From Cyanobium sp. AMD-g (GTDB lineage Bacteria > Cyanobacteriota > Cyanobacteriia > PCC-6307 > Cyanobiaceae): a stretch of 64,000 nucleotides of DNA. Shown here piece after piece: positions 1 through 64,000 of this stretch. The notes beneath the pieces are model-generated. The model made no database searches, was not told the origin of the DNA, and was given only the letters and a program-made list of their open reading frames with translations. The stretch is from the NCBI RefSeq assembly GCF_024346395.1, contig NZ_JAGQCW010000001.1:434001-498000 (forward strand), given 5' to 3'. A program made the position numbers and the translations under genes. The number at the start of each line of letters is the position of its first letter. Within the stretch, counting starts at the first letter, position 1.

Positions 1-740
1 CAACGATCACAATGTTGACCATCGTAGCTCTTGGAACCATGCCATCCCATTTTAGCTCAGCACTGTGTTTCAGATACGTCAGGCTGGCGGTTTGGCCGCA
101 AAATCTGACATGACTAAGGTGATTGCAAATCGTTTGGCTCTTGGCGCCTGCCTGTGGCCGGGGGGAATCGGTCAATGTCCATTGATCAAGTCCTCGTCTA
201 CATGCTGGCCTTCAGCAAGTGGGTTGCATGAAGATGAACGACTCGGGGCCACAACAAGGCAATCAGAGTCAACATCAGGACAGGCAAAGAAGCACCCACT
301 CTTTCGCGTGTGGCGAGACTTTTTTTGCTGGTTCGTATCAGGCATTGTTCAGAGGGGGATCCAGGGCTGAGTCATGGCTTGACCAACGCTTCGGATCTGG
401 GCGGATCTGTTTGGCGCCACGCCATCGGCCCGAGCGCTGTGCTGTCGTGCAACACTGCCTGCTGGCCAGCCCAGCCACTTGGCGACGAAGCGACTGTGCG
501 GGGCAAGTCTTGGAGATCGGCGGCTGTGGGAGGCGCAGAGACAACCGAAGACTGAAGGGCCAGCCAGGGACCATCCAGACACACATTGAACCGGTCCTGC
601 GTCCAGGTGACGGGAATCATCAGGCGATTGCGTGAGCACGCGTCCATCTCGCCCAGGGTGAAAACCCGTAGCTGGCAGTCTGTGGATACGCTACCGTTGT
701 CTGAGCAAGCCAAAAAGGGAACTCCCCCAGATCGACACAG
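1..740. other. Leader region without a convincing gene
   Basis: About 740 bases precede the first exopolysaccharide gene. Short open frames exist on both strands, but they overlap one another, have mixed unlikely composition and resemble no family I know. The region is less GC-rich than most of the window. It may hold the promoter of the polysaccharide cluster or the remains of decayed DNA; I see no clear -35/-10 pair, repeat or tRNA. The cluster may also continue to the left of the window. Confidence 0.5.
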
Positions 741-1784
741 ATGTCGAAACTTCCATTATGGCTTCTCGGACTTACTTGCTTTTTTGGCACTGCAGGATCG
801 GCATGGGCATTACCGATCTCACCAGGGGATCGGGTCAAGTTGACAATCCCGGAAGGGGAAGAATTCAGTGGAATCTTTGAAATCAATCTGAACGGGGAGC
901 TTGAACTTCCCTTTTCCAAGGGGATCTACGCTGTGGGTCTTGAGCCGGAGCAGCTTCAGAAGCGTGTTTATCAAGCCCTGGTACAACAAGGCTTTTTTCA
1001 GCCATCTTTTCTCAGGGTCAGTCTGAGTGTCATCCAATGGGCACCTGTCCCGGTCTTTGTCATTGGATCTGCTTTTCAGCCTGGACGGCTATTGATCAAC
1101 GAGTTAAGTGACGTCGAACAGACCCAGACTCCTGTTCAACTTTCAGGGCAAGCCCCGCTCAATCGTATGCTCACAACGGCACTCCGACGTGCGGGAGGCA
1201 TTACTCCCACTGCCGATGTGGCTGCGATACAGGTGAAACGAGGTTCAAAAAGGCAAGTGATTGACATGTCCGGAGCTTTCACGGGGGAACCTTTTAACGA
1301 CATCCCACTCATTGCCGGTGATCAAGTCATTGTTCCGGACACTGGTACCGTCAATCCACTCATCGTTCGCCCTTCTCAGATCACGCCGGCTGAAGTTGAG
1401 ATTAACATCTCAAATCTGACCGTTCCAGCGGCTGGAAATTCTGTTGCTGGCATTGGCTCTCAAGCCAGGAATTTTCCCTATGGATCTCGTCTCTCCCAGG
1501 CGGTGATCTCGGCCAACTGTGCTGGTGGAACCATGGTCACCAATGCGCGACGCCGAGCCATCCTGGTGAGGACTGAAAGGATCTCGGGCAAGACGACAGT
1601 CTACGAAAGAGGGGTAGAAGATCTGCTTCGCACGTCTACAGACAGCAGCAACAATCCCTATCTCATGGCAGACGATGGTGTTGCTTGTTATGACTCCAAG
1701 GTGACCAACTTCCAGGCTGTCCTTGGCATTCTGACTCAGTTTCTGAATCCAGCTGTTTTGATTTATGATCGCAGTATTCCCTAG
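741..1784 (+). CDS. Wza-like polysaccharide export protein
   Basis: Predicted outer-membrane polysaccharide export protein of 347 residues. Residues 1-23 form a signal peptide ending SAWA, followed by a Poly_export domain beginning LPISPGDRVKL and an SLBB-type beta-grasp segment containing LRRAGGI and IAGDQVIVPDTG. Proteins of this family form the channel through which Wzy-made polymer leaves the cell. Unlike E. coli Wza there is no lipobox cysteine after the signal peptide. It is the first gene of a same-strand cluster, 6 bases ahead of the copolymerase gene. The assignment to export is well supported; the polymer is unknown. Confidence 0.85.
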   Translation: MSKLPLWLLGLTCFFGTAGSAWALPISPGDRVKLTIPEGEEFSGIFEINLNGELELPFSKGIYAVGLEPEQLQKRVYQALVQQGFFQPSFLRVSLSVIQWAPVPVFVIGSAFQPGRLLINELSDVEQTQTPVQLSGQAPLNRMLTTALRRAGGITPTADVAAIQVKRGSKRQVIDMSGAFTGEPFNDIPLIAGDQVIVPDTGTVNPLIVRPSQITPAEVEINISNLTVPAAGNSVAGIGSQARNFPYGSRLSQAVISANCAGGTMVTNARRRAILVRTERISGKTTVYERGVEDLLRTSTDSSNNPYLMADDGVACYDSKVTNFQAVLGILTQFLNPAVLIYDRSIP

Positions 1785-1790
1785 AACCGA

Positions 1791-3302
1791 GTGAAAGACT
1801 CTCCACAGATCATCAGAAGACTCAGGCCTAAGGTGCAGGCTGTGCAAGAACCCTTGGGCAAGGCAACGCGCCTGTTTGCTGAACAGTTCCGAAATATTCC
1901 TGGGTTGAAAGTACCCGATCCAAAGGGATGGTGGAAAAGGCTGAGTCGAACCGACAAGCTACGCTGGAGTCGATATCTTTTCGTATCCACTTGTACGAAT
2001 GGTTTGATCTGGGCCACCAGCATTCTGTATCTTGCACTTGCGAAGCCTGTCTATACCAGCTCCTGGGCTTTGGTTCTACCTGGAAGCGCCAACGCGGTAA
2101 ATTTAAGCCTGCCTGAGATTGGTCAAGCCACGGCATCAAACGAATCTCTAGGCTTAGCCACCTTTGATCCTCGGGCTAACTATGAATACATCTTCGTTAG
2201 CGAGCAGGTTTTGGCAAGGGCTGCCAAGATTGCCAATATTCCCAAGGCGGATTTCGCCAAGCCCCGCATCAAGAACATTGATAACACAACGTTGATGCAG
2301 ATTGATACCACCGGTCCATCTCCTGTCGATGCACGCAAGCGTGCCTATGCATTGCATGACGCCATGGTGGAGCGTCTCAATGAGCTGCGTGTCAGCGAGA
2401 TCGAGCAGCGGCAGGGTCCAGCACAGGAGATTCTGCTGGAAACCCAGCAGAAGCTTGAGACTGCTCAAAAGCAAGTGTCTGCATACAAGCGTCAGTCTGG
2501 CCTCACTTCTATCGAGCAGGTTGAGATCCTGTCGGCTAATATTGAACAACTACGCAAACAAAGAGCCGAACTTGCTGCTCAGCAATCGCAGGCTGAGAGT
2601 CGATTGCAGAAGTTGAGTCGTAGCCTGGGGCTGTCTCCTTCAGAGGCCACAGATGCGTTCAAGTTGCAGGTTGATCAGATCTTCCAGCAGAATATCAAAG
2701 ACTACAGCGAGGCCACGTCCATACTCAAGGTCCAGCTGTCTAAGTTTGGTCGCAATAATCCTCGTATTCTCAAAGAGATCAAGCGGCAAGAGGCTGCCAG
2801 ACAGGCCATGAACCAGCGTGCACAAGAGTTGCTCGGTCAAGCTCCATCGGCCCAGACTCTCACAAGACTTGCGTTGACGGGTGCCAGTTCGGGCCGCGAT
2901 TCACTCTTCCAGAACTTGGTGAACTACCAGTCAGATGCTTCAGGTGCAGCCTCACAGGTTCGCAAGCTTGATCAACAGATCAGCTCCTTGGAGGGCCGCC
3001 TCAGGTTGATGTCCCAGAGGCAGTCTTCGTTGGAGAACCTTAAGCGGAATGAACAGATAGCAGAAGCGGTCTTTGCATCCACATTGGCCAAACTGGATCT
3101 TGGTCAGGCGAACATCTTTGCAGCATTCCCGCTGATTCAGATCGCTGTGGAGCCATCCTTGCCTGAAAAAGCGACGTCACCAAAGCGAACGCTGGTGCTT
3201 GCTGGCTCAGCCTTTGGTTCCATCCTGACGACTGTAGGTCTTTGGATCCTATGGATCCGCAAGCCTTGGATCAAACGGGTCGCCAATTGGATTTCTACAT
3301 AA
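1791..3302 (+). CDS. Wzz/Wzc-like polysaccharide copolymerase without kinase domain
   Basis: Chain-length-determinant type inner-membrane protein of 503 residues, starting at GTG. It has a cytoplasmic N-terminal tail, TM1 at about 62-84, a long periplasmic part with coiled-coil heptads (about 205-345, rich in Gln, Glu, Leu), and TM2 at about 467-488 after PEKATSPKR, the proline-rich motif usual before TM2. The protein ends about 15 residues after TM2, so the tyrosine-kinase domain of Wzc is absent. Its expected role is control of polymer length and coupling of Wzy to the export protein. The gene lies between export and polymerase genes, as in other Wzx/Wzy clusters. Confidence 0.85.
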   Translation: MKDSPQIIRRLRPKVQAVQEPLGKATRLFAEQFRNIPGLKVPDPKGWWKRLSRTDKLRWSRYLFVSTCTNGLIWATSILYLALAKPVYTSSWALVLPGSANAVNLSLPEIGQATASNESLGLATFDPRANYEYIFVSEQVLARAAKIANIPKADFAKPRIKNIDNTTLMQIDTTGPSPVDARKRAYALHDAMVERLNELRVSEIEQRQGPAQEILLETQQKLETAQKQVSAYKRQSGLTSIEQVEILSANIEQLRKQRAELAAQQSQAESRLQKLSRSLGLSPSEATDAFKLQVDQIFQQNIKDYSEATSILKVQLSKFGRNNPRILKEIKRQEAARQAMNQRAQELLGQAPSAQTLTRLALTGASSGRDSLFQNLVNYQSDASGAASQVRKLDQQISSLEGRLRLMSQRQSSLENLKRNEQIAEAVFASTLAKLDLGQANIFAAFPLIQIAVEPSLPEKATSPKRTLVLAGSAFGSILTTVGLWILWIRKPWIKRVANWIST

Positions 3303-3315
3303 CAAGGGGTCTTCA

Positions 3316-4647
3316 TTGGGACTTAAAACGATTCTTTCAAGGGCATTCCAGTCTGAAGATGATCTTCAGCCGAGAAATTGGCCAGAACGCTTGGTCTGGT
3401 GGTCCATTGTTTGTACGTATCCTATCTGGCTAGTCGGTGGGCTCTATGTTGTGGGATCTGTTCTTTGCTGGCTACTCCTGGTTTGCCTGCTGATCAAGAT
3501 CCTGGCCCGAATGGATCACCCAGAAGAGAATGAAGAAATTTCCATATCACCCGTGATCTGGCTTTGGATCGTCGGCATGATCATCATGGAAGTTGCCTTG
3601 ATTGCAGGTCATGTGAACTTCAACCTCGGGACTGGAGCGATCATCAAGTCCACGATTGGTTGGGCCAAAGGGTGGGCTGCCCTGGCGCTCTATCCGTTAG
3701 CTGGAGCTCTGCCGATTCGGAGCAGCATCCCTACACGTGCCATTTGCATTGTGGGCTTTCATACGCTCCTCATCATGCCGCTGCTTCTGCTAACCCCACA
3801 TCTGGGCCTGCCAGAGGTGCTTTATGTCTCGCCATTGAGAGCCGTCGGTGGTCCAGGAAATGAATTCTTTGATGTTCCACTCTACGAGATTGACGGCAGC
3901 ACTGGTGACCTTCGCTGGCGGCTCTTCTCTCCATGGGGGCCAGCACTTGGTTTTGTTGGCAATATCAACTTCATGATATGTCTGCTGGAAAAGAATCGGA
4001 AATGGAAGCTTCTGGGCATCATTGGCTCGATCGTCATGTGCTTCGTCTGTAAGTCGCGTCTTGCCCAGTTGTGCATCATCTTGATTCCAGCCGTTACGGC
4101 GATCGTAGCAAGGCTGCGTCAACCATTCATGCTGATTTCTCTTGGCATTGTCTCCTATCTTGGTGGCATCTTTGCCACGTCCATTCTCACCGCCATCAGC
4201 GACTACTGGGAAGGATTTAAAGGTGCCCGTGCTGGCTCTACGCGTGTTCGCTTTGCATTAAAGCGAATCGCCTTCCATCGCTGGGAGACAGAGGCTCCGA
4301 TCTGGGGGCACGGTGTTGTCGAGGGCGGCCCCCATCTGGTTGAGTACATGGCCATTGGCTCCCATCACACCTGGGCAGGAGTGCTTTTTGTGAAGGGTAT
4401 TGTTGGCTTCGTCGCTCTGGCTGTTCCCATGTTGGTTACAGCGCTTGATCTATTGCGCCGTGCTGCCAATCCCCGCTATCAACTTGGATCAGCCGGGCTG
4501 GGGATCATCATTCTTCTATTCATGTATACGTTTGGCGAGAACCTCGAGATTCTGGTCTATCTCTTCTGGCCTGGAATGGTGATCATGGGAATGGCTCTAC
4601 AGGAGAAGAAAGGGTCCCTCCAGCCTGAAGTTCAGCCCCTATCGTGA
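3316..4647 (+). CDS. Wzy/O-antigen-ligase-like membrane protein
   Basis: Integral membrane protein of 443 residues with about ten hydrophobic segments and a larger extracytoplasmic loop in the second half (around GHGVVEGGPH and GSHHTWAG). The histidine-containing loop followed by TM segments is typical of O-antigen ligase/polymerase-type proteins (WaaL/Wzy). In this place it most likely polymerises lipid-linked repeat units. The TTG start at 3316 is chosen because AAGGGG lies about 7 bases upstream; no ATG offers a better site. It follows the copolymerase gene by 13 bases. Polymerase and ligase cannot be told apart from sequence. Confidence 0.7.
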   Translation: MGLKTILSRAFQSEDDLQPRNWPERLVWWSIVCTYPIWLVGGLYVVGSVLCWLLLVCLLIKILARMDHPEENEEISISPVIWLWIVGMIIMEVALIAGHVNFNLGTGAIIKSTIGWAKGWAALALYPLAGALPIRSSIPTRAICIVGFHTLLIMPLLLLTPHLGLPEVLYVSPLRAVGGPGNEFFDVPLYEIDGSTGDLRWRLFSPWGPALGFVGNINFMICLLEKNRKWKLLGIIGSIVMCFVCKSRLAQLCIILIPAVTAIVARLRQPFMLISLGIVSYLGGIFATSILTAISDYWEGFKGARAGSTRVRFALKRIAFHRWETEAPIWGHGVVEGGPHLVEYMAIGSHHTWAGVLFVKGIVGFVALAVPMLVTALDLLRRAANPRYQLGSAGLGIIILLFMYTFGENLEILVYLFWPGMVIMGMALQEKKGSLQPEVQPLS

Positions 4648-4749
4648 ATCACCCCGTCAGCCAGCAAGTAGCAGCCTTGATGCCATGATGGGCGATCCAG
4701 AGGCAGGAGGCTGTCCAATGACAGCTCGGACGCGTGGGGTAAGCCCTTG

Positions 4750-6030
4750 ATGCGCCTGCTCAGCAGCCTGAAACGCTTCATCCCGAAGGATCGATTCATC
4801 CGCAACATCGGTTGGATGGGCGTGGGGGAGGTGGGGATTCGCGTCTCGAGGCTCCTGGCCACTGTTCTGCTGGCCAGGCTGCTGAGCCCCAGGGACTATG
4901 GCCTGGCCGCCATCGTGTTGACATCCGGTGAGCTTGTCAAGGTCTTCACACGTAACGGCATTGGCGACAAGATCGTCCAGGCCGATGAGGCTGATGTCCA
5001 GGAGATCTGCCAGACGGCATGGAGCCTGAACTGGATGATCGGCTTCAGCCTCTTTCTCGTGCAGATCATGGGTTCGTTTATCTTTGCCAGCATTTATAAA
5101 GACAACGCGCTGATCCTGCCGATCATCGTGGTGAGTTTCAGCTATCTGATCTACCCACTCTCCATGGTCCAGACGGCCCTGGTGCGCAGGCAGAACCGGC
5201 TCAAGTTTTACAGCTTGACCAACCTCACAGCCGTTGTCACCGACAACCTGCTGACCGGGATCTTTGCACTGATGGGCATGGGCATGTGGGCGATTGTACT
5301 GCCCAAGCTGTTGGTGGCTCCCGTCTGGGTCGCCATGATGCTGCGCTTCGAGCCCTGGCGGCCCGTCATGACATTAACGCTCAAGCGCTGGAAATCCGTG
5401 CTGGGGTTCGGAAGTCGCATCCTGGGTGTGGAGATGCTCAACACCTTCCGAGAGAATGTGGACTATCTGCTGATCGGTCGGTTCATCGGTGTTAAAGCGC
5501 TTGGGGTGTACTTCTTCGCCTTCAACGCGGGCTTGGGTCTGAGTCTGAGTGTGATCAATGCCCTGTCCGTCTCCATCTACTCCGACTTCTGTGACGTCCG
5601 TGGCCAACCCGCCGAACTGAAAAGACGCTTCAGCAAGAATCTGCTCACCATCACCAAGGTGATCGTGCCCGTTGTGGCGGTGCAATGCAGTCTGGCCCCC
5701 CTCTATGTACCGATCGTTTTTGGTCAGAAGTGGGTGACGGAGGGTGCCGTGCCGATCCTGATGCTGATCTGCCTGTCGGCCTTGTCACGCCCCTTTGCCA
5801 ACGCCTCCTCGATGCTGTTCCGAGCCGTGGGCTTGCCCCAGGTGGATCTGCTTTGGAACCTGGCCTTCACCGTGGCCCTCACCGTGGCCATCCTGATAGG
5901 CACGACCTGGGGATCCCTGGGCGTGGCCGTGGCCGTGGCAGCGGCCCATCTCCTGTTGCAGCCGATCTACCTGATGATGGGGCAGCGGCTGCTACAAAGG
6001 ATTCAGATCACCCAACCGGCAAGCCTGTGA
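4750..6030 (+). CDS. Wzx-type lipid-linked oligosaccharide flippase
   Basis: MOP-superfamily flippase of 426 residues with 11-12 predicted membrane segments. Diagnostic stretches are GVGEVGIRVSRLLATVLLAR, RLLSPRDYGLAAI near the N-terminus and GRFIGVKALGVYFFAF mid-protein, as in polysaccharide biosynthesis proteins of the WzxC type. It should move undecaprenyl-pyrophosphate-linked repeat units across the inner membrane for polymerisation by the neighbouring Wzy-like protein. The ATG at 4750 is preferred over the TTG directly before it; GGGGT lies upstream. G+C rises here compared with the preceding three genes. Confidence 0.85.
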   Translation: MRLLSSLKRFIPKDRFIRNIGWMGVGEVGIRVSRLLATVLLARLLSPRDYGLAAIVLTSGELVKVFTRNGIGDKIVQADEADVQEICQTAWSLNWMIGFSLFLVQIMGSFIFASIYKDNALILPIIVVSFSYLIYPLSMVQTALVRRQNRLKFYSLTNLTAVVTDNLLTGIFALMGMGMWAIVLPKLLVAPVWVAMMLRFEPWRPVMTLTLKRWKSVLGFGSRILGVEMLNTFRENVDYLLIGRFIGVKALGVYFFAFNAGLGLSLSVINALSVSIYSDFCDVRGQPAELKRRFSKNLLTITKVIVPVVAVQCSLAPLYVPIVFGQKWVTEGAVPILMLICLSALSRPFANASSMLFRAVGLPQVDLLWNLAFTVALTVAILIGTTWGSLGVAVAVAAAHLLLQPIYLMMGQRLLQRIQITQPASL

Positions 6031-6207
6031 GCCACGTTTGCAAGCCTGAGGCTTCAACATCGTGGCGCCATTGAGGGCGCGCTCAACGCGCGGTTATGGT
6101 GATTGAAGCATTCTTGCCTCGCTGCCACCGCCGCAGGCCTGGATCACGTTCGTGGTGCCATGGGTGCCATCAGAGCCAACCCTGACGTCCACCCGCCTGA
6201 TTGACTC

Positions 6208-7053
6208 GTGAAGATCTACGCCATCTGCCTGATCAAGAACGAGGGCGATGTCATTGCTGATTGTCTGGTTCATGCACTGACGTTCTGTGATCGCATCTTT
6301 GTTCTTGACAATGGCAGTACGGATGGCACCTGGGAAACCGTGAATGCCCTGGCGCTGCAGTATCCAGCAATTGTGATTGAAGAGCAGCTACTGGTGCCCT
6401 TTCGCGATGGGATGCGCTCGGTCGTCTACAACAGGTACAACCACGAACTGGGTGAGCGGGATTGGTGGCTGCGGCTCGATGGTGATGAGTTCCTGGACGG
6501 GGATCCCAGGGAGGTGCTGGCCAAGGCCAACCGTGAAAGGGCCGACTTCGTGACGGCATGGAATCTTCAGTTCTACTACACGGATGCCGATTACAAGAAC
6601 TGGGCGGCCGAGAAGCTTGAAACCAACCGACCGATCACCGAACGGCGACGCTACTACTCAGCCAATTGGCGGGAGTACCGCTTCTTCCGCAACCAGCCCC
6701 ATCAACCCTGGAACGAAGCGGTGGCTCCGCAATGGCCCGATGGCCTCACCAAAGCCTGCTCGCAGCGCCTCTACAACCGCCACTACCCCTACCGCACGCC
6801 TGACCAGATCAAAGAGAAACTTCAGGCCCGTTTCGGCCATGAACAGTTTCGCCATATCAACTCGGTCGACTGGACATCGAAGCTGCTGCCTGCGCGCCAG
6901 CTGAACCACTTCCAGGAGGGTCAGCCGCCCACGATCAACCAGTTCGATTACTACGCCAAACGCCTGCGGATGATCCGCATCACCTTGATGGGGCGGTTCA
7001 AGGCCTGCCTGCGTCGACGTCTGGGTGGCCACCGTTCCAGCCATACCTCGTAG
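6208..7053 (+). CDS. Family 2 glycosyltransferase (short)
   Basis: GT-A fold glycosyltransferase of 281 residues beginning MKIYAICLIKNEGD from a GTG codon. The nucleotide-binding part shows DNGSTDGTW and the metal-binding acidic motif RLDGDEF (around residues 90-96). It resembles the IcaA/WcaA-like family with a C-terminal helical part and HYPYR, seen in proteins that add a sugar to a lipid-linked acceptor. There is no membrane segment, so it is probably cytoplasmic at the membrane face. A 177-base gap separates it from the flippase gene; that gap contains only a weak 5-bp hairpin at 6077-6091. Confidence 0.8.
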   Translation: MKIYAICLIKNEGDVIADCLVHALTFCDRIFVLDNGSTDGTWETVNALALQYPAIVIEEQLLVPFRDGMRSVVYNRYNHELGERDWWLRLDGDEFLDGDPREVLAKANRERADFVTAWNLQFYYTDADYKNWAAEKLETNRPITERRRYYSANWREYRFFRNQPHQPWNEAVAPQWPDGLTKACSQRLYNRHYPYRTPDQIKEKLQARFGHEQFRHINSVDWTSKLLPARQLNHFQEGQPPTINQFDYYAKRLRMIRITLMGRFKACLRRRLGGHRSSHTS

Positions 7054-7061
7054 CCACCACG

Positions 7062-8075
7062 ATGGCGCCCATTGATGACCACGAGACTGCTGCACTTGTT
7101 CCAGAGTCAGCCGAGCTGGACGTACCGGCCATTTCCGTGGTGGTTCCGATCTACAACGCGGCGCCACACATCGCGCAGACCCTGCGCTCGGTGCAGAACC
7201 AGAGCCTGAGCAACTGGGAACTGATCGCCGTGGATGACGGTTCCAGCGACGACAGCCTCGCCATCGTGTCCGGCCTGTTCGGGGACGACCCTCGGGTGCA
7301 CCTGGTGAGCCAGCCCAACGCCGGGGTCTCCATGGCCCGCAATCGCGGCGTGGCCCTCAGCCATGCGCCCCTGATCGCCTTCCTTGATGCCGATGACCTC
7401 TGGCATCCCGACAAACTGGCACTGCATGTGGCTTACCACACCAACCATCCTGATGTCGGCGTGAGTTTCGCCCGCGTCGCGTTCCTGTCCCCTGAGGGGT
7501 CGCCCACGGGCCTGCTGGCGGCCCTGCCTCTCGAATCGCATCGGCCGGTGGATTTTCTCTGTGAGAACCCCACCAACACCACATCCAATTGGGTGCTGCG
7601 GCGGCAGGTGTTCGATTCGGTGGGCGGATTCGTCGCTGACATGAGCTATTCAGAAGATCTGGAATGGCTGCTGCGGGTGGCCTGCGATGGCCGCTGGCCG
7701 ATCGCCGGGCTACCGCAGGTGCTCACCTACTACCGCACCTCCGCCGGGGGGCTGTCTTCGAGCCTGCAGCGCATGGAACAGGGCTGGCTGCGGCTGATCA
7801 GCGAAGCCCGTGGCTATGCGCCCGAGCTGGTGGCGCGACACTTCGCCACCGCCCAGGCCATCCACCTGCGCTACCTGGCCCGGCGCTCCCTGCGCCTGGG
7901 AGGTGCCCCCAGCATCGGCACCGACTTCATGCTGCGCTCCCTGCGCTCGGATTGGCGGATCCTGCTGGGACAGCCGCGCCGTACCGTGCTGACAGCCCTG
8001 GCCGTTTTCGCGCGCCAGCTGCTGGCCCCCTTCGGACGCCTGGGTGGCCGTCATGACAAGGCACGGTCATGCTGA
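7062..8075 (+). CDS. Family 2 glycosyltransferase (paralog A)
   Basis: 337-residue GT2 enzyme. An N-terminal extension of about 25 residues is followed by ISVVVPIYNAAPHIAQTL, AVDDGSSDDS, NAGVSMARNRG and the acidic FLDADDLW motif. These are nucleotide-sugar and metal-binding elements of the GT-A fold. The C-terminal third (HLRYLARRSLRLG, DWRILLGQPRRT) is an extension shared with the next gene, so the two are tandem paralogs. It should transfer a sugar during assembly of the exopolysaccharide repeat unit. The donor and acceptor cannot be inferred. Confidence 0.85.
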   Translation: MAPIDDHETAALVPESAELDVPAISVVVPIYNAAPHIAQTLRSVQNQSLSNWELIAVDDGSSDDSLAIVSGLFGDDPRVHLVSQPNAGVSMARNRGVALSHAPLIAFLDADDLWHPDKLALHVAYHTNHPDVGVSFARVAFLSPEGSPTGLLAALPLESHRPVDFLCENPTNTTSNWVLRRQVFDSVGGFVADMSYSEDLEWLLRVACDGRWPIAGLPQVLTYYRTSAGGLSSSLQRMEQGWLRLISEARGYAPELVARHFATAQAIHLRYLARRSLRLGGAPSIGTDFMLRSLRSDWRILLGQPRRTVLTALAVFARQLLAPFGRLGGRHDKARSC

Positions 8076-8112
8076 CATTCGCCAACGCCCCTCTGCCTGT
8101 GAGTGCAATCCC

Positions 8113-9144
8113 ATGAGCCCATCTCCCCTGGTCTCGGTGGTGATGCCGCTGTACAACTCCGCCGCCACGGTGAGGGAAAGCCTGGAATCCGTTCTCAGCC
8201 AGACCTACCCCAACCTGGAGATCCTGGTGGTGAACGACGGCTCCACCGATGACGGGGTAGCGATCTGCCAGGGGTACGCGGACGCGCGCGTTCGCGTGGT
8301 GCATCAGCAGAACCGTGGCCTGGCCGGGGCCCGGAACACAGGCATCCGGCAGGCCAAAGGGGAGTTCCTGGGATTTCTGGACAGCGATGATCTGTGGCTG
8401 CCCACCAAGGTGGAGCGCCATGTGGCCCATCTGCAGGCGCGGCCGGAGGTGGGGGTCAGCTTTTCCCGCTCCGGATTCATCGATGAGAACTCCAGACCGA
8501 TCGGGATCTACCAGATGCCGAGGCTGCAGGACATCACCCCGCAGATCGTCTTCTGCCGCAATCCGATCGGCAATGGCTCGGCGGTGGTGATCCGACGGGA
8601 CGTCTTCACAGCCATTCGTTTTGAGGCGAATCTCTATGGCGACGTGGAAGACTTCTACTTTGACGACAGCTTCCGTCAGTCTGAAGATATCGAATGCTGG
8701 CTGCGGATTGCGCTCCAGACCCACTGGCGCATCGAAGGCCTCCCCGAGGCGCTGACGCTTTATCGCATCAGCGACGGCGGACTTTCGGCCAACCTGATGA
8801 AGCAGTACGCCTCCTGGGAGCGCGTTCTGCTCAAGACCGAAGCCACCCAGCCGGAGTTCGTCGCCCAGTGGGGCTCCAGGGCTCGCGCCTATCAGCTGCG
8901 CTACCTGGCCCGCCGCGCCACCCGCCAGCGGGACGGCGCCCTGGCCGTGCGTCTGCTGCACCAATCCCTGGCCACCGACTGGAGGGTGCTGCTGGAGGAA
9001 CCGCGACGCACCCTGATCACGCTGCTGGCGGCCTACCTGCTGCGGCTGTTGCCGGAGGCTCCCTATCGCTGGCTGGAGGGCCGGATGCTGCGCTCCACAG
9101 GAGCCAGTCAGCAGCGGCGCATGCGTGGGGAACTGGGCCGATGA
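8113..9144 (+). CDS. Family 2 glycosyltransferase (paralog B)
   Basis: 343-residue GT2 enzyme with LVSVVMPLYNSAATV, VNDGSTDDG, QNRGLAGARNTG and FLDSDDLW. The C-terminal part repeats the pattern of the upstream gene: GGLSANLMKQ, LRYLARRATR, DWRVLLEEPRRT. The ATG at 8113 puts the start right before the GT-A core; a GTG at 8044 inside the preceding gene would add 23 residues unlike the family. Its stop overlaps the next start by 4 bases (ATGA), so it is probably translationally coupled to the PssD-like gene. Confidence 0.85.
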   Translation: MSPSPLVSVVMPLYNSAATVRESLESVLSQTYPNLEILVVNDGSTDDGVAICQGYADARVRVVHQQNRGLAGARNTGIRQAKGEFLGFLDSDDLWLPTKVERHVAHLQARPEVGVSFSRSGFIDENSRPIGIYQMPRLQDITPQIVFCRNPIGNGSAVVIRRDVFTAIRFEANLYGDVEDFYFDDSFRQSEDIECWLRIALQTHWRIEGLPEALTLYRISDGGLSANLMKQYASWERVLLKTEATQPEFVAQWGSRARAYQLRYLARRATRQRDGALAVRLLHQSLATDWRVLLEEPRRTLITLLAAYLLRLLPEAPYRWLEGRMLRSTGASQQRRMRGELGR

Positions 9145-9596
9145 AGGTCTTGCTGGTCTGCTCATCAGGGGGGCATTTCAAGGCGCTGCAGCAGCTGGCC
9201 GATTTCTGGCAGCGCCATCCCCATCTCTGGGTCACGTTTCGAACCGCCACCACGGAAACGGCCCTGGCCCAGGAGCAGGTGCTCTGGGCCCACAGCCCCA
9301 CGAACCGCAACCTGCCGAATCTGCTGCGCAACCTCTGGCTCGCCTTGCAGGTGATCCGCACCGAGCGGCCGGACGTGATCCTCTCGACCGGCGCAGGAGT
9401 TGCCGTTCCCTTTCTTGTGATCGGTAAACTGTTTGGGTGCAAGACCGTGTTCATCGAGTCCGTGACCCGCATTCAAACGCTCAGTCTTTCAGCAAGAATC
9501 GTCCATCCATTTCTTGATATTCTCTACGTTCACTGGCCCCAGCTGCAGCTTCGTTATCCCCGCGCCGAGCTTGTCCAAAGCAAGATCGGATCATGA
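9141..9596 (+). CDS. Alg14/PssD-like glycosyltransferase subunit
   Basis: 151-residue protein with LVCSSGGHFKALQQL at the N-terminus and ILSTGAGVAVPFLVIGKL in the middle, as in the Alg14/PssD/EpsE family. In known pairs this subunit anchors the catalytic partner to the membrane and binds the lipid-linked acceptor; the partner supplies the donor-sugar site. The partner (PssE/Alg13-like) is the next gene, overlapping by 4 bases. Together they should add the second sugar to the lipid-linked primer. The length is normal for the family. Confidence 0.85.
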   Translation: MKVLLVCSSGGHFKALQQLADFWQRHPHLWVTFRTATTETALAQEQVLWAHSPTNRNLPNLLRNLWLALQVIRTERPDVILSTGAGVAVPFLVIGKLFGCKTVFIESVTRIQTLSLSARIVHPFLDILYVHWPQLQLRYPRAELVQSKIGS

Positions 9597-10072
9597 TTCT
9601 CATCAGCGTCGGTACGGAGCAGTTCCCCTTCAACCGGCTGATGCAGTGGGTGGAGCTGTTGATCCAACAGGAACTGATCAATGAGGACATCGTTGTTCAG
9701 TATGGTACGTGTACCTTTCTCCCCAGTGGCACCACGGTCTATCGGTTGGTGAAGGAAGACACCTTTCGGTCGCTGATTCGCAAGGCACGGGTGGTGATTG
9801 CCCATTGCGGGGAGGGCACCGTACTGTTGCTGGATGAGATGCAACAGCCCTTCATTCTTGTGCCGCGCAGCGTTCGCTACCAGGAGCATGTTGACGACCA
9901 CCAGGTGGAACTCGCCCTGGCGCTGACGGAAATGGGTGTGCCGATTGCCTGGAGTCCTGGTGATCTTGTTCGCTTTCTTGAGGCCCCGTTCAAGACGTCG
10001 ATCAGTGATGTGACGGACAGTTCCGCCCAGTCCCTGTGTCGCAGTCTTCAGAGCCATTTTTCTCCGACATGA
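9593..10072 (+). CDS. Alg13/PssE-like glycosyltransferase subunit
   Basis: 159-residue protein starting MILISVGTEQFPFNRLM, with the donor-binding HCGEGTVLLLDE motif (around residues 67-78) and VPRSVRYQEHVDDHQ. This is the C-terminal half of a GT-B enzyme, as in Alg13 and PssE. The usual family motif after VGT is often followed by HDFPFDRL; here it is EQFPFNRL. It overlaps both neighbours by 4 bases, consistent with equal expression of the PssD/PssE pair and the following transferase. Confidence 0.85.
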   Translation: MILISVGTEQFPFNRLMQWVELLIQQELINEDIVVQYGTCTFLPSGTTVYRLVKEDTFRSLIRKARVVIAHCGEGTVLLLDEMQQPFILVPRSVRYQEHVDDHQVELALALTEMGVPIAWSPGDLVRFLEAPFKTSISDVTDSSAQSLCRSLQSHFSPT

Positions 10073-11073
10073 TGGCGCGTCAGTCCCCCTCCCACCCTGC
10101 TTTTGTCAGGACCATCCGGAACGGCATCCTGTTTCTCCAGCTGCCATCACGGCTCACCGTCAGCGAAGCGGTGGCTTTCCGCGCCGGATTCGCCGATTGG
10201 CTGGCTGAGGTGGATGGTCTGCGGCAGGTGGTTCTGGATTTCGGCCGCACCGCCGTCATCGACAGCAGCGGCATCGGTGCCCTGGTGGGCGCCATCAAGA
10301 CCGCCAAGGAGCAGGACGTTCCCCTCTGCGCCTGGAGCCTGCACCGGCAGGTGTTCCTGGCGCTGCAGATGACGGGGCTGGAGAAGGTGTTGCCGGTGGC
10401 GGCCCATTCCGAGGGCCTGCTCCCCCAGCTCTCGCACGTCGAAGACCAACGCCCCCCCCTGACCCACCCATCGGTGCGATCCGGACTCAAGCGCTTCATG
10501 GACATCTGTGGTGCGCTGATCGGACTTGGCGTCACGGCGCTGCTGTTCCTGCCGATGGCGTTGGTCATCCGTCTGGACAGCCCGGGGCCGATCCTGTTCA
10601 GCCAGGTGCGCTGCGGCTGGATGGGCCGCCATTTCCGCATCTGGAAGTTCCGCTCGATGGTCAGCAATGCCGAGGTGCTCAAAGGCACGGTGGCGAACCA
10701 GGCCCAGGGGGCGTTCTTCAAAAACGACAACGACCCCAGGATCACCAAAGTGGGGCGCATCCTGCGCAAGACCAGCCTCGATGAGCTGCCCCAGTTCTGG
10801 AACGTGCTGATCGGTGACATGAGCCTGATCGGAACCCGCCCAGCCACACCCGATGAGGTGCTTCGTTATGCCATTCCGAGCTGGCAGCGCTTTGATGTGC
10901 GCCCCGGGTTGAGCGGCGAATGGCAGGTCAGTGGCAGGTCATCGATCCGTGATTTTGAAGATGTGATCAGGCTCGACCTCAGATACCAGCAGAATTGGAG
11001 TCTGGCCTATGATCTAAAATTAGTTGTCAAAACATTCCTTGTGCTTCTGAGCAAGGATTCGGGGGCGGCATGA
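10069..11073 (+). CDS. STAS domain fused to initiating sugar-phosphate transferase
   Basis: 334-residue fusion. Residues 12-120 are a STAS (anti-anti-sigma) domain with the phosphoacceptor signature AVIDSSGIGAL, Ser66/Ser67. Residues 138-334 are a bacterial sugar transferase (WbaP/PglC type): KRFMD, a membrane hairpin at about 146-168, SPGPILFSQVR, KFRSM, and the catalytic Asp-Glu of SLDELPQFWN, then RPGLSGEWQVSGR. This class moves a sugar phosphate onto undecaprenyl phosphate to begin repeat-unit synthesis. The ATG at 10069 overlaps the previous stop; a GTG at 10036 is less likely. The next gene encodes an RsbW-like ATPase, the usual partner of STAS domains, so phosphorylation-controlled initiation is inferred. 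Confidence 0.88.
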   Translation: MMARQSPSHPAFVRTIRNGILFLQLPSRLTVSEAVAFRAGFADWLAEVDGLRQVVLDFGRTAVIDSSGIGALVGAIKTAKEQDVPLCAWSLHRQVFLALQMTGLEKVLPVAAHSEGLLPQLSHVEDQRPPLTHPSVRSGLKRFMDICGALIGLGVTALLFLPMALVIRLDSPGPILFSQVRCGWMGRHFRIWKFRSMVSNAEVLKGTVANQAQGAFFKNDNDPRITKVGRILRKTSLDELPQFWNVLIGDMSLIGTRPATPDEVLRYAIPSWQRFDVRPGLSGEWQVSGRSSIRDFEDVIRLDLRYQQNWSLAYDLKLVVKTFLVLLSKDSGAA

Positions 11074-11570
11074 ACCCGAACTTGTCAGCCGATGTACGGC
11101 AACCCAACAGCCAACTGGCCGTCGGCAGCGATCTCGGTGAACTGGACACCGTGTTGTCTTGGTTTGAACGACAACAGCACCCTGACGTTCCTTCGGATCT
11201 ATGGATGCAGGCTCAACTGGCGCTGGTGGAAGGTTTCACCAATGCCGTTCGTCATGCCCATGCCCACCTGGTTGCTCCGCCCCAGGTGCACCTTTCGCTA
11301 CAGCGATCCAGCGAGGCCTTCTCGATTCAGATCATTGACCATGGGGAACCCTTCGACTTCCCAGCGGCCCTGGCCAGAGTGGAAGCGGAGATCGCAGCCA
11401 GTGGTCAAGATCCCCTGGCCCGGGAGGCCCATTGGGGACTGGTGATGTTTCTGAAGCTTCAGAACCAGTATGGCTGGACCATCAACCATTGCAGACGCGA
11501 TGACGGGACAAACAGCCTATCCCTGAGCCACCCCCTCAGGGCCGATGAATCGGTTGTCGGATCATACTGA
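11070..11570 (+). CDS. RsbW-like anti-sigma/serine kinase ATPase
   Basis: 166-residue GHKL (HATPase_c_2) domain protein. The N-box is LVEGFTNAVRHAH (Glu54, Asn58, His62), the G1 box is IIDHGEPFD (Asp90) and a short G2-like HWGL lies at 121-124. RsbW/SpoIIAB relatives bind or phosphorylate STAS-domain proteins. Its start overlaps the STAS-transferase stop by 4 bases, so the two are likely made together. I see no sigma factor or PP2C phosphatase in the window. Whether it acts as a kinase, as a sequestering partner, or on a distant sigma factor is open. Confidence 0.82.
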   Translation: MNPNLSADVRQPNSQLAVGSDLGELDTVLSWFERQQHPDVPSDLWMQAQLALVEGFTNAVRHAHAHLVAPPQVHLSLQRSSEAFSIQIIDHGEPFDFPAALARVEAEIAASGQDPLAREAHWGLVMFLKLQNQYGWTINHCRRDDGTNSLSLSHPLRADESVVGSY

Positions 11571-11961
11571 AAAACTCCGGATGGCAGCGGGCAGGTTGGA
11601 AGACCGACCAACGTGTCCAGAGGTGAAGATAATAATTGGTGCCCTGCGGTCCCCGTCCCCAACCATTGTCCAGCCTCTGGCCCCAGATGATGCTGGTGGC
11701 TTGCAGCGATGCCCTCATCTCCTTAGGGAGCTTGATCAGATCGCCGCTGTAAACAATTCTGCGGCCCCTGTAGTAGAAGACTGGCTCCATGGCCAGGCCC
11801 CGGACCTTCTCGTCGAGTCTGAACCAGACTTTCTTGCTCTTCTGGAACAACCAGAAGCTCCTTGAGCAGGTTGGCGGTACGGCGTCGTTCTTGTAGCTGT
11901 AAAGAATGCCGGGATGGTGTTCCAGGGACCCAAGCGATGACGCTGTGAGCTCCAGACCCAT
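11536..11961 (-). CDS. Hypothetical protein (doubtful)
   Basis: An open frame of about 141 residues from an ATG at 11961 (a TTG at 12000 would add 13). It is rich in aromatic and basic residues (EPVFYYRGRRIVYSGD, GTNYYLHLWTRW) and has the composition of a soluble protein, unlike most antisense frames here, but I recognise no family. It meets the RsbW-like gene tail to tail with 35 bases of overlap and fills most of the 560-base gap to the L,D-transpeptidase gene. It could equally be a decayed gene or chance. Nothing else is visible in the gap. Confidence 0.35.
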   Translation of the reverse strand: MGLELTASSLGSLEHHPGILYSYKNDAVPPTCSRSFWLFQKSKKVWFRLDEKVRGLAMEPVFYYRGRRIVYSGDLIKLPKEMRASLQATSIIWGQRLDNGWGRGPQGTNYYLHLWTRWSVFQPARCHPEFFSMIRQPIHRP

Positions 11962-12131
11962 GAGCAGAGCGGCAGACGTCCTGGCAGCGATTGGATGCAA
12001 CCGTCCTCACCGCCCGGCCATCTCTGTCAACGTAGCCGGACGGTTGGCTTGGCCATCCTTGGCCAAGGGCCCCCGGCCCCATTTCGCTGGCTACGATCAG
12101 GTGTCAGCCCCATGCCGACAGCCTCCTTACC

Positions 12132-12689
12132 GTGCATCGCCGAGCCATCCTGCCCCTGGCCGTTGCCCTGATCGGCTCGATCAGCGGGATGGTGGTGCCG
12201 GCGCCATCGCTCGCCGCCTCTCCCCCATCCGAGACGGCCACCGCCAGCCCGTCCGCACGCCAGCTGGTGCTGAACCGGCGCCAACGCCTGCTGACGGTGA
12301 TGGAAGGGGAACGGGAGGTGCGCCGATTCCGCGTCGGCGTGGGCATGCCCGGTTGGGAGACACCCGTGGGCTCGTTCAGCGTGATCGAAAAGACCGCCTA
12401 TCCGATCTGGGAGCATCCGGCCAAGGGGGTGCGCATTCCCCCGGGCCCCACCAATCCCCTCGGTTCGCGCTGGATCGGTTTCCACCGTGACTGCAAGGGG
12501 CGGCGCGGTTTCAACGGCCAGGAGCATCTGGAGGTGAAGGGCTGCGTCACCTCCGGCTTCCATGGCACACCGAATCGCAACAGCGTGGGCGGCGCCGTCT
12601 CCCATGGCTGCGTGCGGTTGTTTGACGAGGATGTGAAGGAGCTGTTTGAACTGGTTCAGGTGGGCACCCCGGTGACGGTGCTGCCCTGA
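12132..12689 (+). CDS. L,D-transpeptidase (YkuD family)
   Basis: 185-residue secreted or periplasmic enzyme with a signal peptide (about 1-29). The YkuD catalytic region is complete: FHGTPN (His144) and SHGCVRL (Cys160), preceded by GMPGWETPVGSFSV. It should crosslink peptidoglycan between meso-diaminopimelate residues or attach proteins to the wall. The length is that of a single-domain enzyme without LysM or peptidoglycan-binding repeats. The start is GTG at 12132. The gene stands alone, 60 bases before glgA. Confidence 0.88.
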   Translation: MHRRAILPLAVALIGSISGMVVPAPSLAASPPSETATASPSARQLVLNRRQRLLTVMEGEREVRRFRVGVGMPGWETPVGSFSVIEKTAYPIWEHPAKGVRIPPGPTNPLGSRWIGFHRDCKGRRGFNGQEHLEVKGCVTSGFHGTPNRNSVGGAVSHGCVRLFDEDVKELFELVQVGTPVTVLP

Positions 12690-12749
12690 GGACAGGGAGC
12701 CCAGCGGAGCAGCCCGTAGAGTTCCGGGCGCACCAGGGATCGAGAGCGG

Positions 12750-14294
12750 ATGAGGGTTCTGTTTGCCGCCGCGGAGTGCGCTCCGATGATCAAGGTGGGA
12801 GGCATGGGAGATGTGGTGGGCTCCCTGCCACCGGCCCTGGCGGCCCTGGGCCACGACGTGCGCATCATCCTGCCGGGCTACGGCAAGTTGTGGAGTCGGC
12901 TGAAGATTCCCGCCGAGCCGATGTGGCGTGGCCATGCCATGGGCACCGATTTCGCCATCTACGAAACCCGCCATCCCAGCAGCGGCCTGCCCATCTATCT
13001 GGTGGGGCATCCGGTGTTCGATCCGGAGCGCATCTACGGCGGTGAAGACGAAGACTGGCGCTTCACCTTCTTCGCCAATGCCACGGCTGAATTCGCCTGG
13101 AACGGCGGCTGGAAACCCCAGGTTCTGCATTGTCACGACTGGCACACCGGCATGATCCCGGTGTGGATGCACCAGGACCCCGAAATCAGCACGGTGTTCA
13201 CCATCCACAACCTGCGTTATCAGGGTCCCTGGCGCTGGAAGCTGGATCGGATGACCTGGTGCCCCTGGTACATGCAGGGCGACCACACCATGGCCGCGGC
13301 CCTGCTCTATGCCGACCGGGTCAACGCCGTCTCGCCCACCTATGCGATGGAGATCCGCACGCCCGAATACGGCGAGCGCATCGACGGCCTGCTCAACTTC
13401 ATCAGCGGCAAGTTGCGGGGCATCCTCAACGGCATCGACACCGCGGACTGGGATCCGGCCACCGACCCCACCCTGCCGGAACCGTTCTCGGCCGACGACC
13501 TCTCCGGCCGCAGCGCCAGCAAACGGCTGCTGCAGGAACGGATGGGGCTGAGCGTGAGTCCCCGCAGCTACCTGATGGGCATGGTGAGCCGGCTGGTGGA
13601 CCAGAAAGGCGTCGACCTGTTGCTGCAGGTGGCCGACCGGGTGCTGGCCTACAGCGACAGCCAGTTCGTGGTGCTGGGAACGGGTGAGCGCGGCTATGAG
13701 TCAGGCCTTTGGCAGATGGCGGCCCGCCACCCCGGCCGCTTCGCCGTGTTCCTCACCTACGACGACGCCCTCTCGCGGCTGATCTACGCGGGCAGCGACG
13801 CCTTCCTGATGCCGAGCCGCTTCGAGCCCTGCGGCATCAGTCAGATGCTGGCCATGCGCTACGGCTCGATTCCGGTGGTGCGCCGCGTCGGCGGACTGGT
13901 GGACACGGTGCCCCCGAACGACCCGACCGCCGGCACCGGCACCGGCTACGGCTTCGATCGCTACGAGGCCATCGACTTCTACACCACGATCGTGCGCTCC
14001 TGGGAGGCCTACCGCAACGAGCCCAGCTGGCAGGACCTGCAACGCCGGGCCATGACCACCGACTTCAGCTGGAACCGCTCGGCCCTGGAGTACGACGCCA
14101 TGTACCGGGAGGTCTGCGGCGTCAAGGAGCCCACGCCCGACGCCGCCCAGGTGGAGCGCTTCTCCCAGGGTCAGGGGGCGGATCCGAGCCTGATGAACGA
14201 TGAGCCCAGGCCGGACGTGGTCACCAAGGAGCCCCCGCCCGCGCCGCGGCCCCGCAACCCCCTGGCCTTGCTGCGTCGCCGTAACGATTCCTGA
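12750..14294 (+). CDS. glgA: Glycogen synthase
   Basis: 514-residue GT5 starch/glycogen synthase that extends alpha-1,4-glucan from ADP-glucose. The N-terminal ADP-glucose loop is [15 protein letters not shown] (KVGGM rather than bacterial KTGGL, as in one cyanobacterial/plant subgroup). Other signatures are [37 protein letters not shown] and the C-terminal [17 protein letters not shown]. The last 50 residues are a charged, proline-rich tail beyond the catalytic fold. The stop is 11 bases ahead of the following hypothetical gene. Confidence 0.95.
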
Positions 14295-14305
14295 GTCCGG
14301 CGCCC

Positions 14306-14998
14306 ATGGCTGATCCGGTCCCGCCACCCTCCGATCTGCCGGCGCCCTACGCCAGTCCCTGGGGCCAGATGGGCGACGCGGCGCGGGCCGTGCTGGCGTC
14401 GCTGCGGCTGAAGCTGCGCGAACTCTGGCGGCGTAACCGGGAGGGGGACCTGTCGGTGCCAGGCTTCTGGCCCCAGGGCCTGGCCCCCCTGTTCTGGCCA
14501 CTGCTGCTGGCGGCTCTGCTGGCGCTGGCCCTGGCCCTGGCGGGACAGGTGGGGCGCGGGCTGTCCCAGGCGGCGCCGCAGGCGCCTGGAGAAGCAGCCC
14601 CTGCGGCGCAGGTGCAGGTCCCAGCCATCGCTGCGCCAGCCCAGGAGGGCCCGCCCGCCATGGCCGTTCAGGAGCCCATGCCCCTGCCGGAGCCTGAGCC
14701 ACCACCGCCCCTGGAACTCGACCCGCTCCTGGCACTCCTGGCGGAGGACGATCCCGACCATCTGATCGCCTCGGCCCATCCGGTGCCCGCCGAAGCGCGG
14801 CTGGTGCTCACCATGGCGCCGACCTACTCCGGCCTCAGCGAAGCGAGCCGGCGGCGCTGGGCGGAGCGCTGGCAGCAGCGCGCCCTGGCCCTGGGCTACG
14901 AACGGCTGGAACTGGTCGACGGCCGCCAGCGGCTGCTGGCCCGCAGGGCCCTGGTGGGCTCCGGCATGATCCTGCTCGATCCCGGTGACCCAGGCTGA
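14306..14998 (+). CDS. Hypothetical membrane-anchored Pro/Ala-rich protein
   Basis: 230-residue protein of unknown function. A cytoplasmic N-terminal 60 residues rich in Arg is followed by one TM segment (about 61-82), a flexible Pro/Ala/Glu linker, and a C-terminal domain of about 90 residues (LVLTMAPTYSGLSEASRRRW, GYERLELVDGRQRLLARRALVGSGMI) that looks folded and conserved. Its stop overlaps the murF start (TGATG), which suggests coupled translation and perhaps a role near cell-wall synthesis. That role is inference from position only. Confidence 0.7.
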   Translation: MADPVPPPSDLPAPYASPWGQMGDAARAVLASLRLKLRELWRRNREGDLSVPGFWPQGLAPLFWPLLLAALLALALALAGQVGRGLSQAAPQAPGEAAPAAQVQVPAIAAPAQEGPPAMAVQEPMPLPEPEPPPPLELDPLLALLAEDDPDHLIASAHPVPAEARLVLTMAPTYSGLSEASRRRWAERWQQRALALGYERLELVDGRQRLLARRALVGSGMILLDPGDPG

Positions 14999-16419
14999 TG
15001 CCGCTGTCGTTCGAGTCCTTGCGCCAGCTGTGGGGTGAGCCCCTGATGGCCCCCGGAAGCAGCGCCCCGGAAGGCTTCGCCGGCGTGAGCACCGACAGCC
15101 GCGGCGACCTGGCCGGCGCCCTGTTCGTGCCCCTGGTGGGGGAACGCTTTGACGGACACCGCTTCCTGGCTGAGGCCCTCGCCGCCGGGGCGGTGGCGGC
15201 GCTGGTGCAGAAGGACCGCCTGGCCGAAAACGTCCTGGCAGAGCTGGTGGCCAGCGGCGGCGGCCCCTTCTGGCTGGTGGAGGACACCCTGGTGGCCTAC
15301 CAGCAGCTGGCCCTGCTGTGGCGCCGACGGCTTGGGCTGCCGGTGGTGGCGGTGACCGGCTCGGCGGGCAAAACCACGACCCGGGAACTGATCAAGGCGG
15401 CCCTGGCCTCCCTGGGGCCGGTGGTGGCCAGCAGCGGCAACGAAAACAACGACGTGGGGGCGCCCCTCACCCTGCTGAAGGCCAGCGAGACCACGGCGGC
15501 CCTGGTGGTGGAAATGGGCATGCGGGGCCTGGGGGAGATCGATCGCCTCAGCCGCTGCGCCGCACCGGACCTGGCCGTGATCACCAACATCGGCACCGCC
15601 CACATCGGCCGCCTGGGCAGCCGCGAGGCGATCGGCCAGGCCAAGTGCGAGATCACCGCCGGCCTGGGGCCGGACGGGGTGCTGGTGATTCCGGCCGGGG
15701 ATCCCCTGCTGGAGCTCTCCCTGGCCAGGGTCTGGGGGGGCCGGGTGGTGCGGGTCGCCCTGGAGGACGAGCGGGCGGGGTTCCCGGCTGGAACGCCGGC
15801 GCCGGACCTGGTGGGGCGGCTGGAGGCTGAATGCCTCAGCCTGGTGGGCGGGCCGAGCCTGCGGCTGCCCCTGGAGGGGCGCCACAACGCCCGCAACCTG
15901 CTGCTGGCGGTGGCGGTGGCCCAGGAGCTGGGTGTGACGGCTACCGCCCTGGTCGATCTGGCGGTGGAGCTGCCGGGGGGGCGCTCCCGACGCTGGAACC
16001 TGGGCAGGGTGGAGCTGCTCGATGAGACCTACAACGCCTCACCGGAGGCGGTGCTGGCGGCCCTGGAGCTGCTCGCCGCCACCAGCACCGCAGCGGGGGG
16101 CCATCGCTTTGCGGTGCTGGGCACGATGCTCGAGCTGGGCGAACGCAGCCTGGAGCTGCATGGGCAGGTGGCGGCCCGGGCCAGGGAGCTGGGGCTGGAC
16201 GGTCTGCTGATTGTGGCCAGCGGGGAGGAAGCGCAGGCGATGGAAGCGGCCGCCGCCGGGCTGCCACGGCTGCAGCGGGTGGCCTCACCGGAAGCGGCCG
16301 CCGCGGTGCTGCTCGACTGGCTGCAGCCGGGGGACCGGGTGCTGCTCAAGGCCAGCCGTGGGGTGGCGCTGGAGCGGGCGATTCCGCTGCTGGAGGCTGG
16401 CCTCGCCCCATCCACCTAA
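14998..16419 (+). CDS. murF: UDP-MurNAc-tripeptide--D-Ala-D-Ala ligase
   Basis: 473-residue Mur ligase that adds D-Ala-D-Ala to UDP-MurNAc-tripeptide, the last cytoplasmic step of peptidoglycan precursor synthesis. Domain order is normal: N-terminal UDP-binding part (VSTDSRGDLAGALFVPL), central ATPase with P-loop GSAGKTTTRE and NENNDVGAPLTLL, EMGMRGLGEI, then the C-terminal ligase domain with GRHNARN and LDETYNASPEA. The last is the MurF-typical form. Length fits the family. It is coupled to the upstream hypothetical gene. Confidence 0.94.
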   Translation: MPLSFESLRQLWGEPLMAPGSSAPEGFAGVSTDSRGDLAGALFVPLVGERFDGHRFLAEALAAGAVAALVQKDRLAENVLAELVASGGGPFWLVEDTLVAYQQLALLWRRRLGLPVVAVTGSAGKTTTRELIKAALASLGPVVASSGNENNDVGAPLTLLKASETTAALVVEMGMRGLGEIDRLSRCAAPDLAVITNIGTAHIGRLGSREAIGQAKCEITAGLGPDGVLVIPAGDPLLELSLARVWGGRVVRVALEDERAGFPAGTPAPDLVGRLEAECLSLVGGPSLRLPLEGRHNARNLLLAVAVAQELGVTATALVDLAVELPGGRSRRWNLGRVELLDETYNASPEAVLAALELLAATSTAAGGHRFAVLGTMLELGERSLELHGQVAARARELGLDGLLIVASGEEAQAMEAAAAGLPRLQRVASPEAAAAVLLDWLQPGDRVLLKASRGVALERAIPLLEAGLAPST

Positions 16420-16432
16420 ACGACGTCAAACC

Positions 16433-16747
16433 ATGTTCGTGTACCGGGGCCTGGTGCGCGGCATCGTCGTGCGCTCCCCCACCCTGGTGCAGGGCGTCCT
16501 GGGCGGGCTCAAGCAGATCGTGGGCGGCCGGATCGGCGCCTACACCGAGATGTGCGAGCAGGCCAGGGAGCAGGCCTACGAGCAGATGATCCAGCACGCC
16601 AGGACCCTGGGTGCCAACGCCATCGTCGGCACCCGCTACGACGGCTCGGAGGTGCAGGGCGGCACCGCCGCCGCCACCGAAGTGCTCTGCTACGGCACCG
16701 CCGTGGTGGTGGAACCCCTGCCCAGCAGCAGCGGCAGCAGCGCGTAG
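16433..16747 (+). CDS. YbjQ/UPF0145 family protein
   Basis: 104-residue protein of the YbjQ (UPF0145, heavy-metal-binding-like) family. The signature ARTLGANAIVGTRYDGSEV near residues 55-75 is followed by LCYGTAVVVEP. The fold is a small pentameric beta structure in solved relatives; the function is not established. The ATG at 16433 is 13 bases after murF. The last 58 bases overlap the 3' end of an opposite-strand membrane-protein gene. Confidence 0.82.
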   Translation: MFVYRGLVRGIVVRSPTLVQGVLGGLKQIVGGRIGAYTEMCEQAREQAYEQMIQHARTLGANAIVGTRYDGSEVQGGTAAATEVLCYGTAVVVEPLPSSSGSSA

Positions 16748-17100
16748 AGCGCCAGCAGGGCCAGATACACGAGGCTGGAAACCGGGTCCCGGTCGATGAG
16801 GATGTCCTGAAGGGGGAGCTGCTGGAGAACCAGCCCCACCGCCAGCTCCGCCGTCACCATGAACGCCAGGGCGAGGGCCCCGGCGGCCGCACGGGGGAGG
16901 GGGCCACGGCCGGGGAGCTGGCGCTGCACCACGAGCCGGGCGGCCAGCACCATGGCCAGGGCCATCCACGGCATCTCCAGCAGTTCGGCCAGGCGCTCCC
17001 CCAGCCGCGGCACCAGCAGCGGCACCCGCAGCGACCCCAGGATGAAGCCGGTGCCGAAGACCAGGGCGAAATAGGTGGCGGCGGCGCGCAGGATCCCCAT
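16690..17100 (-). CDS. Hypothetical four-TM membrane protein
   Basis: 136-residue hydrophobic protein with four probable TM segments (AATYFALVFGTGFILG, MALAMVLAARLVV, ALALAFMVTAELAVGLVL, SSLVYLALLALYALLP). The ATG at 17100 begins MGILRAA. Similar small proteins without known function are found in proteobacteria and cyanobacteria. Its end overlaps the YbjQ-family gene by 58 bases, tail to tail. The start region faces the META-domain gene, leaving a 90-base divergent promoter space. Confidence 0.65.
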   Translation of the reverse strand: MGILRAAATYFALVFGTGFILGSLRVPLLVPRLGERLAELLEMPWMALAMVLAARLVVQRQLPGRGPLPRAAAGALALAFMVTAELAVGLVLQQLPLQDILIDRDPVSSLVYLALLALYALLPLLLGRGSTTTAVP

Positions 17101-17190
17101 GGCAGCAACAAGGCGGCACGACCATGCTCGGCCGTCTGACGCCACTCCGGCGTCCGTGTCCGATTGTGGAGAACCAGCAGGAGACGCCCC

Positions 17191-18174
17191 ATGCCTTTCC
17201 CAACCAGTACGGCCCTGCGTCTGGGCGCCTGGGCAGCGGGCGCCGTCGCCACGGCCTCGTTCCTGGCGGGGGCGTCACTGCCCCTTGATGCAGCCCCCCA
17301 GCCCCCGCCGCTGCAGGGCACCACCTGGAAGCTGGTGGGGATCCAGTCGATGGATGACGCCCAGGGCCTGAGGCGTCCGGCGGACCCCTCCCGCTACACC
17401 CTCTCGCTCCAGACCGATGGCCGGGCCGTGCTGCAGCTCGACTGCAATCGCGCCACGGGCAGCTGGCAGGTGGAGCCCAGCGCGGACCCCGGCAACGGCG
17501 GCTTCCGCTTCGGACCCCTGAACTCCACCAAGGCCCTGTGCCCGGAACCCAGCCTGGGGGGACTCCTGGCCCGCCAGCTTCCCTACGTGCGGGGCTACCT
17601 GCTGCGGGACGGCCGGCTGAACCTGAGCCTGCTGGCCGATGGCGGCATCCTCATCTGGGAACCGAGCGCCGGCGCCGGGCCCGGCTACAGCAACCGGCCC
17701 GATCCAGCACTGGAGGCGGCGATCCTGGCGGCCTCCCCCGACCTGCGCCGCACCGTGGGAAGCACCGCCGGAGGCATGGGGCGGATCAGCTATGTGCACG
17801 GCCGCACCGACCTCGATGGGGATGGCCGTCAGGACGTGCTCGTCTACCTGATGGGCCCCTACGTCTGCGGCACCGGTGGCTGCACGCTGCTGGTGTTCCG
17901 CCAGGAAGCCAGGGGCTACCGCCTCGTCTCCAGCTTCCCCACCAGCCGCCTGCCGGTGATCGTGCCGGCGGCGGGCCGCAGCCGCTGGCGGGATCTGTGG
18001 CGGATGCAGTCCGGCGGCGGCGCCCCGGCCACCTGGGTACGCGAGGTGTTCGACGGCCGGGGCTACCGCAGCAAGGAGCTCATCCCGGCGGCGGGCGGCC
18101 CCCCGGTGGGCACCGCCGTGCTGAGCGGCAATCCCTCCCTGGCAGAGGGGGCGCCGCTGCTGCCGCGCCCCTGA
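17191..18174 (+). CDS. META-domain secreted protein
   Basis: 327-residue protein with an N-terminal signal-like hydrophobic segment (LRLGAWAAGAVATASFLAG). Residues about 35-165 form a META/HslJ-like domain (GTTWKLVGIQSMDDAQG, LQLDCNRATGSW, ALCPEPSL). The C-terminal part contains TDLDGDGRQDVLVYLMGPYV and CGTGGCTLLVF, a module often attached to META domains in cyanobacteria. The activity is unknown; META proteins are linked to heat shock or envelope stress in other bacteria. The ATG at 17191 is used since it begins the hydrophobic leader. Confidence 0.75.
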   Translation: MPFPTSTALRLGAWAAGAVATASFLAGASLPLDAAPQPPPLQGTTWKLVGIQSMDDAQGLRRPADPSRYTLSLQTDGRAVLQLDCNRATGSWQVEPSADPGNGGFRFGPLNSTKALCPEPSLGGLLARQLPYVRGYLLRDGRLNLSLLADGGILIWEPSAGAGPGYSNRPDPALEAAILAASPDLRRTVGSTAGGMGRISYVHGRTDLDGDGRQDVLVYLMGPYVCGTGGCTLLVFRQEARGYRLVSSFPTSRLPVIVPAAGRSRWRDLWRMQSGGGAPATWVREVFDGRGYRSKELIPAAGGPPVGTAVLSGNPSLAEGAPLLPRP

Positions 18175-18201
18175 TCCATCCCGGCGGCCCTGGGCTGGCG
18201 C

Positions 18202-19242
18202 TCAGCCGTCATCAACCAGCCGCCAGTGCAGCACCTGGCCGGCATGGAAGGGCACCAGGGTGCTGCCATGCAGGCGCGGCGGCACCGTGTGGGGGTCCCG
18301 CACCAGGGTGATCGTCCCTTCGTTAAGGGGCAATCCGTAGAAGGCGGGGCCGTGCAGGCTGGCGAAGGCCTCCAGGCGATCCAGGGCCCCCTCCTGCTCG
18401 AACACCGCCGCGTAGCTCTCCAGGGCGAAAGGGGCGTTGTAGATGCCCGCGCAGCCGCAGGCGCTTTCCTTCGCCGAGCGGGGGTGGGGGGCCGAATCGG
18501 TGCCGAGGAAGAAGCAGGGCTCCCCCGAGGTGGCCGCCTGGCGCAGGGCCAGCCGGTGCCGTTCGCGCTTGGCCACCGGCAGGCAGTAGAAGTCGGGCCG
18601 CAGGCCGCCCTGGAACATGGCGTTGCGGTTGATGTGCAGGTGGTGGGGGGTGATGGTGGCGGCCAGGTTGGGGCCCGCCTGGCGCACGAAGGCGACGGAC
18701 TCGGCGGTGGTGATGTGCTCCAGCACCACCTTCAGGCCCGGATGCCGCGCCAACAGCGGCTCCAGGTGGCGTTCGATGAACACGGCTTCGCGATCGAAGA
18801 TGTCGATCTCCGCGTCCGTCACCTCGCCGTGGATCAGCAGGGGCATGCCGATCCGCTCCATCGCGGCCAGCACCGCCTCGATCCTGGCCAGGTCGGTGAC
18901 GCCGGCGGCGGCGTTGGTGGTGGCATGGGCCGGGTAGAGCTTGCAGGCGGTGAAGACGCCCTCGGCATGGCCGCGCTCGATCTCCGCCGGATCGATCGTG
19001 TCGGTGAGATAGGCCGTGAGCAGCGGGGTGAAGCGGCTGCCATCCGGCAGGGCGGCCCGGATCCGGGCGCCATAGGCCACGGCGGCCGCCACCGTGGTGA
19101 TCGGTGGGCTGAGATTCGGCATCACGATCGCCCGGGCGAACGAGCGGGCCGTGGCCGGCGCCACCAGCTCCAGCAGGGCACCGTCGCGCAGGTGCACGTG
19201 CCAGTCGTCGGGACGGCGCAGGCTCAGCCGGGAGGTCACCAT
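18202..19242 (-). CDS. pyrC: Dihydroorotase (class II)
   Basis: 346-residue zinc amidohydrolase that closes carbamoyl-aspartate to dihydroorotate in pyrimidine synthesis. The metal site is visible: [10 protein letters not shown] (His pair), FTACKLYPA with the carboxylated lysine, HGEVTD, LEHITT and [13 protein letters not shown]. Length is that of the PyrC type in E. coli. It is the last gene of a probable minus-strand run def - nucleobase permease - YqhA-like - pyrC, so pyrimidine synthesis and nucleobase uptake sit together. Confidence 0.94.
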
Positions 19243-19280
19243 CGAGAGGCCTTGAGGAACCGGTTCATGGCACCCAGTCT

Positions 19281-19826
19281 CTAGAACTGCCGTTTGCCGC
19301 CGCTGCCCGTGACCAGGTAGCCGCTCAGGGACAGCAGCAGCACGCTCAGGCAGAAGAAGGCCAGGGAAGGGCCGTCATGGATCGGCAGGGTCAGCATCGC
19401 CTTGAAGGCCGACACGATCAGGGCCACCACCAGCACCTTGACCAGTTTCTCCTTCAGCTGGTCGAGGTCGCGGATGTCGAGCAGGCCACCGCCCCCCTGG
19501 TCGTTTTCCCGGGCCGCCTCGATTGGTGAGATCAGCAACTCATACACGCCATAGCCGAAGATCAGCAGGGCGATGCCGATCAGATAGAGATCGATCCCGG
19601 TCACGATCGCCCCCAGCAGTTCGGCCACGAAGGTCTTCTTGGTGTAGGCCCCATCTCCCAGGCTGACCAGCGCCTTGCCGATCTCGAGCGTGCCCAGCAC
19701 AAAAGCGACCACCGTGCTGACCAGGCTCATGACCACCGGCAGGATGGCGATCAACCGCAGGCGCCACAGAATCCGCTCGAAGCGATGCTCAAACCGCTTG
19801 AAGCGGCCCTTGGGCACGGAAGCCAT
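19281..19826 (-). CDS. YqhA family (UPF0114) membrane protein
   Basis: 181-residue membrane protein with three or four TM segments. [40 protein letters not shown] and [19 protein letters not shown] match the YqhA/UPF0114 family. The function is unknown. The ATG at 19826 gives the basic N-terminus [16 protein letters not shown]; an in-frame earlier start would lie in poor context. The gene is 38 bases upstream of pyrC on the same strand. Confidence 0.82.
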
Positions 19827-19906
19827 GCGGCGCTGCTGCAATCGGCCAACCCTAGGCAGCGTTTCGGCTGCCCACATCCGTGCGTCACGGCGATGCCAGC
19901 TCCGGT

Positions 19907-21493
19907 TCAGCGCTGCGGCCGCCCCAGCAGGAACACCACCGCCATCGCCAGATAGCCCAGGGCCCAGGGGGTGCCGCTGCCCCAGCCGGGGTCCAGCACC
20001 GTGTCGGCCAGGGTGAAGCTCCAGGCATGGATCAGGCCCAGCCAGGAGGCGGCCGCCGCCACCAGGGCGCAGGCGGCGGCGGCACGGAAGCGCTGCTCGA
20101 TCACATAGACGAGCATCGCCGCCAGCAGCATCGCCGCCAGGATCTGTCCCTGCTCAAGGGCGAAGGCGCCGGCGGCCCACACATCCGCCTGTTGCAGCGG
20201 CGGCAGCAGTTGGGGACCGAAGGGATTCGCTGGGGTGCCGCTGCCGCCGGCCCGCAGCCCCGCCTTCAGCATCAGGGAGCCCCAGCCGGCCAGGCCCGGC
20301 AGCAGCCCCAGGGCGACGGCGGGGGCGTGGGCCGGCGGCGTGGCCTGGAAGGCCTGGGCCGCCATCACCAGGGCGATGTAGAGCACGATCGCCATGCCGG
20401 CCTCGATCGGTACCAGCTGGCCCACCACCCCGAACAGCCCCAGCAGACAGCCCAGGCCCATCACCAGCCCGTTGAGCCAGGAGTAGCCGATGCGGGCGCC
20501 CATGCCCTTCCAGCCCGGATGGCCGATGTAGATGGTGGTGGGGAAGCAGGAGCCCAGCAGGGCGGCGGCCACCGTGCCGATGCCGTTGATCAGCAGCGAA
20601 CTCTTCACCGGGTAGGCATCACCGGCCGCCTCGGCGCTCTCCAGGTTCTGCAGGGAGCCCAGCAGGTTGAACAGACCCATGGGTACGGTCACCCCCAGCC
20701 AGGGCAACAGCTCATCGCGGCCGGCCCAGAGGGCGCCCACCCGGGGCAAGGGAAGGTGCAGCCCGACCTGGGCCAGGTTGGTCTGCCAGGTGGGGCCATC
20801 CAGCCGCAGCAGGCCCGTGGCCGCGGCCAGGGCGATGCCCACCAGCACCGCCAGCACGCCTCCCGGCAGGGGCAGCCGGGCCTGGCCGAAGTAGGCCAGC
20901 AGGATCACGGCCAGAACGGCCAGCCCCACCACCGGGACGGCATAGGTGCGCAGCAGGAAACCCAGGCCGATGTACCCCAGGGCGATGCCGGCCAGGGTGG
21001 AGAGCAGGGCCGCCCGGGGCAGCCAGCGGCGCAGGGGGGCCACAAGGAAGGCGCCCCCCGCCTCGATCAGCCCCGAGCCGAGGCAGGCCAGCAGGCCGGC
21101 GCGCCAGGAGAGCAGCGAAGCGGCCTGGGGATCCAGGCCCTGGCCGGTGGCCGCCAGCTTCACCGGCAGCATCACCAGGAACACATAGGCGAACAGGCTG
21201 ACCGTGTTGATGCCATAGGGCAGGGCGGTGCGGTCGTCGCGCCCTTCACGCCGGCCCAGGCGGTGGGCCTGGACGGCATAGGCCACGTTGCCCACCACCA
21301 GGCTGATGCCCGTGGCCGGCAGGATCGTGCCGAAGATCAGGCCATCGGGATACCCCAGCACGCCGCGGCAGAGGGCCACGATCAGCAGGATCTGGATCAG
21401 GTTGTCGAGCCCGAGGCCCAGGAAGCCGTCCAGGTCGCCGCGCACCCACCAGCGGGGGGTCGGCTGCGGGACAGGTGCGGTGAGCTCAGCCAC
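19907..21493 (-). CDS. NCS2-like xanthine/uracil permease
   Basis: 528-residue membrane transporter with about 12 hydrophobic segments, resembling xanthine/uracil permeases: PYGINTVSLFAYVFLVMLPV, GLIEAGGAFLVAPLRRW and ALLGSCFPTTIYIGHPGWKG. It should import a nucleobase across the inner membrane; the substrate cannot be read from sequence. The GTG at 21493 is chosen because it overlaps the def stop by 8 bases and gives VAELTAPVPQ directly before the first conserved segment. The nearby pyrC gene fits a pyrimidine link. Confidence 0.8.
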   Translation of the reverse strand: MAELTAPVPQPTPRWWVRGDLDGFLGLGLDNLIQILLIVALCRGVLGYPDGLIFGTILPATGISLVVGNVAYAVQAHRLGRREGRDDRTALPYGINTVSLFAYVFLVMLPVKLAATGQGLDPQAASLLSWRAGLLACLGSGLIEAGGAFLVAPLRRWLPRAALLSTLAGIALGYIGLGFLLRTYAVPVVGLAVLAVILLAYFGQARLPLPGGVLAVLVGIALAAATGLLRLDGPTWQTNLAQVGLHLPLPRVGALWAGRDELLPWLGVTVPMGLFNLLGSLQNLESAEAAGDAYPVKSSLLINGIGTVAAALLGSCFPTTIYIGHPGWKGMGARIGYSWLNGLVMGLGCLLGLFGVVGQLVPIEAGMAIVLYIALVMAAQAFQATPPAHAPAVALGLLPGLAGWGSLMLKAGLRAGGSGTPANPFGPQLLPPLQQADVWAAGAFALEQGQILAAMLLAAMLVYVIEQRFRAAAACALVAAAASWLGLIHAWSFTLADTVLDPGWGSGTPWALGYLAMAVVFLLGRPQR

Positions 21494-21980
21494 GGGGCAG
21501 CCCCGCCGGCACCCGATCCGGGAACAGAACCCCATCAAGGTGGTCGCACTCGTGCTGCACCACCCGGGCATGGAAGCCCTCCACCTGTCGCTCGAACGCC
21601 CGCCCCCAGCCGTCAAATCCCCGGTAGTGCAGGCGGCTCCAGCGCGGCACCCGGGCGCGCCAGAGCGGCACGCTGAGGCAGCCCTCCCAGGCGTCGTCGT
21701 CCAGGTCGTCGCCGAGGGGCGTGAGCACGGGATTGATCAGCACCGTCTCCGGAATGGGGGGCGCCTCCGGGTAGCGGGGGTTGTGGGTGATGCCGAAGAT
21801 CACCACCCGCAGGGGCACCCCGATCTGGGGGGCCGCCAGGCCCGCCCCATGGCTGGCGGCCATGGTGTCGCGCAGGTCATCGAGCAGGGCCGGCAGGGCG
21901 GGGTCATCGAAGCGTTCCACCGGCGCACTCACCTGCCGCAGGCGGGGATCTCCGATGGTGAGCACATCACGGACGGCCAT
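21486..21980 (-). CDS. def: Peptide deformylase
   Basis: 164-residue metallo-enzyme that removes formyl groups from nascent proteins. All three motifs are present: GAGLAAPQIG, EGCLSVP (metal Cys) and QHECDHLDG (two metal His plus catalytic Glu). ATG at 21980 gives MAVRDVLTIGDPRLRQVS, the usual N-terminus. It is divergent from the formyltransferase-like gene, with 85 bases between starts, and overlaps the permease start by 8 bases. Confidence 0.93.
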   Translation of the reverse strand: MAVRDVLTIGDPRLRQVSAPVERFDDPALPALLDDLRDTMAASHGAGLAAPQIGVPLRVVIFGITHNPRYPEAPPIPETVLINPVLTPLGDDLDDDAWEGCLSVPLWRARVPRWSRLHYRGFDGWGRAFERQVEGFHARVVQHECDHLDGVLFPDRVPAGLPRG

Positions 21981-22065
21981 GGGCGCCTCAGGATCGGTCC
22001 CACTGTGCCGCCTTCCGGCCGTCCCGTCCGTACCATCCGCAGATGACGCTGCGATCGGCGGTTCC

Positions 22066-22938
22066 ATGGCCGTGAGCTCCCTGCGGGTGGCCGTGCTCTG
22101 CTGCGACGGCCTCTACCAGCGCCACCTGGTGCGGCGGGCGGCCGAGGACTTCACCCTGGTGGGCGTGGTGCTGCAGGTGTCGCCACCGGCGAGCCGCAGC
22201 TGGCCGGCCCGGCTGGCGAAGTACCGCCGCCCCCTGCGGCTGCTGCGCCAGCTGATCGCCCGGGTGCTGCTGCGGCCCCACGACCGCCGCGGCGCCGCCC
22301 TGCAGCGGCAGCTGTTCCACCACAACGGCGCCCCGCCCGAGCAGCCGGAGGGGGTGCCCGTGCTGGTCACGTCGGCCATCAACGAGGAGCGCACCGCCGA
22401 CTTTCTGCGCCAGGTGGCCCCGGACATCGTCCTGGTGAACGGCACCCAGTTGCTGCGGGCGCCGGTGCTGGAGCTGATCCCCGCCATCCGCCACGGCCTC
22501 ATCAACCTGCACACCGGGATGTCGCCCTATTCCCGCGGCGCCAACTGCAACCTTTACATGCTCCTGGAGGGGCATCCGGAGCTGGTGGGGGTCACGGTGC
22601 ACCACATCGACCCCGGCATCGACAGCGGTGACATCATCTTGTCGGCCCACGTGCCGATGCAGCCCGACGACGACGTCGAGACCATCGAGGTGCGCAGCTT
22701 CCAGGTGGGCATCGAGCTGCTGATCGAGGCGGCCCGTCGGCTTGAGGCCGGCACCGCGCCGCGGGTGCCCCAGTGGGAGAAGGGCAAGCTGTTCCTCAGG
22801 CGTACCGGCTACGTCTACGAGCCCTGGCAGCGGCTGATGGCCAACCGCCGCATCGCCCGGGGCCTGGTGCGCGACTACCTGGCCGACCAGGCGCGCCGCG
22901 ACGGGGCCGTGCGGGTGGTGCGGGGAGGGCAGCCATGA
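22066..22938 (+). CDS. Formyltransferase-fold protein
   Basis: 290-residue protein with the formyl-transferase catalytic triad in context: INLHTGMSPYSRGANCN (Asn and His) and HHIDPGIDSGDII (Asp). It differs from PurN and Fmt by its N-terminus (SLRVAVLCCDGLYQRHL) and its basic C-terminal tail, and is closer to uncharacterised sugar- or methionyl-type formyltransferases. The stop overlaps the start of a NodB deacetylase gene by 4 bases, which favours a glycan or lipid-linked amino sugar as substrate. The substrate is not established. ATG at 22066 is used. Confidence 0.8.
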   Translation: MAVSSLRVAVLCCDGLYQRHLVRRAAEDFTLVGVVLQVSPPASRSWPARLAKYRRPLRLLRQLIARVLLRPHDRRGAALQRQLFHHNGAPPEQPEGVPVLVTSAINEERTADFLRQVAPDIVLVNGTQLLRAPVLELIPAIRHGLINLHTGMSPYSRGANCNLYMLLEGHPELVGVTVHHIDPGIDSGDIILSAHVPMQPDDDVETIEVRSFQVGIELLIEAARRLEAGTAPRVPQWEKGKLFLRRTGYVYEPWQRLMANRRIARGLVRDYLADQARRDGAVRVVRGGQP

Positions 22939-23942
22939 GCCGCCTGGGGCGGGCCGCCAACCGGGCGGCGGACCTGCTGTTCCTGCCGCCGCTGGATCGC
23001 CTCTGGCGCCGGCGCCTGCGGGGGAAGGTGCTGTGTCTGCTTTATCACCGGGTCGACCAGCCGGGCCGTGTGCCCTTCCTGGACCGCTTCGGGGTGCCGC
23101 CGATTCCCCCCGCCGCGCTGGCCGCAGAACTGGGCTTTCTCCAGCGCCGCGGCGCCCGCTTCCTCACCTACGCCGATCTGTGGGCGGGCCGCTTCCCCTC
23201 CCCCGGGGAGTTCGCCGTGATCGTCAGCTTCGATGACGGCCTGCGCTGCAACTACGAGGAGGGGCTTGAGGTGCTGCAGAGCCTCGGCATCCCCGCCGTG
23301 TTCTTCCAGTCCTCCGGGATGCTCGCCGGCGGGGAGCTGGTCTGGGAGCACGCCCTCTACTGGTACGGAGCCCATCCCACCCTGGCCCCCCGGCTGGCGC
23401 AGCTGGCCCGCCAACGGCTGGAACTGCCGGCCGACCTGGAGGGGGCGGCCCTGATCGCCCGGCTACGGGACGGCACCCCCGTGGCTCAGGTGCGGGAGCT
23501 GCTGGCGGAGCTGGCGGAGCGCTGGGGCACGGCCGGCGCACTGGCGGAGGTGGCCGATCGCCTCTACCCCAGCGAGGCCCACCTGCGCCGGGCCCGGGAC
23601 GCCGGCCACGAGGTGGGCAGCCACGGCCACCACCACGTGCCCCGCTGCAACATCAGCCCGGCGGAGTTCGAGCAGGAACTGGTCCGATCCAGCGCCGTGC
23701 TGGCCCAAGTGCTGGGGGAGGCGCCCCAGTCGTTCTCCTACCCCTTCAACAGCCATCTGCCCGGCGACGCCCGGATCTGCGGCCGCCATTTCCGCCAGGT
23801 GGCCACGGTCGATGGGGCCTTGCTCACCCCGTCGACGCCGGCCCTGGCCCTGCCCCGCTTCACCTGGCCGGGTCCCCACGCCAACCGGCTGCGCCGCCGC
23901 CGCTGGCTCTGGACCGGAACACTGGCCTGGCCCGGGAGATAG
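22935..23942 (+). CDS. Polysaccharide deacetylase (NodB-type)
   Basis: 335-residue carbohydrate esterase family 4 protein. CLLYHRVDQPG near residue 35 is followed by the metal and catalytic motif VSFDDGLR, the two-histidine motif SHGHHHVPRCN and SYPFNSHLPGD. A helical insertion (about residues 145-205) separates the motifs, as in several undecaprenyl- or lipid-linked sugar deacetylases. There is no clear signal peptide, so the site of action is uncertain. Translational coupling to the formyltransferase-like gene suggests the two act on one substrate. Confidence 0.85.
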   Translation: MSRLGRAANRAADLLFLPPLDRLWRRRLRGKVLCLLYHRVDQPGRVPFLDRFGVPPIPPAALAAELGFLQRRGARFLTYADLWAGRFPSPGEFAVIVSFDDGLRCNYEEGLEVLQSLGIPAVFFQSSGMLAGGELVWEHALYWYGAHPTLAPRLAQLARQRLELPADLEGAALIARLRDGTPVAQVRELLAELAERWGTAGALAEVADRLYPSEAHLRRARDAGHEVGSHGHHHVPRCNISPAEFEQELVRSSAVLAQVLGEAPQSFSYPFNSHLPGDARICGRHFRQVATVDGALLTPSTPALALPRFTWPGPHANRLRRRRWLWTGTLAWPGR

Positions 23943-23966
23943 GGTCTGGTTTCCTTCCTCGCTGCG

Positions 23967-24632
23967 ATGGCCTGGCCCCTGGCCATGTTCGACGGGACCA
24001 TCAGCCTCACCCGCCTGGAATCCCTCCTCCACGACTGGGGGTACTGGGTGGTGTTCGGCGCCATGCTGCTGGAGAACGCCGGCGTGCCCCTGCCCGGCGA
24101 GACGGTCACCCTGCTTGCGGGCTACGCGGCGGGCAGCGGCCAGCTGCAGGTGCTTGGGGTGATGGGGGCGGCGGCCGGCGGGGCGATCCTGGGGGACAAC
24201 ATCGGCTATTGGGTGGGGCGCCGGGCGGGCTGGGGGCTGCTGCTGCGGGCGGGACGGCTGCTGGGCCGCAATCCGGAGCAGATGGAGGCCCTGCGGGAAC
24301 GGTTCCTGCGCCACGCCGGCAAGTCGGTGCTGCTGGGGAGGTTCGTGGCGGTGCTGCGGGTGCTGGCCGGCCCGATCGCCGGGGCGGTGCGCATGCCCTA
24401 CCGCCGCTTCCTGCTGTTCAACATGCTCGGGGCCGTGCTGTGGGCCTCGACGATGGTGGGGCTGGCCTGGCTCGGCGGGAGCTGGATCCCCTTTGATCAG
24501 ATGGTGAAGGGCGTCGTCGAGTTCGGGCTCGGCGCCCTGGTGCTGCTGGTGATCGTGCTGGTGGTGCCGAAGCTGGTGGCCCGCTTCGAGGAGGCCCAGC
24601 TGGAACAGGAGGCCAAGGATCCCCCCGCCTGA
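23967..24632 (+). CDS. DedA family membrane protein
   Basis: 221-residue DedA protein. NAGVPLPGETVTLLAGYAAG, GDNIGYWVGRRAG, HAGKSVLLGRFVAVLRVLAG and FLLFNMLGAVLWASTM cover the two re-entrant hairpins and conserved Arg/Gly positions. DedA members include UptA, which returns undecaprenyl phosphate across the membrane, and others that scramble lipids. The gene starts 24 bases after the deacetylase gene. A role in lipid-carrier recycling for the upstream enzymes is an inference from this placement. Confidence 0.88.
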   Translation: MAWPLAMFDGTISLTRLESLLHDWGYWVVFGAMLLENAGVPLPGETVTLLAGYAAGSGQLQVLGVMGAAAGGAILGDNIGYWVGRRAGWGLLLRAGRLLGRNPEQMEALRERFLRHAGKSVLLGRFVAVLRVLAGPIAGAVRMPYRRFLLFNMLGAVLWASTMVGLAWLGGSWIPFDQMVKGVVEFGLGALVLLVIVLVVPKLVARFEEAQLEQEAKDPPA

Positions 24633-24653
24633 ACGACCCGGGTCGGCGGCCGC

Positions 24654-26474
24654 CTACAGGCCGAAGTGGCGGCAGATCAGCCACGGCACCACCAGGGCCA
24701 GCCCGATGGAGAGGGGGGCCCCGTAGCGGGCCATGTCGAGGAAGCGGTAGCGGCCAGGGCCAAACACCATCAGGTTGGTCTGGTAGCCGATCGGGGTGAG
24801 GAAGCTCTGGCTGGCGGCGAAGGTGATCGCGAAGATGAAGGCCATCGGTGGCATCGCCAGCCCCTTGGCCAGTTCGGTGGCGATCGGGATCAGCAGAACC
24901 ACGGTGGTGCCGTTGCTGAGCGCCTCGGTGAACAGCTGACCCAGCACGAACACCACCAGCAGAACGCCATAGGCCGGCCAGTCCTTGAGGGAGTGCAGAA
25001 GATCAGTGGCCAGGGCCTCCGCCAGGCCGGTCTTCTGCATCGCCACGCTGAAGCAGGAGAGGGAGCCCAGCAGCAGGATCACGTCCCAGCGAACGGAGCG
25101 CAGCAGCTCCCCGGAGCGCAGGCAGCCCGTGGCCACCATCGCCACCATCGCCAGCAGCACCGAGGCCATCAATGGAAGGATCTTGAGCATCGGCAGCAGG
25201 ATCATCAATGCCGCGATCCCCATGGCGATGAACTTGCGATCGGTGGTGGGCAGGTCCTTCTCGAGCTCATCGAGCAGCACGAGGTCGTTGTTGGCCTGCA
25301 TGCCGCGGATGGCATCCACCGGGGCCTGCAGCAGCAGCACGTCGCCGGCCTGCAGCACCACCCGTCCCAGCAGCTCGCGCAGCACCTGGTTGCCCCGCCG
25401 CACCGCCAGCAGGGTGGCGTTGTAGCGCTGGCGAAAGCGCATGTCCCGCACACTCGCCCCGGCCAGGGTGGAACCGTTGGGCAGCAGCACCTCCACCACC
25501 CGCTGGGGGGAGGTCGTCTCGCCGGCCAGCTCGCGCAGATCCTCCTCCTGCTCGCCGATCGGGGCGAGGGTGACGGTGTGCTCCTGCTGGAGACGCAGCA
25601 GGTTGTCGCGGTTGCAGCGCAGCAGCAGCCGGTCACCGGCCTGAAGGGGCAGGTCGGCAAGTGGGGCGGTGAAGCTGTCCTGGCCCCGGTGCAGCTCCAG
25701 CACATCCACGTCGAAGCGCCGCTGCAGGCGGCTGTTGTGCAGCGACTGGCCAATCAGCTCGGACTGCTCCGGGATCAGCACATCGGTGAGGTAACCGTCA
25801 CGGGCGAGGCCGCCGAGCAGGTCCTCATCGCCCTGGCCGCGGTCGGGCAGCAGCCGATCGGAGACGACCAGCATGTACAGCCCCCCCAGCAGCCACACAG
25901 GGATGCCGATGGCCGTGAAGCTGAACAGCTCCAGGGAACCGAAGCCCAGCTGGCGGCTCACATCGCTGGCCAGCAGGTTGGTGGAGGTGCCGAGCAGGGA
26001 GATGGTGCCGCCCAGCACGGTGGCGAACGACAGGGGCAGCAGCACCTTTGAGGGGGAAACGCCACGCCGGTGGCACCAGCCCTCGATCACCGGCAGCAGG
26101 GTGGCCACGATCGGGGTGTTGGGGATGAAGCCCGAGATCGGGGCCACCACCCCCACCATCAGGGCGATCATGCGCTTGGGACTGCGCACGGCGTCGGATC
26201 CGATCAGGGCCCGCAACCGATCCAGGCCGCCACTGCGAAACAGGCCGGCGGAAACGGCGAACAGGCCCATCAGGGTGATCAGGGCGGGGCTGCCGAAACC
26301 CTGCACCGCCTCATCCGGCTTGAGCACCTGGAAGCTGACCAGCAGGGCGGCCGCCAGCAGGCCGGTGACTTCCGGGGCGAGCCAACCGGTGACGAACAGC
26401 ACCATCGCCCCGACGAACACCGCCAGGGTGATGAGGCCTTCCGGCGTGGCGGCGACCGTGAAGAACGCTGGCAT
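24654..26474 (-). CDS. SLC13/DASS-type anion symporter with two RCK_C domains
   Basis: 606-residue transporter. The N-terminal half is DASS-like (LKPDEAVQGFGSPALITLMG, GFIPNTPIVATLLPVI, LGGTISLLGTSTNLLAS). Two RCK_C (TrkA-C) modules follow at about residues 215-375 (VLIPEQSELIGQSL; VLLPNGSTLAGASV), then the second membrane half with LSNGTTVVLLIPIATELA. Such SLT-type proteins carry sulfate or other anions with Na+. RCK_C domains bind small ligands that gate transport. ATG at 26474 lies 8 bases after the KimA-like stop, so the pair is probably one transcript. Confidence 0.82.
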   Translation of the reverse strand: MPAFFTVAATPEGLITLAVFVGAMVLFVTGWLAPEVTGLLAAALLVSFQVLKPDEAVQGFGSPALITLMGLFAVSAGLFRSGGLDRLRALIGSDAVRSPKRMIALMVGVVAPISGFIPNTPIVATLLPVIEGWCHRRGVSPSKVLLPLSFATVLGGTISLLGTSTNLLASDVSRQLGFGSLELFSFTAIGIPVWLLGGLYMLVVSDRLLPDRGQGDEDLLGGLARDGYLTDVLIPEQSELIGQSLHNSRLQRRFDVDVLELHRGQDSFTAPLADLPLQAGDRLLLRCNRDNLLRLQQEHTVTLAPIGEQEEDLRELAGETTSPQRVVEVLLPNGSTLAGASVRDMRFRQRYNATLLAVRRGNQVLRELLGRVVLQAGDVLLLQAPVDAIRGMQANNDLVLLDELEKDLPTTDRKFIAMGIAALMILLPMLKILPLMASVLLAMVAMVATGCLRSGELLRSVRWDVILLLGSLSCFSVAMQKTGLAEALATDLLHSLKDWPAYGVLLVVFVLGQLFTEALSNGTTVVLLIPIATELAKGLAMPPMAFIFAITFAASQSFLTPIGYQTNLMVFGPGRYRFLDMARYGAPLSIGLALVVPWLICRHFGL

Positions 26475-26482
26475 CGGGCCGT

Positions 26483-28363
26483 TCAGAGGTAGAAGCCGAC
26501 CGTAGTGACGACCCGGGTGCCCCGCTCGCGCAGGGCCCGCCGCAGGCGGATCGTCGACTGGTTGTGCAACAGGTTCTCCCAGCGGCGGCGGGTGACGAAC
26601 ACCGGCAGCACCACCATGCAGAAGGAGTGGCGGTCCTTGTGGTGCTGCTGCTCGAAGCGCCCCACGAACTGGGCCACCGGGTCCACCAGGGAGCGGTAGG
26701 GGGACTCCAGCACCTCCAGCGGAACGTCCGGCAGCTGGCGGCTCCACTGCTCGCGGAAGGCCTCGGCGCGGCCGTCGCCGAGATCCACATGCACCGCCAC
26801 CAGGTCGCTGGCGTTGCTGCGGGCAAAGCAGAGGGCCTCGAGGGTGCCGCGGTGCAGCTGGCCCACCAGGACCACCGTGGGGGTGCCACCGCCGGGGGGA
26901 GGGCCGGCAGGCAACGGCAGGCGCCCGGTGGTGTCAAGACGCAGACGCCTGGCCACGGCGTCGTAGTGGCTGCGAATGCGTCGATACAGCAGCACCAGCA
27001 GGGGGATCGCCACCACCACCACCCAGGCCCCATGGGTGAACTTGCTGATCAGAAGGATCACGGCCACCACGGCGGTGATCGCGGCTCCGATGCCGTTGAT
27101 CAGCGCCCGGGAGCGCCAGCCCCGGTCCTGCAGCTTCCACCAGTGCACCACCATCCCGGCCTGGGACAGGGTGAAACTGATGAACACACCCACGGCATAC
27201 AGAGGGATCAGGCGGCTGACGCTGCCGTCGACGATCACCAGCAACAGGCCGGCGAGGGCGCTGAGGGCAAAGATGCCGTTGCTGAACACCAGCCGGTCGC
27301 CCAGGGAGCACAGCTGGCGGGGCAGGAAGCCGTCCTGGGCCAGGAAAGCGGCCAGCCGGGGGAAATCCGCATAGGCGGTGTTGGCAGCCAGCAGCAGGAT
27401 CAGCAGCGTCGCCAGCTGCAGCACGAACAACAGCGGGCCATCCCCGAAGATCCGCTCCCCCAGCTGATAAAGCAGCGTGGGCCCGTTGTCCTCCACCACC
27501 AGCCCGCCCTGGCTGGCCAGGGCGCTGATACCGCTGAACATCAGGGCCAGCATCAGCACCATCACCACCAGGACGCGACGGGCGTTGCGCCATTCCACCG
27601 GCTTGAAAGCGGCGACACTGTCGCTGATCGCCTCGATGCCGGTGAGGGCGGCGCAACCGGAGCTGAAGGCCCGCATCAGCAGCACGGGGCCAATGGCCTG
27701 CAGGCCCTGGCTGCCCTGGTGGGCGGCGTCCAGCAGCCGCTGCTGCTCCGCCAGCGGCAGGGGGGGGAGCTGGCCAAGCCCCGTCTTGATGAACCCCGCC
27801 ACCACGAGGGTGACGACGGCGCCCATGAACAGGAAGGTGGGCAGGCTCAGAAACCTGGCACTGGAGCTCACACCCCGCAGGTTGGCGAGCATCACCAGCA
27901 GCACCGCCAGCAGGCAGAGGGGCACCCGCTCGGGCGCCAGGATCGGGACATAGGAGGTTAGGGCGGCGATGCCAGCCGCCACGCTCACCGCCACTGTCAG
28001 CACGTAATCAATGGAGAGCGACGCGCCGGCCACCAGCCCCGCGGTCTGGCCGAGGTTCTGCCGCGAGACCCGGTAGGAGCCGCCCCCGTGCGGGTAGGCC
28101 TTGATCGTCTGCCGGTAGCTGCTGGCCACCACCAGCATCAGGGCCACGATCAGGCCGGTGATCGGCAGGGTGAAGGGCAGGGCCGCCGCACCGCCCATCC
28201 CCAGCACCAGCACGATTTCCTGGGTGGCGTAGGCCACCGAGGACAGGGCATCGGAGCTGAGGATCGCCAGGGCTTCGGCGTTGCTGTAGCGCTCCTCGTG
28301 ATGGGCGCTGGTGGGCAGGGGAGAGCCGATCAACCGGCGCCGCAGGGTGTCGAGACGGGACAT
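26483..28363 (-). CDS. KimA-like APC-superfamily potassium transporter
   Basis: 626-residue permease. The N-terminal signature LIGSPLPTSAHHEE, LAILSSDALSSVAYATQEI and YRQTIKAYPHGGGSYRVSRQ is that of the KimA (YdaO) group, high-affinity K+ importers. About 12 TM segments are followed by a cytoplasmic UspA-like domain of some 150 residues (TVVLVGQLHRGTLEALCFAR). In Bacillus KimA is inhibited by c-di-AMP. The ATG at 28363 (MSRLDTLRRRL) is preferred; another ATG lies 15 bases upstream. An amino acid permease is the alternative reading. Confidence 0.78.
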   Translation of the reverse strand: MSRLDTLRRRLIGSPLPTSAHHEERYSNAEALAILSSDALSSVAYATQEIVLVLGMGGAAALPFTLPITGLIVALMLVVASSYRQTIKAYPHGGGSYRVSRQNLGQTAGLVAGASLSIDYVLTVAVSVAAGIAALTSYVPILAPERVPLCLLAVLLVMLANLRGVSSSARFLSLPTFLFMGAVVTLVVAGFIKTGLGQLPPLPLAEQQRLLDAAHQGSQGLQAIGPVLLMRAFSSGCAALTGIEAISDSVAAFKPVEWRNARRVLVVMVLMLALMFSGISALASQGGLVVEDNGPTLLYQLGERIFGDGPLLFVLQLATLLILLLAANTAYADFPRLAAFLAQDGFLPRQLCSLGDRLVFSNGIFALSALAGLLLVIVDGSVSRLIPLYAVGVFISFTLSQAGMVVHWWKLQDRGWRSRALINGIGAAITAVVAVILLISKFTHGAWVVVVAIPLLVLLYRRIRSHYDAVARRLRLDTTGRLPLPAGPPPGGGTPTVVLVGQLHRGTLEALCFARSNASDLVAVHVDLGDGRAEAFREQWSRQLPDVPLEVLESPYRSLVDPVAQFVGRFEQQHHKDRHSFCMVVLPVFVTRRRWENLLHNQSTIRLRRALRERGTRVVTTVGFYL

Positions 28364-28467
28364 GCGGCGTCGGCCCATCCGGTGAATGCCTTAGGACGCT
28401 AAGGGCCGTGGGCTCGACCGTCCTGCGCGCCCAACCCGCCCGCTTCCGGCCTGGGCTGATCCGCGCC

Positions 28468-29637
28468 ATGGGACCCACCTCGCTGCTGAGCACCCTCCTG
28501 ATCCTGTTGATCGGCGTGCTGCTGGCACGGTTGTCGGCCGGATGGATGGCGCGCTGGGCGGTGCCGGCCATCGTCCTGGAGCTCGCCATGGGCTTCGTCC
28601 TCGGCAACACCGTGGTGCCCTTCACGGCGATGGCTCCCCTGAGCGGCCTGACGGAACTGGGGGTGCTCACCCTGTTCTTCCAGGTGGGGCTGGAGGTGCG
28701 CGGCGACCTGCTCACCTCCCGCAAGGGCGCGATCCTGCGCACGGTGGCCCTGAGCTTCTGCACGCCCCTGCTGGCCTTCTGGCCCCTGCAAAGCGCCTTC
28801 GGCCTCTCCACCCCCACCACCCTGCTGTGCCTGGCGGTGCTCAGCGCCACCGGCACCGGTGTGACCCTGCGGCTTCTCGCCCAGCGCGGGGCCCTGCAGA
28901 CCCCCTCCGGCCGGCTGCTGGTGGGGGTGTCGGTCCTGGATGATCTGCCGGCCATCGGGCTCCTGGCGATCGCCACCGCCACGGCTGGGCTGCGCCTCGG
29001 TACCCAGGGGATCGGCGGGGCCGGTCCGCTGCTGGGTGTGCTGCTGGCGCTGCTGAGCTGGCTGGCGGTGGCCCACTGGAGCCGCCGCCACAGCCGGCGG
29101 CCCACCAGCGCCCTGGCGATCCTGATGCTGCTGATCGGTTCGGCCTGGGTAGGGGAGGCCTGCGGCCTGACCAGCCTGCTGGGGGCCCTCTGGGGCGGGG
29201 TGCTGATGGCCCGGCTGGGGCCGGTGGAGGGGGAGGTGCAGCGGGTGCTGACCGTGCTCTCGGAGGTGTTCCTGCCCCTTTACTTCATCAGCGTGGGGAT
29301 GCGCATCAGCGCCGGCACCCTGCTGCAGCCAGCGGCCTGGAGCCTGGCGGCGGCACTGATCGTGATGGCCGTGCTCAGCAAGCTGGCCTGCGGCCTGGGC
29401 ATCGATCGCAACGACAGGGCCGCAGGTGTGGACCGCTGGCTGGTGGTGTTCGGCCTGATCCCCAGGGGCCTGCCGGGGCTGGTGTTCGCCACCACGGCCC
29501 TGAACCAGGGCCTGATCGACGCGGTGCAGTTCTCCTCCCTGGTGCTGATGGTGACGTTCACCACGGTGGCGGGTCTGGTGCTGCTGGAGCGGCGATTGCA
29601 GCGCAGCGAGCCTGTCCTGGAACGGGCGCAACGCTGA
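28468..29637 (+). CDS. CPA2-type cation:proton antiporter
   Basis: 389-residue Na+/H+ exchanger domain protein with 12-13 TM segments (PAIVLELAMGFVLGNTVVPF, ELGVLTLFFQVGLEVRGD, VLDDLPAIGLLAIA, FLPLYFISVGMRISAGTLLQ). The LDDLPAIG motif occupies the usual ion-binding position, where a DD or ND pair is typical. There is no RCK/TrkA tail. It is divergent from the KimA-like gene (104 bases between starts) and precedes the P-type ATPase gene. The ATG at 28468 is used; a GTG at 28408 would add an unlikely basic leader. Confidence 0.82.
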   Translation: MGPTSLLSTLLILLIGVLLARLSAGWMARWAVPAIVLELAMGFVLGNTVVPFTAMAPLSGLTELGVLTLFFQVGLEVRGDLLTSRKGAILRTVALSFCTPLLAFWPLQSAFGLSTPTTLLCLAVLSATGTGVTLRLLAQRGALQTPSGRLLVGVSVLDDLPAIGLLAIATATAGLRLGTQGIGGAGPLLGVLLALLSWLAVAHWSRRHSRRPTSALAILMLLIGSAWVGEACGLTSLLGALWGGVLMARLGPVEGEVQRVLTVLSEVFLPLYFISVGMRISAGTLLQPAAWSLAAALIVMAVLSKLACGLGIDRNDRAAGVDRWLVVFGLIPRGLPGLVFATTALNQGLIDAVQFSSLVLMVTFTTVAGLVLLERRLQRSEPVLERAQR

Positions 29638-29669
29638 CGAACACCACCACAGGGTGTGACTAATGTTCG

Positions 29670-29687
29670 GGCGATTCGTGAATCGCC
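29670..29687. promoter_or_regulatory. Perfect inverted repeat ahead of the P-type ATPase gene
   Basis: GGCGATTC-GT-GAATCGCC: two 8-base arms around a 2-base centre, ending 3 bases before the TTG start of the calcium-ATPase gene. The spacing and symmetry suit binding of a dimeric repressor; it could also fold into a hairpin that hides the ribosome-binding region. No trace of a regulator gene is seen next to it. Confidence 0.4.
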
Positions 29688-29690
29688 ACG

Positions 29691-32456
29691 TTGAACACCG
29701 CCACGACCGCGAGCCCCTGGCACGCCCTGGCCCCTGAAGAGTGCCTCAAGGGCCTGGAGGCCAGCGCCGACGGCCTGAGCACGGCCCAATGTGCCGAGCG
29801 GCTGGCCAGGGTGGGGCTGAACCGGTTGGAGCTCAAGGCCGGCCGCAGCAACCTGCGCATCCTCTGGGATCAGTTCAGCAACGTGATGCTGATCATGCTG
29901 CTGGCCGTGGCGGCGGTGTCGGCCGGTGTGGCCTATGCGGCCCAGCGCTTCCCCAAGGATGCGATCGCGATTGTGCTGATCGTGGGCCTCAACGCCCTGC
30001 TCGGTTATCTCCAGGAAAGCCGCGCCCAGCAGGCGCTGCAGGCCCTGCGCGACATGGCCCAGCCCCTGGTGACCGTGCGGCGTGACGGCATCTGGGAGCG
30101 GCTGCCCAGCGAGCAGCTGGTGCCCGGGGACTTGATCCGGGTGGAAGCCGGCGACCGGGTGCCCGCCGATGCCCGCCTGCTGGAGGTGGCTGAACTGGGC
30201 CTGCGGGAGGCGGCCCTCACCGGCGAGGCCGAAGCGGTGAACAAGCTGGCCGTGCTGGTGCTCGATCCCTCCACCCCGGTCCTGGAGCGCCAGAACTGTC
30301 TGTTCCAGGGCACCGAAGTGGTGCGCGGCCGCGGGCTGGCGGTGGTCAGCGCCACCGGCATGGACACCGAACTCGGAAAGATCGCCCAGATGATCAACAC
30401 GGCGGGTGGCGAGACCACGCCGCTGCAGGAGCGGCTCGATGGGCTGGCCAACGTGCTGGTGGTCTCCGCCCTGGCCCTGGTGGCCGTGGTGGTGCTGCTG
30501 GGCTGGCTGCTGGGCCAGCGCCTGCTGGATCTGCTGGAGGTGGCCCTGTCGATGGCGGTGGCGATCGTGCCGGAAGGGCTGCCGGCGGTGATCACCGTGA
30601 CCCTGGCGATCGGCACCCAGCGGATGGTGCAGCGCGCCGCCCTGATCCGCCGCCTGCCGGCGGTGGAAGCCCTGGGGTCGGTCACGGTGATCTGCACCGA
30701 CAAGACCGGCACCCTCACCCTCAACCGCCAGGTGGTGCAGGAGCTGCGCAGCGGCACCACGGCGCTGGCGGTCAGCGGCAACGGCTACGACCCCCACGGG
30801 GACTTCCGGGCCACCGACCTGGCCCCGCCCGCTGGAGCCGAGGGCGGTCTGGCCCCAGGCGGCCGGAACCTGCTGCTCCAGGCCGGCGTGCTGTGCAGCG
30901 ACGCCGAACTCAAGCAGGAACCCGACGGTCGCTGGGAGATCCTCGGCGATCCCACCGAGGGGGCCCTGGTGGTGGCGGCGGCAAAGGCTGACCTGGATGG
31001 CTTCGCCCTGCGCAGCCATTACAAGCGCGACGCCGAGATCCCCTTCAGCTCCGAGCGCCAGCTGATGGCTGTCTGGGTGCTGGACCCCGACGGCAGCCTG
31101 CAGGCCCCCCTGGGGGACACGGCGGCCGGCTCCACCACCTTGATGATCAGCAAGGGAGCTCCCGAGGTGATCCTCGGCACCTGTGATCGCTGGCTCGACG
31201 CCTCCGGCGTGGCCACCCTCACCGATGACCAGCGCCAGTGGTGGCTGGACCAGGCCAGGGATCTGGCCGCTTCCGGTCTGCGGGTGCTCGCCTTCGCCTG
31301 CGCCCCCCACCACCCCAGCCCCGAACACGAACTGGAGCACCAGGTGCTGCTGGGTCTGATGGCCCAGCTGGATCCGGCCCGCCCCGAGGTGGCCCTGGCC
31401 GTGGCCCGCTGCCGGGAAGCTGGCATCCGCCCGGTGATGATCACCGGCGACCATCCCCTCACCGCCCGGGCCATCGGTGTCAACATCGGCCTGGTGGACC
31501 CCGGCGCCGAAGTGGTGCTCGGCCGGCAGCTGGAGGAGGCTGATGCCGAGGGCCTGGCCGCGATCGTCGCCCGCTGCAACGTTTTCGCCCGGGTGCCGCC
31601 CGAACAGAAGCTGCGCATCGTCAAGGCCTTCCAGGGCCTCGGCCAGGTGGTGGCCATGACCGGTGATGGTGTCAATGACGCTCCGGCCCTCAAGCAGGCC
31701 CACATCGGCGTGGCCATGGGCATCACCGGCACCGAGGTCAGCAAGGAGGCCTCCGACATGGTGCTGCTCGACGACAACTTCGCCACGATCGTCAACGCCG
31801 TGGAGCAGGGCCGGCTGGTCTACGCCAACATCCGCCGCTTCATCAAATACATCCTCGGCAGCAACGTCGGCGAGCTGATCACGATCGCCTCGGCACCGCT
31901 GCTGGGGCTGGTGGGCGTGCCGATGACCCCCATCCAGATCCTCTGGATGAACCTGGTCACCGACGGCGTGCCCGCCCTGGCCCTGGCCCTGGAGCCCGGG
32001 GAGGCCGGCCTGATGCAACGCCCCCCCGCCGAGCCCGGTGAATCGATCTTCGCCAGAGGGATCGGCAGCTACATCCTGCGCATTGGCGTGGTGTTCGCCG
32101 CCATCACCATCACGATGATGGTGCTGGCCTCCCGCGCTGGTGCCCCCTGGAAGACGATGGTCTTCACGATGCTGTGCCTGGCCCAGATGGGTCATGCCCT
32201 GGCCGCCCGCAGCGACCGTCCGCTGGTGCAGGTGAATCCCTTCACCAACCCCTGGCTGCTCGGGGCGGTGGTCTTCACCACTCTGCTGCAGTTGTCCCTG
32301 CTCTACGTCCCTGCGCTAGCCAAATTCTTTGGCACCGTGCCCCTCTCGGCCCGTGATCTGGCCATCTGCGTGGGCTTCAGTCTGGTGTTCTTCCTTTACC
32401 TGGAACTGGAAAAAGTTTGGCGGCTGTGGCGCCGCCGTCGCAGTGCCAACGCCTGA
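29691..32456 (+). CDS. pacL: P2A-type calcium-transporting ATPase (PacL-like)
   Basis: 921-residue P-type ATPase. The phosphorylated Asp is residue 337 in CTDKTGTLTLN; TGDGVNDAPALK is the hinge motif. Ca2+-site residues of the SERCA/PacL group are kept: VPEGLPAV in M4, GSNVGEL in M5 and NLVTDG in M6. It should export Ca2+ from the cytoplasm. Length equals cyanobacterial PacL. The TTG at 29691 is the only sensible start: an in-frame TGA lies at 29679 and the family N-terminus (WHALAPEECL) follows at once. An inverted repeat sits just upstream. Confidence 0.9.
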   Translation: MNTATTASPWHALAPEECLKGLEASADGLSTAQCAERLARVGLNRLELKAGRSNLRILWDQFSNVMLIMLLAVAAVSAGVAYAAQRFPKDAIAIVLIVGLNALLGYLQESRAQQALQALRDMAQPLVTVRRDGIWERLPSEQLVPGDLIRVEAGDRVPADARLLEVAELGLREAALTGEAEAVNKLAVLVLDPSTPVLERQNCLFQGTEVVRGRGLAVVSATGMDTELGKIAQMINTAGGETTPLQERLDGLANVLVVSALALVAVVVLLGWLLGQRLLDLLEVALSMAVAIVPEGLPAVITVTLAIGTQRMVQRAALIRRLPAVEALGSVTVICTDKTGTLTLNRQVVQELRSGTTALAVSGNGYDPHGDFRATDLAPPAGAEGGLAPGGRNLLLQAGVLCSDAELKQEPDGRWEILGDPTEGALVVAAAKADLDGFALRSHYKRDAEIPFSSERQLMAVWVLDPDGSLQAPLGDTAAGSTTLMISKGAPEVILGTCDRWLDASGVATLTDDQRQWWLDQARDLAASGLRVLAFACAPHHPSPEHELEHQVLLGLMAQLDPARPEVALAVARCREAGIRPVMITGDHPLTARAIGVNIGLVDPGAEVVLGRQLEEADAEGLAAIVARCNVFARVPPEQKLRIVKAFQGLGQVVAMTGDGVNDAPALKQAHIGVAMGITGTEVSKEASDMVLLDDNFATIVNAVEQGRLVYANIRRFIKYILGSNVGELITIASAPLLGLVGVPMTPIQILWMNLVTDGVPALALALEPGEAGLMQRPPAEPGESIFARGIGSYILRIGVVFAAITITMMVLASRAGAPWKTMVFTMLCLAQMGHALAARSDRPLVQVNPFTNPWLLGAVVFTTLLQLSLLYVPALAKFFGTVPLSARDLAICVGFSLVFFLYLELEKVWRLWRRRRSANA

Positions 32457-32476
32457 AGCCTGTGCCGCCCTGCCCA

Positions 32477-32579
32477 GGGGGGGGGGCGCCTCAGAAGACG
32501 GCTGACAGATAACGACAGCTTGCAGATCCCATAGGACTTTCCTTTTCGGAAAGGTCTCCGCCAGGCGCCCGGGATCTTA
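32477..32579 (+). promoter_or_regulatory. Potentially structured leader of ndhF3
   Basis: The 171-base gap before ndhF3 contains complementary segments. 32484-32491 (GGGCGCCT) pairs with 32563-32570 (AGGCGCCC), 32524-32530 (AGATCCC) pairs with 32571-32577 (GGGATCT), and TTTCC/GGAAA forms a hairpin at 32538-32552. The first two pairings cross, so they would make a pseudoknot or two exclusive states. A run of ten G lies at 32477-32486. The ndhF3 operon is CO2-regulated in other cyanobacteria by the LysR-type NdhR; I cannot place its site. The transcript start is unknown. Confidence 0.35.
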
Positions 32580-32627
32580 GTGTTCGCCACCACGTGGGCC
32601 ATCTCAGGGCCCGATTGTTCTCCCGCC

Positions 32628-34544
32628 ATGACCCTGCTCTTCGCCCAGACGGCCTGGCTGGTTCCGCTGTATCCGCTGCTGGCGTCCCTGCTGTCGCTTC
32701 TGTGGTCTCCGGGGCTGATCTCGCGCACGGGTCCACGCCCCTGCGGCTATCTCAACCTCTCCCTGGTGAGCGTGGCGTTCGTCCATAGCGCCGCCGCCCT
32801 GATGGCCCTCCATTCCAATTCCGCCGCCGGTGCCGCTGCCCTCTACAAGCCCCTCACCTTCGGCTGGACCTGGCTGGAGACCGCCGGGCTGAAGGTGGGC
32901 TTCGACGGCCTGATCACCGAGCCGGCCCTGATCGCCATGACGGTGATCACCGGCCTGCATGTGCTGGTGCAGATCTATTCCATCGGCTATCTGGAGATGG
33001 ACTGGGGCTGGCCTCGCTTCTTCGGTTCCCTGAGCTTCTTCGAGGCTGGTCTGTGCGCCCTGGTGCTCACGGATTCGCTGTTCTTCAGCTATGTGATCCT
33101 CGAACTGCTCACCCTCGGCACCTACCTGATCGTGGGCACCTGGTACAACCAGCCCCTGGTGGTGAAGGGCGCCAGGGATGCCTTCCTCACCAAGCGGATC
33201 GGCGACCTGATCCTGCTGGCGGGCCTGATCGCCCTGCTGCCGATCACCGGCACCTGGAACTTCCACGGGCTGCAGGCCTGGGCCGCCGATCAGGTCAACA
33301 ACGGCAACCCCCTTCCCCAGGTTCTGCCGTTGATCCTGCTGGCCCTGATCGCCGGGCCGATGGGCAAGTGCGCCCAGATCCCCCTGCACCTGTGGCTCGA
33401 TGAGGCCATGGAGAGCCCCTTGCCCTCCACCGTGCTCCGTAATTCGGTGGTGGTGGTGGGCGGCGCCTGGGTGCTGCTGCGGCTCGAGCCCCTGATCGAA
33501 GTGAGCCCCCTGGTGCAGACCGTGCTCGTGATCGTGGGCGGAACCACTGCGCTTGTGGCCTCCCTGATCGCCCTTGCCCAGATCGATGTGAAGCGCGCCC
33601 TCTCCTTCCTGGTGAGCAGCTGGCTCGGCCTGCTGTTCGTGGCGGTGGGTCTGGGCGGCATCAGCGTGGCCGATCACCTGATGCTGGTGTATCCCCTGCC
33701 GATGGCGCTGATGTTGATGGTGATCGGCGCCATCGTGATCACCAACGTCACCCAGGACCTCACCCAGCTCGGGGGCCTGTGGAGCAAGCGTCCGCTGATG
33801 GGCCTGGCCTTCCTCACAGGCGCCGCCGGCCTGATGGCCTTGCCGCCTTTCGGTGGCTTCGCCGCCCTGCGCGAGCTCATGGAGCTCACGGCCGAGAGCT
33901 CCCATCCGGTGCTGCTCGGTTGCCTGGTGCTGTTGACCAATGCCCTGATCAGCGCCGGCCTGATCCGGGTCTTCGGTCTGATCTGGGGCGGGCGTCCGTC
34001 GGTGTTCACCACCCGCTCCGCGGAGGTGCTGTGGCTGATGGCCCTGCCCACCTTCGTGCTCATGGGTCTGGTGCTGCACCTGCCGCAGCTGATGGTGATC
34101 AACGGCGTCTTCGCCCTGTCCCCCCTTCCGGGCTGGGGTCCGCTGGCGGTGCCCCTGCTGATCTCCACCCTCGTGGGTGGCGGACTCTCGGCGGCGTTCT
34201 ACCTGCGGCCCCACCCCCTGGCCCATCTGCCCGCCGCCCTCGGCGGCCTGCAGGACTGGCTGGCCCACGACATGCAGACCGAGCGCTTCTACCACCGCAC
34301 CGTGGTGTGGCTGGTGGTGGCCCTGGCACGGCTCAGCGCCTGGTCGGATGACCGGCTGATCGATGGCTTCAGTGGTGCCTCCGGCAGTGCCGCCCTCGAG
34401 GGTGCTCGCCGCCTCAGCTTCACCACCTCCGGCCGCACCCAGGCCTATGCCCTCACCCTCCTTCTCGGGGTGCTGCTGATGGCCGCCTGGCTGCTGGCCT
34501 CCGCCCCTTCCGTTTCGTCCGAACTCGTTCGCCCGTTCCGCTGA
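32628..34544 (+). CDS. ndhF3: NDH-1 subunit F3 (inducible CO2 uptake)
   Basis: 638-residue NuoL-type antiporter-like subunit of the NDH-1 complex. It has about 15 TM segments, with IYSIGYLEMDWGWPRFFGSL, FFSYVILELLTLGTYLIVGT, GPMGKCAQIPLHLWLDEAME and AQIDVKRALSFLVSSWLG. The F3 assignment rests on the following D3 and CupA genes. The complex oxidises ferredoxin, pumps protons and drives CO2 hydration in thylakoids. ATG at 32628 begins MTLLFAQ; a GTG at 32580 would prepend 16 residues without family support. The stop overlaps ndhD3 (TGATG). Confidence 0.93.
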   Translation: MTLLFAQTAWLVPLYPLLASLLSLLWSPGLISRTGPRPCGYLNLSLVSVAFVHSAAALMALHSNSAAGAAALYKPLTFGWTWLETAGLKVGFDGLITEPALIAMTVITGLHVLVQIYSIGYLEMDWGWPRFFGSLSFFEAGLCALVLTDSLFFSYVILELLTLGTYLIVGTWYNQPLVVKGARDAFLTKRIGDLILLAGLIALLPITGTWNFHGLQAWAADQVNNGNPLPQVLPLILLALIAGPMGKCAQIPLHLWLDEAMESPLPSTVLRNSVVVVGGAWVLLRLEPLIEVSPLVQTVLVIVGGTTALVASLIALAQIDVKRALSFLVSSWLGLLFVAVGLGGISVADHLMLVYPLPMALMLMVIGAIVITNVTQDLTQLGGLWSKRPLMGLAFLTGAAGLMALPPFGGFAALRELMELTAESSHPVLLGCLVLLTNALISAGLIRVFGLIWGGRPSVFTTRSAEVLWLMALPTFVLMGLVLHLPQLMVINGVFALSPLPGWGPLAVPLLISTLVGGGLSAAFYLRPHPLAHLPAALGGLQDWLAHDMQTERFYHRTVVWLVVALARLSAWSDDRLIDGFSGASGSAALEGARRLSFTTSGRTQAYALTLLLGVLLMAAWLLASAPSVSSELVRPFR

Positions 34545-36100
34545 TGGGATCGTCCTCGCTCCTGCTTCTCCTGGCCGCACCCCTGGCCGGCACCCTGCTG
34601 CTGCCCCTGCTGCCGGCAACCGTCCCTTCCGTTCGGGTCCGCGGCATCGCGGCCCTGTTCGGCGCCCTTCAGCTGCTGGTGGGCCTGCTCTGTTGGCAGC
34701 ACCCCCCCGCCGACCTGCAGCTGTCCTGGCTGCCGAAACTCGGGCTCAGGCTCGATCTCGGTCTGGATGGCCTCTCGCTGCCGCTGGTGCTGCTCACCGC
34801 GCTGATCACGTCTCTTTCGATCCTCTCGGCAGCGGCTGACCAGTCCCGGCCGCGGCTGTTCTTCTCCCTGATGTTGGCCACCAACCTGGGTGTCGTCACG
34901 GGTTTGCTGGCCCGCAACGCCCTGCTGTTCCTCCTGGCCTTCGAGCTGGTGCTGATCCCGATCACCCTGCTGGTGGCGGTCTGGGGGGGCGAGAAACGGG
35001 CCGGTGCCGCGGTGCGTTTCCTGCTCTACAGCGCCGTCTCCGGCCTGGCCCTGCTGGCGGCCGTGCTGGCCTTCGCCTGGTTCAATCCCGCCGGTCCGCT
35101 TTTCGCTTTCGAGGATCTTCGCCAGGCCCAGTTCTCCCCCACGGCCCAACGCTGGATCCTGGCCCTGCTGCTGCTCTCCTTCGGCCTGAAGCTTCCCGTC
35201 TTTCCCCTGCACGGCTGGCAGCCCTTCACCTACGGCCAGGCCCCCACCCCGGTGGTGATGCTGCTGGCGGGTTCCGTCTCCAAGCTGGGCGCCTACGGCC
35301 TGCTGCGCTTCGGCGTGGGCTTCCTTCCGGACACCTGGGCCGCCTGGTCGCCCTGGATCGCCGCCGCCGGCGCCATCAGCGCTGTGTACGGGGCGCTCAA
35401 CGCCATCGCCCAGAGCGACATCCGCCGCCTGATGGCTTACAGCTCCCTCGGCCACATGGGCCTGCTGGTGCTTGGGCTCTCGGCCGCCACCCCCCTCAGC
35501 CTGCAGGGGGCGGTGGCCCAGATGCTCGCCCACGGCATCATCGTGGCCCTGCTGTTCGCCTGCGTGGGGCTGATCGAACGCAAGACCGGCACCACCGCCA
35601 TCCCCGAGCTCTCCGGTCTGATGAATCCGCTGCGCGGACTGCCCTTCACCATGGGCATGCTGCTGCTGGCCATGATGGCGGCCGCCGGCATCCCCGGCCT
35701 GGCGGGCTTCCCGGCCGAGCTGCTGGTGTTCGAGGGCAGCTGGACCACCTTCCCCCGCGCCACCCTGGTGAGCCTGATCGCCTCGGGCTTCACCGCCGTC
35801 TACGCCATCCGCCTCTTCAACAGGGTGGGCTTCGGCCGCCTCGACAACGAGCGCGCCGACTGGAGCTCCACCTGCTGGAGCGAGCGGGCGCCGGCCATGG
35901 CCCTCACCGTTCTGGTGATCGCGGCGGGCCTCTGGCCTACGGCCCTCACGGGCTGGAGTGAGACCGAATCCACTGGCCTGGCCCTGCGCACCCAGCCGTT
36001 CCTCAGCCGGGATGCCGCCCAGCCCCTCACCCTCGCCGCCGCCGCCTCCCCCCTGGTCGCCGTCACCCTCCCTTCCGCCTCGGAGCTGCGCACCTCATGA
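34544..36100 (+). CDS. ndhD3: NDH-1 subunit D3 (inducible CO2 uptake)
   Basis: 518-residue NuoM-type proton-translocating subunit, about 14 TM segments: NALLFLLAFELVLIPITLLV, FPLHGWQPFTYGQAP, GSVSKLGAYGLLRFG, QSDIRRLMAYSSLGHMG and AAAGIPGLAGFPAELLVFEG. It forms the membrane arm of the low-CO2 NDH-1 (NDH-1MS) with NdhF3. It is coupled to ndhF3 upstream and overlaps cupA by 4 bases, so strict co-expression is expected. Confidence 0.93.
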   Translation: MGSSSLLLLLAAPLAGTLLLPLLPATVPSVRVRGIAALFGALQLLVGLLCWQHPPADLQLSWLPKLGLRLDLGLDGLSLPLVLLTALITSLSILSAAADQSRPRLFFSLMLATNLGVVTGLLARNALLFLLAFELVLIPITLLVAVWGGEKRAGAAVRFLLYSAVSGLALLAAVLAFAWFNPAGPLFAFEDLRQAQFSPTAQRWILALLLLSFGLKLPVFPLHGWQPFTYGQAPTPVVMLLAGSVSKLGAYGLLRFGVGFLPDTWAAWSPWIAAAGAISAVYGALNAIAQSDIRRLMAYSSLGHMGLLVLGLSAATPLSLQGAVAQMLAHGIIVALLFACVGLIERKTGTTAIPELSGLMNPLRGLPFTMGMLLLAMMAAAGIPGLAGFPAELLVFEGSWTTFPRATLVSLIASGFTAVYAIRLFNRVGFGRLDNERADWSSTCWSERAPAMALTVLVIAAGLWPTALTGWSETESTGLALRTQPFLSRDAAQPLTLAAAASPLVAVTLPSASELRTS

Positions 36101-37407
36101 CGCCCCCCACTGCCACGGCCCCCGAGCCCGTCACTGCTCCCCTGATCCCGCCCTCCACCCATCGCTATGCCGATGTGATCCACCGGCTGGAGGCCGGCGG
36201 CTCGATGCTGCCGGACACGCCGGAGAACCTGATGCAGATCATCGGCATCTACAAGGCCTATGCCGTGCCGATGGACTTCTACTGGCGCGACCTGCTCTAC
36301 ATCGCCGAGCAGGTATTCCTCGATCCCCTGCCGGCCTTCAAGTACTTTCCCAGTCAGGAGTACCTCGATCTCCCCAATTCCTACGCCGGCGATCAGTCGA
36401 AGCTCCGCATCTGGCGCGGCGGTGAAAAGGCCCACCCCGAACTGCTGGAGTTCATGGAGAAGGGCGAAACCGGCAAGATGTCGAAGCTGCTCCATCACCT
36501 CTGGCACGACCGGATCAACATGGAGTTCGCCGAGGCGTGCATGGAAGCCATGCTCTGGCATCAGGGCATGGGCGGCCGCTTCTACGACTACCTCGCCAGT
36601 GACGCTTACCGGGTCAACGCCGATCGCGCCATCAAGGCCTACTTCCGTGGCAATCCGCTGATGCTCGGCCTCTATCGCCTGTTCCCTGAGATGTTCATGG
36701 AGCAGGTGAAGAAGATGAGCTACTACGCCAACCTCGGCCTGTTCTGGGAGGTGATGGCTCCGGTGTTCTTCGAGATGAGCGACATTTACGACGAGGGGGG
36801 ATTCAAGGGTGTTCCCGACGCCATGAACTTCCTGGTCAACGGCATCTTCGCCGTAGCGGGCCGGCCCATCTATCACCATGTTTACATCAAGGGCGAGTGT
36901 TTCGAGATCATCCCCAAGAGCGAAGGCTTCACCTGGCTCTATGAAGCGGCTCTCCCCTACGTGGAGGCGGTCTTCTATCGCACGGCGCCATTTCGCGGCA
37001 CCAAGAGCTACAACGCCCAGGCCTATCAGGTGCCAGCCGATCAGGCCGATTTCCATTACGGCATCCTCTATGCCGACGTGTTCCCCGTGGGCTCGGCCGG
37101 CATCCCTCCCACCCTGCTGATGCAGGACATGCTGCATTTCCTGCCCCCCTATCTCGTGGATCTGTACAAGACCCACAAGCGGGGTGAGGAGGATCAGCTG
37201 ATCCAGCTGGGGATCACCTTCCAGCGCTCCATGTACAACGTCACCTCGGCGGTGATCCAGGCGTTGCGCTGCGCCCTGCTCTATCCCCTCGATGACACCG
37301 ACCCGGAGCACCTGATGGCCAACCGGCGCTTCTTCGAGGCCCAGATGGACCGCTTCCTGCGGCCCGAGGCGCGCCTGCCCCAGATCCAGACCCAGGACTA
37401 CCGCTAG
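36097..37407 (+). CDS. cupA: CO2 hydration protein CupA (ChpY)
   Basis: 436-residue soluble CO2-uptake protein that binds the NdhF3/NdhD3 membrane arm and turns CO2 to bicarbonate, probably as an unusual zinc carbonic anhydrase. ENLMQIIGIYKAYAVPMDFY, GRFYDYLASDAYRVNADRAI and AGRPIYHHVYIKGECFEIIP are typical. The order F3-D3-cupA-cupS marks it as CupA, the inducible form, not CupB, which goes with F4/D4. Length is normal. It overlaps ndhD3 by 4 bases. Confidence 0.94.
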   Translation: MTPPTATAPEPVTAPLIPPSTHRYADVIHRLEAGGSMLPDTPENLMQIIGIYKAYAVPMDFYWRDLLYIAEQVFLDPLPAFKYFPSQEYLDLPNSYAGDQSKLRIWRGGEKAHPELLEFMEKGETGKMSKLLHHLWHDRINMEFAEACMEAMLWHQGMGGRFYDYLASDAYRVNADRAIKAYFRGNPLMLGLYRLFPEMFMEQVKKMSYYANLGLFWEVMAPVFFEMSDIYDEGGFKGVPDAMNFLVNGIFAVAGRPIYHHVYIKGECFEIIPKSEGFTWLYEAALPYVEAVFYRTAPFRGTKSYNAQAYQVPADQADFHYGILYADVFPVGSAGIPPTLLMQDMLHFLPPYLVDLYKTHKRGEEDQLIQLGITFQRSMYNVTSAVIQALRCALLYPLDDTDPEHLMANRRFFEAQMDRFLRPEARLPQIQTQDYR

Positions 37408-37416
37408 GAGACTCCC

Positions 37417-37818
37417 ATGGCCAACATCATCGAAACCGCCAAGGGTGCCGGCTGCTTCGGCACCCTGCTCACCGCCGTTGAGGTGGCCGGACTCACGGGT
37501 GCCCTGGAAAGCCCCGGCCCCTTCACCGTCTTCGCCCCGGTCGATGACGCTTTCGCCGCCCTGCCCCCCGGCACGGTCCAGACCCTGGTGGACAATGTGC
37601 CCCAGCTGGCCCGGATCCTCAAATTCCACGTGCTCTCCGGGGCCTACCGGCGCGAGCAACTGATTGAGCAGCCGGAATGGGACAGCCTGGAGGGGGCGCC
37701 GGTGGCGATCCGCCGGGCCGACCCCTTCGAGGTCAAGAACGCCACCGTCGTCTCTGCCGACATCGTCTGTGACAACGGCATCGTGCACGTGATCGACCGG
37801 GTGATCCTGCCCGGATGA
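37417..37818 (+). CDS. cupS: CupS, fasciclin-domain CO2-uptake subunit
   Basis: 133-residue single fasciclin (FAS1) domain: ALESPGPFTVFAPVDDAFAA, LKFHVLSGAYRR and VSADIVCDNGIVHVIDRVIL. No signal peptide, as expected for the cytoplasmic small subunit of the NDH-1MS complex. It follows cupA by 9 bases. Its stop overlaps the start of an amino-acid binding-protein gene by 4 bases, which ties the CO2-uptake operon to the ABC transporter genes downstream. Confidence 0.88.
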   Translation: MANIIETAKGAGCFGTLLTAVEVAGLTGALESPGPFTVFAPVDDAFAALPPGTVQTLVDNVPQLARILKFHVLSGAYRREQLIEQPEWDSLEGAPVAIRRADPFEVKNATVVSADIVCDNGIVHVIDRVILPG

Positions 37819-38864
37819 CCAGAGCGGGGCTGCTGGCACTGGCGGCACTCTTTGGCCTGGTGGGCTGTGCTGCCGGCAACGAGGCCCCCGGCAGCCCCAC
37901 CATGGCCAGGATCCGCGAACGGGGACGGCTGATCTGCGCCGTCGATGGGGCGGTGCCGGGGTTCAGCACCGTCGGCCCCGGCGGCGCCTTCGTGGGCATC
38001 GACGCCGACTTCTGCCGGGCCGTGGCCGCGGCGGTGCTCGGGGATGCCACCAAGGTGGAGTTTCGGCCGGTGACGGCCGGCGAGCGCTTCGTGGCCCTGG
38101 GCAGCGGCGAGGTGGACCTGCTCTCGATCAGCTCCACCCACACCCTCAGCCGCGACGCCCCGGGCGGCAACGCCCTCAGCTTCGGGCCTGTCTTTTTCTA
38201 TGACGGTCAGGGGGTGATGGTGCCCAGGGCCAGTGGCATCCGCCGCCTGCGGGATCTGGCCGGCAAGCCGATCTGCGTCGAGAGCGGCACCAACACCGAG
38301 CTCAACCTGGCCGATCGCATGCGGGAGCTGGGGGTCGCCTACCAGCCGCTGCGCTTCCAGTCCGGTGAGCAGGCCTACCCCGCCTACGAGCAGGGCCGCT
38401 GCGCCGCCATCACCAGCGACAGCTCCCTGCTGGCGGCCAAGCGCAGCGGCTTCAAGGATCCTGCCGCCCATCGGCTGCTACCGGAGCTGCTCAGCAAGGA
38501 ACCCAGCGCCAAGGTGACGGTGCAGGCGGATCCGGCCTGGGCTGATGCGGTGCGGTGGATCAGCCACACCCTGGTCCAGGCGGAGGAGAGCGGCCTCACC
38601 CAGGCCAACATCGAGGCCCGCGCTGCGGTGGCCCGACGGGACCCCAGCCAGGCCGAAGCACGCCGCTTCCTGGGGGTGGAGGGGGATTTCGGTCGCCAGC
38701 TGGGCCTGCCCGCCGACTTCACGGTGCGGGTGCTAAAGGCGGTGGGCAACTACGGCGAGCTGTTCGAGCGGCACCTGGGCAGCGCCACCCCCCTGGGCCT
38801 GGAGCGGGGCCTCAACCGGCTGTGGAACGACGGCGGCCTGCACATCGCGCCCCCCTTCCGCTGA
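37815..38864 (+). CDS. Polar amino-acid ABC transporter binding protein 1 (divergent)
   Basis: 349-residue periplasmic binding protein with a lipoprotein signal (GLVGCAAG). It belongs to the AapJ/BztA group: RGRLICAVDGAVPGFS, PICVESGTNTELNLADRM and LKAVGNYGELFERH. It is a tandem paralog of the next gene. The ligand-region motif that reads LLSRNTTMTLSRDA in the second copy reads LLSISSTHTLSRDA here, so an Arg-Asn pair is lost; substrate range may differ or binding may be weak. The 4-base overlap with cupS is unusual and suggests co-transcription with CO2-uptake genes. Confidence 0.88.
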   Translation: MTRAGLLALAALFGLVGCAAGNEAPGSPTMARIRERGRLICAVDGAVPGFSTVGPGGAFVGIDADFCRAVAAAVLGDATKVEFRPVTAGERFVALGSGEVDLLSISSTHTLSRDAPGGNALSFGPVFFYDGQGVMVPRASGIRRLRDLAGKPICVESGTNTELNLADRMRELGVAYQPLRFQSGEQAYPAYEQGRCAAITSDSSLLAAKRSGFKDPAAHRLLPELLSKEPSAKVTVQADPAWADAVRWISHTLVQAEESGLTQANIEARAAVARRDPSQAEARRFLGVEGDFGRQLGLPADFTVRVLKAVGNYGELFERHLGSATPLGLERGLNRLWNDGGLHIAPPFR

Positions 38865-38933
38865 GGAGGTTCCTCAGGGCCTACCTGCACCGGCGCGCAC
38901 CTGCAACAATGCGGCCACCTTTACGTCGCAGGC

Positions 38934-39995
38934 ATGTTCCGGACCCGGACCCGCTCCCTGGTGGTTTCCCTCTGTGCCGCCGGCCTGCTCGCCGGTTGTG
39001 CTGGGGATGATGGCGGCGTGCAGAGCCAGAAGCTCTCCACGATCATGGGGCGGGGCAAGCTGATCTGCGGTGTGGAAGGCAAGCTGCCCGGCTTCAGCTT
39101 CGTGGGCCCCGACGGCAAGTACCTGGGCCTTGATGTGGATGTCTGCAAGGCGGTGGCCGCCGCGGTCCTGGGGGATCCGGCCAAGGTGGAGTACCGCGAC
39201 CTGAACTCCAGTGAGCGCTTCGCCGCCCTGGCCAGCGGTGAGGTGGACCTTCTCTCGCGCAACACCACCATGACCCTGAGCCGCGACGCGTCCGGCGGCA
39301 ACGGCCTCAGCTTCGCCCCCACCACCTTCTATGACGGCCAGGGCGTGCTGGTGCCTGTGGCCAGCGGCATCAAGGACCTCAAGGGGCTGGCCGGCAAGCC
39401 GATCTGCGTCGAGAGCGGCACCACCACCGAGCTCAACCTGGCCGACCGCATGCGGGAGCAGAACATCCCCTACACGCCGCTGAAGTTCCAGACCAGTGAC
39501 CAGACCTTCGCCGCCTACCTCGGCGACCGCTGCGTGGCCGTCACCAGCGACCGCTCCCAGCTGGCCGGCAAGCGCACCAGCTTCCCCAAACCGGACGCCC
39601 ACACCCTCCTGCCGGTGGTGATGAGCAAGGAGCCCCTCACCCCCGCCACCACCAACGCCGATCCTGCCTGGGCCGATGCGGTGCGCTGGATCGTCTACGG
39701 CCTGATGCAGGCCGAGGAGAGCGGCATCACCCAGGCCAATGTGGACGCCAAGCTGGCCGAGGCGAAGACCAACACCAACCAGGCCGACCTGCGCCGCTTC
39801 CTTGGCGTCGAGGGTGATTTCGGCAAGCTGCTCGGCCTGCCGCCCGACTTCGTGGTCAAGGCGGTGAAGGCGGTGGGCAACTACGGCGAGATCTTTGATC
39901 GCAACGTCGGACCCGCCTCGGCGCTCAAGCTCGACCGGGGCCTCAACCGCCAGTGGAAGGATGGCGGCCTGATCTACTCGCCGCCCTTCCGTTGA
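38934..39995 (+). CDS. Polar amino-acid ABC transporter binding protein 2
   Basis: 353-residue AapJ/BztA-type binding protein with a lipobox (GLLAGCAG). RGKLICGVEGKLPGFSF, VDLLSRNTTMTLSRDASGG, CVESGTTTELNLADRMREQ and KAVGNYGEIFDRN are the family signatures, and the RNTT motif is kept, so normal binding of Glu/Gln/Asp/Asn-type ligands is expected. A 69-base gap after the first paralog may hold an extra promoter. The stop overlaps the first permease gene (TGATG). Confidence 0.92.
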   Translation: MFRTRTRSLVVSLCAAGLLAGCAGDDGGVQSQKLSTIMGRGKLICGVEGKLPGFSFVGPDGKYLGLDVDVCKAVAAAVLGDPAKVEYRDLNSSERFAALASGEVDLLSRNTTMTLSRDASGGNGLSFAPTTFYDGQGVLVPVASGIKDLKGLAGKPICVESGTTTELNLADRMREQNIPYTPLKFQTSDQTFAAYLGDRCVAVTSDRSQLAGKRTSFPKPDAHTLLPVVMSKEPLTPATTNADPAWADAVRWIVYGLMQAEESGITQANVDAKLAEAKTNTNQADLRRFLGVEGDFGKLLGLPPDFVVKAVKAVGNYGEIFDRNVGPASALKLDRGLNRQWKDGGLIYSPPFR

Positions 39996-40969
39996 TGACG
40001 CCGCCCTGGTGGCGCAACCGCCGCGTCGTTCCCTGGCTGGTGCAGGCGGTGGTGGGTCTGCTGGTGCTGCTGCTGATCGCCTTCCTGCTGGGCAATCTGA
40101 TCCGCAACCTGACGGCGGCCGGACTGCTGCTGAGCTGGCGCTGGCTGCAGCAGCCGGCCGGCTTCGACATCTCGGAATCGGTGATTCCCTTCAATGCCCA
40201 GCTGCCTTACTGGCGCGCCCTGGCCGCCGGCCTGGTCAACACGATCCGGGCGGTGCTGGTGGGTCTGGTGGGGGCCACCCTGCTGGGCACCCTGGTGGGA
40301 ATGGCCTCCTTCAGCCACAACGGCCTGCTGCGGCGTCTGGCCAGGGTCTACGTGGAGGTGGTGCGCAACATCCCCCTGCTGCTGCAGCTGGTGTTCTGGT
40401 ACTTCGTGGTGTTCCTCACCCTGCCGAACGGCCTGGCGGCGATCCAGCTGCCCGGCGTGGTGCTGGCCAAATCGGGGCTCTACATCGCCGGCTTCGGCGA
40501 GGGACTGCGCTGGATGGGCCCCACCCTGGTGAACGGGGTCTGGCAGGCCCCGCTGCGCCTGAGCGTCGAATTCGGCGCCCTGCTCACCGGACTCATCGTG
40601 TACTCGGGGGCCTTCATCGCCGAAGTGGTGCGGGGCGGCATCGCCGCCGTGCCGAAGGGACAGTGGGAGGCGGCCTCCTCCCTGGGGCTGGGCTGGTTCG
40701 CCACCCTGCGCCGCATCGTCCTGCCCCAGTCGCTGCGGGTGATCGTGCCGGGGCTGAACACCCAGTACATCTCCCTGGCCAAGAACTCCTCCCTCGCGGT
40801 GGCGGTGGGCTACACCGACCTCTATTCGGTGGCCGAAACCACCCTCAACCAGACCGGCCGGGCGGTGGAGGTGATCCTGGTGCTGCTGGCGGCCTACCTC
40901 ACCCTCGACCTGCTGATCTCGGCTCTGATGAACGGCCTCAACCACCTGGTCCAGATCCGGGAGCGCTGA
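39995..40969 (+). CDS. Amino-acid ABC transporter permease (AapQ/BztB-like)
   Basis: 324-residue inner-membrane permease of the HisM/AapQ family. VYVEVVRNIPLLLQLVFWYF and the coupling-helix EAA-type motif VVRGGIAAVPKGQWEAASSL with LRVIVPGLNTQYISLAKNSS contact the ATPase. The long segment between the first TM and the permease core is typical of AapQ/BztB as opposed to short GlnP-type permeases. ATG at 39995 overlaps the previous stop. It partners the next gene. Confidence 0.92.
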   Translation: MTPPWWRNRRVVPWLVQAVVGLLVLLLIAFLLGNLIRNLTAAGLLLSWRWLQQPAGFDISESVIPFNAQLPYWRALAAGLVNTIRAVLVGLVGATLLGTLVGMASFSHNGLLRRLARVYVEVVRNIPLLLQLVFWYFVVFLTLPNGLAAIQLPGVVLAKSGLYIAGFGEGLRWMGPTLVNGVWQAPLRLSVEFGALLTGLIVYSGAFIAEVVRGGIAAVPKGQWEAASSLGLGWFATLRRIVLPQSLRVIVPGLNTQYISLAKNSSLAVAVGYTDLYSVAETTLNQTGRAVEVILVLLAAYLTLDLLISALMNGLNHLVQIRER

Positions 40970-40970
40970 G

Positions 40971-42182
40971 ATGAATTCCCAGCTGCGGCGGCTGCGCGCC
41001 GAACTCTTCGCCACCCCCGCCGACACGGCGCTGAGCCTGGCCCTGATCACACTTCTCGGCTTGGGGGCCTTCGGGTTCCTGCGCTGGGCCCTCACCCAGG
41101 CCCAGTGGGCCGTGGTGAAGGTCAACAGCACCCTGTTCGCCGTGGGCCGCTACCCGATCGAGCAGCAGTGGCGCCTCTGGCTGCTCACCGCCCTGCTGGT
41201 GGCCGCCAGCGGCGCCACCTGGGGCCTGCTGCGGGCCCACCCCCGCCCTGATCGCACCGGCGTGCTCTGGCCGCGCAACGACCGGCTGGCCGTGGGGCTG
41301 CTGGCCCTGATCGCCATGGCCGTGCCGTGGGCCCTCGGCCTGACCCTGGCGATCCAGTCCCGCTGGTGGGGGCTGCTGCTGCTGCTGGTGCTCTGCCGCT
41401 GGCTGGCCGGCCGGTTCGGGCCGGGGCTCTCTCCCACCGGCCGGCGGCTGGCCGCCCTGGTGTGGCCGGTGCTCTACCTGGTGGGCATGGTGCTGATCAG
41501 CGGCGGCCTGGGCCTGGTGACCGTCTCCCCTTCGGAGTGGGGCGGCCTGATGCTCACCCTGCTGGCCTCCAGCTTCGCGATCCTGCTGTGTTTCCCAATC
41601 GGGGTGCTGCTCGCCCTCGGACGCCGCAGCGAGCTGCCGCTGCTGCGCTGGGGTTCGGTGCTCTACATCGAGTTCATCCGCGGAGCCCCCCTGATCACCC
41701 TGCTGTTCCTCGGCCAGAACATCCTCGGTTTCCTGCTGCCCGGCGGCCTGGCCCCCGAGCGAGTCTGGCGGGCGGCGTGGGTGCTCACCTTCTTCGCCGC
41801 CGCCTATCTGGCGGAGGCGGTGCGCTCCGGCCTGGCGGCCGTGCCCCGGGGCCAGCTGGAGGCCGCGCGCTCCCTTGGCCTCTCCTATCCGAAGGCCCTG
41901 CAGCATGTGGTGCTGCCCCAGGCCCTGAGGGTGGCCCTGCCGGCCATGGTGGGCCAGTTCATCTCGCTCCTGCAGGACACCACCCTGCTGTCACTGATTG
42001 GATTGCTGGAACTGCTTGGCACGGCCCGCACCGTGATGGCCAACCCGGCTTTCCTGGGGCGGAACGGAGAGGTGTACCTCACCCTGGCGCTGCTGTTCTG
42101 GGGTTGCTGTGCCGCCCTCGGGCTGGGCAGCCGGGCCCTGGAGCGGCGACTTGATCCCCACGCGGTGCCCAGCGCCACCTGA
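40971..42182 (+). CDS. Amino-acid ABC transporter permease (AapM/BztC-like)
   Basis: 403-residue permease, the larger of the pair as in AapM/BztC, with about eight TM segments. YIEFIRGAPLITLLFLGQN and VRSGLAAVPRGQLEAARSLG lie in the C-terminal permease core; the N-terminal 190 residues hold extra TM segments. It starts 1 base after the AapQ-like stop and should form a heterodimeric channel with it. Confidence 0.92.
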   Translation: MNSQLRRLRAELFATPADTALSLALITLLGLGAFGFLRWALTQAQWAVVKVNSTLFAVGRYPIEQQWRLWLLTALLVAASGATWGLLRAHPRPDRTGVLWPRNDRLAVGLLALIAMAVPWALGLTLAIQSRWWGLLLLLVLCRWLAGRFGPGLSPTGRRLAALVWPVLYLVGMVLISGGLGLVTVSPSEWGGLMLTLLASSFAILLCFPIGVLLALGRRSELPLLRWGSVLYIEFIRGAPLITLLFLGQNILGFLLPGGLAPERVWRAAWVLTFFAAAYLAEAVRSGLAAVPRGQLEAARSLGLSYPKALQHVVLPQALRVALPAMVGQFISLLQDTTLLSLIGLLELLGTARTVMANPAFLGRNGEVYLTLALLFWGCCAALGLGSRALERRLDPHAVPSAT

Positions 42183-42232
42183 GCAGCGTTGTTCCTTCCC
42201 TCCTCCCCCGCACCGATCCCGCGTCCCGCCCC

Positions 42233-42982
42233 ATGAGCCAACCCAGCAGCGAACTGATGATCGAGGCGCGGGCCGTCGAGAAGTGGTATCCCAACGGCTT
42301 CCAGGCCTTGCGCGGCGCCAGCCTGACCGTGCGACGCGGCGAGGTGGTGGTGATCATGGGCCCCTCGGGTTCGGGCAAGAGCACCTTCATCCGCACCTTC
42401 AATGCCCTGGAGGATTTCCAGAAGGGCAGCATCACCGTCGACGGCATCGTGCTCTCCGACGACCTGCGCAACATCGATGCCGTGCGCCGGGAGGTGGGGA
42501 TGGTGTTCCAGCAGTTCAACCTGTTTCCCCACCTCTCGGTGCTCGACAACCTCACCCTGGCCCCGGTGCTCGTCCGCAAGCGGCCGAAGGCCGAGGTGGA
42601 GCAGCAGGCCTGGGCCCTGCTGGAGCGGGTCGGCATCGCCGAACAGGCGGGCAAGTATCCGGGCCAGCTCTCGGGGGGCCAGCAGCAGCGGGTGGCGATC
42701 GCCCGGGCCCTCTGCATGGAGCCCCGCATCCTGCTGTTCGATGAACCCACCAGCGCCCTCGACCCGGAGATGGTGCGGGAGGTGCTGGAGGTGATGCAGA
42801 ACCTCGCCGCCGACGACATCACCATGGTGGTGGTGACCCACGAGGTGAAGTTCGCCCGCCACGTGGCCCACCGGGTGGTGCTGATGGCCGATGGCGAAGT
42901 GGTGGAGGAGGCCGAACCGGAGGTGTTCTTCACCAACCCCAGCCACCAGCGCACCCGGCGCTTCCTGGATCAGATCCTCTGA
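42233..42982 (+). CDS. Amino-acid ABC transporter ATPase (AapP/BztD-like)
   Basis: 249-residue ABC ATPase. Walker A GPSGSGKST, Q-loop VFQQFNLFPHLSV, signature LSGGQQQR, Walker B ILLFDEPTSALDPEM and H-loop VVTHE are all intact. The sequence is of the polar amino-acid class (GlnQ/AapP). It completes an operon of two binding proteins, two permeases and one ATPase. Six bases separate its stop from that of the opposite-strand GH57 gene; no T-tailed hairpin is visible there. Confidence 0.94.
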   Translation: MSQPSSELMIEARAVEKWYPNGFQALRGASLTVRRGEVVVIMGPSGSGKSTFIRTFNALEDFQKGSITVDGIVLSDDLRNIDAVRREVGMVFQQFNLFPHLSVLDNLTLAPVLVRKRPKAEVEQQAWALLERVGIAEQAGKYPGQLSGGQQQRVAIARALCMEPRILLFDEPTSALDPEMVREVLEVMQNLAADDITMVVVTHEVKFARHVAHRVVLMADGEVVEEAEPEVFFTNPSHQRTRRFLDQIL

Positions 42983-42988
42983 ATCGCC

Positions 42989-44554
42989 CTAGGAGCGCGT
43001 CGCCCAGTCGGCTGCGTTGAGCTCCGGGAACAGGCCATCCTCGCGCTGCACCCCCAGCAGCCATTCCTGGGGCAGAACGGTGCCGTGCTCGAGGGCATCG
43101 ATGAGGCGCCAGAAGCGGTCGAGGTGGCGGCGGATCCGCTCGCGGGCCAATCCGGTGGTGGTGCCGGCCCGCAGGATGAAGCTCCAGTCGGAGCTCTGGG
43201 CCAGCAGCAGTTCCCGTCCCGCCTGGGTCAGCAGGGCGCGTTGCTCCGTGCTGCCCACTCCCCGGTTGACCCGCTGAACCATGGCGCGGGAGGCGCGCTG
43301 CCATTCCGCCACCACCCAGGCATTGGTATCGTTCAGCCAGTAGTCGTGGTACCCCCCCTGGCCCCAGCTGGAGGGGGCCGGCCGGCAGACCTGCAGGGCC
43401 CGGTTCTGGCTGAGAACGTCACGCAGGTGGGTGAAGCCCACGTCCATCGCCGGGCCCTGGCGGAACAGCTCGGCCAGGAACTGGGGCCCTTCAAACCACC
43501 AATGGCCGAACAGTTCGGCATCGAAGGGCGCCACCAGCAACGGTGGCGGTTCGATCGTGGCGGCCAGGTGGGCCATCTGCTCGGAGCGACCGCGAAGAAA
43601 GGCCGCCGCGTGTTGGGTCACCTTGTCCGCCGCCCGCTCCGGGTCGTAGGGCTGCTTCAGCTCCAGGGGACAACCCTGGGCGCTGACCCGGTGCAGCTTG
43701 AGACCGAGGGGGCGCCGGTCGTGGATGCCCTGGGCCTCCAGGTCCGCTTCCGGCAGGTCCCAGCCCAGGTCACGGTGGAACTCCCGGTAGGCGCCATCGC
43801 CGGGATATCCCTGACTGGCACTCCACACCGGCAGGGTGGACTCGCTGTCGCGGGCGAAGAAGGCCACCCCGGCGGTGGAGCAGATCGGCGCATAGACCCC
43901 GTACCGGGGACGGGGCAGGCCATGGAGCAGGCCGTGGCCATCGAGCAGGGAGTAACGCAGGCCGCACTCAGCCAGGAGCCGGTCCAGGTCCTCGTAGTAG
44001 GCGCACTCCGGCAGCCAGATCCCCAGGGGACGCACACCAAGCAGCCGCTGATGCTCGCGAACGGCGGTGAGCAGCTGGGCCCGCACCGCCTCCGGCGAAT
44101 CCCGCAGCAGGGGCAGGTAGCCGTGGGTGGCGCCGCAGGTGATCAGATCCAGGACCCCCTGCTCCTGCAGGCGCCGGAAACCGGGCAGGAGGCTCCCCCC
44201 CTGCTGCCGCCACTGGGCCTCGATGGCCGTGAGCGTGCTCTGGAGCTGGCGCGCCGGCAGCGCCAGCTCCGGTTCCGCCTGGTCGAGCAGGGTCCGGCGC
44301 AGGGCCAGCCAGGCTGGGAAACGGCTGTTCAGGGCCCCGTCGCTCAGCAGCGACAGCAGGGTGGGGGAGAGGCCGAGGGTGAGTTTCGGCCGTTGCTCAG
44401 GGTCGGCGGCGGCCCGCTCCAGCACGGCCAGCAGCGGCAGATAGCATTCCTGCAGGGCCTGGAAGTACCAGTCCTCCTCCAGCGAGCCCGGTTCTCCCGA
44501 TCGCACGTAGGGGAGGTGGGCATGCAACACCAGGGCCAGATCGCCTGCGGCCAT
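42989..44554 (-). CDS. GH57 alpha-glucan enzyme (branching-enzyme type)
   Basis: 521-residue family 57 glycoside hydrolase. HAHLPYV (residues 11-17), IWLPECAYYEDL with the nucleophile Glu183, and PFDAELFGHWWFEG with acid Asp345 are the classic GH57 motifs, followed by a DUF1957-type C-terminal domain. Relatives in Thermus and Thermococcus are 1,4-alpha-glucan branching enzymes, though several cyanobacterial members have mainly hydrolytic activity. A role in glycogen metabolism is likely; glgA is also in this window. ATG at 44554 is chosen because HAHLPYV then falls at the normal distance. Confidence 0.88.
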   Translation of the reverse strand: MAAGDLALVLHAHLPYVRSGEPGSLEEDWYFQALQECYLPLLAVLERAAADPEQRPKLTLGLSPTLLSLLSDGALNSRFPAWLALRRTLLDQAEPELALPARQLQSTLTAIEAQWRQQGGSLLPGFRRLQEQGVLDLITCGATHGYLPLLRDSPEAVRAQLLTAVREHQRLLGVRPLGIWLPECAYYEDLDRLLAECGLRYSLLDGHGLLHGLPRPRYGVYAPICSTAGVAFFARDSESTLPVWSASQGYPGDGAYREFHRDLGWDLPEADLEAQGIHDRRPLGLKLHRVSAQGCPLELKQPYDPERAADKVTQHAAAFLRGRSEQMAHLAATIEPPPLLVAPFDAELFGHWWFEGPQFLAELFRQGPAMDVGFTHLRDVLSQNRALQVCRPAPSSWGQGGYHDYWLNDTNAWVVAEWQRASRAMVQRVNRGVGSTEQRALLTQAGRELLLAQSSDWSFILRAGTTTGLARERIRRHLDRFWRLIDALEHGTVLPQEWLLGVQREDGLFPELNAADWATRS

Positions 44555-44651
44555 GGGGAAACCTCTGTGGCGCCACTGTACGTTCCACTCCCGGAGCAAG
44601 GCCGTCGGGCGCCTAGAGTGGCGCTAACTCATAGCTGTTCCGCTTAACCCC

Positions 44652-46277
44652 ATGGCCCGCGATCCCGGCCGGGTATTGATCTTCGATACCACCCTCCGCG
44701 ACGGGGAGCAGTCCCCTGGCGCCAGCCTCAACCTGGAGGAGAAGCTCGCGATCGCCCAGCAACTGGCCCGCCTGGGGGTGGACATCATCGAGGCCGGCTT
44801 CCCCTTCGCCAGCAGCGGCGATTTTCACGCCGTTCAAAAGATCGCCGCCACCGTGGGCACCCCGGATGGGCCTGTGATCTGCGGCCTGGCCAGGGCCGCC
44901 AGCGGCGACATCAAGGCCTGCGCCGACGCCGTGGCCCCGGCGGCCCGCCGGCGCATCCACACCTTCATCGCCACCAGCGACATCCACCTGGAGCACAAGC
45001 TGCGCAAGAGCCGCGCCGAGGTGATCGCCATCACCGCGGAGATGGTGGCCTATGCCCGCTCCCTGGTCGACGACGTCGAGTTCTCCTGCGAGGACGCCGG
45101 CCGCAGCGACCCTGAGTTCATGCACGAGGTGATCGAGGCGGCGATCAAGGCCGGCGCCACCACCATCAACATCCCCGACACGGTGGGCTACACCACCCCG
45201 GCGGAATTCGGCGAGATCATCGCCGGCATCAACCGCTCGGTGCCCAACATCGACCAGGCGGTGATCTCGGTGCATGGGCACAACGATCTGGGCCTGGCCG
45301 TCGCCAACTTCCTCGAGGCTGTCAAGAACGGTGCCCGCCAGCTGGAGTGCACCATCAACGGCATCGGCGAACGGGCCGGCAACGCTTCCCTCGAGGAGCT
45401 CGTGATGGCGCTGCACGTCCGCCGCAGCTACTTCAATCCGTTCCTGGGCCGGCCGGCCGAGCAGCGCGATCCGCTCACCAACGTGCGCACCGAGGAGATC
45501 ACCAAGACCTCCCGGCTGGTCTCCAACCTCACCGGCATGGCGGTGCAGCCCAACAAGGCGATCGTGGGTGCCAATGCCTTCGCCCATGAATCCGGCATCC
45601 ACCAGGACGGCGTGCTCAAGAACCGGCTCACCTACGAGATCATCGACGCCCGCACCGTCGGTCTGGCCGACAACCGCCTCTCGCTCGGCAAGCTCTCGGG
45701 CCGCAGCGCCTTCCGCGCCCGGCTGGAGGAGCTCGGCTACAGCCTGGAGCGCCACGACCTCGACGACGCCTTCACCCGCTTCAAGGAACTGGCCGACCGC
45801 AAGCGCGAGATCACCGACCGGGATCTCGAAGCGATCGTCAGTGAGCAGGTGCAGCAACAGGACCAGCCCCGTTACGTCCTGCAATCGGTGCAGGTGAGCT
45901 GCGGCACCAACCTGCAGCCCACCGCCACCGTCACCCTTCGGGATGGCGATGGCATCGACCTGACCGAGGCGGCCATCGGCACCGGTCCGGTGGATGCGGT
46001 CTGCCAGGCGCTCAACCACCTGGCCCAGGTGCCGAACGAGCTGGTGGAGTTCAGCATCAAGTCCGTCACCGAGGGCATCGACGCCATGGGTGAGGTGACC
46101 ATCCGCCTGCGCCACCAGGGCGTGCTCTATTCGGGCCATGCGGCCGACACCGACATCGTCGTGGCGGCGGCCCAGGCCTTCGTCAACGCCCTCAACCGGC
46201 TGGTCTCGGGCAGCCAGCGCGCCCCGCTCCACCCCCAGAAGACACCCCTTCCGGTGGCGGAACTGCCGCGTCTGTGA
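44652..46277 (+). CDS. leuA: 2-Isopropylmalate synthase
   Basis: 541-residue enzyme of leucine synthesis that condenses acetyl-CoA with 2-oxoisovalerate. [17 protein letters not shown] opens the TIM-barrel; [20 protein letters not shown] and [15 protein letters not shown] carry metal and active-site residues; HESGIHQDG follows. The C-terminal regulatory domain (about 395-525) is present, so leucine feedback is expected. It is divergent from the GH57 gene. Its stop overlaps a sugar ABC permease start (GTGA), an odd pairing. Confidence 0.95.
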
Positions 46278-47110
46278 ACGCCCCCAACCGCTCGCCGCTG
46301 GCCACGGGACTGCAGCTCGCCCTGCTGCTGCTGGTGGCCGTGCTGCTGCTGCTGCCCCTGCTGTGGCTGGTGAGCACCTCCCTGAAGGGGCCGGCGGAGG
46401 ACATCTTCACCAGCCCCCCGGCCCTGCTGCCAAGCCAGCCGAGCCTGGAGGCCTACGGCCGCCTGTTCGCCGCCAATCCCATGGGCACCTACCTGCTCAA
46501 CAGCACCATCGTCAGCGCCCTGGCGGTGCTGGCCAACCTGCTGTTCTGCTCCCTGGCGGCCTATCCCCTGGCGCGGATGCGGTTCCGTGGCCGCGGGCTG
46601 GTGCTGGCCCTGGTGGTGGCCACGATCCTGATCCCCTTCCAGGTGGTGATGATCCCCCTTTATCTGCTGATGGTGCAGATCGGCCTGCGCAACTCCCTCT
46701 GGGCCCTGATCGTGCCCCAGGCCGCCACGGCCTTCGGCATCTTCCTGCTGCGCCAGAGTTTCCTGGCGGTGCCGGTGGAACTGGAGGAGGCGGCCCGGAT
46801 CGATGGCTGCACCCCCGTCGGTGAATGGTGGAACGTGATGCTGCCGGCGGCGCGGGCCGACCTGATCACCCTGGCGATGTTCGTGTTCATCGGCACCTGG
46901 AGTGATTTCCTCTGGCCGCTGATCATTCTCGACGACCCCACCCTCTACACCCTGCCCCTGGGCCTGCAGCAGCTGGCCAGCAGTTTCTCCCTCGACTGGC
47001 GCCTGGTGGCGGCCGGCTCGGTGGTCTCGATCCTGCCGGTTCTGCTGCTGTTCGTGCTGCTGCAGCGCTACATCCTGCCGAGCGCCAGCGGTGATGCGGT
47101 GAAAGGCTGA
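46274..47110 (+). CDS. Sugar ABC transporter permease (MalG/GgtD-like)
   Basis: 278-residue inner-membrane permease with six TM segments. The coupling motif is [20 protein letters not shown], typical of carbohydrate uptake type 1 permeases; [20 protein letters not shown] and [12 protein letters not shown] agree. In cyanobacteria this type includes GgtD for glucosylglycerol and related osmolytes. No MalF-like partner, binding protein or ATPase is encoded in the window, so partners must lie elsewhere. The GTG start overlaps the leuA stop by 4 bases. Confidence 0.87.
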
Positions 47111-47117
47111 GACGCAG

Positions 47118-47615
47118 CTAGGGGCTTCCAGGAGCTGGCGGGCGGATGACGCCGCCATCGCTGCGCTCGGACGCCGGGGCGCTGGGGCGGCCGCCGGAGC
47201 CTGTCGACGGCATCGGCGCGGCGGGGACGACGTCTTGATCCGCCTGGGGGCGGCGCACGGCGCGGCCCTGCATGTCGGCCAGGGCAGAGCGCCACTGCTC
47301 CTGCTGCCGCTCGAGCGCTTCCAGCCGCTGGGCGCCGCTTTCGAGCGTCTGCAGGCGTCCCACCATGGCCCGCTGCTGCTCCTCCAGCACGGAGGTGCGA
47401 TCGAGGGCGCGGCTGTTCTCCAGGCCCTGCAGGCGTTGCTCCAGCCGCATCAGCCGCTGGTTCTGCTCCTGTGTCTTGCTCAGGATCACCACGAACAGAA
47501 CCGCCAGCATGGTGCTCAGGCCGATCTGCAGCCAGCCGGTCCAGATCGGAGGGCCCAGGGGTGCCTGTGGGGTGCGCCCGGCGCCGTCGTCGTCGCGGTC
47601 GGTGATCGAAAGCAT
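47118..47615 (-). CDS. Hypothetical single-TM coiled-coil protein
   Basis: 165-residue protein of unknown function, from ATG at 47615 (a second ATG lies 21 bases upstream). One TM segment near residues 25-45 (WLQIGLSTMLAVLFVVILS) is followed by about 85 residues of probable coiled coil (RLMRLEQRLQGLENSR) and a disordered Pro/Ser/Gly-rich tail. It ends 7 bases from the permease stop on the other strand. Such proteins are often membrane-associated scaffolds, but nothing here shows a role. Confidence 0.65.
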   Translation of the reverse strand: MLSITDRDDDGAGRTPQAPLGPPIWTGWLQIGLSTMLAVLFVVILSKTQEQNQRLMRLEQRLQGLENSRALDRTSVLEEQQRAMVGRLQTLESGAQRLEALERQQEQWRSALADMQGRAVRRPQADQDVVPAAPMPSTGSGGRPSAPASERSDGGVIRPPAPGSP

Positions 47616-47671
47616 GCGCCCCCTGTGCTGCCCCATCCTGCCCTGAGTCGCCCGGGCCGTCAGCCGAAGGC

Positions 47672-49192
47672 CTACGGAAGCACGGTCCCACTGCGGGCGC
47701 TGGCTCCGGCCAGCAGCTCCGCCACGGTGGAGCGGTAGACGGCCGAGGCCTGCTCAGGGTCCCGGCCGATGCAGGTCATGCCCAGCTTGCCGAACTCCGA
47801 GAGGCAACCCAGCAGATGGAAGACGCTGCCCTGCAGGCGGGCAGGGTCGTAGTGCAGGCCCGCCTCAGCGACGATGTCGATCAGGTCGAGGGGCATCAGG
47901 CCCCGCAGCCGGGGGTCGCTGAAGTTGTCGGTGGCGCGGTAGTGCAGGGGCTGGCCGGTGGGGGAGAGGAAGCGTCCCGTGGCGGGCTCGAGGCTGCCGG
48001 CGGTGATCGCCCGCAGGGCCATGAACGGATGGGTGGTGCCGCCCTGGCGCAGGTTGACCTCAATGGCCTGGAGATCCCATGTCTCGCCGAAGCGGCGGGC
48101 GATGAAGTCGACGCCGTAGCGCTCCAGGGCCCCTTCGGTGGCGAGGGCCTGGCCGACGGCCCGACCGTGCTGCATCAGCGCCACCCGGTAGGGCTCGGCG
48201 GCGGGGAAGCAGCAGCCGAGGTACGTCTGGCCGCCGGGGCCACCGAGGATCTGCTCGTGGGTGGAGAGCACCTCCACCAGCCCACCCGGGTGGATCGTGC
48301 CCTGCACACTCGGGGACTGCAGCCCGTCCCCACCCTCCAGCCAGGCCTCGGCCAGGGCCCCCTGCTGGACGAGCAGCTCCTTCCAGGCGGCCGCCGGCAT
48401 CGGCAGCGCCTCCAGGGCCTGGCCGAGCCGGGCGACCCGCTCCCGCCTGGAGAGCCCGGCCAGCGCCAGGGGGGTGAAGTCGAGCCGGGCATTGCCTTCG
48501 CCGCTGAAGCCCTCGTTCAGCTTGATCACGCAACTGCCCAGCTCGGGGTGGGCGTCCCAGAGATCGGCCACCGCCTCCGCCAGATCCCCGGGGCTGTGGG
48601 CCAGCCCGGTGCCGGGGGGATGGGGGACACCGCAGCGGTTGAACAGTTCCCGGCTGCCCGCCTTGGTGCCCCAGTAGCCCAGGGCCGGGTCGGTGCCCAG
48701 CAGGGGGACCTGCAGCCGTTCGGAGAGCGCCTTCTCCAGCTCCGTCACCACGTAGCAGTTGATGAAGCTGCGGCCGGGCCGCAGTTGTTCGCGGATCCGA
48801 CCCAGCAGGGCCGGACGCTCCAGCAGCTTCTGGGTGAGGGGCCGGGCGGAGCCATCATCGGTGTCGAACAGGTGCAGACGCCGACGGGCATGGGAGGTGG
48901 GCACCCCCGGCATCAGCTCCAGCACGGCGTCCACCACCAACTCCGGCAGCAGCTTGCTGGTCACGTAGACCACCTGCACCCCGGGGTTGCGGAGCCGCAT
49001 CAACGAGAACAGCTGCCGTTCCTCGTAGTGGTGGGCTCCGGTCACCAGGGCCAGCTGGGAGGGATCCATGGTCAGCGACGGCACCATCAGCAGATCGAAG
49101 TCCGCCCCGGGCCCGCCGGCCCCCGCCTCGCCATGCTCCCGGCCCCAGGGCGCCTGCAGCTGCGCCTGCAGTTCGCGGAAGCTCAAGACCAC
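47672..49192 (-). CDS. ATP-grasp protein related to peptide ligase PGM1
   Basis: 506-residue ATP-grasp protein. GYWGTKAGSRELFNRCGVPH, GSCVIKLNEGFSGEGNARLD and LQAIEVNLRQGGTTHPFMAL provide the ATP-binding and metal-binding regions, and LDIVAEAGLHYDPARLQGSV resembles the C-terminal part of PGM1-type ligases, which join amino acids in pheganomycin synthesis. The product here is unknown and no peptide precursor or other biosynthetic gene is adjacent. It starts at GTG and is divergent from the SemiSWEET gene. Confidence 0.75.
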   Translation of the reverse strand: MVLSFRELQAQLQAPWGREHGEAGAGGPGADFDLLMVPSLTMDPSQLALVTGAHHYEERQLFSLMRLRNPGVQVVYVTSKLLPELVVDAVLELMPGVPTSHARRRLHLFDTDDGSARPLTQKLLERPALLGRIREQLRPGRSFINCYVVTELEKALSERLQVPLLGTDPALGYWGTKAGSRELFNRCGVPHPPGTGLAHSPGDLAEAVADLWDAHPELGSCVIKLNEGFSGEGNARLDFTPLALAGLSRRERVARLGQALEALPMPAAAWKELLVQQGALAEAWLEGGDGLQSPSVQGTIHPGGLVEVLSTHEQILGGPGGQTYLGCCFPAAEPYRVALMQHGRAVGQALATEGALERYGVDFIARRFGETWDLQAIEVNLRQGGTTHPFMALRAITAGSLEPATGRFLSPTGQPLHYRATDNFSDPRLRGLMPLDLIDIVAEAGLHYDPARLQGSVFHLLGCLSEFGKLGMTCIGRDPEQASAVYRSTVAELLAGASARSGTVLP

Positions 49193-49243
49193 GGCGGAAC
49201 GGGCGGAATGTCGTCATGCTGCTCCCAACAACGGCAAGCGCCA

Positions 49244-49549
49244 ATGGAGTCCATTGCGGTGAGTGCCCTGGGCTATGGGGCCGCCACGTTGACCACCCTC
49301 AGCCTGTTTCCCCAGGCCGTGAAGACCGTGCGAAGTGGCGACACCAGTGCCATCTCGCTGCGGATGTACGGCCTGTTCACCCTGGGAATCCTGGCCTGGG
49401 CCGCCTACGGACTGTTCAAGGCCGATGGGCCGGTGATCGTCGCCAACCTGATCACCCTGGTGCCGGCGACGGTGGTGCTGGAACGCAAGCTGCGGGCTCT
49501 GCTGGAGGGGCGAGAGCGCCGGGGCCGTGGCCCCCGAGGCAAGGATTGA
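49244..49549 (+). CDS. SemiSWEET-type sugar transporter
   Basis: 101-residue protein with three TM helices, half of an MtN3/SWEET unit. The PQ-loop motif TTLSLFPQAVKTVRSGDTSA in TM1, then ISLRMYGLFTLGILAWAAYG and a basic tail are characteristic. SemiSWEETs work as dimers and pass mono- or disaccharides down their gradient. One base separates the stop from the first crcB gene, so the three genes 49244-50381 are probably one transcript. Confidence 0.88.
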   Translation: MESIAVSALGYGAATLTTLSLFPQAVKTVRSGDTSAISLRMYGLFTLGILAWAAYGLFKADGPVIVANLITLVPATVVLERKLRALLEGRERRGRGPRGKD

Positions 49550-49550
49550 A

Positions 49551-49934
49551 ATGGCGGCACCCGTGGCCAGCGACGCCCTGTTCGTGGCGATGGGTGCGGT
49601 GCCGGGGGCCTGGCTGCGGTTCCGGGTCGTCAACCACTTCGAGCCGATGCTGCCGCGCAAGCACTGGGGCACGTTCGGTGTGAACCTGATCGCCTGCTTC
49701 GCCATCGGCCTGCTGGTGAGTCTGCAGGCCAGCTGCGGCCTGGGGGCGGGCCGCACCCTGTTGTTGCTGGGCACGGGGTTCCTGGGCAGCTTCAGCACCT
49801 TCTCCACCTGGATCGCCGAACTGCACGACACCCTGCAGCGGAAGCAGCGCCGGGAGGCGGTCCTGCTCTGTGGCGGCTCGGTGCTGGGGGGGGTGCTGGC
49901 CGTGGCCGCCGGCCTGGCCCTGGGCAGCTCCTAG
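49551..49934 (+). CDS. crcB: Fluoride channel Fluc/CrcB, subunit 1
   Basis: 127-residue Fluc protein with four TM helices. AMGAVPGAWLRFRV, GTFGVNLIACFAIGLL and FLGSFSTFSTWIAEL cover the polar track (Asn) and the FSTFS phenylalanine box region that passes F-. A second copy follows, so the channel is probably a heterodimer of inverted subunits, as in Bacillus. ATG at 49551 is used. No fluoride riboswitch is seen in the 50 bases before the first gene. Confidence 0.88.
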   Translation: MAAPVASDALFVAMGAVPGAWLRFRVVNHFEPMLPRKHWGTFGVNLIACFAIGLLVSLQASCGLGAGRTLLLLGTGFLGSFSTFSTWIAELHDTLQRKQRREAVLLCGGSVLGGVLAVAAGLALGSS

Positions 49935-49943
49935 GACAGACCC

Positions 49944-50381
49944 ATGGCCCCATCTCCGACCGGAGGAAGCCCCCCCAACCTGCGCCGCGAAGCGCGGGAC
50001 CTGCTGCTGGTGGCCACAGGCGCGGTGCCCGGTGCCCTGCTGCGCTGGCAGCTGGAGGACCTGGGCAAGGGCCTGGTGGGGGGCCACGCCGGACTGGTCG
50101 AGTCCGATCTGGTGGCCAACATGCTGGGCACGTTTCTGATCGGCGTGATTGCGGCGCTGCCGCCCCCCCGGCCGCGGCTGATGCTGCTGGGGGGCATTGG
50201 CTTCTGCGGTTCGCTCACCACCTTCAGCAGCTGGATGCTGCAGATCAGCCTGGCCTTGCGCCGCGGCAGCTCCGACCAAGCCCTGGCCGTGGTGCTGATC
50301 AGCCTGCTGGGGGGGCTGGTGGCCGTGAGTGTGGGTCTGGCGGTGGGCCGCAGGCTTGGCCGCAGGCGCCTCAGGCGCTGA
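49944..50381 (+). CDS. crcB: Fluoride channel Fluc/CrcB, subunit 2
   Basis: 145-residue second Fluc subunit: ATGAVPGALLRWQLE, SDLVANMLGTFLIGVI and GFCGSLTTFSSWMLQ. It starts 9 bases after subunit 1. The N-terminus is longer than in subunit 1 by about 15 residues and basic, consistent with opposite membrane orientation. The final 11 bases overlap the end of the opposite-strand 7TM-HD gene. Confidence 0.88.
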   Translation: MAPSPTGGSPPNLRREARDLLLVATGAVPGALLRWQLEDLGKGLVGGHAGLVESDLVANMLGTFLIGVIAALPPPRPRLMLLGGIGFCGSLTTFSSWMLQISLALRRGSSDQALAVVLISLLGGLVAVSVGLAVGRRLGRRRLRR

Positions 50382-52461
50382 AGGCCTTGCGGGGGGAGAT
50401 GGGGTAGGGAATGCGCCGATGGCGCATGCGTCGCCAGACCCGCACGAAGGCCCGGATCACCAGTTCCAGCTCCGCCCGGGAAATGCCGCTGCCGTCGAGC
50501 TGACCGTCGTTCTGACGGGCTTCGACAAGGCGCCGCACCATCGCCTGGGCCTCGGCCTCGGTGGTGCCCGGTGGCAGGGAACGCAAGGCGGCCTCGCAGC
50601 CATCGGCCAGCATCAGGATGGCCGTCTCACGGCTGCGGGGGGCGGGGCCCCGGTAGCGGAACTGCTCCTCCCGCACCGCAGGGTCCCGCTCCTTGGCCTG
50701 GTGCAGGAAGTAGCCCATCTTCAGCCGGCCCTGGTGCTCGGGGATGAAATCCGCCAGGGGGCGGGGCAACCGGTAGCGACGGGCCAGCTTCAGCCCTTCG
50801 TCGACATGGGCCTGGAGGATGGCGGCGCTGGCGAAGGGATCGTCGAGTTCGTCGTGGGGGTTGGCGCCGTTCTCCTGGTTCTCGATGAACCACTGGGGGC
50901 CATGCAGCTTGCCGACATCGTGATACAGGGCACCGGTGCGGATCAGATCCACATCGGCCTGGATGGCGCGGGCCCCCTCCTCCGCCAGTCCGCAGATCAT
51001 CAGGGTGTGCTCGAACGTGCCCGGCGCCTCCAGCGACAGCCGCCGCAGCAGGGGGCGTTCCAGATCGGCCAGTTCCATCAGCCGGGCGCGGGTGAGCAGG
51101 CCGAAGAAGCTCTCCACCAACGGGGCCAGCAGCAGACCCGCCATCAGCAGACCCGTCACCAGCAGGGCCTCCTGGAGCAGGTCGCTGCCGCTGAAGGGTC
51201 CCGGGGAGATTTCCAGGCCGCGCAGGTTGAACATCTGGATCAACAGCCACTGGAGCAGCACGGCGCCGACCGGCAGCAACAGGGCCAGTTGCAGCAGCTG
51301 GGCCCGGTTGCGCTGGCGCCCGGCGAGCACGGCCGCGATCGCCGCCACCAGGGCCGCCACCCCCAGCTGGGGCGCCAGCAGACCCTGCACCGGCACCGGC
51401 CAGAGCATGGCGGCCACGGCCAGCCAGGCCAGGCCGGCGGCTGTGCCCAGGCCCTGGGAGAGCAGCAAGGTGGGGGGAACCAGCAGGGCCAGGGGACTGA
51501 CCTGGTTGCCGAGCCAGAGCTTGCACCCCTGGACCAGCACCAGCATCGCCAGCGCCAGCAGGGCCTGGCGGGGTTCGAGGCTGGCCCGCCAGCGGCGCAT
51601 CACCAACAGCATCACACCGCAGGCGGCCAGGGCCTCACTGAAGCGGGCCAGCCAGGCCAGGGGGCGGGGGCGATGGTTGACCAGGTCGAAGTGCTCCAGC
51701 ACATCGAAGGCCTGGGGGCTGATCGGTTCGCCCTGTCGGGTGATCAGGTCGTTCTTCCGCACCCGGATCGTGGGCAGCCCCTGGCGGGTGAGCAGGTCTT
51801 CAATGCGGCGCTGGCTGAGGAAGCTGTCACCGCGCAGGTTGGTGCGTCCCTGCAGGCTGCTGGCCAGCAGGCGGCTGCCCAGGCTGCGGGCCGGAGCGGG
51901 CAGATCGTTGAGCTGCAGCACCGCCGCCTGGAGAAGCTGGCCTTCCGAAAGGCTCGCCACGACCCCCTGGCTGAGCATGCGCAGTTGGGCCTGGCGCAGG
52001 GAGACCTTCCAGGCCACCAGCCGGGGGGGCGTCAGCCCCGTCAGCCAGCGACGCTCCTCTTCGGTGAGATTGAGGGAATCGGGGCGGGGCTGGTCGTCCG
52101 CCAACTTCTCGCGCACATTCAGCAGACGTTGCTCCAGCCGTTGCATCAAGGCCTCGCTGGCCTGGGGGTCGACCACCTGCACCTGGCTGCGGGGCAGCAT
52201 CTGGCTGCGGCGCTGCTCCAGGTCGGTGCTGTCGATGACAGTGGCGTCGGCGGGCGCCCGCACGGTGAAGGGGGCCGCCATGCCCGGGCGCAGACTCGGC
52301 TCGACCAACCAGGGCCAACTGGACAGCAGGGCCACCAGGAGGCAGAGCAGCAGCACCAGCAGACCGCCCCCTGGACGCCAGGCCACCAAGGCCTGGCGGG
52401 GACGCTCGAGCCGCAGCAGCTGGCGCCAGAGTCCCCTGATCGGCCGCAGCCACAATCTCAT
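50371..52461 (-). CDS. PgpH-like 7TM-HD phosphodiesterase
   Basis: 696-residue protein with the architecture of PgpH/YqfF c-di-AMP phosphodiesterases: TM near residue 40, extracytoplasmic 7TMR-HDED domain (about 60-270), seven TM segments, then a cytoplasmic HD domain. The HD part has [49 protein letters not shown] and [12 protein letters not shown]. Where relatives read HHGT, this protein reads EHQGR, so one metal-binding His appears to be Gln. ATG at 52461 is divergent from folD by 82 bases. Confidence 0.86.
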
Positions 52462-52543
52462 ACCGCCCACGCTAGCCAATGCACAACGTCGCTCCATCCG
52501 GAGGCTGTCAGGGCATGCTGGTGGTCGGCAGCGCGTTCTCCCC

Positions 52544-53422
52544 ATGGCCACCCTTCTCGACGGCCGGCGACTGGCGGCGGAGATCGAACGGCGCCTCAGC
52601 GCCGTGATCAGCGGAGGCCTGGAGGTGGCGGGTCGGGCACCCGGGCTGGCGGTGCTGCGGGTCGGCGATGATCCCGCCAGTGGCGTGTACGTCGCCAACA
52701 AGGAGAAGGCCTGTGGCCGCATCGGCATCAGCAGCCACGGGGGCCATCTGGCGGCGGACACCCCAGCCGAGGAGGTGCTGGCCCTGATCCGGCGCCTCAA
52801 CGCAGACCCGACGGTCGACGGCATCCTGCTGCAACTGCCCCTGCCGCAGGGTCTGGCGGAAGAACCGCTGCTGGCGGCGATCGACCCGGACAAGGATGCC
52901 GATGGTCTGCACACCCTCAATCTGGGCCGGCTGCTGAAGGGGGAGCGGGGCCCGCGCAGCTGCACGCCGGCTGGGGTGATGGCACTGCTGCGCAGCGCCG
53001 ATGTGCCGATCTCCGGGGCCCAGGCGGTGGTGGTCGGCCGCAGCATCCTGGTGGGTAAGCCGATGGCCCTGATGCTGGAGGCCGCCGATGCCACGGTCAC
53101 CGTGGCCCATTCCCGCACCCATCACCTGGCCGAGGTGACCCGCCAGGCCGATCTGCTGGTGGTGGCGGCCGGCCGCCCCCGATTGATCAGCGCGGTGCAC
53201 GTCAAGCCGGGGGCGGTGGTGGTGGATGTGGGCATCCACCGTCTGGATGGGAAGCTCTGCGGCGATGTGGATTACGAGACGGTCGAGCCCCTGGCGGCCG
53301 CCATCACGCCGGTGCCGGGCGGGGTGGGGCCGATGACCGTGGCCATGCTGCTGGTCAACACCGTGGTGGCCTGGTGCGATCGCCACGGGCTGGGGCATTG
53401 CCTCGATGATCTGCTCCGCTGA
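52544..53422 (+). CDS. folD: Methylenetetrahydrofolate dehydrogenase/cyclohydrolase
   Basis: 292-residue bifunctional enzyme of one-carbon metabolism, interconverting 5,10-methylene-, methenyl- and 10-formyl-THF. [17 protein letters not shown] holds the catalytic Lys region, [13 protein letters not shown] and [15 protein letters not shown] follow, and the NADP-binding [17 protein letters not shown] and [15 protein letters not shown] motifs are intact. Length is typical. It leads a plus-strand run with crtE. Confidence 0.95.
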
Positions 53423-53542
53423 CGACGCCAACGGCCAGGTCAATGCCTCCCCCAATGCGGCGCAACCGATCCCAAACTGTTGCGCAGACCCAGCACCTGC
53501 CACCATCGGCCTGAGAGAATCCGCCCCAACCCTCAGGACCCC

Positions 53543-54445
53543 ATGACCCCGGCGGTGAGCACGGCGTTCGACTTCACCGCCTACCTGGAGGCGGCCCGCT
53601 GGCGGGTGGAGGCGGCCCTGGACGGCTCCCTGGGCCCGGAGCGGCCGGAGTCGCTGCGGGAGGCGATGCGCTACTCGCTGCTGGCCGGTGGCAAGCGCCT
53701 GCGGCCGATCCTCACCCTGGCGGCCTGTGAGCTGGCCGGCGGTGACGCCGATCTGGCCATGCCCACGGCGGTGGCGATGGAGATGATCCACACCATGTCG
53801 CTCATCCATGACGATCTGCCCGCCATGGACAACGACGACCTGCGCCGCGGCCGGCCCACCAACCACAAGGTGTATGGCGAGGCCAAGGCCATCCTGGCCG
53901 GCGATGCCCTGCTGACGCGCGCCTTCGAGATGGTGGCGCTGCGCAGCCCGGGGGTTCAGCCTGAACGGCTGCTCCAGGTGGTGGGCGAGCTGTCCCTGGC
54001 CTCCGGCGCCCCCGGCCTGGTGGGCGGCCAGGTGGTCGACCTGGAGTGCGAGGCCCGCCAGGTGGATCTCGACACCCTCGAATACATCCACCTCCACAAG
54101 ACCGGCGCCCTGCTGCGGGCCTGCGTGATCTCCGGCGCCCTGGTCGCCGGGGCCTCCGAGGAGCTGCTGACGGCCCTGCGCACCTACGCCCGCGGCATCG
54201 GCCTGGCCTTCCAGATCATCGACGACATCCTCGATGTCACCGCCAGCAGCGACGTGCTGGGCAAGACGGCCGGCAAGGACCTGGCCGCCGACAAGACCAC
54301 CTACCCCAAACTGCTGGGCCTGGAGGAATCACGCCGGCGCGCGGAAGCCCTGGTGAGCGAGGCCAAGGCGGTGCTGGCCCCCTGGAACACCAAGGCCGCG
54401 CCCCTGCTGGCCCTGGCCGACTACATCACCAGTCGCGACCGATGA
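53543..54445 (+). CDS. crtE: Geranylgeranyl diphosphate synthase
   Basis: 300-residue trans-prenyl transferase making C20 diphosphate for carotenoids, chlorophyll and quinones. First Asp-rich motif DDLPAMD (residues 90-96) with [15 protein letters not shown], second motif IIDDILDVT, and [20 protein letters not shown]. The start ATG at 53543 gives [17 protein letters not shown]. The 120-base gap after folD holds a 7-bp inverted repeat (53460-53466 with 53479-53485) without a T tail. The stop overlaps the PAP2-like gene by 4 bases. Confidence 0.93.
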
Positions 54446-54987
54446 GCGAAGCCGTCGGCGCGCTCGATGCCCTGGGGGAGATCCTGGCCAACGGTGTGCT
54501 GGCCTGGGGTCTGGCCGCCTGCGGCGTGGCCCAGCTCTCCAAGCTGGTGATCGAACTGGTGCTGCACCGGCGCTGGCGGCCGGCGGTGCTGGTCGAAACC
54601 GGCGGCATGCCGTCGAGCCATTCCGCCCTGATGACCGGTACGGCGGCAGGCCTGGGCTGGGAACTGGGCTTCGCCGATCCCCTGTTCGCCCTGGCGGCCG
54701 TGCTCTGCTTCGTCGTCCTGTACGACGCCAGCGGCGTGAGGCGGGCCGCCGGTCTGACGGCCCAGCGGGTGAATGGTCTCCCCGATGGCCTCTGGGACAC
54801 GCGGTCCAATCCAGGAGAGACCAGCGCCGAACCCGTGCTGCGTCCCCTCAAGGAAAACCTCGGCCACACCCGCCCAGAGGTGCTGGTCGGCAGCCTGATG
54901 GGTCCCCTGGTGGCGCTGCCGGGCCTGGCCCTGCTCGGCTCGCCGCTGCAGATCGCCCAGGGCGCCGGCTGGTTGCCGCTGGGGTGA
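54442..54987 (+). CDS. Divergent PAP2 family membrane protein
   Basis: 181-residue DUF212 (divergent PAP2) protein. [20 protein letters not shown] carries the PSSH motif of acid phosphatases; [18 protein letters not shown] and [16 protein letters not shown] follow. Five TM segments are likely. Members are thought to be lipid or isoprenoid phosphatases, which would suit its coupling to crtE (4-base overlap), but activity is not shown. It also overlaps the helicase gene by 4 bases. Confidence 0.86.
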
Positions 54988-56444
54988 GCGATCTCTCCGG
55001 CCTGAGCGACGATCAGCAGAACGCCGCTACCGCCTTCGCCGCCTGGCTGTCGACCCCATCCGATGGCGTGCCGTTCGTGCTGGAGGGCTATGCCGGCACC
55101 GGCAAGACGTTCCTGTCGATGCGCTTCCTGGCCCAGGCGGAGCGCGCCGGCCTCTGCTGGACGGTGGTCGCCCCCACCCACAAGGCGGTGGGCGTGCTGC
55201 GCCATCACCTCGCCCTGGCGGGACTGCAACCCACCTGGTACCCCTCCACCATCCACCGGCTGCTGCGGTTGAAGCTGAAGCGGGAGGGGGATCGGGAACG
55301 CTGCGAGGAAACGGCGCAGACCGCTCTGGCGCTCGAGAACCTCGGGCTGGTGCTGGTCGATGAGGCCTCGATGGTTGATGGCAGCCTGCTGGAGATCACC
55401 CTTCGCTGCGCCCAGGCCTACCGCACCCGCCTGGTGTTCGTGGGGGATCCGGCCCAGTTGCCGCCGGTGGGGGAGGAGCAGAGTCCGGTGTTCGCCCTGG
55501 GCCGGGCCCAGAGGGTGGCCCTGACCCACGTGGTCCGCCACCAGGGACCGGTGCTGCGCCTGGCCAGCGGCCTGCGGCAGGGGAACCTCCCTTGCCGCAG
55601 GCCGCCGGTGCTGGCACCGGTGCGGACCGCCACGGGGCGGGTGTCGCTGCTGGGCCGTAGCGACTGGCTGGCGGCCGCCCAGGAGGGCCTGCGCCGCAGC
55701 GCCGCTGCCGACGATCCCGACCTGGCCCGGATCCTCTGCTACACCAACCGGTCCCTGGAGCGTCTGGTGCCGATCGCCCGCCGCGCCCTGCACGGCGCCA
55801 TGGCCGACCAGCTGCCCGTGCTCCCCGGCGAGGTGCTGATCACCCGCACCGCCGTGATGGCGCCGGCCTGCCGCGAAGGGGACGCCGCCGCCGAGGAGCC
55901 CGACCTGCTGCTGGGCAGCAACCGGGAGCTGGTGGTGCGCGATGTGCGCCCCGAGCGCTGTGACCTGGCTGACTATGGCGTGGAGGCCTGCCTTGGTGCC
56001 GCCGTGATCGACACCCTCACCGCCACCGTCGAGGCGGGGGAGGCCCAGCTGAACCTGCGCTTGCTGCCGCCCCTGGGCAGCGGGTCCCGCGCCAGCCTGG
56101 ACGGGGTGATGGAGGGGCTGCGGCAGCAGGCCCGCGAGGCGGGCAAGAAGGATGGCAAGCCCTTCTGGCGCCGCTACTTCCTGGTGCGTGACGCCTTCGC
56201 CTCCCTCGGACCGGCGGCCGTGCTCACCGTCCACCGCAGCCAGGGCAGCACCTTCGGGGAGGTCTTCATCGATGAGGACGTCTTCTGGCCCCGGGACCTG
56301 CAGCTGCGGCAACGGCTGGTGTACGTGGCGGTGAGCCGGGCCAGCCAGGCGGTGACCCTGATGGCGGGGCCAGGGGATGACGTCGAACGGGAGCACTGGG
56401 GACGCTGGCTGCGGGAGGTCGACGCCGGCACAGAACCCGCTTGA
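54984..56444 (+). CDS. RecD-like SF1B DNA helicase
   Basis: 486-residue ATPase of helicase superfamily 1B. Motifs in order: Q-motif LSDDQQNA, Walker A EGYAGTGKTFLS, Ia PTHKAVGVL, II LVDEASMVD, III FVGDPAQLPPVGEE, V TVHRSQGSTFGEVFIDED and VI YVAVSRASQAV. It resembles RecD2/Dda-like helicases of cyanobacteria, with 5'-3' movement expected. It starts at GTG inside the PAP2-like gene's end. No recB/recC genes are near, so a free-standing helicase is likely. Confidence 0.85.
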   Translation: MSDLSGLSDDQQNAATAFAAWLSTPSDGVPFVLEGYAGTGKTFLSMRFLAQAERAGLCWTVVAPTHKAVGVLRHHLALAGLQPTWYPSTIHRLLRLKLKREGDRERCEETAQTALALENLGLVLVDEASMVDGSLLEITLRCAQAYRTRLVFVGDPAQLPPVGEEQSPVFALGRAQRVALTHVVRHQGPVLRLASGLRQGNLPCRRPPVLAPVRTATGRVSLLGRSDWLAAAQEGLRRSAAADDPDLARILCYTNRSLERLVPIARRALHGAMADQLPVLPGEVLITRTAVMAPACREGDAAAEEPDLLLGSNRELVVRDVRPERCDLADYGVEACLGAAVIDTLTATVEAGEAQLNLRLLPPLGSGSRASLDGVMEGLRQQAREAGKKDGKPFWRRYFLVRDAFASLGPAAVLTVHRSQGSTFGEVFIDEDVFWPRDLQLRQRLVYVAVSRASQAVTLMAGPGDDVEREHWGRWLREVDAGTEPA

Positions 56445-56522
56445 GGTGGCCTGGCATGGACGAACCGCTTAGCCTCAGGGCGTTGGTTCGCCAAAGGTGG
56501 CCTCCTGGAGTCTCTCCTCGGC

Positions 56523-56840
56523 ATGACGTCTCCAATTGCGGCACCGGTGCCTGTGCTGGGCACCGTCCAACCGGACGGCAAGACATCCGCCAGCCAGGCT
56601 GGAGCCGGCGAATCCCGTGCGGGTCAAGAGCTGTTCACCGAAGCGGTGGCCCTGCTGCTCGCAGGTGTCGTGGCTGGAGCTGTCGTTCTGGTGCGGCGCT
56701 GGCTGAAGCTGCGCTCACGGCCGGCGATGCCGGGACTGCCTCCGGAGCGGGTGCTGCCCTTCTCGCGCCACGGCACCATCCACGATCCCAAGTACCTCGG
56801 CCGCATCCTCGAGGCTGAGGAGCCCCCGGGCGGTCCCTGA
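56523..56840 (+). CDS. Hypothetical small single-TM protein
   Basis: 105-residue protein. A disordered N-terminal 40 residues precede one TM segment (FTEAVALLLAGVVAGAVVLV), then a basic stretch and a C-terminal motif (VLPFSRHGTIHDPKYLGRIL) that looks conserved. Function unknown. The ATG at 56523 follows the helicase gene by 78 bases with no clear terminator; its stop is 2 bases from that of the opposite-strand GAP-family gene. Confidence 0.6.
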   Translation: MTSPIAAPVPVLGTVQPDGKTSASQAGAGESRAGQELFTEAVALLLAGVVAGAVVLVRRWLKLRSRPAMPGLPPERVLPFSRHGTIHDPKYLGRILEAEEPPGGP

Positions 56841-56842
56841 TC

Positions 56843-57529
56843 TCAGCCGGCCCGCAACCCCTCGATGCCCTGCCAGCCGAGGTAAGCGGCCAGGCCGAAG
56901 CAGATGGTCGCCACGATCAGCTCGGCGTTGGCGAACAGCCAATCCTTGCCCGCCTGCAGCACGGGCCGCAGGCGCTCCTGGCCCACCAGGGCCAGCCCCA
57001 CCAGGGGCAGCAGCAGCAGGATGGCGCTGAACAGGCTGAACACCCCCGTGGTGAGCACCTCCCGGGGCCGACTCAAGCCCGCCTCCAGCAGGCTGGCGGC
57101 GGACTTGGCATAAAGAAACAGATCATCCGGGCTGGACACCTGCACAGCGGCGCTGAGGCCGAGAAGCAGCGGCAGCGGCAGGGCGCAGAAGCCGTCCAGT
57201 CGGCGGGTCCAGCCGGGGGGGCCACTCTCCTGGCGGCTGCCCTGCAGGCCATTGAGGCCCAAGGCCAGCAGGCCGCCGGCCCCCAGCAGGTCGAGGCCGG
57301 TGCGCTGATCAGTGCCCTGCTCCATGGTGAGCAGCAGGCCATGGCCGACGCTGAGCAGCAGGGCCATGGCCGCCGCGGAGGTGAGCAGCCAACCCAGCAC
57401 GAACCAGCTTCCCCGGCGCAGAGGACTGGGACCCACCAGGATCAGCAGCAGCAGGCCGATGTGCAACGGGCTGAAGCTGATCGCCAGGCCGAAGCCGAAC
57501 AGTTCACGCCAGAGGCTGGTGGACGGCAT
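56843..57529 (-). CDS. GAP/LysE-like membrane protein
   Basis: 228-residue membrane protein with six probable TM segments: FGFGLAISFSPLHIGLLLLI near the N-terminus, GLDLLGAGGLLALGLNGLQG and AELIVATICFGLAAYLGWQG. It resembles the GAP (Sap/GPL-transport) family in the LysE superfamily, for which lipid or amino-acid export has been proposed. The substrate is unknown. It lies 42 bases downstream of the acylphosphatase gene on the same strand. Confidence 0.72.
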   Translation of the reverse strand: MPSTSLWRELFGFGLAISFSPLHIGLLLLILVGPSPLRRGSWFVLGWLLTSAAAMALLLSVGHGLLLTMEQGTDQRTGLDLLGAGGLLALGLNGLQGSRQESGPPGWTRRLDGFCALPLPLLLGLSAAVQVSSPDDLFLYAKSAASLLEAGLSRPREVLTTGVFSLFSAILLLLPLVGLALVGQERLRPVLQAGKDWLFANAELIVATICFGLAAYLGWQGIEGLRAG

Positions 57530-57571
57530 GGTGGGGGTCGTTGACGCCCCATTCTCCGGTGCCGTGATGGT

Positions 57572-57856
57572 TCAGGAGCGGATCTCGAACCAGTCGGTGC
57601 CCGCCACCGCCACCTGGCCGCTGCTGACACCGCTCACATGGGCCCCCTGGGGCCCCTTTTCGCACCAGAGCCGCAGCTCCTCCAGCCGGTCCGGCAGCCC
57701 CTCGGCCTCCAGATCCACCGAGCCATCGGAGCGGTTGCGCACCCAGCCGCTGAGGCCGAGGTCGATGGCCTTCTGGCGGCAACCCACCCGGTAGCCCACC
57801 CCCTGCACCAGCCCCCGCACGTTCATGCGCCAGCGCTCATGGGGCGTGGCACTCAT
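57572..57856 (-). CDS. acyP: Acylphosphatase
   Basis: 94-residue enzyme hydrolysing acyl phosphates. NVRGLVQGVGYRVGCRQKA has the catalytic Arg of GVGYR, and SGWVRNRSDGSVDLEAEG the catalytic Asn. Length and fold fit the family. The ATG at 57856 overlaps the cobB stop by 4 bases; an upstream in-frame extension of 47 residues lies inside cobB and is not family-like. Confidence 0.9.
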   Translation of the reverse strand: MSATPHERWRMNVRGLVQGVGYRVGCRQKAIDLGLSGWVRNRSDGSVDLEAEGLPDRLEELRLWCEKGPQGAHVSGVSSGQVAVAGTDWFEIRS

Positions 57857-59316
57857 CCGCAGACTGGGCTGAACGAAGCGGCGTTCCTCGGCAGCGGCAC
57901 GGCGCTGGCGGCGGCTCTCGCCAGTCTCGAGGGAATCGCCGGGCATCCAGCCCAGTGGAGGTGCAGCCAGCTGGCGTGAACGGTCCCGGCGGTCCATCCT
58001 TCAATCCTCGCGGGTGTTCCCCAGCCATCAAGTTGCCATAAGCCCTCCCCCGCTGCCAACTCATCGGCCAGGGGTGCTTGGGGCACCAGCTGCCAGCGGT
58101 GGAACTCGTGGCCGCTGAGGACTTCACCTCGGCGCACCAGCAGCCCATCCTCGCCCGGCAGGGCCTGGCGATAGCCCAGGCTGAGGGCACCCCGGCGGGC
58201 GCTGAAGGGGAGCAGGCCGGCCATGGGATGCCGGTTGCCGTCGCCGTCCTCCAGCTCCCGGCCCAGCAGCAACAGGCCGCCGCATTCGGCCACGATCGGC
58301 AGACCGGCGCGGGCGGCCACGCCGAGGGATCCCAGGCTGCGGCGGGCGGCCGCCAGTTGGGAGGCATGCAGCTCGGGATAGCCGCCCGGCAGCAGCACCG
58401 CCCGGCAGTCCGCCGGCAGGGGCTCGTCAGCCAGGGGACTCCAGGCCAGCGGCCGCAGGCCGCAGGCCGAGAGCAGCTCCTCGGCTTCCGGGTAGCGAAA
58501 GTGGAAGGCGGCATCGCTGGCGATCGCCACGGGCAGGGGGCCGGCGGCGGGGGTGGCCGTGGAGACGGTGGAAGGTGGCTCCGGCGGGACCTGCCCCAGG
58601 CACCAGCGAATCGGATCCAGCGTTTCCGGCGGGCCGGCCGGTGGTGCCAGCAGGGGCCAGAGCCGGCCCAGATCGAGGTGGTCTTCGGCCAGGCGGGCCC
58701 AGATCCGCTGGCGCTCGCCCAGGTCGCCCAGCTCGCCCGGGGTGAGCAGGCCCAGGTGGCGGGAGGGCAGTTCCAGGCTGGGGTGGCTGGGCAGCACTCC
58801 CAGCAGGGGAACTTCGATGGCCTCGAGGGCTTCGGCGAGCAGGCGGTGGTGCCGGTCGCTGCCGACCCGGTTGAGCACCACGCCGGCCAGGGACACCCGG
58901 GGCGGACCGTGGTCGCGGAAGCCGCGCACCAGGGCCGCCAGGCTGCCGGCCTGGCGCGACGCTTCCACCACCAGCACCACCGGCAGCCCCAGCAGATCGG
59001 CCACGGCGGCGGAACTGCCCTCGCTGCCGGAGCCACGGCCATCGAACAGGCCCATGACCCCCTCGACCAGCACCCGAGTGGCCCGGCCGCCATGCCAGCG
59101 ATAACTGCGCCGCACCCACTCCTCGCCGCAGAGCAGGGGGTCGAGGTTGCGGCAGGGGCGCCCCGCCACAGCCCCCAGCAACTGGGGGTCGAGGTAGTCG
59201 GGGCCCACCTTGAAGGGCTGGAGGCTCTCCCCCCGCGCCCGCGCCACGGCCGCCAGGGTGAGGCTCAGCAGGGTCTTGCCGCTGCCGCTGCAGGGGGCGG
59301 CGATCAGGCAACTCAT
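57853..59316 (-). CDS. cobB: Cobyrinate a,c-diamide synthase
   Basis: 487-residue CobB/CbiA enzyme of cobamide (pseudocobalamin) synthesis that amidates cobyrinate side chains a and c with glutamine and ATP. P-loop APCSGSGKTLLSLTLA at the N-terminus, VGPDYLDPQLL, GVMGLFDG, and the class I glutamine amidotransferase part with LLPGGYPELHASQL and nucleophile Cys in VAECGGLLLLG. It begins 46 bases after opcA on the same strand and is coupled to the acylphosphatase gene. Confidence 0.94.
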   Translation of the reverse strand: MSCLIAAPCSGSGKTLLSLTLAAVARARGESLQPFKVGPDYLDPQLLGAVAGRPCRNLDPLLCGEEWVRRSYRWHGGRATRVLVEGVMGLFDGRGSGSEGSSAAVADLLGLPVVLVVEASRQAGSLAALVRGFRDHGPPRVSLAGVVLNRVGSDRHHRLLAEALEAIEVPLLGVLPSHPSLELPSRHLGLLTPGELGDLGERQRIWARLAEDHLDLGRLWPLLAPPAGPPETLDPIRWCLGQVPPEPPSTVSTATPAAGPLPVAIASDAAFHFRYPEAEELLSACGLRPLAWSPLADEPLPADCRAVLLPGGYPELHASQLAAARRSLGSLGVAARAGLPIVAECGGLLLLGRELEDGDGNRHPMAGLLPFSARRGALSLGYRQALPGEDGLLVRRGEVLSGHEFHRWQLVPQAPLADELAAGEGLWQLDGWGTPARIEGWTAGTVHASWLHLHWAGCPAIPSRLARAAASAVPLPRNAASFSPVCG

Positions 59317-59362
59317 GCGATCGGGTCGGGACGGCGTTGAAGCGCCGAGAGAGGAGAGCGCT

Positions 59363-60661
59363 TCAGCCTGGCAGCAGGGTGGCCGCCAGGGGCACGGCCG
59401 CCGCCAGGAGCGGAGAGGTGGAATCGTGGCCGCCGGAAAGCAGGCGGGCCATTTCCATCTCCTCGCTCTCCTCGGGCAGGGGGACCACCCCCTCGGCCAG
59501 TTCCATGCTCGCCATACCCCCCGACTCCAGCCGCATGCAGCCTCCTGATTCCGAGCAGAGGATCACGCACAGGGGCGGCCGGAGCACCGGTTCGCAGATC
59601 AGCCGCATGCCGACGATGGCGCCGGGGTGGGTCTTGGGCACACCCATGGGCACGGGCATGAGCGTGAACTGGACAGCCACCCCGTCGGTGCGCTCGAACT
59701 CGGCCGTGATTCCCGGACCCGGTCCATCCACCTCCACGGTGTAGCTGCTCACCAGGTGCCAACCCAGACGGTCAGCGATCCAGGCGGCCAGCAGCAGGCC
59801 CTTGACCGGGTGGTCCCCCTCCACATCGATGTCGAGCTGCACCACATGGCCGAGGGCGTCCCGACGGGACGGGGGGTCGAAGACCATGGCCAGGGACTCG
59901 CGCCAGGTGCGCAGCCGCAGCCAGTTGAGATCGTTGACGGCCTGGCCGGAGCTGATCCGGGCCAACATCAGATCGAGGCAGCGGCGCGGTTCCCCGAGGG
60001 AACTGTCGATCACCAGGCGTCGGGGCAGAGGTGCCAGCGCCTCCAGCATCTCGGAGGGTTCATCCAGGCTGCTGTTCCACCACACCCAGCAGGGCAGGCT
60101 CTCGTCCACCAGGGTCTGGAACAGGTCGAGGCTCTGCTGCAGCGCGCCCATGCCGCCGCGGAGCACCACCACATCCCCGCAGGCGGCACCAGCGCCGCCC
60201 TCCTCCGGCAGCGGGCAGTAGGCGGCCACCAGGGTCTCGAGGGGATGGCCGGGGTCGAGGGTGGGAGCCAGGGTGATCAGCCGCCGCGGCATGTGGGCAC
60301 TGATGGCGCTTTCGACGAACTGGCCGCGCAGGTCCTGGCTCTTGTGGTGGCCATCCTTCTGACCGATGGCCCAGGCCAGCCTGGGATCCATGGGCGCCGT
60401 GCTGAGGGGCAGGTCGGTGTCCGGCAGGGCCAGGCGGGCCGCCTCCAGAAGCTCCTGGCGCAGCAGGCCGGTGATGGGCCCATCCACCCGGCCGATGCGC
60501 ACCATCTGCTGCTCCAGCCAGGAGGGTTCCCACACCACCAGGGTGAAGGTGGCCGCGCCGATGGACCCCTCCAGATCATGGGTCCAGAGGCGCTGGAGGT
60601 AGGGATGGACCTCCTCGGGCGGCAGATCGAGGGGGGCCTGGAGGGTGAGCTGGGGAGCCAT
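59363..60661 (-). CDS. opcA: Glucose-6-phosphate dehydrogenase assembly protein OpcA
   Basis: 432-residue OpcA, the redox-responsive activator of glucose-6-phosphate dehydrogenase in cyanobacteria. LDLPPEEVHPYLQRLWTHD at the N-terminus, CGDVVVLRGG, SLPCWVWWNSSLDEP and LNWLRLRTWRESLAMVFDPP are typical. It is 73 bases downstream of zwf, the usual order. Two cysteines near residues 365-380 (VILCSESGGCMRLES) may be redox-active; that is inference. Confidence 0.93.
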   Translation of the reverse strand: MAPQLTLQAPLDLPPEEVHPYLQRLWTHDLEGSIGAATFTLVVWEPSWLEQQMVRIGRVDGPITGLLRQELLEAARLALPDTDLPLSTAPMDPRLAWAIGQKDGHHKSQDLRGQFVESAISAHMPRRLITLAPTLDPGHPLETLVAAYCPLPEEGGAGAACGDVVVLRGGMGALQQSLDLFQTLVDESLPCWVWWNSSLDEPSEMLEALAPLPRRLVIDSSLGEPRRCLDLMLARISSGQAVNDLNWLRLRTWRESLAMVFDPPSRRDALGHVVQLDIDVEGDHPVKGLLLAAWIADRLGWHLVSSYTVEVDGPGPGITAEFERTDGVAVQFTLMPVPMGVPKTHPGAIVGMRLICEPVLRPPLCVILCSESGGCMRLESGGMASMELAEGVVPLPEESEEMEMARLLSGGHDSTSPLLAAAVPLAATLLPG

Positions 60662-60734
60662 TGGGGCGCGGAAGGGTCGGAGTTCGCTGGTCGGCGGAGC
60701 TGGATCGGATGTGAGGGGGGCCCGGGGCCGTTCG

Positions 60735-62258
60735 TCAGGGGCGACGCCAGCTCAGGCCGTCATCGGCCAGGAGGCTGTCGGCGGCGGCCGGCCCCCAGGT
60801 GCGGGCTTCGTAGGGGTGGACCGGCAGTTGCCAGGGGGATTCCTCGATCAGGGCCAGCAGCGGGGTGTACAAGCGCCAGGCCGCCTCCACCTCATCGCTG
60901 CGTGTGAAGAGGGTGGGATCCCCCAGCATGGCGTCGGCCAGCAGCCGGACGTAACCCTCATCGGAGGGTTCACCGAAGGATTCGTCGTAACTGAAGGCCA
61001 TGTCGACAGGGCGGCTGCGCATCCCGGAGCCGGGGGCCTTGACTTCGAACTTGAATTCGGCGCCCTCATCGGGCTGGATGCGCAGGATCAGCTGGTTGGG
61101 GGTGGGGGCGCCACCGGCGGCGTCGAAGAGGTGCACCGGGGCCTCGCGGAAGGTAAGCACCACCTCGCTGAGGCGCTTCGGCAACCGCTTACCGGTGCGC
61201 AGGTAGAAGGGCACACCCTGCCAGCGCCAGTTGTTGATGGCCACCTTCATGGCCACGTAGGTCTCGGTGGTGCTGTTGGCGTTCACACCCGGCTCCTGGC
61301 GATAGCCGGGCAGGGGCTTGGTCATGCTGCCGCCGGCGGCGTACTGGCCCCGCACGCAGCACTTCCAGGCCTCCTCTTCATTGGCCAGGCGCGCCGACTG
61401 CAGCACCTTGGCCTTCTCGTTGCGGATCGCCTCCGGATCGAAGCGGCCGGGGGCCTCCATGGCCGTCAGGGCCAGGATCTGGGTGAGGTGGTTCTGCACC
61501 ATGTCCCGCAGGGCGCCGGACGACTCGTAATAGCCCGCCCGTTCCTCCACCCCCACGGTTTCGGCGGCGGTGATCTGGACGCTGGAGATGTAGTTGCGGT
61601 TCCAGATCGGCTCGAAGATCGTGTTGGCGAAGCGCAACACCAGGATGTTCTGGACCGTTTCCTTGCCCAGGTAATGGTCGATGCGGAACACCTGGCTTTC
61701 CTTGGCGCAGGCCTGGACCACCTTGTTGAGGGCCTGGGCGCTGGCGTAATCCCGGCCGAAGGGCTTCTCGATCACCACCCGGCTGCGTTCGGGATCGGCC
61801 AGCAGGCCGGCCCCGGCCAGGGCACGGCAGCCGCTGCCGTAGAACTCCGGCGACACGGAGAGATAGAAGGTGCGGTTGCCCCGGGTGGCCCGCAACCGGT
61901 CGATGCCCTCGAGCCGCTGCCCGAGACGCACCAGGTGGTCGGGCTGCTGCAGATCCACCGGCTCATAGAAGAGCCCCTGGGCGAACTGGTCCCAGGCGCT
62001 GCGGTGCGAGGCGATCTCCTCGGCCAGGGCGGCGCCCATCTTCTCGCGGAACTCCTCATCGCTCCAGGGCCGCCGGGCGCAGCCGAGCACGGCGAACTCG
62101 CTGGGCAGCCGCCGCTGGCGGAACAGCTCGAACAACGCCGGAATCAGCTTGCGGTGGGTGAGGTCACCACTGGCCCCGAAGATGACGATGCACTGGGGCG
62201 AGATCACCCGCTCCTGGCGCAGACCCACCCGCAGGGGATTGGTGAGGATGGCGGTCAT
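60735..62258 (-). CDS. zwf: Glucose-6-phosphate 1-dehydrogenase
   Basis: 507-residue first enzyme of the oxidative pentose phosphate pathway. The NADP-binding GASGDLTHRKLIPALFEL is near residue 30, the catalytic RIDHYLGKETVQN is in the middle, with VIEKPFGRD and RTGKRLPKRLSEV. Length is normal. It provides NADPH in the dark, together with OpcA encoded downstream, and lies downstream of petH, whose terminator separates the transcripts. Confidence 0.96.
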   Translation of the reverse strand: MTAILTNPLRVGLRQERVISPQCIVIFGASGDLTHRKLIPALFELFRQRRLPSEFAVLGCARRPWSDEEFREKMGAALAEEIASHRSAWDQFAQGLFYEPVDLQQPDHLVRLGQRLEGIDRLRATRGNRTFYLSVSPEFYGSGCRALAGAGLLADPERSRVVIEKPFGRDYASAQALNKVVQACAKESQVFRIDHYLGKETVQNILVLRFANTIFEPIWNRNYISSVQITAAETVGVEERAGYYESSGALRDMVQNHLTQILALTAMEAPGRFDPEAIRNEKAKVLQSARLANEEEAWKCCVRGQYAAGGSMTKPLPGYRQEPGVNANSTTETYVAMKVAINNWRWQGVPFYLRTGKRLPKRLSEVVLTFREAPVHLFDAAGGAPTPNQLILRIQPDEGAEFKFEVKAPGSGMRSRPVDMAFSYDESFGEPSDEGYVRLLADAMLGDPTLFTRSDEVEAAWRLYTPLLALIEESPWQLPVHPYEARTWGPAAADSLLADDGLSWRRP

Positions 62259-62363
62259 GGGGAGGGCGTCCGGTCACCCTGGTTTAACGGCGGCACAGGC
62301 ATCCCGCTGCATCGCCAACGCAGGGAGCCTGCCGGTGTGTGCATTCTCGGATCGTCGCCCATG

Positions 62364-62386
62364 AAAAAGCCCGCCGGAAGCGGGCT
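62364..62386 (-). terminator. Rho-independent terminator of petH
   Basis: Read on the minus strand, a 7-bp GC-rich stem (AGCCCGC/GCGGGCT) with a 5-base loop is followed by TTTTT. It begins 35 bases after the petH stop. It is the clearest intrinsic terminator in the window and separates petH from zwf. Confidence 0.85.
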
Positions 62387-62420
62387 CGGGGGGAGGCAAG
62401 CGGCTGGGTCGCCGCCGGGA

Positions 62421-63650
<1,230 letters not shown>

Positions 63651-63727
63651 TCACGCCCCCTCGGGCTGCCGTCTTTGACCGGAAAGCGGAAACACGGGCT
63701 AGTTTGTGTTCCGACGCACCTCTGCCG

Positions 63728-64000
63728 GTGCCGTCCGCTGCCACCCTCCCCCAAGCCCCGAGCGAGCTCCGATCCGTCTTGGCCCAGCCCCTGGCGTTGT
63801 TTCCCAGCCCCGTGACCCTCCCGTCCCCCGAGGCCATGGTCGCCAGAGAGGCCTGTTGTGACCTCGACACGATCCAGCAGGAGATGGAGCGGCTCCCGCA
63901 CGGCACCCGCCGTCTGGCGGTTCAGTTGCGGCTCAGCCTCGCCCCCGAGTGGATCTGGTCGGTGCTCACCGACTACGACCACCTCGATAGCTTCATCCCC
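63728..64000 (+). CDS. SRPBCC (START/cyclase-like) domain protein, 5' part
   Basis: Open to the right edge; 91 codons from a GTG at 63728, or shorter from GTG 63812 or ATG 63836. The end reads RRLAVQLRLSLAPEWIWSVL followed by TDYDHLDSFIP, the first strand and helix of SRPBCC/polyketide-cyclase proteins, where TDYD...FIP is typical of the cyanobacterial group. It is divergent from petH. The remaining domain is outside the window, so function cannot be judged. Confidence 0.7.
   Translation, partial: MPSAATLPQAPSELRSVLAQPLALFPSPVTLPSPEAMVAREACCDLDTIQQEMERLPHGTRRLAVQLRLSLAPEWIWSVLTDYDHLDSFIP

What the first reader, a model, noticed from the sequence alone, without database searches (positions are those of the whole stretch)
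10069..11570. Partner-switching module built into the initiating exopolysaccharide transferase
A STAS domain with the phosphoacceptor-type IDSSG loop (Ser66/67) is fused to a WbaP/PglC-type sugar-phosphate transferase, and the next gene, overlapping by 4 bases, encodes an RsbW-like ATPase with intact N and G1 boxes. STAS and RsbW proteins are known partners in sigma-factor control. Here the STAS part is attached to the enzyme that commits undecaprenyl phosphate to polysaccharide synthesis. The inference is that phosphorylation or binding switches polymer initiation directly, or that polymer synthesis status titrates an anti-sigma factor.
Basis: partly seen in the sequence, partly recalled or inferred. 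Interest (0 to 1): 0.78.

Follow-up and report, generated by a model that had tools for sequence, protein, structure and literature searches.

The report
Kinase-switched enzyme that starts exopolysaccharide
In this cyanobacterium the enzyme that starts building the slime coat carries a built-in on/off signalling domain, its likely switch kinase is the next gene, and a matching phosphatase and a nitric-oxide-type sensor sit at the other end of the same gene cluster, which suggests that the cell controls slime production directly at its first enzyme.

Summary
Window 10069-11073 encodes a STAS domain (D65-S66-S67-G68) fused to a PglC/WbaP-type phosphoglycosyl transferase (PGT); an RsbW/SpoIIAB-like ATPase gene follows with a 4-bp overlap. 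The fusion is widespread in Cyanobacteria, and S66 is present in 109 of 109 aligned copies. An RsbW-like gene lies directly downstream in 18 of 18 same-family copies and within 1.5 kb in 35 of 93 wider copies; one clade of 45 (probably all4160-type) has none there. RsbW-like distances follow the fused STAS more than the PGT.

Two to seven kb left of the window, at the other end of the same cluster, lie a lone STAS, a receiver-PP2C phosphatase, an HNOBA hybrid kinase and an H-NOX. In several heterocystous cyanobacteria all six genes lie within about 10 kb. In the genus, fusion and receiver-PP2C occur in the same 15 of 42 genomes.

Best reading: a partner-switching system whose output is the initiating enzyme, not a sigma factor, mirroring Vibrio fischeri HnoX/HahK-SypE-SypA, where SypA's target is unknown. 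The fusion is in print (Anabaena all4160); my searches found no report of the RsbW pairing or H-NOX chain. Phosphorylation, binding and direction are inferred; the kinase's G2 box is atypical.

The parts
10069..11073 (+). STAS-PGT fusion protein, 334 aa: STAS domain plus polyprenyl-phosphate sugar-1-phosphate transferase domain
   Evidence: ORF and 4-bp overlaps at both ends; Pfam STAS and Bac_transf above cut-off; fold matches to SpoIIAA and PglC
10111..10407 (+). STAS domain (aa 15-113)
   Evidence: Pfam PF01740 3.1e-12; model aligns to SpoIIAA 1tid_D, rmsd 1.9 over 102 columns
10261..10272 (+). phosphoacceptor loop D65-S66-S67-G68
   Evidence: D65 and S66 109/109, S67 108/109, G68 107/109; which serine is the acceptor in SpoIIAA/RsbV is recalled; S66 starts helix 66-81 in the model
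10408..10488 (+). linker aa 114-140; 114-129 low confidence in the model, then T-H-P-S-V-R (aa 132-137, window 10462-10479)
   Evidence: pLDDT <50 at 114-129; T132 104/109, H133 109/109, P134 98/109, S135 106/109, V136 93/109, R137 55/109
10489..11049 (+). PGT domain (aa 141-327) with invariant D238-E239 (window 10780-10785)
   Evidence: Pfam PF02397 1.3e-62; D238, E239 invariant in 49 rows; PglC 8e37_A E 2e-10; D-E as catalytic dyad recalled
11070..11570 (+). RsbW/SpoIIAB-like GHKL ATPase, presumed STAS serine kinase
   Evidence: Pfam HATPase_c_2; profile hit RsbW 6m36 3.5e-6; model pLDDT 85.8, best fold matches SpoIIAB, with RsbW among the first 18
11229..11243 (+). N box E54...N58
   Evidence: E and N 55/55
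11337..11345 (+). G1 box D90-x-G92
   Evidence: D90 53/55, G92 54/55
11424..11441 (+). derived G2 region E119-A-H-W-G-L124
   Evidence: H121-W122-G123 invariant in the 18 family members; arginine at 122 in 30 of 55 rows of the wider set, G123 55/55
9593..10072 (+). Alg13-like glycosyltransferase subunit, overlaps the fusion start by 4 bp
   Evidence: Pfam Glyco_tran_28_C; coordinates
9141..9596 (+). Alg14-like subunit, overlaps Alg13 by 4 bp; in L180 Alg13-Alg14-STAS-PGT is one 718-aa protein
   Evidence: Pfam Alg14 5.8e-18; sequence; L180 domains
741..9144 (+). rest of the polysaccharide cluster in the window: export protein 741-1784, Wzc-like 1791-3302, Wzy-like 3316-4647, Wzx-type flippase 4747-6030, glycosyltransferases 6208-9144
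   Evidence: Pfam for export protein, flippase and glycosyltransferases; the Wzc- and Wzy-like labels are my reading, Pfam gave no hit

Best explanation
A partner-switching system whose output domain is part of the enzyme that starts the polymer. Proposed chain: an H-NOX haem sensor (in other strains another sensor) regulates an HNOBA hybrid histidine kinase (HisKA-HATPase-receiver-Hpt); this phosphorylates a receiver-PP2C (SpoIIE-type) phosphatase; the phosphatase removes phosphate from a lone STAS protein and from the STAS domain of the transferase; the RsbW-like protein binds dephosphorylated STAS and phosphorylates S66. With the phosphatase active, the lone STAS takes up the RsbW-like protein, and the transferase is left dephosphorylated, unbound and active. 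With the phosphatase inactive, the RsbW-like protein phosphorylates or holds the STAS-PGT and initiation stops. Shown: the gene set, conserved residues, linkage, co-occurrence and co-divergence. Inferred: every binding and phosphotransfer step, the direction (by analogy with SypA, active when unphosphorylated) and the ligand (NO).
For: Domains and folds. S66 and D65 in 109/109 copies found by a profile search that did not require the motif; in the same genome two sulfate-permease STAS domains (L004, L005) and the lone STAS at C1:760179 lack the serine. RsbW-like gene directly downstream in 18/18 family copies and within 1.5 kb in 35/93 wider copies. In 28 loci, pairwise distances: r(RsbW,STAS) 0.871, r(RsbW,PGT) 0.774; partial RsbW-STAS given PGT 0.635 (0 of 1000 label shuffles as high) versus RsbW-PGT given STAS 0.068. 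Lone STAS plus PP2C at the other end of the cluster in 16 of 18 family genomes, H-NOX in 10 of 18. In the genus, fusion and receiver-PP2C occur in the same 15 of 42 genomes. In 7 of 20 Alr2278-type H-NOX loci all six genes lie in the fetched stretch, and in G663 fusion and RsbW lie about 13 kb from the H-NOX. HNOBA and Hpt domains in the kinase of 4 of 4 H-NOX loci scanned. Precedent: SypE phosphorylates and dephosphorylates SypA S56, SypA acts below transcription on an unknown target, and HnoX/HahK feed that circuit.
Against: No biochemistry. The window clade's G2 region is derived (H-W-G in 18/18), so kinase activity is uncertain. 58 of 93 wider-set fusions have no RsbW-like gene within 1.5 kb downstream; three of 36 genomes tested, all of one genus, have no RsbW of this family at E 1e-8. 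Only 6 of 93 wider-set loci have both a lone STAS and a PP2C within 8 kb. Four H-NOX loci have the cassette down to RsbW with no fusion beside it, though each genome has a fusion elsewhere; 7 of 20 H-NOX loci show no PP2C, lone STAS, RsbW or fusion in the stretch fetched. Two genus members have an RsbW homologue without the fusion (one a 60-aa partial match). Receiver-PP2C frames are interrupted in 2 of 15 genus genomes (G005, G688), and my motif pattern matched all three PP2C motifs in only some loci. STAS and RsbW both evolve faster than the PGT, which may inflate the distance test. Co-occurrence of linked genes can be block inheritance. Domain orientation in the fusion model is unsure (pTM 0.56).
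Confidence: 0.68

Rival explanations
1. Binding switch without phosphorylation: the RsbW-like protein has lost or nearly lost kinase activity in this clade and inhibits or positions the STAS-PGT by binding alone; another kinase, or none, modifies S66.
For: G2 region derived to H-W-G in 18/18 family members, whereas 30 of 55 rows of the wider set carry arginine before the conserved glycine.
Against: S66 is invariant, N box and G1 are kept in nearly every row, and a PP2C phosphatase with its motifs is linked in the own genome; a phosphatase needs a phosphorylated substrate.
Confidence: 0.17
2. Anti-sigma titration: the STAS-PGT is a decoy that sequesters the RsbW-like protein from a sigma factor, so that polymer synthesis feeds back on transcription.
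For: RsbW and SpoIIAB classically bind sigma factors (recalled); fold matches include anti-sigma complexes with sigma factors (1l0o, 8jzt).
Against: The contiguous cassette in L130 leaves no room for a sigma gene. RsbW-like distances track the fused STAS more than the PGT. Unlinked sigma factors were not examined.
Confidence: 0.08
3. Structural role: the STAS domain mainly docks the PGT to the Alg13/Alg14 second-step transferase or to membrane partners; the neighbouring RsbW is incidental.
For: Alg14, Alg13 and the fusion overlap by 4 bp each, and in L180 Alg13-Alg14-STAS-PGT is one protein.
Against: It does not explain invariant S66 across 109 copies, the adjacent RsbW, or the co-divergence.
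Confidence: 0.05
4. Fortuitous adjacency: a common gene arrangement without regulatory meaning.
For: One clade of 45 fusions has no RsbW-like gene within 1.5 kb downstream.
Against: 18/18 adjacency in the family, recurrence in both main parts of the tree, and the same 15 of 42 genomes for fusion and phosphatase.
Confidence: 0.02

Closest known systems
Vibrio fischeri HnoX/HahK - SypE (serine kinase, receiver, serine phosphatase) - SypA (STAS) control of Syp polysaccharide
   Same: H-NOX and histidine kinase input, response-regulator phosphatase, serine kinase, STAS phosphoserine output, polysaccharide controlled below transcription (passages of PMC4517449, PMC10120452, PMC12369376)
   Different: In Vibrio the STAS is a separate 105-aa protein with unknown target, kinase and phosphatase are one protein, and the chain also controls transcription; here the STAS is fused to the initiating enzyme and kinase and phosphatase are separate genes
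Anabaena PCC 7120 all4160, STAS-glycosyltransferase needed for heterocyst envelope polysaccharide (Wang et al. 2007)
   Same: Same fusion architecture (one sentence in PMC8256260; HEP role in a passage of PMC4390870); probably the 45-row clade, assignment not tested by sequence
   Different: That clade has no RsbW-like gene within 1.5 kb downstream (45 of 45), and no partner-switching role is stated in the passages seen; the 2007 paper itself was not held
Bacillus RsbV/RsbW/RsbU and SpoIIAA/SpoIIAB/SpoIIE
   Same: STAS acceptor loop, GHKL kinase fold, SpoIIE-type phosphatase
   Different: Output there is a sigma factor (recalled); here no sigma gene lies in the contiguous cassette and the STAS is part of an enzyme
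Nostoc punctiforme HmpU/HmpV/HmpW
   Same: Cyanobacterial partner switching with the STAS protein as output (passages of PMC6495340)
   Different: HmpV is a separate STAS protein whose effector is undefined
Pseudomonas SiaA/SiaB/SiaC - SiaD (recalled; a SiaB-SiaC structure, 6kko, appears)
   Same: Partner switch whose output acts on an enzyme and on biofilm (recalled)
   Different: Enzyme is a separate diguanylate cyclase (recalled); here it is the transferase itself

Membership tests
Partner-switching (Rsb/Spo-type) system | STAS protein with conserved acceptor serine | tested here: met
   S66 109/109
Partner-switching (Rsb/Spo-type) system | GHKL kinase of RsbW/SpoIIAB type with N and G1 boxes | tested here: met
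   E54, N58 55/55; D90 53/55; G92 54/55; fold
Partner-switching (Rsb/Spo-type) system | canonical G2 box of the kinase | tested here: inconclusive
   H-W-G in 18/18 of the window's family; arginine before the conserved glycine in 30 of 55; that glycine 55/55
Partner-switching (Rsb/Spo-type) system | PP2C/SpoIIE phosphatase | tested here: met
   PP2C linked in 16 of 18 family genomes, interrupted in G005; receiver plus SpoIIE domains in the four scanned by name as PP2C near RsbW or its cluster (G000, L130, L067, L300), PAS plus SpoIIE in L161; three motifs in G000
Partner-switching (Rsb/Spo-type) system | sigma factor as target | tested here: not met
   none in the contiguous cassette of L130; unlinked sigma factors not examined
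Partner-switching (Rsb/Spo-type) system | ATP-dependent phosphorylation and mutually exclusive binding | not testable with these tools
   needs biochemistry
Small PglC/WbaP-type phosphoglycosyl transferases | Bac_transf domain with Asp-Glu dyad | tested here: met
   PF02397 1.3e-62; D238, E239 invariant in 49 rows; PglC fold match; dyad role recalled
Small PglC/WbaP-type phosphoglycosyl transferases | sugar-1-phosphate transfer to polyprenyl phosphate | not testable with these tools
   substrate unknown
Alr2278-type H-NOX sensor with HNOBA kinase | HNOB domain with proximal histidine and YxSxR; HNOBA domain in partner kinase | tested here: met
   Alr2278 E 3.4e-73, both motifs kept in the alignment (their roles recalled); HNOB and HNOBA domains
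Syp-type control (works like SypA/SypE) | post-transcriptional control of polysaccharide by STAS phosphorylation | not testable with these tools
   analogy only; SypA and SypE sequences were not compared

The most novel reading that the evidence does not exclude
Across Cyanobacteria, a gas-sensing H-NOX phosphorelay is wired through a full partner-switching circuit straight into the enzyme that commits lipid carrier to exopolysaccharide, with no transcription step. The STAS-PGT fusion would then be a Rosetta stone: the unknown target of stand-alone output STAS proteins such as SypA, and perhaps HmpV, would be the initiating phosphoglycosyl transferase. It would also give the structurally well-studied Nostoc Alr2278 H-NOX a physiological output.
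Probability: 0.33. Interest if true: 0.87.

Novelty: new variant of a known kind. Interest (0 to 1): 0.74.

Why it matters
Partner switching is known mainly as a way to free sigma factors (recalled). Papers read here in passages call the targets of SypA and HmpV unknown or undefined. A widespread cyanobacterial fusion of the output domain to the initiating transferase, found with kinase, phosphatase and sensor genes, names a concrete candidate target and makes the question testable in non-pathogenic laboratory strains. It would also place an exopolysaccharide checkpoint in cyanobacteria at the enzyme level, possibly under haem-sensor control.

Tried and rejected
Viral contig scan with the fusion protein: one relative, matching the PGT part only. 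Literature: STAS plus sugar transferase, phosphoglycosyl transferase or undecaprenyl gave no paper; partner-switching plus exopolysaccharide or glycosyltransferase gave two papers each, of which PMC8256260 and PMC6495340 were read in passages and PMC2887360 was seen only in the listing. The H-NOX searches were seen as listings: 2 papers, and 12 listed of 94; no title or abstract start treats this link. 'Not in print' is claimed only for these searches of an open-licence library. So absence from other phyla is not established. Because that scan demanded DSSG, it was not used for serine conservation; the profile-based set was. The distance test and the models do use its loci. The fusion model was not used for domain orientation (pTM 0.56). 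The careful tree did not finish; the quick tree is used only for clade membership. The complex of fusion and RsbW-like protein was not modelled. Limits: most genomes had only five first-look candidates scored and the match list was cut, so its counts are lower bounds.

Rows dropped: G048 (in-frame stop in the fusion frame) and G005 (fusion split over two frames) were left out of alignment A1 and of the 109-row count; their RsbW genes were kept. G103 (a 78%-identical fragment covering aa 245-333) was not counted as a fusion. Of the ten STAS domains of the own genome, I read six: DSSG in L001, L003 and L006 (the window), none in L004, L005 and L008; L002 and L007 and two without loci were not read.
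Full report
What is there. Window 10069-11073 is one open frame of 334 aa, preceded by Alg14-like (9141-9596) and Alg13-like (9593-10072) genes and followed by a 166-aa gene at 11070-11570; each junction overlaps by 4 bp. The 334-aa protein has a STAS domain (aa 15-113) and a bacterial sugar transferase domain (aa 141-327); the 166-aa protein is a HATPase_c_2 ATPase. NCBIfam matches the transferase part to EPS_sugtrans, but below that model's full-length cut-off. The block 741-11570 is a polysaccharide cluster.

Structure. The RsbW-like model (pLDDT 85.8, pTM 0.80) matches SpoIIAB best, with RsbW and other anti-sigma kinases close behind. The fusion model (pLDDT 79.4, pTM 0.56) matches PglC with its transferase part and SpoIIAA (rmsd 1.9 over 102 columns), TM1442 and RsbV with its STAS part; residues 114-129 between them have pLDDT under 50. 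Profile searches agree.

Distribution. In the same family, 18 of 201 genomes (own included) carry the fusion, and in all 18 the RsbW-like gene is directly downstream; one copy is split over two frames (G005) and one has an in-frame stop (G048). Across the phylum, a profile search of 386 genomes gave at least 96 full-length copies in 86 genomes, plus the split copy of G005 (my count, checked for the 93 below; most genomes had only five candidates scored and the list was cut). I fetched the 93 copies (83 genomes) outside the own genus. With 16 intact family copies they make 109 aligned rows: D65 and S66 in 109, S67 in 108, G68 in 107, H133 of the linker in 109. For contrast, in the own genome two STAS domains fused to sulfate permeases (L004, L005) and the lone STAS at C1:760179 lack the acceptor serine, so its retention is not automatic; two other STAS proteins of the genome, L001 and L003, have it.

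The kinase. In 55 RsbW-like rows (18 family, 37 found in the wider loci), E54 and N58 are in 55, D90 in 53, G92 in 54 and G123 in 55. The G2 region differs between clades: H-W-G is invariant in the 18 family members, while 30 of 55 rows have arginine before the conserved glycine. Kinase activity is therefore plausible for the family but not assured for the window protein.

Adjacency and descent. Of the 93 wider copies, 35 have an RsbW-like gene on the same strand within 1.5 kb downstream (26 with a gap of at most 120 bp); 58 have none. The label needs 6 changes on the tree against about 36 in shuffles. That clade probably includes Anabaena all4160 (not tested by sequence). In 36 genomes, mostly ones with only unlinked fusions plus G663, 33 hold an RsbW of this family somewhere at E 1e-8; three, all of one genus, do not. 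Over 28 loci with both genes, RsbW-like distances correlate with STAS distances (0.871) more than with PGT distances (0.774); the partial correlation is 0.635 for STAS given PGT and 0.068 for PGT given STAS. The faster evolution of STAS may inflate this.

The other half of the circuit. About 2-7 kb left of the window, at the far end of the same polysaccharide cluster, lie a lone STAS with DSSG (C1:427091-427468), a receiver-PP2C (427491-428663), a hybrid kinase with HNOBA, HisKA, HATPase, receiver and Hpt domains (428669-431188) and an H-NOX (431205-431804). Among the 18 family genomes, a lone STAS plus PP2C is found within about 20 kb in 16 (none in the stretches fetched for G051; G054 has only weak candidates; the G005 PP2C frame is interrupted). 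H-NOX is there in 10, and 6 others have a hybrid kinase without H-NOX. In the genus, 15 of 42 genomes have the fusion and the same 15 have the receiver-PP2C; in 12 they share a contig with 8-18 kb between them. The RsbW-like gene is in those 15 and in two more, one a 60-aa partial match. Linked genes are inherited together, so this is supporting rather than independent evidence.

The same parts in another order. In Richelia, Tolypothrix and Nostoc (L129, L130, L133) the order is fusion, RsbW, lone STAS, then PP2C, hybrid kinase and H-NOX on the other strand, in about 8 kb. Of 20 Alr2278-type H-NOX loci fetched, 7 have the complete set in the stretch; G663, whose H-NOX is 96% identical to the Alr2278 sequence used, has PP2C and kinase beside it and fusion and RsbW about 13 kb away; 4 have all but the fusion, which those genomes carry elsewhere; one has only the kinase and PP2C; 7 have no PP2C, lone STAS, RsbW or fusion in the stretch. 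The own H-NOX matches Nostoc Alr2278, known from many PDB entries (E 3.4e-73). That the same set is rearranged yet kept together argues for function. The full set is not universal: only 6 of 93 wider loci have both lone STAS and PP2C within 8 kb.

How it probably works. The parts match partner switching, but no sigma factor lies in the contiguous cassette and the STAS output domain is part of an enzyme. The most economical model is that the RsbW-like protein binds or phosphorylates the STAS domain of the transferase, that the receiver-PP2C reverses this when the phosphorelay is active, and that the lone STAS competes for the RsbW-like protein. In V. fischeri, unphosphorylated SypA is active and SypE as phosphatase activates it, HnoX inhibits HahK, a positive regulator of the same polysaccharide, and SypA acts below transcription through an unknown target. 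By analogy I expect the dephosphorylated transferase to be the active form. None of these steps has been shown here.

What is known. The fusion architecture is in print for Anabaena all4160, in one sentence of a review (PMC8256260, passages), and that gene's role in heterocyst envelope polysaccharide is cited in PMC4390870 (passages). The pairing with RsbW, the conserved serine and linker, and the link to PP2C and H-NOX did not appear in what I saw of my ten searches of the open library. I therefore file this as a new variant of a known kind.

Noticed in passing
Genome C1:760179-762195 (locus L027), outside the window: A second STAS/RsbW/PP2C set: its STAS has ASIG instead of DSSG, and the PP2C carries an N-terminal cyclic-nucleotide-binding-like region (my reading); a partner switch without the acceptor serine.
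   Followed up: partly
L180:7002-9155, L182, L183: In two Pseudanabaena genomes and Phormidium tenue the fusion frame is 717-718 aa; in L180, the one scanned, it is Alg13-Alg14-STAS-PGT in one protein, joining first- and second-step transferases.
   Followed up: partly
L315, L316, L319, L322: H-NOX, hybrid kinase, PP2C, lone STAS and RsbW together without a fusion next to them; a full-length fusion lies elsewhere in each genome.
   Followed up: partly
L047 (G048) and L048 (G005): Fusion frame interrupted by an in-frame stop or split over two frames, with RsbW frame open; sequencing error or decay not decided.
   Followed up: no
L161, L166, L168, L174: In Oscillatoria and Laspinema loci a large PP2C (726-803 aa; PAS-PP2C in L161, the one scanned) follows RsbW, with a lone STAS on the opposite strand: a different sensor on the same switch.
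   Followed up: partly
L025:10569-10913 (genome C1:426568-426915): Small ORF beside the lone STAS (PAS-like to my eye, no Pfam hit), with matches next to the cassette in many family relatives.
   Followed up: no
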